A DNA stretch of 33,563 bases, from NCBI GenBank assembly GCA_001464065.1, contig LNDN01000030.1:1-33563 (forward strand). The letters are read 5' to 3'. Below are positions 1-33,563 of the stretch, in pieces. This DNA is from Acidobacteria bacterium Ga0077522. Lineage in GTDB: Bacteria; Acidobacteriota; Vicinamibacteria; Vicinamibacterales; Vicinamibacteraceae. The translations under genes were made by a program, and so were the position numbers. Positions within the stretch are counted from its first letter, which is position 1, and each line of letters opens with the position of its first letter. Below the pieces are notes generated by a model, which ran no database searches, was not told the DNA's origin, and saw only the letters and a list, made by a program, of their open reading frames with translations.

Positions 1-17
1 ACCATCCTGGGCGCGGA

Positions 18-1091
18 CTACACCTCCTCTTTGGGCATATCGGACGGAGCGGGCGCGACCATCAGCCCCTCCTTGCGCAAAAGAAACAGGAGGCCGCCAG
101 GCAGGGACGCGACGATCAGCAGGGCTGCCCCGGCGATCGACAGGGCCAGGCCTGCCTCGACGGGGTGACCGAGGCGGCGAAAGAGGTAGGAGAACACGGC
201 TTCCCGCACCCCGAAGCCGTTGATGGAGACCGGCGCCAACTGGATGACCAGGCTCACGGGGACGATCACCATCGCATCGCGCAGGGGGAGATCGATATGG
301 AGTCCCCACGCCACGCAGAGATAGAACAGCACGACCAGCAGTTGCACCACCAGGGCGCCGAGGAAGGCCTGCACCAGGCGCCCGCGGTCGCCGCCAACGC
401 GCGCCAGCATGTCCTCGAGCCGCCCGAGTCGCTCGGTCACCCAGTCCTTGCGCACGCGGGCCAGCGGCTGCAGCAGGCGCGGCACCAGCGCGGGCCGCGA
501 CACGACCACTGCCGCCGCCACGGCGCCGACGACCAGCAGCACCCAGAGGTAGCCGGTCCCCGGCAGCGCGTGCCGCAACATCAACGACCCGCACGCCGCC
601 ACGGCGAACAGGGCGATCAGCCCCAGGACCCGGTCCAGCAGGACCACCGCCGTCGCCACCGTGCGGGAGCCCGTCAGGCCCGCCGTGTCCGCGATCCGGA
701 CGACGTCGCCGCCGATGTTGCTCGGCAGGAAATTGTTGAAGAAGTTGGCCACCAGGCACGACAGGGTCAGCTGCCACGTCGAGGCATGGACGTCCTGGGT
801 GACCAGCAGGCGGCGCCAGCGCCAGCCGCTCACGAGCAGCAGGACGGCCTGGACGAGCAGGGCGAGGGCGATCCACCCGGGTTCGACCTGGCGCAGCCGT
901 GCCGCGACGGCGCTGACGTCCGTCTGGCGGAAGAGCACCGCCAGCAGGCCAACGCTGATGCTGAGCTTGAGGGCGAAAGAGGCGACGCGTCTCGCGCGGC
1001 CGGGCACGGGTGACATGGTGGGTGACACCGGCCGCGCCAGCCGGGCGGTCGGAAGGTGTGTGACGGTACCATGCACCCTTGCGGCGGGCAA
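18..1091 (-). CDS. YbhN/AglD-family integral membrane protein (lysylphosphatidylglycerol synthase TM-region-like)
   Basis: Multi-pass inner-membrane protein of the UPF0104/YbhN/AglD family, the same fold as the flippase half of MprF. Family members are linked to lipid or lipid-linked-sugar handling, but the substrate here is unknown. The first hydrophobic helix starts near residue 40. The family signature with conserved Asn, Pro and Gly-Gly-Asp (NFLPSNIGGDVVRI) lies near residues 118-131, and several more hydrophobic helices follow. The length of about 330-357 aa is normal. The ATG at 1091 has only a weak purine stretch upstream. An internal ATG at 1016 (MSPVPGR) sits closer to the first helix and would remove 25 Arg-rich residues, so the start is uncertain. 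The gene diverges from a glycosyltransferase operon, which suggests a role in glycolipid or envelope glycan export. Confidence 0.85.
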   Translation of the reverse strand: MPAARVHGTVTHLPTARLARPVSPTMSPVPGRARRVASFALKLSISVGLLAVLFRQTDVSAVAARLRQVEPGWIALALLVQAVLLLVSGWRWRRLLVTQDVHASTWQLTLSCLVANFFNNFLPSNIGGDVVRIADTAGLTGSRTVATAVVLLDRVLGLIALFAVAACGSLMLRHALPGTGYLWVLLVVGAVAAAVVVSRPALVPRLLQPLARVRKDWVTERLGRLEDMLARVGGDRGRLVQAFLGALVVQLLVVLFYLCVAWGLHIDLPLRDAMVIVPVSLVIQLAPVSINGFGVREAVFSYLFRRLGHPVEAGLALSIAGAALLIVASLPGGLLFLLRKEGLMVAPAPSDMPKEEV

Positions 1092-1147
1092 CCGCGCGGG
1101 ACGCGCCCGGCCGCCGCCGACGCGCCGCCGAACCCGGCCGCGGCTGG

Positions 1148-1155
1148 TTTATACT
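1148..1155. promoter_or_regulatory. AT-rich island with possible divergent -10 elements
   Basis: Within a very GC-rich divergent gap, TATACT at 1150-1155 on the plus strand and TATAAA (complement of 1148-1153) on the minus strand each match five of six bases of a sigma-70 -10 box. The plus-strand box is about 40 bases ahead of the first glycosyltransferase. The minus-strand box is about 57 bases ahead of the 1091 start. No convincing -35 box is visible for either. Confidence 0.35.
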
Positions 1156-1194
1156 TCAAGGCTTCGCGGCCGCCGTGACCCGCCATCGGGTGGG

Positions 1195-2481
1195 ATGCTC
1201 GTCGTGTGCCGCCCAGCCATCGTGACACCCCCAGCCACGTCGCTCAGGATTCTGATGCTCGCGCCGGAGCCGTTCTTCGAGCCGCGCGGCACGCCGTTCA
1301 GCGAGTTCCACCGCATCAAGGCCCTGGTCGAGGACGGCCATCACGTCGATCTGGTGACCTATCCGGTCGGTCGTGACGTGGATCTGCCCCGGTTGCGGAT
1401 CATCCGGACGTGGCGCCCGCCGTTGGTCCGCGCGGTGCCGATCGGCCCCTCGGTCATCAAGCTGGTGCTGGACGCCCTGCTGACGCTGACCATCCTGCGC
1501 GTCGCCCTGTTCGCGCGGACCCGCTACGACGCCATCCACTCGCACGAGGAGATGGGCGTGATCGGGGTCTGGCTGGCGAGACGGCTCGGCATTCCCCACC
1601 TCTACGACATGCACTCGAGCCTGCCCCAGCAGCTCGGCAACTTCAAGTACTCGCGGTCGAGCCTGCTGCGCTGGGTCTTCGAGCGGGCCGAGCACTACAT
1701 GGTCGGCGGCTCGCAGGTCGTCATCACCATCTGCCAGGACCTGCAGGACACGGTGCACGAGATGGGCGTGGGCGATCGCGCCGTGCTCATCGAGAACGTG
1801 ATGGGGGGCGACGTGGACCCGACGCCGGGGCCCGGCCGAGAGGCGCTGCGGGCGGCGTGGGGACTGACGGCCACCCAGCCGGTGGTGCTCTACACCGGCA
1901 CCTTCGAGCAGTATCAGGGGCTGGATCTCCTGCTCGAGGCCAGCGTGCGCCTCAAGGCCGCGGTGCCGGACGTCGCGGTGCTGGTCGTCGGCGGCGCGCC
2001 CGAGCAGGTGGCGGCCCTGGCCGCCCGCGCCCAGGCCGCCGGAGCGCCACTGGTGCTGACGGGACAGCGGCCGCCCACCGACGTGCCGCACTTCGTCGAC
2101 GCCTGTGACGTGCTGGTCTCGCCACGCATCTCGGGCACCAACACCCCCCTCAAGATCTATTCGTATCTGCGGTCGGGGCGGCCGATCGTCGCGACCAACC
2201 TGCGCACGCACACCCAGGTGCTGACGCCGGACGCCTCGGTGCTGGTCGAGCCGACGCCCGAGGCGCTGGCCGCGGGCCTGGCCCACGTCCTCGAGGATCG
2301 CGCCGCCGCCGCGCGCATCGCCGACGCCGCGCGCGGCCTGGCCGATGCGCGCTACAGCCGGCAGTCGTACCTGCAGCGCACCCGCCGGGCCTACGCGATG
2401 CTCCTCGCCTCGCGGCAGGTGCCGCCGCCCCCGGTGCCGCTGACGGGCACGGCGGCGTCCAGCGGCCAGGAGCCCCGGTGA
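1195..2481 (+). CDS. Glycosyltransferase, GT4 family (GT-B fold)
   Basis: A retaining GT-B glycosyltransferase that probably transfers a sugar from a nucleotide-sugar donor to a lipid-linked or polysaccharide acceptor at the cytoplasmic face of the membrane. The N-terminal Rossmann strand (LRILMLAPEPFFEPRG) is followed by an acceptor domain. The C-terminal donor domain begins near VVLYTGTFEQYQG and has the conserved SGTNTPLKIYSYLRSGRPIV segment, where a classical EX7E pair is only partly kept. The start is either the ATG at 1195 or the GTG at 1222; both leave the first beta strand intact. The reading frame stays open upstream to 661, but that part is antisense to the YbhN-like gene and looks like chance. 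The stop codon overlaps the GTG of the next gene by four bases (GTGA), which indicates translational coupling. The acceptor cannot be told from sequence. Confidence 0.9.
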   Translation: MLVVCRPAIVTPPATSLRILMLAPEPFFEPRGTPFSEFHRIKALVEDGHHVDLVTYPVGRDVDLPRLRIIRTWRPPLVRAVPIGPSVIKLVLDALLTLTILRVALFARTRYDAIHSHEEMGVIGVWLARRLGIPHLYDMHSSLPQQLGNFKYSRSSLLRWVFERAEHYMVGGSQVVITICQDLQDTVHEMGVGDRAVLIENVMGGDVDPTPGPGREALRAAWGLTATQPVVLYTGTFEQYQGLDLLLEASVRLKAAVPDVAVLVVGGAPEQVAALAARAQAAGAPLVLTGQRPPTDVPHFVDACDVLVSPRISGTNTPLKIYSYLRSGRPIVATNLRTHTQVLTPDASVLVEPTPEALAAGLAHVLEDRAAAARIADAARGLADARYSRQSYLQRTRRAYAMLLASRQVPPPPVPLTGTAASSGQEPR

Positions 2482-3470
2482 CCGCACTGGTTACGGGGGT
2501 GACCGGGTTCACCGGCGGCCACCTGGCGCGGCACCTGCGGCTCCGCGGCCTCTCCGTGCGCGGGCTGGTGCGGCCGCGCAGCCTCGATCGGCCCGAAGTC
2601 GCCTCGCTGCGCGAGGCCGGCGTCGAGATCGTGTCGGGTGACCTCACCGACGCGGCCGCCGTCGCCGCCGCCTGCCGGGGCACCGATGTCGTCTACCACA
2701 TCGCGGCGACGTATCGAGAGGCGGGGCAGCCCGACAGCGCCTATCGGGCCATCAACGTGCTGGGCGTGCAGCATGTGATCGACGGGGCGCGCGCGGCCGG
2801 CGCGCGACGCGTCGTGCACTGCAGCACGGGCGGGGTCCACGGCCACGTCGCGGCGCCTCCCGCCAACGAGGACGCCCCGTTCAACCCCGGCGACGTCTAT
2901 CAGGACACGAAGCTCGAAGGCGAACGCCTCGCGCGCGCCGAGGGGCTGGCGGGCGGCGTGGAGGTGGTGATTGCGCGGCCCATCGGTATCTATGGGCCTG
3001 GCGACCTCCGCTTCCTGAAGATGTTTCGGGGCATCTCGCGCCGACGGTTTCCGGTGCTCGGGTCGGGCGAGGTCTTTTATCACCTCACCTACATCGACGA
3101 TCTGTGCGAGGGCTTCCGCCTGTGCGGCGAGGTGCCCGGGGCCGCGGGACGGACCTACATCCTGGCCGGCCCGCGCTACACGACGCTCAACGCGCTGGTG
3201 GAGATGATCGCGACCGAACTGAAGGTGCGTCCGCTGCCGATCCACCTGCCGGTGTGGCCCTTCTGGCTGGCCGGCGCGGCCTGTGAAGCGGTCTGCGTGC
3301 CCCTCCGTGTGCAGCCACCGCTGTATCGTCGCCGGGTGGACTTCTACACGAAGAGCCGCGCCTTCGACACGTCGCGGGCGCGCACCGAACTCGGCTACGC
3401 CCCTGCCGTGGACCTGCCGGAAGGCATCCGGCGCACCATCGCGTGGTATCGCGCTCAGGGGTTGCTGTGA
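2478..3470 (+). CDS. Extended SDR NAD(P)-dependent epimerase/reductase
   Basis: Short-chain dehydrogenase/reductase of the extended class, cytosolic, probably acting on a nucleotide sugar or related glycan precursor. The nucleotide-binding motif GxxGxxG is at residues 7-13. The catalytic triad is visible as Ser116 (CSTGG), Tyr141 and Lys145 (YQDTK). The C-terminal substrate domain includes a hydrophobic stretch (VWPFWLAGAA) like that in HpnA (hopanoid-associated) and dihydroflavonol-reductase-like members. At 330 aa it is full length. It starts with GTG inside the stop of the upstream glycosyltransferase and ends inside the GTG of the next one, so it is the middle of a coupled operon. Whether it is an epimerase, a 4-ketoreductase or an HpnA-type enzyme is not settled; no hopanoid gene is in the window. 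Confidence 0.88.
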   Translation: MTALVTGVTGFTGGHLARHLRLRGLSVRGLVRPRSLDRPEVASLREAGVEIVSGDLTDAAAVAAACRGTDVVYHIAATYREAGQPDSAYRAINVLGVQHVIDGARAAGARRVVHCSTGGVHGHVAAPPANEDAPFNPGDVYQDTKLEGERLARAEGLAGGVEVVIARPIGIYGPGDLRFLKMFRGISRRRFPVLGSGEVFYHLTYIDDLCEGFRLCGEVPGAAGRTYILAGPRYTTLNALVEMIATELKVRPLPIHLPVWPFWLAGAACEAVCVPLRVQPPLYRRRVDFYTKSRAFDTSRARTELGYAPAVDLPEGIRRTIAWYRAQGLL

Positions 3471-4666
3471 GCGACCGCATCTCGGTCCTGCACGTCTGCG
3501 ATCACCTCGGCTGGACGGGCTCGCGCATGCACGGCGTCAAGCGGCTGTTCGCCTGGACCCTGCCGCGCTTCGACCCGACTCGCTTCGACGTCTCGCTCGT
3601 GAGTCTCCGGAAGAAGGACACGTCCGAGGACACGCTGGAGCAGTTCGGTATCGACGTCACGTACCTGCACAAGGGCAAGTTCGATCCGGCGACGCTGACC
3701 GCCCTGCTCAAGATCATGGACCGCAAGGGCACCCAGGTGCTCCACCTGCATGGCTATGGCGCCACGACCTTCGGGCGTCTCGCTGCGGCCATGCGGGGCA
3801 CGGCGGTGTTGCTGCACGAGCACGCCAACCACACCACGACACCGTGGTTCCAGCAGGTGGCCGATACGGTGCTGGCGCCGTGGACGGACCTGGCGATCGC
3901 CGTCTCGCAATCCACGGCCGAGTTCACGACGCGGGCACGCAAGGTGCCGGCGGCCCGCACGAAGGTGGTCTACCTTGGCGCGCCGCTCGACGAGTTCGGG
4001 CGCCCGCGCAGTGCGCAGGAGATCGCCGCGGCTCGCGCCGCGCTCGGCATCGCCCCCGGGACGTTCGCCGTGGGCACCGTGACCCGTCTCATGCCCGCCA
4101 AGGGCAACCGGTACCTCATCGACGCCGTCAGGCCCATCGTCGAGCACATCCCCGAGGCGCACGTCTACATCGCGGGTGAGGGGGAACTGCAGGCCGAGCT
4201 CGAAGCGCAGGCGCAGGCGCTCGGGGTGGCCGACCGGGTGCACTTCCTCGGCTTCCAGCGTGACGTGGCCAGTGTCCTGTCGGCGTACGACCTCGTGGTG
4301 TTCCCGTCGCTCTGGGAGGGCACGCCCCTGACGTCGTTCGAGGCGCTGGCGATGGGCAAGCCGATCGTCTCCACCGACGCCGACGGCCTGTGCGAGATCC
4401 TGCGCGACGGCGTGGACGCGGTCATCGTGCCGAAGGAGAGCGGGCGGGCCATCGCCGACGCGGTGGTGGCGCTCGAGGCCGATCCGGCGCGTCGGGCCTC
4501 GCTCGGGGCCGAGGCGCAGCGGACGAGTCGCCGGTACGACATCGCCACGTGGGTGCGCAAGATGGAGCGTCTCTACGAACTCATGGCGCGTGTCTCCCGC
4601 CCCACGAAGCGACAGGGCCTCCTGCGGGAGGACTTGTCGTTCCTCGATGGAGACGTGCAGCCGTGA
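3467..4666 (+). CDS. Glycosyltransferase, GT4 family
   Basis: Second GT-B glycosyltransferase of the operon (399 aa). The N-terminal domain opens with ISVLHVCDHLGWTGSRMHGVKR, a typical glycine-containing donor-loop start. The C-terminal domain has GTVTRLMPAKG, HFLGFQRDV and the EX7E signature EGTPLTSFE, which binds the nucleotide-sugar donor in GT4 enzymes. The GTG start at 3467 overlaps the previous stop as GTGA. In-frame codons further upstream are possible but would overlap the preceding gene more. The next gene starts with GTG inside this stop. With the first GT4 enzyme, the SDR protein and the GT-C-like protein it probably builds an extracytoplasmic oligosaccharide or glycolipid. Specificity cannot be read from the sequence. 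Confidence 0.92.
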   Translation: MSDRISVLHVCDHLGWTGSRMHGVKRLFAWTLPRFDPTRFDVSLVSLRKKDTSEDTLEQFGIDVTYLHKGKFDPATLTALLKIMDRKGTQVLHLHGYGATTFGRLAAAMRGTAVLLHEHANHTTTPWFQQVADTVLAPWTDLAIAVSQSTAEFTTRARKVPAARTKVVYLGAPLDEFGRPRSAQEIAAARAALGIAPGTFAVGTVTRLMPAKGNRYLIDAVRPIVEHIPEAHVYIAGEGELQAELEAQAQALGVADRVHFLGFQRDVASVLSAYDLVVFPSLWEGTPLTSFEALAMGKPIVSTDADGLCEILRDGVDAVIVPKESGRAIADAVVALEADPARRASLGAEAQRTSRRYDIATWVRKMERLYELMARVSRPTKRQGLLREDLSFLDGDVQP

Positions 4667-6642
4667 ACATCCCTCGGGCAGCCCGGCTCGGGCGCCTGTG
4701 GAGCGATCCCGGCGCCGTCGCGACGCTGATCCTGGGCCTGTTGCTGCTCGGGTTCGCGGTCTCGGTGAAGTTCCCCGTGGTGGCCCTCGGTTTCCAGAGC
4801 GACGAGGCCACCTACTACAGCCTCGGCCACAGCCTCGCGCAGGACTGGGACATGCAGTTCCAGCGCCGCGATCTCGTGCGGGTCTGGAAGGAGTTCCCGA
4901 CCGGTCCGGAGGGGATTTTCCTCAAGCGCGGTCGCAGCGTCCGTCTCGAGCCGCAGGGCCGTCCGCCGTTCGTGCGCTGGGTCAAGGGGCCTGACACGCG
5001 CAGCGATCGCCTGTACTACGGCAAGTCGTTCGTCTACCCGCTCGCGGCCGCGCCGTTCATCATGCTGTTGGGCACCAACGGCTTCCTCGTGCTCCATGCC
5101 CTGTTGCTGACGGCCTGCTTCGGCGCCGCCTACGCCTTCGTGCGCGCGCGGTCGGGCGCCCCGGCCGCGCTGGGCTATGCCGTGGTGTTTCTCTTCGCCT
5201 CGGCGGCCCCGGTCTACTTCGTCTGGCTGACGCCCGAGCTGTTCAATCTGTCGCTCGTGTTGCTGGGGCTCTTCTTCTGGGCGTACAAGGAAGTGGCACC
5301 GGCAGCCGTGCCGACCGGCACCTGGCTGGATCGCTGGGCGCGGCTGCTGCGTGGACCGTGGTCGGACGTGATCGCCTGCACACTGCTGGGGATTGCCACC
5401 TTCTCCAAGCCGCTCAATGTCTTCGCGGCTGCGCCGGTGCTGTGGCTGGCGCTGCTGCGCCGGCAGTGGGGGCGAGTCGTGGTGGTGAGCGCGGTGTTCG
5501 TCGCCGCCACTGGCGGACTGTTCCTGGCCAATGGCCTCAGCAGCGGCGACATGAACTATCAGGGCGGTGGCCCCGATCGGTCGACGTTCTATGGGCGCTT
5601 TCCGTTCCAGTCGCCCGAGGCGACGTTCGAGACCACCGGGATGGTGCGCGCGACCGATGGGCTGCTGACCGAGGTCATCTTCAATCGGGACGTCCTGACC
5701 ACCGTGCTCGCGCACAACGTCGGCTATTTCCTGCTGGGGCGGCACACGGGTCTGGTCCCGTACTTCTTCCCGGGCGTGCTGACGCTGCTCATCTTCCTCT
5801 TCGCGGGACGACAGCGGCGCGAGCCCTTCCAGTGGCTGGTGGTGCTCACCCTGCTGGTCGCATCGGTGGCCATCCTCATCTACATGCCGTTCACGTATTC
5901 GGGCGGTGGGGGACCGGTCGGCAACCGCTATTTCCTCGGCTACTACGCTCTCTTCCTCTTCCTGGTGCCGACGGCCATCACAATCCGCACCGCGGTCGCC
6001 GCTGCGGCGATCGGCGGCCTGTTCACCGCGCAGCTGATCGCCAACCCGTTCTATTCGTCGTTCCTGCCGCACGTCCACCCCAAGTACGGCCTCTTCCGCT
6101 GGTTGCCCATCGAGCTCTCGCTGGTCAACGACATGCCGGTGAACGTCACACCGCATCGGGCCAAGCAGCCGCTGGCCGGCGACCCGCCAGTGCTGGCGTA
6201 CTTCCTCGACGACAACGCCTATGCCCGCGAGGGCGAGTGGTTCTGGGTGCGCGGCGAGTCACGCGCCGACATCATCCTGCGGGCGCCGGCCCGGCCCCAT
6301 GCCGACGGCGCCTTCACGTCGCTCGCGCTCACGGCCCTGGACATCGAGGTGGCCACCGGCGCCGCGGCGTCGGTCGTGAGCATCGACACGGGGGCCGAGC
6401 GCGTGCGGGTGGCCCCCGGCGCCAACAGCGGCGAGACCGTCCGGGTGGCGATGCCCGAGGGGTTCCCCTACAAGGCGATCCCGGGGCAGCCGCTCAACCG
6501 TGTCTACACGATCTCGATCGCCGCCAGCGAGGGGTTCGTCCCGCTGTTCGAGGAGGGCGGGCGCGACACCCGCTTCCTTGGAGCCCGGATCCGGATCTCG
6601 CCGCGCTACCGCGACGACCGCTACCAGCCGCCTCCGAAGTAG
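4663..6642 (+). CDS. Integral membrane protein, GT-C-like (PMT/ArnT-type) glycosyltransferase
   Basis: A 659-aa polytopic membrane protein. The first helix is at residues 18-33. It is followed by a loop with an acidic pair (Asp47-Glu48 in FQSDEATYY), which in GT-C enzymes sits in the first extracytoplasmic loop and takes part in catalysis. Many hydrophobic helices follow to about residue 470. The last 170 residues are soluble and beta-rich (from about DNAYAREGEWFWVRG). Family knowledge: GT-C enzymes use polyprenyl-phosphate sugars on the outer face of the inner membrane. The GTG start at 4663 overlaps the previous stop. It is the last gene of the glycan operon; a palindrome-rich gap follows. 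The GT-C assignment rests on topology and the acidic pair, so it could also be a membrane protein of unknown enzyme class. Confidence 0.75.
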   Translation: MNIPRAARLGRLWSDPGAVATLILGLLLLGFAVSVKFPVVALGFQSDEATYYSLGHSLAQDWDMQFQRRDLVRVWKEFPTGPEGIFLKRGRSVRLEPQGRPPFVRWVKGPDTRSDRLYYGKSFVYPLAAAPFIMLLGTNGFLVLHALLLTACFGAAYAFVRARSGAPAALGYAVVFLFASAAPVYFVWLTPELFNLSLVLLGLFFWAYKEVAPAAVPTGTWLDRWARLLRGPWSDVIACTLLGIATFSKPLNVFAAAPVLWLALLRRQWGRVVVVSAVFVAATGGLFLANGLSSGDMNYQGGGPDRSTFYGRFPFQSPEATFETTGMVRATDGLLTEVIFNRDVLTTVLAHNVGYFLLGRHTGLVPYFFPGVLTLLIFLFAGRQRREPFQWLVVLTLLVASVAILIYMPFTYSGGGGPVGNRYFLGYYALFLFLVPTAITIRTAVAAAAIGGLFTAQLIANPFYSSFLPHVHPKYGLFRWLPIELSLVNDMPVNVTPHRAKQPLAGDPPVLAYFLDDNAYAREGEWFWVRGESRADIILRAPARPHADGAFTSLALTALDIEVATGAAASVVSIDTGAERVRVAPGANSGETVRVAMPEGFPYKAIPGQPLNRVYTISIAASEGFVPLFEEGGRDTRFLGARIRISPRYRDDRYQPPPK

Positions 6643-6643
6643 G

Positions 6644-6713
6644 AATGCCGCGATGCTGGCATGCGGAATGCCGGATGCGGAACGGCATTCACGGCATTCG
6701 GCATCGCGGCATT
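6644..6713. repeat. Palindrome-rich intergenic repeat cluster (AATGCCG words on both strands)
   Basis: The 89-base gap after the GT-C gene is built mostly of AATGCCG-type words. AATGCCGCGATGC at 6644-6656 has a perfect 13-base inverted copy at 6701-6713. Inside it, GAATGCCG (6666-6673) is inverted at 6683-6690 and again at 6692-6699. The transcript could fold into a long stem, so the cluster may act as a transcript end for the glycan operon. No T-run follows. The same 13-mer occurs in the gap before rnpB. Confidence 0.7.
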
Positions 6714-6731
6714 ACCATCGTCAGGCACGTC

Positions 6732-7592
6732 ATGTCCTACGCCACCCCCCTCGAAGCCCGCATCGCCAGGAAAGTCGCGAAGGCCTCGATCGACCATCGG
6801 CTGATCGAGGCCGGCGATCGGATCATGGTCGGCTTGTCCGGCGGCAAGGACAGCTGGGCCCTGCTGCAGATCCTCGACGTCATCCGGCAGCGGGCGCCGT
6901 TTCCCTTCTCGTTCATCGCCGTCAACGTCGACTCCGGCTACAAGGACTTCAAGCACGACGTCATCCGGAAGGCCTGCGAGGACCGCGGCTGGGAGATCCG
7001 CATCGAGCACACCGAGATCGGCGAGGTGATGGACGATCTGCTCGAGGCCAACGCCACGCCCTGTTCGCTGTGCGCACGGCTGCGTCGCGGCGTGCTCTAC
7101 CGGATCGCGGACGAAGAGGGCGCGACGAAGATCGCGCTCGGCCACCACCTCGACGACTTCATCGAGACGTTGCTGCTGAACCTGTTCTTCGGCGGAGCCT
7201 TGAAGGCGATGCCGGCCCGCCTCGTGTCCGACAGCGAACGGCACGTCGTCATCCGTCCGCTGGTCTACGTGTCGGAACAGGAAGCGCTCGACTACGCACT
7301 GGCCTGCGAACTGCCCATCGTCGGCTGCTGCTGCCCGGCGTGTGGCGACCTCGGCCTGCAGCGGCAGCGCCTCAAGCGGCTGATCGGCGATCTCGACCGC
7401 GAACATCCGGGCATCAAGTCGTCGATGCTGAAGGCCATCCAGAACGTGCATCCGCGGCACCTGCTCGACCGGCGCCTGACGCCCCTGTCCGATCTCGCGC
7501 GTGATCTGGCGCCCGGCGCGGACGCGGCGACGGGCGCGCAGCCCCTGCCGCTGGTCAGGCGGCCGACGACGAACGCCTCCATCGCGGGATGA
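6732..7592 (+). CDS. ttcA: TtcA-like tRNA 2-thiocytidine synthetase (PP-loop ATPase)
   Basis: A cytosolic PP-loop ATPase that in the TtcA family thiolates cytidine 32 of tRNAs using ATP and a [4Fe-4S] cluster. The PP-loop SGGKDS is at residues 36-41. The cluster-ligand region has CSLC (Cys111 and Cys114) in the TtcA context TPCSLCARLRRG, and a second CPAC (Cys201 and Cys204) preceded by two more cysteines, which corresponds to the third ligand region of TtcA. The GHHLDD and RLVSDSERHVVIRPL motifs also match TtcA rather than TilS or TtuA. The length of 286 aa is usual. The ATG at 6732 follows the palindromic gap and gives a start typical of the family. The stop overlaps the ATG of dtd (ATGA), so the two tRNA-quality genes are coupled. 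Confidence 0.9.
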   Translation: MSYATPLEARIARKVAKASIDHRLIEAGDRIMVGLSGGKDSWALLQILDVIRQRAPFPFSFIAVNVDSGYKDFKHDVIRKACEDRGWEIRIEHTEIGEVMDDLLEANATPCSLCARLRRGVLYRIADEEGATKIALGHHLDDFIETLLLNLFFGGALKAMPARLVSDSERHVVIRPLVYVSEQEALDYALACELPIVGCCCPACGDLGLQRQRLKRLIGDLDREHPGIKSSMLKAIQNVHPRHLLDRRLTPLSDLARDLAPGADAATGAQPLPLVRRPTTNASIAG

Positions 7593-8038
7593 GAGCCGTC
7601 CTCCAGCGGGTCAGTACGGCCTCGGTGACCGTCGCGGGCGCCACCGTGGGACGCATCGACCGCGGTCTGCTGGTGCTGCTCGGCGTGACCGTGGGTGACA
7701 CCGAGGCCGACCTCACGTACATCGTGGAGCGGACCATCGGCCTGCGCGTCTTCCCCGATGCCGATGGACGGATGAACGTCGACGTGCGGGCCACCGGCGG
7801 AGCGCTGCTCGTCGTCTCCCAGTTCACGATCGCGGGCGACTGCCGCAAGGGACGGCGCCCCTCCTGGGACGGGGCGGCACGGCCCGACGACGCTCGCGTG
7901 TGGTACGAGCGCGCGCTCGACGCGTGGCGTGCGCACGGCGTGCCCGTCGAAGCCGGCGTCTTTCAGGCAGACATGCAAGTGGCACTTGTCAACGACGGGC
8001 CCGTCACCGTGCTGCTCGACAGCCGCAAGCAGTTCTGA
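7589..8038 (+). CDS. dtd: D-aminoacyl-tRNA deacylase
   Basis: Removes D-amino acids (and glycine from tRNA-Ala) mischarged on tRNA, in the cytosol as a homodimer. At 149 aa it is the standard DTD1 length and begins with the canonical MRAVLQRVSTASVTV. The active-site motif SQFTIAGDCRKGRRPSW lies at about residues 77-93. The Gly-Pro motif that faces the partner subunit (NDGPVTVLL) is near residues 134-142. The start codon overlaps the ttcA stop by four bases. A gap of 134 bases without a clear gene separates it from dapF; it holds a repeated GGTGACCGG word at 8132-8140 and 8153-8161. Confidence 0.96.
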   Translation: MRAVLQRVSTASVTVAGATVGRIDRGLLVLLGVTVGDTEADLTYIVERTIGLRVFPDADGRMNVDVRATGGALLVVSQFTIAGDCRKGRRPSWDGAARPDDARVWYERALDAWRAHGVPVEAGVFQADMQVALVNDGPVTVLLDSRKQF

Positions 8039-8172
8039 CACCCTGACCACGCAGCGCGCGGGCACCGTCGACCGAATACCGGGCACCGCGCAGATCGCGT
8101 TCCTCAATCGGCGTGTCCGATGATCCTGTCAGGTGACCGGGGCGCGCAGCCCGGTGACCGGCCCTGGTACCC

Positions 8173-8964
8173 ATGCACTTCTGGAAAGCCCACGCGTACG
8201 GCAACGACTTCCTCTACGCCGCGTTCGCCGACGTCGTCAGTAACGACCTGGCCGACCTCGCTCGCCACATGTGTGCGCGGACGACGGGCGTCGGGGCCGA
8301 CGGCCTGATCCTCTTCGAGACCCGGCGCGGTGGCGCGCGGATGCGCCTGCACAACGCCGACGGGTCGATCGCGGAGGTCTCGGGCAACGGGGTCCGGGGC
8401 CTCGGGGCCATCCTCGCCCAGGAGCAGAATGCCGCCACGGGCACGACCTTCGTCATCGACACCGACGCCGGCGCCAAGCGGCTCGAACTCGTGTCGCGTG
8501 ACGACAAGGGACGCCCGGTGTTTCGGGCAGCGATGGGGCAGCCGGAGCGGGTGGCCCGTCAGGATGTGGCGCTCGGAGACGAGACGCTCCCGCTCGTCAC
8601 GCTGTGGATGGGCAATCCGCAGGCCGTCTGGCTCGTGGACGCGCTCGACACGCGCGAGGTGCTGCGGGTGGGCGCCGCGCTGCAGCATCACCCGGCGTTC
8701 CCCGACGCGGTGAACCTCGAGCTCGCCCGCGTGGTGTCACCGACGGAAGTCGAGATCCTCATCTACGAGCGGGGCGTCGGGCCGACGAGTTCGTCGGGGA
8801 CCGGCTCCTGCGCGGCGGCGGTGGCCGCCGCCGCCTTCGGCGGGGCCGAACGCCGGCTCGACGTGCTTGCTCCCGGTGGACGCCAGCGCGTCGAATGGCG
8901 CGACGACGGCGTGTACCTGACGGGGTGGGCCGAGGTGATCTGCGACGGGACCTGGCTGGCGTGA
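8173..8964 (+). CDS. dapF: DapF-family epimerase homologue with both catalytic Cys replaced by Ser
   Basis: Diaminopimelate epimerase converts LL- to meso-diaminopimelate for lysine and peptidoglycan synthesis, using one Cys in each half of a pseudo-symmetric fold. The 263-aa protein aligns in motif order with DapF: KAHAYGNDF at the N-terminus, HNADGS at 60-65, GNPQAV at 147-152 and YERGVGPT at 198-205. The expected catalytic Cys before GNG is Ser70 (EVSGNG), and the expected Cys before GTG is Ser208 (SSSGTG). Both are TCG codons. The non-catalytic Cys213 remains. Either this is a serine-type epimerase or isomerase variant, or it has another function. The gene overlaps the GTG of the following transporter gene, so the two are probably co-translated. 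The family call is firm; the reaction is not. Confidence 0.82.
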   Translation: MHFWKAHAYGNDFLYAAFADVVSNDLADLARHMCARTTGVGADGLILFETRRGGARMRLHNADGSIAEVSGNGVRGLGAILAQEQNAATGTTFVIDTDAGAKRLELVSRDDKGRPVFRAAMGQPERVARQDVALGDETLPLVTLWMGNPQAVWLVDALDTREVLRVGAALQHHPAFPDAVNLELARVVSPTEVEILIYERGVGPTSSSGTGSCAAAVAAAAFGGAERRLDVLAPGGRQRVEWRDDGVYLTGWAEVICDGTWLA

Positions 8965-10487
8965 GAACGCTGCACGAGGCGATCGGCGCCGTCGAGACCT
9001 ACTCCCCGGCGGAGGAGGCCTTCAACCGCCGGCGCCGAACCTGGGGGCTGTTCCTCGGCCCCCTCGTCCTCGTGCTCGTGTGGGTCGCGCCTCTGCACCT
9101 GCCGGCGCCGGCACACCGCATGGCCGCCATCCTCGCGATGGTCGTGGTCCTCTGGATCACCGAGGCCCTGCCGATGGCCGTCACCGCGCTGCTCGGGCCG
9201 GTGCTGGCCGTCATCTGTCAGGTGGCCCCGGCGCGCGCCGCCCTGGCCCCATTTGCCGACCCGATCATCTTCCTCTTCATCGGCAGCTTCATCCTGGCCG
9301 AGGCGATGTTCGTCCACGGCCTCGACCGGCGCATCGCCTTCACCGCCCTGGCCTCGCGATGGGTGGGCACCAGCGGCACCCGCATCCTCATCGTCTACGG
9401 ACTGGTGGGGACGGTGATTTCGATGTGGATGAGCAACACCGCCACCACGGCGATGATGTTTCCCATCGGCGTTTCCATCGTCGCGCAACTCCGGCGGGGG
9501 ACGATGGGGCAGGACGAGGGGCTGCGGCGGTTCGCGACGGCGATGATGCTGATCACGTCGTTCGGGGCCTCGATCGGCGGCATGGCGACGCCCGTCGGGA
9601 CGCCTCCGAACCTGATCGGGATTGGCCTGATCGAGCGCATCACCGGCACCCACATCGGCTTCTTCCGATGGATGGCCATCGGCGTGCCGCTGGTGCTGAT
9701 CCTGTTCGCGGTCCTCGCGGCGTTCTTCGCCTGGACGAGCACGCGTGGCGTGCAGGTGGGCGAGGCGAGCGCCCGCATCGTGCGCGAGGAACTGGCCCGG
9801 CTCGGGCCGATGTCGCGGGCGCAGCGCAACGTGTGCCTCGCGTTCGGCGTCACGGTGGTGCTCTGGACCTTTCCTGGAGTGCTGGCCGTGGCGGGCCTGT
9901 CCGAGGCGCCCATCGCGCGGGCCTACATGACGTCGATGCCGGAGGGGGTGGCGGCGATGCTCGGCGCCATGCTCCTGTTCGTGCTGCCGGTGCACTGGGC
10001 CGCCCGCCGCTTCACCATCACGTGGGAGGAGGCCGCCCGCATCGACTGGGGCATCGTCCTGCTGTACGGCGGTGGGCTGGCGATGGGGGACCTGGCGTTC
10101 TCGACGGGACTGGCGACCGCGATGGGGGAAGGGCTGACGGCCTACCTGCCCGGCGCCGGGCCGATGCTGCTCACCACCGTGTTCACGGGCGTCGCCATCC
10201 TGCTCTCCGAGACCACCTCGAACACCGCCTCAGCCAACATGGTCGTGCCGGTCGCCATCGCGGTGGCGACGGCCTCGGGCGTCGACCCGATGCTGCCCGC
10301 GCTCGGCGCCACGCTCGGGGCGTCGATGGGCTTCATGATGCCCATTTCCACGGCCCCGAATGCGATTGTCTACAGCAGCGGGCACGTGCCCATCAGCGCC
10401 ATGATGCGCTACGGCATCGTGCTCGACGTCGCCGGCTTCCTGACCATCGTCGGCCTGCTGGCCGTGCTGGGCCCGCTGCTGTTCTGA
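8961..10487 (+). CDS. DASS/SLC13-family sodium-coupled anion symporter
   Basis: A 508-aa inner-membrane transporter of the divalent anion:Na+ symporter family (dicarboxylates, citrate or sulfate). Two Ser-Asn-Thr signatures, which form the sodium and substrate sites in this family, are visible: MSNTATTAMMFPIG in the first half, and ETTSNTASANMVVPVAIA near the C-terminus. About a dozen hydrophobic helices are present. An N-terminal soluble stretch (EAIGAVETYSPAEEAFNRRRR) is typical of bacterial members. The GTG at 8961 overlaps the dapF-like stop as GTGA. An upstream extension would lie inside that gene and is unlikely. Substrate preference cannot be read from the sequence. Coupling to a DapF-fold enzyme could hint at an organic-acid substrate, but this is only inference. 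Confidence 0.9.
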   Translation: MRTLHEAIGAVETYSPAEEAFNRRRRTWGLFLGPLVLVLVWVAPLHLPAPAHRMAAILAMVVVLWITEALPMAVTALLGPVLAVICQVAPARAALAPFADPIIFLFIGSFILAEAMFVHGLDRRIAFTALASRWVGTSGTRILIVYGLVGTVISMWMSNTATTAMMFPIGVSIVAQLRRGTMGQDEGLRRFATAMMLITSFGASIGGMATPVGTPPNLIGIGLIERITGTHIGFFRWMAIGVPLVLILFAVLAAFFAWTSTRGVQVGEASARIVREELARLGPMSRAQRNVCLAFGVTVVLWTFPGVLAVAGLSEAPIARAYMTSMPEGVAAMLGAMLLFVLPVHWAARRFTITWEEAARIDWGIVLLYGGGLAMGDLAFSTGLATAMGEGLTAYLPGAGPMLLTTVFTGVAILLSETTSNTASANMVVPVAIAVATASGVDPMLPALGATLGASMGFMMPISTAPNAIVYSSGHVPISAMMRYGIVLDVAGFLTIVGLLAVLGPLLF

Positions 10488-10564
10488 CCGAGGTTGCCAG
10501 GGGTGCGACCTCTGCGATCGCTCGCGGCGCCCCACGAGGCAGTTCCTGCCACCCTGCGGCGTGC

Positions 10565-11203
10565 TCAGCGACCGCGTCGGGCCGGTCGGGCCGGAGGCGC
10601 GGCCATCGTGGCCGCCTCGAACGCGCGTGTGGCGGCCTGAATCTGCGCGCCCACGGGCGTGACCACCGTCAACACCTGATCGAACCGCTGCGCGTCGAGG
10701 TGTGAGCGCGCTTCTTGCAAGCCGCTGGTCGCGGTGGCGATGGCCTGCTGGAGGGCCGTCTGTGCCGCCACGGCCGTCGCCGGGCGCCGGCCGGTCGTCG
10801 GGGCCGCCGCGACGGCGGCGCCCAGGCGCTGCTGGGCCATGGCGAGCGCCAGTTCGGCCGACGTGATGGCACGCTCGGCCTGGCCCCGGGCGACGGCCTT
10901 GCGGTCTCCGGCGTCACGGGCGGCCGTCTGGGCGCGCTGCCGCGCATCGAGGGCGTGATTGAGGGCCTGGCGGAAGTCCCGTTGCCCGGCGGCCTCGTGC
11001 GAGCGGCGCAGGGCGGTTTCGGCCGCGGTGAACTCCTCCGGCGCGTACTGGGGCGCGCCCGCGGCCCTGGCCGTGGCGATGGCGCCTTCGGCCTGATCCA
11101 TCTCCTTCTGGGGAGGGGCGGCACAGGCGGTGAGGGATGCGAGAGCAAGGGCCGCACAAGCGGCGCGCAGCACGGCGCGCACCGTGCCGGGACGATCGGA
11201 CAT
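10565..11203 (-). CDS. Predicted lipoprotein with DUF4398-like helical repeats
   Basis: A 212-aa lipoprotein. A short basic N-terminus and hydrophobic core are followed by the lipobox LTAC with Cys27 as the lipidated residue, so it should be anchored in the inner or outer membrane facing the periplasm. The mature part is Ala- and Gln-rich and strongly helical, with regularly spaced small residues (for example FTAAETALRRSHEAAG and ALNHALDARQRAQTAARDA). This resembles DUF4398 and other TPR-like or coiled-coil lipoproteins. Function is unknown. It is the only minus-strand gene between 1.1 and 33.5 kb, diverging from radC. The same frame stays open upstream to 14059, but that lies antisense to radC and metG. 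The ATG at 11203 is the only start that gives a proper signal peptide. Confidence 0.85.
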   Translation of the reverse strand: MSDRPGTVRAVLRAACAALALASLTACAAPPQKEMDQAEGAIATARAAGAPQYAPEEFTAAETALRRSHEAAGQRDFRQALNHALDARQRAQTAARDAGDRKAVARGQAERAITSAELALAMAQQRLGAAVAAAPTTGRRPATAVAAQTALQQAIATATSGLQEARSHLDAQRFDQVLTVVTPVGAQIQAATRAFEAATMAAPPARPARRGR

Positions 11204-11210
11204 GCGCAGG

Positions 11211-11216
11211 AGTATA
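11211..11216 (-). promoter_or_regulatory. Possible -10 box (TATACT) of the lipoprotein gene
   Basis: On the minus strand TATACT lies seven bases ahead of the ATG at 11203. If it is a true -10 element, transcription would start at or next to the start codon and the mRNA would be leaderless. No good -35 box is seen. Confidence 0.35.
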
Positions 11217-11284
11217 CCGAGTGAGCGTAGTAGGATGAGGGGCTTGGCCCACACGGCGGGGCCGACGACGAGGGGACGTGCGGT

Positions 11285-11959
11285 GTGAGGGACCTGGCGC
11301 CGCAGGATCGCCCGCGCGAGAAGCTCGCCGACCGTGGCAAGGGGGCGCTCGGCGACAACGAGTTGCTCGCGGTGCTGCTCGGTCACGGCACCGGGGGCGC
11401 GACGGCGCTCGACCTCGCCAATCGCCTGCTGGCCGACGTCGGCGGGCTGCGAGGGCTGGCCCGGGTGTCGCCCGTGGAACTGGCCAAGACGCGCGGCGTC
11501 GGGCCGGCCACGGCAGGGCGTCTCGTGGCGGCGGTCGAGCTGGGCCGTCGCAGCGTGGTGCGGGCGGGGCCGGTGCGACTCCAGATCGCCGCGTCGGTGG
11601 ATGCGGCCCGGTATCTGCTGCCGCGGTTCGGCGGGGCCGAGGTGGAGCAGGGCGGCGTGTTGCTGCTCGATGCCAGGCACCGGGTGCTGCAGGCCCGGGT
11701 GCTGACGCGCGGGACCGCCGACGCCACGTCGATGCACCCACGCGATGTCTTCCGCGAGGCGGCCCTGGCCGGCGCCGCGGCGGTCGTGCTGTTTCACAAC
11801 CACCCGTCCGGTGATCCGCTGCCGAGCCCGGACGATCTCGAACTGACGCAGCGGATGATGAAGGCCGGCGAGCTGATGGGCATCCTTGTGGTCGACCACA
11901 TCATCCTGGGCGACACGAGCTACTGCAGCCTTCGCGACCTCGGCAAGCTGACCCCCTGA
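11285..11959 (+). CDS. radC: RadC-family JAB/MPN-domain protein
   Basis: RadC family protein (224 aa) with an N-terminal helix-hairpin-helix part (GVGPATAGRLVAAVELG at about residues 71-87) and a C-terminal JAB/MPN metal-binding domain. The JAMM-type motif is complete: His171, His173 and Asp184 in HNHPSGDPLPSPDD. The name comes from an old repair phenotype that was later reassigned, and the true biochemical role is uncertain. A GTG start gives the usual opening MRDLAPQDRPREKL. It is divergent from the lipoprotein gene across 81 bases, and metG follows nine bases after the stop, suggesting one transcript. Confidence 0.93.
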   Translation: MRDLAPQDRPREKLADRGKGALGDNELLAVLLGHGTGGATALDLANRLLADVGGLRGLARVSPVELAKTRGVGPATAGRLVAAVELGRRSVVRAGPVRLQIAASVDAARYLLPRFGGAEVEQGGVLLLDARHRVLQARVLTRGTADATSMHPRDVFREAALAGAAAVVLFHNHPSGDPLPSPDDLELTQRMMKAGELMGILVVDHIILGDTSYCSLRDLGKLTP

Positions 11960-11968
11960 CCCCACACC

Positions 11969-13999
11969 ATGCCGCGCTTCTATCTCACGACCGCCATCGA
12001 CTACGTGAACAGCCGTCCGCATCTCGGCACGGCCTACGAGAAGATCACGGCCGACGTCATCGCGCGCTACAAGCGGCTCGGCGGCGTGGACACCCACTTC
12101 GTCATGGGCAACGACGAACACTCGCAGAACGTGTTCCGCCGCGCGCGTGAGCTCGGCCAGGAACCCCTGGCGTACTGTGACCGCATGGAGCAGGAGTTCC
12201 GCGACGTCTGGCGGGCCCTCGACCTGTCGTTCGACGACTTCATCCGGACGACCCAGCCGCGCCACAAGGCCGCCGTCGAGACGATCGTCACCCGGATCGC
12301 GGCGGCGGGCGACCTGTATCAGGCCGACTACGAGGGCTGGTACTGCGTCGGCTGCGAGGCGTTCAAGCAGGAGAAGGACCTGGTCGAGGGGCTGTGCCCG
12401 ATTCATCGGACGAAGCCGGACTGGATCAAGGAGCGCAACCACTTCTTCAAGCTGTCGGCCTACCGTGACCGGTTGCTGGCGCACTTTGCCGAGCATCCCG
12501 AGTTCCTGCAGCCGGACGTCCGGCGCAACGAGATCCTGCGGTTGCTCGACGCCGGGCTCGAGGACATCTCGATCAGCCGCGCCGGGCAGTCGTGGGGCAT
12601 TCCGCTGCCGACCGACCCGTCCAGCGTGGTGTACGTGTGGTTCGACGCGCTGATCAACTACGCCTCCGCCGTGGGCCTCGGGACCGACCCGGCCTTGTTC
12701 GACACCTGGTGGCCCGCCGACCTGCACGTGGTCGGCAAGGACATCACGCGGTTCCATGCGGTGATCTGGCCGGCCATGCTGATGAGCGCCGGCCTGCCCG
12801 TGCCGCGGCAGGTGTTCGGACACGGGTGGGTCCACCTGCGGGGCGAGAAGATGAGCAAGTCGCTGGGGACGGCCATCGATCCGCTCGAGGCCGCGCAGCG
12901 TTTCGGCGCCGATGCCCTGCGCCTCTTCCTCACCAAGGAGATCCCGTACGGCGCCGATGGCGACTTCACCTTCGAGCGGTTCGAGGAGCGGTACAACGCC
13001 GACCTGGCGAACAATCTCGGCAACCTGGTGAATCGCGTCACCGCGATGGGCGCCCGCTATCGCCAGGGGCACCTGACCCCGACGGGCTCGCCCTCGCGCC
13101 TGCAGGACCTGGCGGCGACCACGGTGCGGGAGTATGGGGCGGCGATGGACACGTACGCCCTGCATCAGGGCGTGGCGTCGGTGTTCCGCCTGCTCGACGC
13201 CACCAACGAGTACCTCGCCGAGCGGGCCCCGTGGACCCTCGCGAAGGACCCGGCCAACGCCGCGGCCCTCGATGAGGTGTTGTTCACGGCCGCCGAGAGC
13301 CTGCGGCTGGCCACCGTGCTGCTGGGCCCCGTGATGCCCGCGTCCACCCAGGCCATCCTCGCGCGCCTCGGCGACCACACGCCGCTCGTCGACCGTCGTC
13401 TGGCGGTCGATGGCGCGTGGCGTGCCGCTGGCGCGCGCACGGTGGCGGCTGGCGAGGCCCTGTGGCCGCGCGTGGTCAGCGCCGATCCCACCACCCCCGA
13501 TGTCACCGCCGCGCCTGCGCCCGTGCAGGTCCGCGCCCTGTCTGGAGTCTCGTCCGTGCCCGAAGACCAGTCGTCCGCCACTCCCGTGTCCCCTGTCGCG
13601 GCCCCGGCCGCTCCCGCCGCGTCCGCCGCGACACCGGCGCCGACGAGTGCGGAGCCAGCCCCCAGCGAGGATGCGGTCATCACCATCGACGACTTCATGA
13701 AGGTGGAGCTGAAGGTGGGGAAGGTCCTGGCCGCCGAGGCCGTGCCGAAGTCGAAGAAGCTGCTGAAGCTGACGGTGCAGGATGGCGCGGCGTCCGAGCG
13801 GACCATCCTGGCGGGAATCGCCGAGTCCTACACGCCTGAGGCCATCGTGGGCCGCACGATCGCCTTTGTCGCCAATCTCGCGCCGCGGCCGATGATGGGC
13901 CTGGTGTCGCACGGAATGGTGCTCGCCGCCGACACCGACGGCAAGGCGCAACTCATCGCGTTCGAGACGCCACCCGCTCCCGGTACGCGTATTCGTTGA
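11969..13999 (+). CDS. metG: Methionyl-tRNA synthetase with C-terminal tRNA-binding domain
   Basis: Class I aminoacyl-tRNA synthetase that charges tRNA-Met, cytosolic. The HIGH-type motif is HLGT at residues 18-21 and the KMSKS loop is at 294-298. The connective domain carries a single zinc knuckle, Cys126, Cys129, Cys143 and His146, as in Thermus/Aquifex-type MetG rather than the E. coli two-knuckle type. A linker rich in Ala, Pro and Ser (roughly residues 505-569) joins the anticodon-binding helices to a Trbp111/EMAP-II-type tRNA-binding domain starting near residue 570 (VITIDDFMKVELKVGKVL). The length of 676 aa is normal for this fused form. The ATG at 11969 gives the typical MPRFYLTTAIDYVN opening. 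A heptamer-repeat gap separates it from tatD. Confidence 0.97.
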   Translation: MPRFYLTTAIDYVNSRPHLGTAYEKITADVIARYKRLGGVDTHFVMGNDEHSQNVFRRARELGQEPLAYCDRMEQEFRDVWRALDLSFDDFIRTTQPRHKAAVETIVTRIAAAGDLYQADYEGWYCVGCEAFKQEKDLVEGLCPIHRTKPDWIKERNHFFKLSAYRDRLLAHFAEHPEFLQPDVRRNEILRLLDAGLEDISISRAGQSWGIPLPTDPSSVVYVWFDALINYASAVGLGTDPALFDTWWPADLHVVGKDITRFHAVIWPAMLMSAGLPVPRQVFGHGWVHLRGEKMSKSLGTAIDPLEAAQRFGADALRLFLTKEIPYGADGDFTFERFEERYNADLANNLGNLVNRVTAMGARYRQGHLTPTGSPSRLQDLAATTVREYGAAMDTYALHQGVASVFRLLDATNEYLAERAPWTLAKDPANAAALDEVLFTAAESLRLATVLLGPVMPASTQAILARLGDHTPLVDRRLAVDGAWRAAGARTVAAGEALWPRVVSADPTTPDVTAAPAPVQVRALSGVSSVPEDQSSATPVSPVAAPAAPAASAATPAPTSAEPAPSEDAVITIDDFMKVELKVGKVLAAEAVPKSKKLLKLTVQDGAASERTILAGIAESYTPEAIVGRTIAFVANLAPRPMMGLVSHGMVLAADTDGKAQLIAFETPPAPGTRIR

Positions 14000-14003
14000 C
14001 GTC

Positions 14004-14038
14004 CGACTCCCGAAGGCCGAAGGCCGATTGACGAAGGC
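14004..14038. repeat. Heptamer tandem repeat, CGAAGGC units
   Basis: In the 46-base gap between metG and tatD, CGAAGGC occurs at 14011-14017, 14018-14024 and 14032-14038. A diverged unit (CGATTGA) fills 14025-14031, so the seven-base register is kept through four units. The preceding GACTCCCGA word resembles the complement of the ligA heptamer. Confidence 0.65.
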
Positions 14039-14045
14039 CCTCTGA

Positions 14046-14834
14046 ATGTTGATCGACACCCACTGTCACATCGCGGGCGACGAGTTCGTCGACGACCTGT
14101 CGGCCGTCGTGGCCCGCGCGCGCGAGGCTGGCGTGCAGCAGGCCATCTGCATCCTCGATGCGACCGCTCGCGTCGAACTCGAGAGAGTCCCCGGGGTGCG
14201 CACGGCCTGGCCCGGCGTGGCCTTCGCCGTGGGCGTGCACCCGCATCATGCCGGCAAGGTGTCGGTGGACGAGGTCGAGGCACTCGTGGGTGCCGCGCTT
14301 GAGGAGACGGGGGCGGTGGCCGTAGGTGAGATCGGCCTCGACTACCACTACGATTTCTCCCCGCGCGCGCAGCAGCAGGCGGTGTTCGGTCGTCAGATCT
14401 CGCTGGCCGTGGCGCGCGACCTGCCCATCGTGATTCACACCCGCGAGGCCGATGCCGACACACTCGAGGTGATCGACACGGCAGGCGGCGGGCGGGCGCG
14501 AGGGGTGTTTCACTGCTTCACGGGCGACCAGGCGCTGGCCGAGGCGGCGGTCGCGCGGGGCTTCCACCTGTCGTTCTCCGGCATTGCGACGTTCCCGCGG
14601 GCTGAGAGCATCCGCGAGGTGGCGGCCTGGGTGCCAGCCGATCGCTGGCTGGTCGAAACCGACAGTCCGTACCTGTCGCCGGCGCCTCAGCGCGGCGGGC
14701 GCAACGAGCCGGGGCGGGTCGGCCGGGTGCTGGACACCGTGGCGCGCGTGCGGGGGATGTCCCTGGACGAGGCCGCCGAGCAGGCGTACACGAATGCGGC
14801 GGCCCTCTTCGGTATCAGCGGGCCCAACAGGTAG
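14046..14834 (+). CDS. tatD: TatD-family metal-dependent hydrolase
   Basis: TIM-barrel amidohydrolase-like metal-dependent DNase family (TatD/YcfH), 262 aa. Metal ligands are visible in order: His6 and His8 in DTHCH, Glu in VGEIGLDY, His in VIHTREAD, His in FHCFTGD and Asp in ETDSPYL. Family members are Mg2+- or Mn2+-dependent 3'-5' exonucleases or deoxyribonucleases in DNA quality control; some act on D-aminoacyl-tRNA. It follows metG directly, a common bacterial pairing (metG-tatD). The ATG at 14046 is the family-typical start. The polyprenyl synthase gene begins 52 bases after the stop. Confidence 0.95.
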   Translation: MLIDTHCHIAGDEFVDDLSAVVARAREAGVQQAICILDATARVELERVPGVRTAWPGVAFAVGVHPHHAGKVSVDEVEALVGAALEETGAVAVGEIGLDYHYDFSPRAQQQAVFGRQISLAVARDLPIVIHTREADADTLEVIDTAGGGRARGVFHCFTGDQALAEAAVARGFHLSFSGIATFPRAESIREVAAWVPADRWLVETDSPYLSPAPQRGGRNEPGRVGRVLDTVARVRGMSLDEAAEQAYTNAAALFGISGPNR

Positions 14835-14841
14835 GCGCGCG

Positions 14842-14870
14842 TTGACAGCGCCACCCCAATGTGTTGAGAT
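14842..14870 (+). promoter_or_regulatory. Possible sigma-70 promoter of the polyprenyl synthase gene
   Basis: A perfect TTGACA at 14842-14847, with 17 bases to TGAGAT at 14865-14870, sits just ahead of the GTG at 14887. The -10 half is weak (three of six bases), but a consensus -35 in this GC-rich gap is notable. Confidence 0.35.
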
Positions 14871-14886
14871 TCTTGAGGTTTCGCAC

Positions 14887-18150
<3,264 letters not shown>

Positions 18151-18151
18151 T

Positions 18152-19654
18152 ATGAGCGGACGCATTTTGGTGATTGACGACGAAGCCGGCATCCGCGAAA
18201 GCCTGCGGATGATTCTCGAATACGAGGGGTACCGCTGTGTGCTCGCGGCCACCGGCGAGGAAGGGCTGGCCCTGGCGCGGAGCGAGGCCCCCGACCTGGT
18301 TTTCTCCGACATCAAGATGCCGGGACTCGACGGGCTGGAGGTGCTGACGCGCCTCAAGGCCCACGACGAGTCGCTGCCGGTCGTGATGATTTCCGGGCAC
18401 GGCACCGTCGCGACGGCCGTCGAGGCCACCAAGCTCGGCGCCATGGACTTCATCGAGAAGCCGCTGTCGACCGAGCGCGTGCTGCTCACCGTGCGCAATG
18501 CGCTGAACGCGAGCCGCCTGGAGCAGGAGAATCGTCGCCTGCGCGGGGCCGAAGATGCGCGCTACAACATCGTCGGACAGAGTCCGGTGCTGATGCAGGT
18601 GCTCGATGCGGTCGGGCGCGCCGCGCCGACCAACGCCACCGTCCTCGTGCTGGGGGAGAGTGGCGTCGGCAAGGAACTCGTGGCTCGTGCCATCCACCGC
18701 AACAGCCTGCGATCCCGCGAACGGTTCGTGCAGGTCAATTGCGCGGCCATTCCCGAGGAACTGATCGAGAGCGAGCTGTTCGGTCACGAGAAGGGCAGCT
18801 TCACCGGGGCGACCGACAAGCAGATCGGCAAGTTCGAGCTGGCAGACCGCGGCACGATCTTCCTCGACGAAGTCGGCGACATGAGCCAGAAGACGCAAGC
18901 CAAGGTCCTCCGCGTGCTGCAGGAGGGCGAGGTCGAGCGGATCGGCTCGCAGCGCACCCTCAAGGTGGACGTCCGCGTGATTGCGGCCACCAACAAGGAC
19001 CTCGAGGCGGCCATCGGCGAAGGCACCTTCCGAGAGGACCTCTACTTCCGCCTGAGCGTGATTCCGGTCCACGTGCCACCGCTGCGCGAGCGCCCCGAGG
19101 ACATCCCGGCGCTGGTCAAGCACTTCGCCGACCTGTTCGCAGCCGATGGGGGGCGGACGCGGCGCTTCACCCCGGACGCCCTCGGCGTGCTGCAGCAGCA
19201 TCGCTGGCGCGGCAACATCCGCGAGTTGAAGAACACCATCGAGCGCGTGCTGATCATGGCGCGCGGCGACGTGGTGGACGTGGCCGACGTGCGCCAGTTC
19301 CTCCGCGTGGACGGCACGGGCGCCACGACTGCGCCGCCGCCGCCCGCTGCGCCCGTCCTGGCCCCGCTGCCGGCCGCGGTGACCGTCGCGGAGGGGGCGG
19401 CCGGTCTTCCGGCGTATCAGATGCCGCCCATCGTTCCCGAGCTGCTGCCATCGACCGGGGCCTCGCGACCCCCTGCTCCGAAGCCGACGACACTGCGGGA
19501 GTTCAAGGAGCAGGTGGAGCGGGAGTTCCTGGTGGAGAAGCTGCGCGAGCACGGCTGGAACATCTCGCGGACGGCCGAGGTCATCGACACGCCCCGCAGC
19601 AATCTGTACAAGAAGCTCGAACAGTACGAGATCACGCAGGAGAAGGACGGCTAG
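18152..19654 (+). CDS. NtrX/NtrC-type sigma-54-dependent response regulator
   Basis: A 500-aa response regulator that should activate sigma-54 promoters when phosphorylated. The receiver domain (residues 4-120) has the phospho-acceptor Asp53 in FSDIKMPG and a conserved Lys in EKPLS. The AAA+ domain has Walker A GESGVGKE at 168-175, the sigma-54-contact loop as GSFTGA at 215-220 (Ser for the usual Ala), Walker B TIFLDEVGDM, and the arginine-finger segment REDLYFRLSV. An Ala/Pro-rich linker of about 60 residues separates it from a Fis-type helix-turn-helix near residues 470-495 (NISRTAEVIDTPRSNLYKKL), which resembles NtrX. No histidine kinase is encoded nearby, so it is an orphan in this window. 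The ATG at 18152 follows a repeat-filled gap. Confidence 0.92.
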   Translation: MSGRILVIDDEAGIRESLRMILEYEGYRCVLAATGEEGLALARSEAPDLVFSDIKMPGLDGLEVLTRLKAHDESLPVVMISGHGTVATAVEATKLGAMDFIEKPLSTERVLLTVRNALNASRLEQENRRLRGAEDARYNIVGQSPVLMQVLDAVGRAAPTNATVLVLGESGVGKELVARAIHRNSLRSRERFVQVNCAAIPEELIESELFGHEKGSFTGATDKQIGKFELADRGTIFLDEVGDMSQKTQAKVLRVLQEGEVERIGSQRTLKVDVRVIAATNKDLEAAIGEGTFREDLYFRLSVIPVHVPPLRERPEDIPALVKHFADLFAADGGRTRRFTPDALGVLQQHRWRGNIRELKNTIERVLIMARGDVVDVADVRQFLRVDGTGATTAPPPPAAPVLAPLPAAVTVAEGAAGLPAYQMPPIVPELLPSTGASRPPAPKPTTLREFKEQVEREFLVEKLREHGWNISRTAEVIDTPRSNLYKKLEQYEITQEKDG

Positions 19655-19669
19655 GGCCGGCAATCTCGC

Positions 19670-19738
19670 AATGCCGCGATGCCGCGATGCCGCGATGCTG
19701 CACGGTGGCGAAGGCCCAAGGCCCAGGGACAAAGGCCT
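19670..19738. repeat. ATGCCGCG octamer and AAGGCCC heptamer repeats upstream of rnpB
   Basis: AATGCCGCGATGC at 19670-19682 is identical to the word at 6644-6656. It continues as an ATGCCGCG tandem (units from 19671, 19679 and 19687). After a short spacer, AAGGCCC at 19711-19717 and 19718-19724 is followed by a diverged unit and AAGGCCT at 19732-19738, again in a seven-base register. The stretch ends just before a -10-like TATCAT. Confidence 0.7.
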
Positions 19739-19744
19739 GTCAGG

Positions 19745-19750
19745 TATCAT
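19745..19750 (+). promoter_or_regulatory. Possible -10 box of rnpB (TATCAT)
   Basis: TATCAT matches five of six bases of the sigma-70 -10 consensus. It ends six bases before the inferred rnpB 5' end at 19757, which is the expected spacing. No -35 consensus is seen; repeat sequence lies there. Confidence 0.45.
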
Positions 19751-19756
19751 CCCTTT

Positions 19757-20179
19757 GCGGCAGTCGTCCAGGCGATCGCTGGCAGAGGGACGTGAGTCCG
19801 CTGCTGGAGGAAAGTCCGAACTCCGCAGGGCAGTGCGCCGGGTAACGCCCGGGCGGGGCAACCCGACGGAAAGTGGCACAGAAAAGATACCGCCCTGAGC
19901 GAGGCGTCGGTGGCGCGCAAGCGCCGCCGACGCCGAGTCGAAGGGTAAGGGTGAAAAGGTGCGGTAAGAGCGCACCGCGCGGCCGGCAACGGGCGTGGCA
20001 GGCAAAACCCCGCACGGAGCAAGACCAAATAGGGAGGCGCTCGAGGACGGCCCGTCCGAAGCCTCCGGGTAGGTTGCTCGAGGCCGTCAGCAATGCCGGT
20101 CCCAGAGGAATGATCGCCCGTTCGTGGGCCCGCAAGGGCGCGCGGACCGACAGAATTCGGCTTACCGGATGGCTGCCGC
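19757..20179 (+). ncRNA. rnpB: RNase P RNA, bacterial class A
   Basis: Catalytic RNA of ribonuclease P, which trims the 5' leader of pre-tRNAs. Conserved landmarks occur in the right order: GGAGGAAAGTCCGAACTCC at about 19806-19824; GGCAGTGCGCCGGGTAACGC; the GTGAAAAGGTGCGGTAAGAG segment near 19952; the AGAGGAATGATCGCC core near 20105; and ACAGAATTCGGCTTACCGG at the 3' end. The 5' arm GCGGCAGTCGTCC (19757-19769) pairs over 13 positions (two G-U pairs) with 20167-20179, which forms helix P1 and sets the ends to within a few bases. The length of about 423 nt is slightly above the E. coli RNA. Open frames crossing this region on either strand are not genes. Confidence 0.97.
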
Positions 20180-20197
20180 ACTTCCAGCATCCTACAC

Positions 20198-20217
20198 ACG
20201 CGTGAGGACGCGTGAGG
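20198..20217. repeat. Tandem 10-mer ACGCGTGAGG
   Basis: Two exact copies of ACGCGTGAGG abut between rnpB and the epimerase gene. The second runs into AGA and may supply the purine-rich ribosome-binding stretch (GAGGAGAG) about 12 bases before the ATG at 20232. Confidence 0.5.
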
Positions 20218-20231
20218 AGAGACCACACGAG

Positions 20232-21179
20232 ATGGCGTTCTACCTTGTCACGGGCGGAGCAGGCTTCATCGGGTCGCACATGGTCGAGGCCCTGCGCGGC
20301 CGCGGACATCGGGTGCGCGTGGTGGACAACCTCGTGACCGGTCACCGCCGCAACCTCGCGCACATCGACGAGGTCGAGTTCCTCGAAGGCGATCTCGCCG
20401 ACGAGGCGGTCGCCCGCCGGGCCGTCGAGGGCGTCGAGTACGTGCTCCATCAGGCGGCCATCCCGTCGGTGCCGCGTTCGGTCGAGGACCCCCTCACCTC
20501 GAACCGCGCCAACATCGACGCGACGCTGAGCCTGCTCGTGGCGGCGCGCGATGCCGGCGTGAAGCGCGTCGTGTACGCCGGCAGTTCGTCGGCCTACGGC
20601 AATGCCGCCGCCCTGCCCAAGCAGGAGGACATGCCCACCGGGCCCCTCTCGCCCTATGCGCTGCAGAAGCTCGTGGGCGAGCAGTACATGCAGATGTTCA
20701 CGGAGCTCTACGGGCTGTCCACCGTGACCATCCGCTACTTCAACGTCTTCGGGCCTCGCCAGGATCCGTCGTCGGCCTACTCGGGCGTGATCTCGCTCTT
20801 CATCCGCCATCTCGTCGAGGGCCGGTCGCCGACGATGCACGGCGATGGGGAGCAGACGCGCGACTTCACCTTCGTGGCCAACGTCGTCGATGGCGCGCTC
20901 CGCGCCAGCCAGGCCGAGACGGCGGTGAGCGGCAAGGTCATCAACGTCGCCACCGGGTCGCGAATCTCGCTGAACGACCTGTTCCACACCCTCAAGCGCA
21001 TCACCGGCGCGAACGTGGAGGCCACCTACGGTCCGCCTCGCGCCGGCGACGTGCGGGACTCGCTGGCGGACATCAGCCGCGCCAAGGATCTCCTCGGCTA
21101 CACGCCGCTGGTGCATCTCGAAGACGGGCTGCGACAGACCGTGGCCTGGTTCGCCTCGACCCAGCAGCCGACGGCCTGA
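20232..21179 (+). CDS. UDP-sugar 4-epimerase (GalE/WbpP-like extended SDR)
   Basis: Cytosolic NAD-dependent epimerase of nucleotide sugars, 315 aa. The Rossmann motif TGGAGFIGSH has the glycines at residues 8, 11 and 14. The active site has Ser (AGSSSAYG near 118-120), Tyr142 and Lys146 (YALQK). The IPSVPRSVEDP segment is typical of WbpP/WbgU-type UDP-N-acetylhexosamine 4-epimerases, and RYFNVFGPRQDP is the usual substrate-loop motif. An in-frame ATG at 20124 would place the N-terminus inside rnpB, so the ATG at 20232 is chosen; it directly precedes the first beta strand. It probably feeds envelope glycan synthesis. It is the first gene after rnpB, with the ethanolamine permease gene starting 12 bases after its stop. 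Confidence 0.93.
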   Translation: MAFYLVTGGAGFIGSHMVEALRGRGHRVRVVDNLVTGHRRNLAHIDEVEFLEGDLADEAVARRAVEGVEYVLHQAAIPSVPRSVEDPLTSNRANIDATLSLLVAARDAGVKRVVYAGSSSAYGNAAALPKQEDMPTGPLSPYALQKLVGEQYMQMFTELYGLSTVTIRYFNVFGPRQDPSSAYSGVISLFIRHLVEGRSPTMHGDGEQTRDFTFVANVVDGALRASQAETAVSGKVINVATGSRISLNDLFHTLKRITGANVEATYGPPRAGDVRDSLADISRAKDLLGYTPLVHLEDGLRQTVAWFASTQQPTA

Positions 21180-21191
21180 GCCGCGCGTCGC

Positions 21192-22562
21192 GTGAACGCC
21201 TCCGCGCCGACGACGCCGGGTCTCTCGAGGACGCTGGGGACGTTCCAGCTCTGGGGCATCGCCGTGGGACTCGTCATCTCCGGCGAGTACTTCGGCTGGA
21301 GCTACGGGTGGGCGTCCGCCGGGACGCTGGGCTTCCTCGTGTCGTCGGCGTTCGTGGCGCTGATGTACGGCACGTTCATCTTCAGTTTCACCGAGCTGAC
21401 GACGGCCATCCCGCATGCGGGCGGGCCGTTCGAGTACAGCCGCCGTGCGTTCGGGCCGGTGGGCGGCGTGCTGGCCGGCATGGCCACCCTGATCGAGTTC
21501 CTGTTCGCGCCGCCGGCGATTGCCCTGGCCATCGGCGCGTACATGCATGTGCAGTACGACTGGCTAGAGCCGCGCTGGGGGGCGGTGGGCGCCTACCTGG
21601 TGTTCATGACGCTGAACATCGTCGGCATGCACATCGCCGCCAGCGTCGAGCTGGTCGTGACCCTGGTCGCCATCTTCGAACTGCTCGTCTTCATGGGGGT
21701 GGTGGCGCCGGGCTTCTCGCTGGCGAACTTCGTCGACGGCGGCTGGGCCGGTGCCGACACGTTCTCGCTCGCGAGCCTCGGCGGCATCGTCGCCGCGCTG
21801 CCGTTCGCGATCTGGTTCTTCCTGGCGATCGAGGGCGTGGCCATGGCCGCCGAGGAAGTGCGGGATCCACAGCGATCCATCCCGCGCGCCTACATCGGCG
21901 GCATCGTCACGCTGATCGTGCTGGCAGTGGGCGTGATGATCGCCGCGGGTGGCGTCGGTGACTGGCGGGCGCTCTCGAACATCAACGACCCGCTGCCCCA
22001 GGCGATGAAGCGGGTCGTGGGCGAGGACAGCGGCTGGCTGCACATGTTGCTCTGGCTGGGCCTCTTCGGGCTGGTCGCCTCCTTCCACGGCATCATCATC
22101 GGCTACTCACGACAGATGTTCGCGCTGGCGCGGGCCGGGTACCTGCCGCGCGTGCTGGCACGCGTGCATCCCCGCTTCCATACGCCCCACGTGGCGATCC
22201 TGGCCGGCGGCGTCGTCGGCCTCGCCGCCATCTTCAGTGATGGGCTCGTCCAGATCGCCGGCCAGACTCTGACGGCCACCATCGTCACGATGTCCGTCTT
22301 CGGGGCCATCGTGATGTACATCCTCAGCATGGCCAGCCTGTTCCGGTTGCGGCAGGTCGAGCCCGCGATGGTGCGTCCCTTCATGGCGCCGGCCTACCCC
22401 TGGTTCCCGGCCTTCGCCCTCGCCGCCGCCGTGCTGTGTCTGGTCACGATGGTGTACTTCAACCCGGTCGTGGCGTCGTGGTTCTTCGGGGGGATGGGGG
22501 CGGGACTCGTCTGGTTCCTGCTGGTGCGCGGCCCGCGCGCGACCGCGACGGACGGCCACTGA
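21192..22562 (+). CDS. eat: Ethanolamine permease, APC superfamily
   Basis: A 456-aa inner-membrane transporter of the amino acid-polyamine-organocation superfamily. About twelve hydrophobic helices are present. The opening LGTFQLWGIAVGLVISGEYFGWSYGW is characteristic of the Eat ethanolamine permease group, and PHAGGPFEYSRRAFGP follows in the first loop. Substrate assignment is strengthened by context: eutB begins ten bases after the stop and eutC overlaps eutB, so uptake and deamination of ethanolamine are encoded together. The GTG at 21192 is the first start after the epimerase gene. No riboswitch can fit in the 12-base gap before it. Confidence 0.92.
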   Translation: MNASAPTTPGLSRTLGTFQLWGIAVGLVISGEYFGWSYGWASAGTLGFLVSSAFVALMYGTFIFSFTELTTAIPHAGGPFEYSRRAFGPVGGVLAGMATLIEFLFAPPAIALAIGAYMHVQYDWLEPRWGAVGAYLVFMTLNIVGMHIAASVELVVTLVAIFELLVFMGVVAPGFSLANFVDGGWAGADTFSLASLGGIVAALPFAIWFFLAIEGVAMAAEEVRDPQRSIPRAYIGGIVTLIVLAVGVMIAAGGVGDWRALSNINDPLPQAMKRVVGEDSGWLHMLLWLGLFGLVASFHGIIIGYSRQMFALARAGYLPRVLARVHPRFHTPHVAILAGGVVGLAAIFSDGLVQIAGQTLTATIVTMSVFGAIVMYILSMASLFRLRQVEPAMVRPFMAPAYPWFPAFALAAAVLCLVTMVYFNPVVASWFFGGMGAGLVWFLLVRGPRATATDGH

Positions 22563-22572
22563 GGCGGCATCC

Positions 22573-24039
22573 ATGGCCAGCTACAGTCACACGATCGACG
22601 GCACGCGCCACGTGTTCGACGACCTCCGCACGCTGCTCGCGCGCGCCACGCCCGAGCGGTCCGGCGATCGACTGGCTGGCGTGGCGGCGGCCTCGGCGGA
22701 ACAGCGGGCGGCCGCGCAGATGGCCCTCGCCGACGTGCCGCTGCGGCAGTTCCTCGACGAGGCGGTGATCCCGTACGAGCGCGACGACGTGACGCGACTC
22801 ATCGTCGACACGCACGATCGCGAGGCGTTCGCGCCCATCGCGCACCTGACGGTCGGCAGCTTCCGCGAGTGGCTGCTCTCCGACGAGGTCGATGGGGAGG
22901 GGCTCGCGCGCGTCTGTGCCGGCATCACGCCGGAGATGGCGGCCGCCGTTGCCAAGATCATGCGGGCGCAGGACCTGGTGCTGGCGGCGCGCAAGGTGCG
23001 GGTCGTGACGCGCTTCCGCACCACCCTCGGGCTCGAGGGCCGGATGGCCACCCGGTTGCAGCCCAACCATCCGACCGATGACCTGGCCGGCATCGCGGCC
23101 AGTGTCCTCGACGGCCTGCTCTACGGCAGTGGCGATGCGGTGATCGGCATCAATCCGGCGCTGGACAACGTGGCACAGGTAGTGCGCCTGCTCGAGATGC
23201 TCGACGCGGTCATCCGCCGGTACGACGTGCCGACGCAGGCGTGTGTGCTGACGCATGTCACCAACACGCTGCAGGCCATCGAACGCGGCGCCCCGGTGGA
23301 CCTGGTCTTCCAGTCGATTGGCGGCACCCAGGGCACCAACGAGAGCTTCGGCGTCTCGCTCGCCCTCCTGCGCGAGGCCCACGACGCGGCACGGTCGCTG
23401 CGTCGCGGAGCCACGTTCGCCGACGGGCGCGTCGGCGACCACGTCATGTACTTCGAGACGGGACAGGGCAGTGCGCTGTCGGCCAACGCGAGCCACGGCT
23501 GCGATCAGCAGACGCTGGAGGCGCGCGCCTACGCCGTCGCGCGCCACTTCGCGCCGCTGCTCGTCAACTCGGTGGTCGGCTTCATCGGCCCCGAATATCT
23601 GTACGACGGCAAGCAGATCACGCGCGCCGGCCTCGAAGACCACTTCTGCGGCAAGCTGCTCGGCCTGCCCATGGGCATGGACATCTGCTACACCAACCAC
23701 GCCAATGCCGACGGCGACGACATGGACGTCCTGCTGACCGTCCTCGGGGCCGCCGGCTGTTCGTTCATCATGGGCGTGCCGGGTGCCGACGATGTGATGC
23801 TCAACTACCAGAGCACGTCGTTCCATGACGCGCTGTACGTGCGGCGCGTGCTCGGCTTGCGGCCGGCGCCGGAGTTCGAAGCCTGGTTGGAGCGCATGGC
23901 CATCTTCGCGCCGGGCGAGCGCGCACGCCTGATCGAGCACGCGGCCGGCGTGCCGCCGGCGTTCGCGCGCACGCTGCACGCCGCCGCGCCAGAGTCAGGG
24001 ACAGCCGCGCCGGCGGTGAGGCCGCCTCATGCGTCCTGA
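22573..24039 (+). CDS. eutB: Ethanolamine ammonia-lyase, large subunit
   Basis: Catalytic subunit of the adenosylcobalamin-dependent lyase that splits ethanolamine into acetaldehyde and ammonia. At 488 aa it is near the usual 450-465, with an N-terminal MASYSHTIDGTRHVFDDLRTLLARATPERSGD typical of the family. TIM-barrel active-site segments are visible: RLQPNHPTDD, FQSIGGTQGTNESFGVSL, YFETGQGSALSANASHGCDQQTLEAR, and MGMDICYTNHANADGDDMD with GVPGADDVMLNYQSTSFHD. The C-terminal 30 residues are an extra Ala/Pro-rich tail that overlaps the start of eutC by 11 bases. It works with EutC as an (alpha-beta) hexameric complex. Cobalamin or its uptake is needed, but no cobalamin genes or EutA reactivase are in this window. 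Confidence 0.97.
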   Translation: MASYSHTIDGTRHVFDDLRTLLARATPERSGDRLAGVAAASAEQRAAAQMALADVPLRQFLDEAVIPYERDDVTRLIVDTHDREAFAPIAHLTVGSFREWLLSDEVDGEGLARVCAGITPEMAAAVAKIMRAQDLVLAARKVRVVTRFRTTLGLEGRMATRLQPNHPTDDLAGIAASVLDGLLYGSGDAVIGINPALDNVAQVVRLLEMLDAVIRRYDVPTQACVLTHVTNTLQAIERGAPVDLVFQSIGGTQGTNESFGVSLALLREAHDAARSLRRGATFADGRVGDHVMYFETGQGSALSANASHGCDQQTLEARAYAVARHFAPLLVNSVVGFIGPEYLYDGKQITRAGLEDHFCGKLLGLPMGMDICYTNHANADGDDMDVLLTVLGAAGCSFIMGVPGADDVMLNYQSTSFHDALYVRRVLGLRPAPEFEAWLERMAIFAPGERARLIEHAAGVPPAFARTLHAAAPESGTAAPAVRPPHAS

Positions 24040-24835
24040 GATCGTGATCCCGAACCCGTGGAGTCGCCTGCGGCAGTTCACGCCCGCCCATGTCGGCCTG
24101 GGACGGGCGGGCATCAGTGTTCCCACGTCCGTACACCTGGCGTTCCAGGTGGCCCATGCGCGTGCGAGGGACGCCGTGCACGAGGCGCTCGACGTGTCGC
24201 AGGTCCGCGCCGGGGTCGCCACGCTCGGGCTCGACAGCCTGGCGCTGCGGAGCGCCGCCGAGGATCGCGCGACCTACCTGCAGCGGCCCGACCTCGGTCG
24301 GCAACTCGATGTGGCGTCGCAGCGGGCGCTCGATACCCTTGGCTTGCCGTACCGGGCCGATCGGTTCGACCTGGCGTTCGCGCTGGTCGACGGGCTGTCG
24401 CCGCGAGCCATCCATCGCCACGCCATCCCGCTGCTGGAGCAGGTCCTCGCCGGGCTGCGCGGCAGCCCGCAGCCCTGGGACGTCGCCCCGGTTGCCATCG
24501 TCCAGCAGGGGCGCGTGGCGATCGGTGACGAGATCGGGGCGGCGCTCTGTGCGCAGATGGTCGTGGTGCTGATTGGCGAACGTCCAGGCCTCAGTTCTCC
24601 GGACAGCCTCGGCGCGTATCTGACCTGGGCCCCCGGCGTGGGACGGACCGACGCGGAGCGCAACTGCCTGTCGAACATTCGCCCGGAGGGCATGGCGTAT
24701 GCGGACGCCGCCGCCCGCCTCGTGGCCCTGCTGCACGAGTCACGCCGACGGCAGGTGTCCGGTGTGCCCCTCAAGGACGAACGCGAGGCCCTGCCGGCGC
24801 GGCCGACTTCCCGCAACGTCCTGCTTGCGCCATGA
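24029..24835 (+). CDS. eutC: Ethanolamine ammonia-lyase, small subunit
   Basis: Partner of EutB that completes the adenosylcobalamin-binding site; 268 aa, the usual length. Recognisable segments are FTPAHVGLGRAGISVPTSVHLAFQVAHARARDAVH at the N-terminus, LQRPDLGRQLD, DLAFALVDGLSPRAIHRHA, IGDEIGAALCAQMVVVLIGERPGLSSPDSLGAYLTW, and ERNCLSNIRPEGMAYADAA at the C-terminus. The ATG at 24029 overlaps the eutB stop by 11 bases, so the subunits are translationally coupled. A 321-base non-coding stretch follows. A short eat-eutB-eutC set of this kind supports nitrogen acquisition from ethanolamine in species without microcompartments. Confidence 0.96.
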   Translation: MRPEIVIPNPWSRLRQFTPAHVGLGRAGISVPTSVHLAFQVAHARARDAVHEALDVSQVRAGVATLGLDSLALRSAAEDRATYLQRPDLGRQLDVASQRALDTLGLPYRADRFDLAFALVDGLSPRAIHRHAIPLLEQVLAGLRGSPQPWDVAPVAIVQQGRVAIGDEIGAALCAQMVVVLIGERPGLSSPDSLGAYLTWAPGVGRTDAERNCLSNIRPEGMAYADAAARLVALLHESRRRQVSGVPLKDEREALPARPTSRNVLLAP

Positions 24836-25156
24836 CGTCCGCAACGCCAGTTGCCCCGTCACCTCGCGTTACCGATCACTGACGGGCTGCCATGAGGCAG
24901 ACCGACCGGCGTGGCGTTGCCGCCAGGCCGGCAAGCTGCGTCCCCTCAACGGGTTACCGCGCCACGCGTGCTGCCGGCCGTCGATGGCGCGCGGGTTGCT
25001 CTGAGAGGGGCCGTGCGCGGTCCGGTGAACCTCTTCGTCAGCAAGCGGGCCAACCTCCCGACGTGCCGGACCCGCGCACGCCACCGCGATGGCCGTCGGC
25101 CCTCGCCCGTACCGGTAAGCACGCGTTGTCGCAACGCGTGTCCGAGGAGGAGTGAC
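24836..25156 (+). other. Structured non-coding stretch, candidate leader RNA of the ComEA-like operon
   Basis: No convincing gene lies in these 321 bases. Three strong stems are visible. First, GCGTGGCG (24909-24916) pairs with 24960-24967 and encloses a hairpin TTGCCG/CGGCAA (24917-24934). Second, a 14-bp stem with one bulged C joins 25012-25025 to 25066-25080 and encloses 40 bases. Third, CACGCGTTG/CAACGCGTG (25120-25140) has a three-base loop and sits four bases before the GAGGAGG ribosome-binding site. Words of the type GNGTTACCG/GNGTTGCCG recur (24866, 24914, 24951). I could not match it to a riboswitch class I know. Confidence 0.5.
25120..25140 (+). promoter_or_regulatory. Hairpin next to the ribosome-binding site of the ComEA-like gene
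   Basis: A perfect nine-base-pair stem with loop TCG ends four bases before GAGGAGG (25144-25150), which precedes the ATG at 25157. It could set the accessibility of the site or stop transcription reading in from eutC. Confidence 0.5.
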
Positions 25157-25492
25157 ATGACCCGTTCGATGCTTGCCTTGATCCTCGCCGTGGGTCTCCC
25201 CATGGCGACCGTCCCGTCCACCGCGTCCTACGCCGCGACCCAGGAGACGCGTGCGGCGGCGCCCGCGCAGTCGGTCAACGTCAACACGGCGTCGGTGGCG
25301 CAGTTCGAGGCCCTGCCCGGCATCGGCCCGAGCATGGCGCAGCGCATCGTGGCCTACCGCGAGAAGAACGGCCCCTTCAAGAAGCTCGAGGACCTGATGA
25401 ACGTCCAGGGCATCGGCGAGAAGTCGTTCCTGAAGCTGCGGCCGTTCCTCGCGATCGGTGGGCAGGGTGATGCCAAGGCCACGAAGGGCTGA
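25157..25492 (+). CDS. Secreted ComEA-like helix-hairpin-helix protein
   Basis: A small exported protein (111 aa) of the ComEA type. Residues 1-26 form a signal peptide with a likely cleavage site after ASYA. The mature part opens with VNVNTAS, the usual ComEA start, then has two helix-hairpin-helix motifs: LPGIGPSMAQRIVAYR at 53-68 and VQGIGEKSFLKLRPFL at 83-98. Family proteins bind duplex DNA without sequence preference; in Gram-negative bacteria a periplasmic ComEA ratchets incoming DNA during transformation. A strong GAGGAGG site lies seven bases before the ATG. The pseudopilin gene follows four bases after the stop, which fits a DNA-uptake or pilus context. Short ComEA-like proteins of unknown role are also common, so competence is not proven. 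Confidence 0.88.
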   Translation: MTRSMLALILAVGLPMATVPSTASYAATQETRAAAPAQSVNVNTASVAQFEALPGIGPSMAQRIVAYREKNGPFKKLEDLMNVQGIGEKSFLKLRPFLAIGGQGDAKATKG

Positions 25493-25496
25493 TCCG

Positions 25497-26081
25497 ATGT
25501 CCGCGAGGCGCTCCGTCCGGGGCGCCTCGCTCGGCGAACTACTGGTCGTGCTGGCCATCATCGGTCTCGTGGGCGCCGGGGCCTGGCAGGCGCTCGCGGA
25601 CGTCCGGGCGGCGTGGGCAGGGCGCGAGGCGGCGCGCGGGCTGGTGGCGGATCTGCGCGGCGTCGCCACCGAGGCGCGTCGACAGCGTCGCAGTCTCGCG
25701 ATCGAGGTGGACCTCCTGGCCACGCGCTGGCGCCTCCTCGGCGACGGCAACGGCAACGGCGTCACCGCTGCGGACATCGCCAGTGGGGTCGATGCTCCGC
25801 AGACCGCGTGGCGACGACTGTTCAGGGAAGGGCGGGCCCGCCTCGGCGTGACGCGGGATCTACCGGCGGCCGATGGCGTGGGAGTGGTCCTGGCCGGGAG
25901 CGCACCGATTCAGCTGGGCGCGGCGCCACGCCTGGTGTTCACGCCGCGGGGCACGGCGTCGGCCGCATCCATCTACATCGTGGGAGGGGACGACCGCGTC
26001 TATGCCATTCGCATCCTGGGCAGTACGCAGCGCGTGCGGCTCGTCTGCCTCGGCGTGCGGGGCGTCTGGGAGGCCTGCTGA
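25497..26081 (+). CDS. GspH/FimT-type pseudopilin
   Basis: Type IV pilin-like minor subunit, 194 aa. The prepilin peptidase site is Gly9 followed by ASLGELLVVLAIIGLVG, with the conserved Glu at position +5 (Glu14) and a hydrophobic helix to about residue 30. Cleavage would leave N-terminal Ala instead of the usual Phe. The globular part fits the GspH/FimT domain, with paired beta strands (RRSLAIEVDLLATRWRLLGD, RLVFTPRGTASAASIYIVG). An acidic, Asn-rich loop DGNGNGVTAAD at 83-93 resembles a calcium loop one residue short. In other bacteria FimT-like minor pilins can bind DNA, which would fit the ComEA-like neighbour. No secretin, ATPase or major pilin gene is in the window. The ATG at 25497 is chosen over an upstream one inside the preceding gene. 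Confidence 0.88.
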   Translation: MSARRSVRGASLGELLVVLAIIGLVGAGAWQALADVRAAWAGREAARGLVADLRGVATEARRQRRSLAIEVDLLATRWRLLGDGNGNGVTAADIASGVDAPQTAWRRLFREGRARLGVTRDLPAADGVGVVLAGSAPIQLGAAPRLVFTPRGTASAASIYIVGGDDRVYAIRILGSTQRVRLVCLGVRGVWEAC

Positions 26082-26392
26082 TGGCGGATCTGGTCATCAA
26101 CGAACGTCGCCGGGAACCGCGCCGCGCACCCGCAGGCGATGCGGGAGACCTCGACCCGCACGTGCCGGGCGCCCGCGTGCTGGAAGTCATCGATACGTCG
26201 GCGCGCGGCCTGCGCTGCCGCCTCGCGCAGCCGGTCCGGCCTGGGCGCTCGATGCCGTTGCGCCTGCCGACGGCACACGGCCGGGGCGTCCTGCCCGGGT
26301 TCGTGGTGCGCTGCGAGGTCTGTCGTGTGACGCGGCACGGCGTGCAGTACGAGGCGGCATGGTCACTGGAGTCGCCGTGGCGCCATGAGTAG
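26081..26392 (+). CDS. PilZ-domain protein (probable c-di-GMP binder)
   Basis: A 103-aa single-domain PilZ protein, cytosolic. The two c-di-GMP-binding motifs are present: RxxxR (Arg10 to Arg14, in ERRREPRRA) and a D/NxSxxG motif (Asp38, Ser40 and Gly43, in DTSARG), so ligand binding is likely. The rest forms the short beta-barrel core (CRLAQPVRPGRSMPLRLP and GFVVRCEVCRVTRHGVQYEAAW). It starts at the ATG overlapping the pseudopilin stop by one base (TGATG), so the pseudopilin and a c-di-GMP sensor are made together. This suggests c-di-GMP control of a pilus or DNA-uptake machine, though the partner is unknown. A 17-base palindrome overlaps its stop codon. Confidence 0.87.
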   Translation: MADLVINERRREPRRAPAGDAGDLDPHVPGARVLEVIDTSARGLRCRLAQPVRPGRSMPLRLPTAHGRGVLPGFVVRCEVCRVTRHGVQYEAAWSLESPWRHE

Positions 26393-26402
26393 TAACTACT
26401 CA
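26386..26402. promoter_or_regulatory. Perfect 17-base AT-rich palindrome, candidate operator
   Basis: TGAGTAGTAACTACTCA is a perfect dyad with arms of eight bases around a central A. It overlaps the PilZ stop codon and lies 153 bases upstream of the next gene's ATG. Its low GC content stands out from the surroundings. A one-base centre favours protein binding to duplex DNA over an RNA hairpin. Confidence 0.5.
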
Positions 26403-26554
26403 CGCCGAGGCGGTGGCCGATCGACGATGCGCAGGGGATGCGCCAGGCGACGCCAGACGGGCCTGCAGGGCGGTGCGGTGTTGGCCTGCGGCTTGATTGT
26501 CGCAAGGTGCAGCCCCATCCATTGCGGTCCTCCACACCGACAGGGAACCCGTCC

Positions 26555-28024
26555 ATGACGCCACGCTCATCGTCTGCGCACCGTTCGCCAAGTGAGGTGT
26601 CTTCTGCCCTCGTCTCTCTGCTCGAGCAGGCCGTGTCCGTGCTGCGCAACGAGGCGCGGCCGCGGGAGAGACTCGAGCGCCTCCTTGGCGAGACGTGTGG
26701 CCTCGTGGCCCCCACCCTCCATCTCACCGGCGAGCCGCTGGACGACGGGCCGGGGCGGATGGTGGTCCCGGGCGGCTCGGAGGCCTTGCGGGTCACGGCG
26801 GTGGACACCGGCGTCGTCGCCGACCATGTGGCGGCGGCGGTCGCCGTGTTCGTTGCGCTGGCCCCGGTCATCCGTGATGCCGAGCGGCGGACGGAGATGC
26901 GTCAGGACCTCCAGAGGCTGAGCCGCGAGCAGGGCGATTTGATCGGGAGAACGCCCGTCATGCGCGCGCTGCATGAGCGCATCGCGCGTGCCGCCCAGAA
27001 GAACTTCATCGTCCTCATCCAGGGCGAGAGTGGGTCGGGCAAGGAGCTGGTGGCGCGGCGAGTCCACGCCCTCAGCGATCGTCGAGACGGGCCGTTCGTG
27101 CCGCTCAACAGCGCGGCCATCGTGGAGTCGTTGCTGGAGGCCGAGTTGTTCGGCATCGAGGAGCGGACCGCCACGGGCGTCCGCGGCCGTCGCGGCAAGT
27201 TCGAGCAGGCCGATGGCGGCACGCTCTTTCTCGACGAGGTGTCGGACCTCTCCTCGTCGGCGCAGGCCAAGCTGTTGAGGGTCATTCAGGATCCGACCGT
27301 GGAACGGGTGGGCGGCCAGGGTGCGCGGCGCATCGACGTCCGGATGGTGGTGGCGACCAATCGACCGCTCGAGGCGCTGTGCCGCAATGGGCTGTTTCGC
27401 TGGGATCTCTACTACCGACTGAACGCCATCGAGATCGCCGTCCCGCCGTTGCGGGCGCGCCGCGACGACATCCCGTGTCTGGTGGAGGCGATCCTGCAGC
27501 GCGTCGCGGGTGACCAGCCGTGGCGGCTGACGGCAGAGGCGGGTGATGCGCTGATGGCCTACGGGTTTCCCGGCAACGTGCGCGAACTGGAGCGCGTGAT
27601 CGAGCGGGCGATCACCCTGGCGGCGCCGCCGGTGATCGATGTCGCCGACCTGCCGGACGTGCTCACGGGCCGGTATCGCGAGGCGTTCGCGGGCGACGAC
27701 ACCGGCGACGACTCGATGCGCGCCTGGGGCAGCCGGTACGCCCGCCGCGTGCTGCGGCAGGCCAACGGCAACAAGCGTGAGGCCTGCCGGGTGCTCGACA
27801 TCAGTTACCACACGCTCTGCGCCTACCTGGCCTACGAGGGGCGACGCCCCGGGCGGCGGCGACGGGCGCTCCCCGTGTTCGAGGGGGCCGACGCCGGGCC
27901 GACGGTCGTCGACCCGGCCGAGGGCCTCGGGCCGGGACGCGCTCAGCCATATCGGGCACACCCCGACCGCGGCCCGATCACGCTGCACGACGGGCCGGCG
28001 CCGACACTCGACACCGTCCGGTGA
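26555..28024 (+). CDS. AAA+ regulator of the sigma-54 activator type, without a GAFTGA motif
   Basis: A 489-aa protein. The N-terminal 125 residues are of unknown fold with no recognisable receiver, GAF or PAS motif. An AAA+ domain follows, with Walker A GESGSGKE at 157-164, Walker B GGTLFLDEVSDL, and the arginine-finger region RWDLYYRLNAIEI. Where sigma-54 activators carry GAFTGA, it has a block reading ERTATGVRGRRG at 203-214, so direct remodelling of sigma-54 holoenzyme is doubtful. A C-terminal helix-turn-helix (NGNKREACRVLDISYHTLCAYL) indicates DNA binding, followed by a Pro/Gly-rich tail of about 70 residues that looks disordered. The ATG at 26555 is the chosen start; the frame is open upstream but without family features. 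It may regulate the adjacent ComEA-like/pseudopilin/PilZ genes or the following DUF1080 gene. Confidence 0.85.
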   Translation: MTPRSSSAHRSPSEVSSALVSLLEQAVSVLRNEARPRERLERLLGETCGLVAPTLHLTGEPLDDGPGRMVVPGGSEALRVTAVDTGVVADHVAAAVAVFVALAPVIRDAERRTEMRQDLQRLSREQGDLIGRTPVMRALHERIARAAQKNFIVLIQGESGSGKELVARRVHALSDRRDGPFVPLNSAAIVESLLEAELFGIEERTATGVRGRRGKFEQADGGTLFLDEVSDLSSSAQAKLLRVIQDPTVERVGGQGARRIDVRMVVATNRPLEALCRNGLFRWDLYYRLNAIEIAVPPLRARRDDIPCLVEAILQRVAGDQPWRLTAEAGDALMAYGFPGNVRELERVIERAITLAAPPVIDVADLPDVLTGRYREAFAGDDTGDDSMRAWGSRYARRVLRQANGNKREACRVLDISYHTLCAYLAYEGRRPGRRRRALPVFEGADAGPTVVDPAEGLGPGRAQPYRAHPDRGPITLHDGPAPTLDTVR

Positions 28025-28091
28025 CTGCACTACAGTGGCGGGGAAATCTCAGCACGCAAGGCCGCCGCGGTGTGCGGCCGAGGAGTGGTTC

Positions 28092-28904
28092 ATGGCGCAA
28101 TCCGCTACGTCTTCCCGCATGAAGGTCTCGTTGGTCGCGGTTGCCGCGACCGCTGCTCTGGGCGCGACTGTCCTGGCCACGTCGCCGACGGTCTCCGGCG
28201 TCGCGGTGGTGGCCGCTGCCGACAACACGCTCACGGCGCAGGAGCAGGCCGCCGGATGGCGTCTGCTGTTCGATGGCACCAGCACGAAGGGCTGGCGCAA
28301 CGCCCACGCCGACACGTTCCCGAGCAAGGGCTGGCTCGTGAAGGACGGCATCCTGTCGGTGGTCGAGTCCGGTGGCGCCGAGGCCGCGCATGGCGGCGAC
28401 ATCGTCACGCTCGAGGAGTATGGCGACTTCGAACTGAAGGTGGACGTCAAGCTCACCAAGGGCGCCAACAGCGGCATCAAGTACTTCGTGACCGAAAAGC
28501 TCGGTACGCCGGGCCGGGGATCGGCCATCGGCCTCGAGTTCCAGTTGCTGGACGATGAGATGCATCCGGATGCCAAGATGGGTCGGGATGGCAATCGCAC
28601 GTTCGCGTCACTCTACGACCTGATGGCCGCGCCGGCGTCCAAGCCCGTCAAGCCGGTGGGGGAGTGGAACACCGCCCACATCGTGTCGAAGGGGACGAAG
28701 GTCGAGCACTGGCTGAATGGCGCCAAGGTGCTCGAGTTCGACCGCGCCAGCGATGCCTTCAAGAAGCTGGTGGCGATCAGCAAGTACAAGGACTACGTCG
28801 GATTCGGTCAGGCCAAGAGCGGCCACCTGCTGCTGCAGGACCACGGCAACACCGTGTACTTCCGCAACATCAAGGTGAAGGGCGCCGCGCTGCCCAACAC
28901 CTAG
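28092..28904 (+). CDS. Secreted DUF1080 (3-keto-disaccharide hydrolase domain) protein
   Basis: A 270-aa exported protein. An N-terminal signal sequence (hydrophobic run VSLVAVAATAALGATVLA) is followed by one DUF1080 domain, a concanavalin-like beta sandwich: GWRLLFDGTSTKGWR near the start, GDFELKVDVKLTKGANSGIKYFV and IGLEFQLLDDEMHPDA in the middle, and VGFGQAKSGHLLLQDHGNTVYFRNIKVK at the end. Family members include 3-keto-glycoside hydrolases. They are expanded in Acidobacteriota, Planctomycetota and Bacteroidota, in line with a secreted role in sugar degradation. An AGGAG site lies six bases ahead of the ATG at 28092. A second ATG nine codons later is also possible. It stands alone between the AAA+ regulator and the glycine cleavage genes. 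Confidence 0.92.
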   Translation: MAQSATSSRMKVSLVAVAATAALGATVLATSPTVSGVAVVAAADNTLTAQEQAAGWRLLFDGTSTKGWRNAHADTFPSKGWLVKDGILSVVESGGAEAAHGGDIVTLEEYGDFELKVDVKLTKGANSGIKYFVTEKLGTPGRGSAIGLEFQLLDDEMHPDAKMGRDGNRTFASLYDLMAAPASKPVKPVGEWNTAHIVSKGTKVEHWLNGAKVLEFDRASDAFKKLVAISKYKDYVGFGQAKSGHLLLQDHGNTVYFRNIKVKGAALPNT

Positions 28905-28947
28905 GGCGGGGCCTTCCTTGAGCCCCCGTCCCCTCAGGCTGTATTGT

Positions 28948-28982
28948 TGAAGGGTTGCGGCCCACCTGGGCCGCGCCCTTCA
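28948..28982 (+). promoter_or_regulatory. Hairpin directly upstream of gcvT
   Basis: A stem GCGGCCC/GGGCCGC (28957-28963 with 28968-28974, loop ACCT) is extended by an outer TGAAGGG/CCCTTCA (28948-28954 with 28976-28982). It ends four bases before the gcvT ATG, and no separate ribosome-binding site is visible. It may be the end signal of the DUF1080 transcript or may limit gcvT translation. Confidence 0.5.
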
Positions 28983-28986
28983 CGGC

Positions 28987-30102
28987 ATGTCCGACACCCA
29001 GACCGTCCTCAAGCAGACCCCGTTGCACGCCACGCACCTCGGCCACAAGGCCCGCATGGTGCCGTTTGGCGGCTGGGACATGCCCGTCGAGTATTCCGGC
29101 ATCACCGACGAACACCTGGCCGTCCGCACGCGGGCCGGCCTGTTCGACGTGAGCCACATGGGCGAGATCGAGATCGCCGGCGCCGATGCGCTGGCGGCCG
29201 TCCAGCGGATCTCGTCCAACGACGCGGCCCGCCTCGCCGTGGGGCAGATCCACTACTCGGCGCTCACGACGCCGCAGGGGACGTTCGTCGACGACCTCCT
29301 GGTATACCGGATGGCCGAGGACCACTTCCTGCTGGTGGTCAACGCCTCGAACATCGAGAAGGACTTCGCCTGGATTCGCAGCCAGGTGCAGACGTTCGCC
29401 GATGCGCCGGCCGTGAACACGAGCAGCCGGTACGCGCTGCTGGCGCTGCAGGGCCCCGTGGCGAAGGACGTCCTCCAGTCGCTGACGGCGGTCCCGCTGG
29501 ACGACATGAAGTACTACTGGTTCGCCCCTGGCGAGATTGCCGGGGTGCGCGGCACCATCTCGCGCACCGGCTACACGGGCGAAGACGGCTTCGAAGTCTT
29601 CGTGCCGCCGGCGCAGGCCGCCCACGTCTGGCAGGCCATCCTCCGGGCGGGCGCCGCCGACGGCGTGATTCCGGCGGGGCTGGGCGCGCGCGACACGCTG
29701 CGCCTCGAGGCCTCCATGCGGCTCTTCGGCAACGACATGGACGAGACGACCACGGTGCTCGAGGCCGGCCTCGGCTGGATCGTCGGCTGGAAGAAGGACG
29801 ACTTCAACGGCGCCGACGTGCTGCGCGCTCAGAAGGCCAACGGCATCGAGCGCACCCTGGTCGGCCTCGAGATGGTGGACCGCGCCATCGCCCGCCATGG
29901 CTACCCCGTGATCGTCGATGGTCAGGCCGTCGGCACGGTGACCAGCGGCACCCAGACTCCGTTCCTGAAGAAGGCCATCGGGATGGCCTATGTGCCCACT
30001 GCGCTGGCCGAACCCGACCGCCAGATCCATGTCGAGGTGCGCGGCAGGCTCGCCGCCGCCCGCATCGTCCCCATGCCGTTCTACAAGCGGCCGAGGAGCT
30101 GA
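28987..30102 (+). CDS. gcvT: Glycine cleavage system T protein (aminomethyltransferase)
   Basis: Transfers the methylene group from aminomethyl-lipoyl-GcvH to tetrahydrofolate and releases ammonia; cytosolic. At 371 aa it is full length. The opening TPLHATHLGHKARMVPFGGWDMPVEYSG, GLFDVSHMGEIEI, the folate-site segment ISRTGYTGEDGFEVFV and LGARDTLRLEASMRLFGNDMDETTTVLEAGLGW are all family motifs, with the catalytic Asp in GARDTLR. The gcvH ATG is seven bases after the stop, and gcvP follows 135 bases after gcvH. The ATG at 28987 fits the family start despite the weak ribosome-binding region. No glycine riboswitch-like leader is visible. Confidence 0.97.
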   Translation: MSDTQTVLKQTPLHATHLGHKARMVPFGGWDMPVEYSGITDEHLAVRTRAGLFDVSHMGEIEIAGADALAAVQRISSNDAARLAVGQIHYSALTTPQGTFVDDLLVYRMAEDHFLLVVNASNIEKDFAWIRSQVQTFADAPAVNTSSRYALLALQGPVAKDVLQSLTAVPLDDMKYYWFAPGEIAGVRGTISRTGYTGEDGFEVFVPPAQAAHVWQAILRAGAADGVIPAGLGARDTLRLEASMRLFGNDMDETTTVLEAGLGWIVGWKKDDFNGADVLRAQKANGIERTLVGLEMVDRAIARHGYPVIVDGQAVGTVTSGTQTPFLKKAIGMAYVPTALAEPDRQIHVEVRGRLAAARIVPMPFYKRPRS

Positions 30103-30108
30103 CCTGCG

Positions 30109-30480
30109 ATGTATCCTGCCGACCTGAAGTACACGAAGGACCACGAGTGGATTCGCACGTCTGCCGACACGGCCGACGTCGGCATCACCGACTACGCCCA
30201 GCAGCAGCTCGGCGACGTCGTCTTCGTCGAGTTGCCCCAGGTGGGGCGCGTCCTCGCGCAGGGCGAGGTGTTCGGGACCATCGAGTCGGTCAAGGCGGTC
30301 TCCGAGCTGTTCTCGCCGGTCGCCGGCGAGATCGTCGCCGTCAACGACGCGCTGACCAGTGCCCCGGAGCAGGTCAACAGCGACCCGCACGCGGCCTGGA
30401 TCATCCGGGTCCGCCCGAGCAATCCGGCCGACGTCGACGCGCTCCTGGACTCGGCGGCTTACGACGCGCACGTCGGCTGA
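30109..30480 (+). CDS. gcvH: Glycine cleavage system H protein (lipoyl carrier)
   Basis: Lipoylated carrier that shuttles the aminomethyl group between GcvP, GcvT and the L protein. At 123 aa it is a standard length. The lipoylation site is Lys62 in GTIESVKAVSELFSPVAGEIV. The N-terminal MYPADLKYTKDHEWIR and the central GITDYAQQQLGDVVFVELPQVG are characteristic. It is seven bases after gcvT and probably in the same transcript. The 135 bases to gcvP carry a palindromic repeat element and a strong hairpin that could alter relative expression. Confidence 0.97.
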   Translation: MYPADLKYTKDHEWIRTSADTADVGITDYAQQQLGDVVFVELPQVGRVLAQGEVFGTIESVKAVSELFSPVAGEIVAVNDALTSAPEQVNSDPHAAWIIRVRPSNPADVDALLDSAAYDAHVG

Positions 30481-30520
30481 TCACGGCCGGGCCACCAACA
30501 CGCCCCGCGCGACGTCTCAA

Positions 30521-30545
30521 GGAGAGGCGCCTCGCCAGGCGTCCG
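30521..30545. repeat. Degenerate copy of a palindromic intergenic element
   Basis: GGAGAGGCGCCTCGCC followed by AGGCGTCC closely matches the element downstream of gcvP (GGAGGGACGCCTCGCC then GAGGCGTCC): two substitutions and one missing G. It can fold as CGCCT/AGGCG with loop CGCC. Confidence 0.6.
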
Positions 30546-30568
30546 GCCTCGCCTCTCTCCGCGTAGTC

Positions 30569-30593
30569 ACGACCGGCGCCCCGCGCCGGTCGT
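30569..30593 (+). terminator. Strong hairpin between gcvH and gcvP (possible attenuator)
   Basis: An 11-base-pair perfect stem with loop CCC (30569-30579 with 30583-30593) lies 22 bases ahead of the gcvP ATG. No T-run follows, so it is not a classical intrinsic terminator. It could cause pausing, partial termination or RNA processing within the gcv operon. Confidence 0.45.
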
Positions 30594-30615
30594 CGTTCGA
30601 CACATTCCACTGCCC

Positions 30616-33486
<2,871 letters not shown>

Positions 33487-33492
33487 TGGGTC

Positions 33493-33546
33493 GGAGGGAC
33501 GCCTCGCCCGCGTGATGAATGGGAGGGACGCCTCGCCGAGGCGTCC
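33493..33546. repeat. Palindromic element, one partial and one full copy, after gcvP
   Basis: GGAGGGACGCCTCGCC occurs exactly at 33493-33508 and again at 33522-33537. The second copy continues into a perfect 21-base inverted repeat (33526-33546; arms GGACGCCTCG and CGAGGCGTCC). The hairpin lies 40 bases after the gcvP stop and may help end the gcv transcript. No T-run is visible. Confidence 0.75.
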
Positions 33547-33563
33547 GTCGGGCGGCCCGCTCG

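Follow-up and report, generated by a model that had tools for sequence, protein, structure and literature searches.

The window, the whole 33,563-nucleotide stretch of contig LNDN01000030.1 that was analysed, comes from Acidobacteria bacterium Ga0077522. It carries a dapF homologue flanked upstream by dtd and downstream by a gene for a DASS family anion symporter, with which it overlaps by four bases (GTGA, 8961-8964). Coordinates are given in Table 1. Elsewhere in the window, positions 21192-24835 encode an amino acid permease followed by EutB and EutC of ethanolamine ammonia-lyase.

Table 1. Features of the dapF locus and their positions in the window
Feature	Position	Strand	Basis or remark
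dtd, D-aminoacyl-tRNA deacylase, conserved housekeeping neighbour	7589..8038	+	TIGR00256 165.2 bits; synteny
dapF, Ser/Ser form, 263 aa	8173..8964	+	TIGR00652, PF01678, model pLDDT 96.7
Asn61, DAP recognition (C. glutamicum Asn74)	8353..8355	+	alignment; PMC5296763
Ser70 codon TCG	8380..8382	+	aligns with catalytic Cys73 of H. influenzae and Cys83 of C. glutamicum (first site)
Glu199-Arg200, DAP recognition pair (C. glutamicum Glu212-Arg213)	8767..8772	+	106/106 conserved; PMC5296763
Ser208 codon TCG	8794..8796	+	aligns with catalytic Cys217 of H. influenzae and Cys221 of C. glutamicum (second site)
DASS family anion symporter	8961..10487	+	TIGR00785 280.6 bits; probably outside dapF function

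DapF is the textbook two-cysteine acid/base enzyme of cell wall and lysine synthesis and an antibacterial target. The window protein scored 189 bits against the DapF equivalog model TIGR00652 of NCBIfam (cut-off 114.65). In a Pfam scan, DAP_epimerase (PF01678) matched both halves of the protein and was the sole family matched; the same scan gave no match to the proline racemase superfamily (PF05544) or to a PhzF profile. The AlphaFold model (pLDDT 96.7) has the two-domain DapF fold, and comparison with 9mro gave a Z of 35.6 and an rmsd of 2.0 over 254 residues. The nearest structures were inhibitor-bound DapFs, cyanobacterial and from Arabidopsis (Z 35.6 and 35.3), with PhzF structures at lower Z (about 24-26).

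Serines at the catalytic cysteine positions

The HNADGS, YERGVGPT and GTG landmarks of DapF were all found in the window protein. The first-pass annotation had placed Ser70 and Ser208 at the sites of the two catalytic cysteines. The TCG codons and the alignment agree with this: among 137 aligned sequences, the two serines occupy the same columns as the Cys/Cys pair of 23 other DapFs. In the predicted model each serine directly precedes the N-terminus of a helix (residues 71-84 and 209-223), and the catalytic cysteines of known DapFs hold the equivalent position before helix N-termini (PMC12039745). The PROSITE DapF signature PDOC01029, in the form quoted in PMC8225329, requires Cys. Because the window protein has Ser/Ser and does not fit this Cys/Cys signature, we regard it as a DapF variant and not as an ordinary DapF.

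Both serines were kept in all 106 Ser-class homologues, nearly all of them from Acidobacteriota, and neither Ala, Gly nor Thr was seen at either position among these sequences. All four TCN codons were used at both sites, four sequences had AGC at site 1, and dN/dS relative to congeners was about 0.09-0.24. Judged from these sequences, the Ser/Ser pair is old and under selection, not decaying; the earlier view that the cysteines were lost by selection is thus upheld by the fixation of both serines over a large clade and by purifying selection. A sequencing error was ruled out by the conservation of the serines in over 100 independent sequences. Misalignment, with the true cysteines elsewhere, was also ruled out: Cys34, which is shared with 18 of the 23 Cys/Cys DapFs, and Cys213, which is not invariant, both lie outside the catalytic columns. 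No newly conserved helper residue near the serines was identified in the alignment.

In the complex of C. glutamicum DapF with meso-DAP, the residues Asn15, Asn74, Asn85, Asn159, Asn194, Glu212, Arg213 and Thr223 are needed, and alanine mutants at the DAP-contact residues nearly abolished activity (PMC5296763). They align with Asn11, Asn61, Asn72, Asn148, Asn181, Glu199, Arg200 and Thr210 of the window protein, in which the contact set is therefore complete. Across the Ser/Ser class, Asn11, Asp63, Asn148, Asn181, Glu199, Arg200 and Gly209 were invariant (106/106), Asn61 and Asn72 were each kept in 105 of 106 sequences, with one unreadable residue (X) each, and position 210 was Thr in 86 and Ser in 20. 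Position 44 of the window protein is Gly, as at the equivalent position in Anabaena and Arabidopsis DapF (PMC12039745). The retention of every DAP-contacting residue argues against another isomerase of the fold, an option raised by the first-pass annotation. One Ser/Ser DapF (L210, G191:C4) reads SGDG at its GNG motif and has lost the contact Asn.

The DAP pathway and the gene neighbourhood

In the organism's own genome, asd, lysC, dapB, dapA, dapD and an M20 dapE-like gene lie consecutively on one contig. Asd, LysC, DapA and DapD scored above their family cut-offs. DapB scored 117.1 against a cut-off of 122, DapE matched M20 models only, below cut-off, and no DapC transaminase was assigned in this genome; these sub-cut-off scores and the unassigned DapC count against reading the window protein as a DAP epimerase. 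LysA scored 431.7 bits, and MurE carries the DNPR motif, a mark of DAP-adding MurE enzymes.

No meso-DAP dehydrogenase (Ddh) was found above cut-off among 49 genomes. The organism's own genome, which is 100% complete, contained no proline racemase and no second DapF above the PF01678 cut-off, Cys/Cys forms included, and the Ser/Ser gene is its sole DapF. The LL-DAP to meso-DAP step therefore has one candidate in a search that covered Ddh, the proline racemase fold and a second DapF. With no Cys/Cys DapF to be a paralogue of, the earlier suggestion of a non-catalytic paralogue is disfavoured. A weak match considered as a second DapF (C373) proved to be a spurious frame antisense to a peptidase-like ORF. 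The DapL route was rejected on weak aminotransferase matches at most and on the DapD/DapE type of the genome's cluster. No usable data on the biochemistry, meso-DAP or cell walls of these bacteria turned up in the literature searched.

The first-pass annotation had also described the gene as coupled to the symporter, with a substrate other than DAP as a possible consequence. The GTGA overlap is real, but the linkage is not conserved: among about 50 Vicinamibacterales loci the symporter was found in 11, RadC in 30, Dtd in 20 and TtcA (named from reading the sequence, without a family search) in 14, all counts being lower bounds with many flanks of about 1-1.5 kb. In this housekeeping region the symporter behaves as a variable insert, a poor reason to propose another substrate. 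Other neighbours are found elsewhere. The products of ldcA and mpl act on DAP-containing muropeptides, and in two f24 genomes, from another class (L165/L122 and L129), a Ser/Ser dapF is followed by adjoining ldcA and mpl. In G458, the gene 3' of the Ser/Ser dapF is DapE-like (M20) and 39% identical to DapE of the organism's own genome. The non-DAP substrate thus loses ground on its neighbourhood evidence. The M20 neighbours at L069 and L125, considered as DapE, resemble glutamate carboxypeptidases; only the neighbour at L096 is DapE-like.

Distribution and evolution of the Ser/Ser form

The first related loci fell into Ser/Ser forms from Acidobacteriota, Ser/Cys forms from Acidimicrobiia and other Actinomycetota, and Cys/Cys forms from Bacillota and Proteobacteria. 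The homologue in G001 is 84% identical to the window protein. A homologue was present in 105 of 120 relatives searched, nearly always in single copy, and 376 of 396 Acidobacteriota genomes had a DapF match, mostly one per genome. The aligned sequences comprised 106 Ser/Ser, 23 Cys/Cys, 7 Ser/Cys and 1 Cys/Ser forms. At the DNA level, a site 1 pattern with Ser codons (TCN) matched 202 of the 396 genomes (113 of 210 genera) and the Cys pattern 69, an approximate split that includes a few false matches (G158:C51 and G330:C32, for example, are not DapF) and leaves about 125 genomes with neither pattern. Most of the genomes with the Ser form have no other DapF.

In a tree built without the two catalytic columns, 103 of the Ser/Ser sequences formed a single clade (SH-aLRT 96). 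Three others (L096, L087 and L108) clustered with Ser/Cys sequences of Actinomycetota with a support of 100. At least four state changes are required over this tree, which is a quick one with some long branches, so that the number of origins is unsure.

Several sequences depart from the common pattern. The DapF-like proteins L015, L016 and L019-L023, from Acidimicrobiia and other Actinomycetota, cluster with the three Ser/Ser sequences just named; they share the SGNG Ser at site 1 and the contacts with the window protein and differ in having Cys at site 2. At L015, DapD- and DapE-like genes lie nearby. Two Acidobacteriota DapFs of the ERGVE type, L111 and L222, show the reverse mix, in which Cys occupies site 1 and Ser site 2; L222 is additional to the single Cys/Ser form counted above. 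The G461 genome carries two DapFs, one Ser/Ser and one Cys/Cys (L208, L109). Five Acidobacteriota sequences (L089, L112, L117, L123 and L136) have SGTC for SGTG, which places a new Cys three residues past the Ser at the catalytic position.

Discussion

The fold, the family assignment, the fixed serines, the kept contacts, the single copy, the near-whole pathway and the lack of a known alternative enzyme lead us to predict that the window protein converts LL-DAP to meso-DAP as the organism's DAP epimerase, probably with Ser70 and Ser208 as its acid/base pair. The serine-type epimerase that the first-pass annotation had listed among its options is supported on the same grounds. The Ser/Ser protein shares fold, length, DAP contacts, the helix N-terminal catalytic position and pathway context with the Cys/Cys DapFs of TIGR00652 (H. 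influenzae, C. glutamicum, Anabaena and A. thaliana), and differs from them in its catalytic pair and its misfit to PDOC01029. Within the literature searched, which lay outside subscription journals, we came across no account of a Ser/Ser DapF; the DapF papers all give Cys/Cys as the catalytic pair. The best reading of the sequence data is that Ser/Ser DapF represents a new form of DapF and a working DAP epimerase.

In known DapFs, a thiolate takes the alpha proton, with a pKa of about 29, and a thiol on the opposite face gives one; helix dipoles lower the thiol pKa, and the thiol-thiolate pair is considered essential. In the window protein, the general acid/base role of Cys/Cys would pass to Ser70 and Ser208, which lie at the N-terminal ends of the two central helices, the serines themselves being proton donor and acceptor. 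One serine may be deprotonated, perhaps transiently, as an alkoxide while the other is protonated. In a closed, dry pocket, backbone NH groups and the helix dipole could stabilise the alkoxide, and the resulting rate would be enough for the cell's needs. On balance, we lean towards a cofactor-free serine pair that deprotonates and reprotonates an amino acid alpha carbon and thereby supports wall and lysine synthesis in much of the phylum; this would be the first Ser/Ser cofactor-independent epimerase.

A hydroxyl, with a pKa of about 16, is a far poorer acid/base than a thiol. Cys-to-Ser mutants of PddB retained less than 0.1% activity, with a similar outcome for M. tuberculosis DapF as cited in the same paper (PMC8225329), and the turnover of HisR was greatly reduced by C67S and C209S (PMC11602996). 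Both the weak acidity of the hydroxyl and these engineered losses count against serine catalysis. Among 4-hydroxyproline epimerases and trans-3-hydroxyproline dehydratases, which belong to the same fold class and differ from the window protein in substrate, family, low identity and a second residue that is Cys or Thr, Ser naturally replaces a catalytic Cys (PMC4113996). An example with Ser93/Cys is a functional 4-hydroxyproline epimerase, and in the proline racemase superfamily natural Ser/Cys proteins are true epimerases and Ser/Thr proteins dehydratases (PMC4113996). Evolution has therefore made serine work in this fold.

The near inactivity of the engineered mutants would also fit a protein that binds DAP but is dead or nearly so, with a regulatory or scaffold role such as that suggested by the DapF-RppH complex in the PDB, in which E. 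coli DapF binds RppH. Meso-DAP would then come from some other enzyme that has escaped recognition, such as a PLP racemase of broad specificity. We consider this unlikely, since it leaves the invariance of every substrate contact unexplained and, of the known alternatives searched for in the genome (Ddh, the proline racemase fold and a second DapF), none was found. In another reading the protein is an active DAP epimerase, but at least one of the two serines has no part as acid/base, and a bound water, substrate groups or another side chain would serve as the base. Serine is an intrinsically weak base and no activating residue was identified, but a spectator would tolerate the Ala, Gly or Thr that are never seen, and no other residue is newly invariant as a candidate base; this reading appears very improbable.

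Slightly less credence still goes to a DapF-fold isomerase or lyase with a different substrate, for which the symporter would be the transport partner. The Ser/Thr dehydratases of the proline racemase superfamily (PMC4113996) and the gene overlap are in keeping with it, as is the presence among the nearest structures of O-ureidoserine racemase (PDB 7vdy), a near DapF relative in sequence and structure that has a Cys pair and acts on O-ureidoserine in D-cycloserine biosynthesis (PMC8142540). Against it, the set of DAP recognition residues is complete, the DASS gene is found in only 11 loci, and the genome would be left without a DAP epimerase despite LysA, a DNPR-type MurE and the dap cluster.

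Either serine does DapF chemistry, then, or these bacteria fill the step by unrecognised means. If the predicted serine-based DAP epimerase is correct, the thiol is dispensable, and the Ser/Ser form gives a naturally occurring counterpart for studying the removal of a proton with a pKa of about 29. Aziridine inhibitors attack the thiol pair of DapF, and the C. glutamicum enzyme reportedly has a disulfide redox switch; a Ser/Ser DapF would be insensitive to thiol oxidation, to thiol-directed inhibitors and to a switch of that type. Should the protein prove inactive, meso-DAP in much of Acidobacteriota would come from an unrecognised enzyme.
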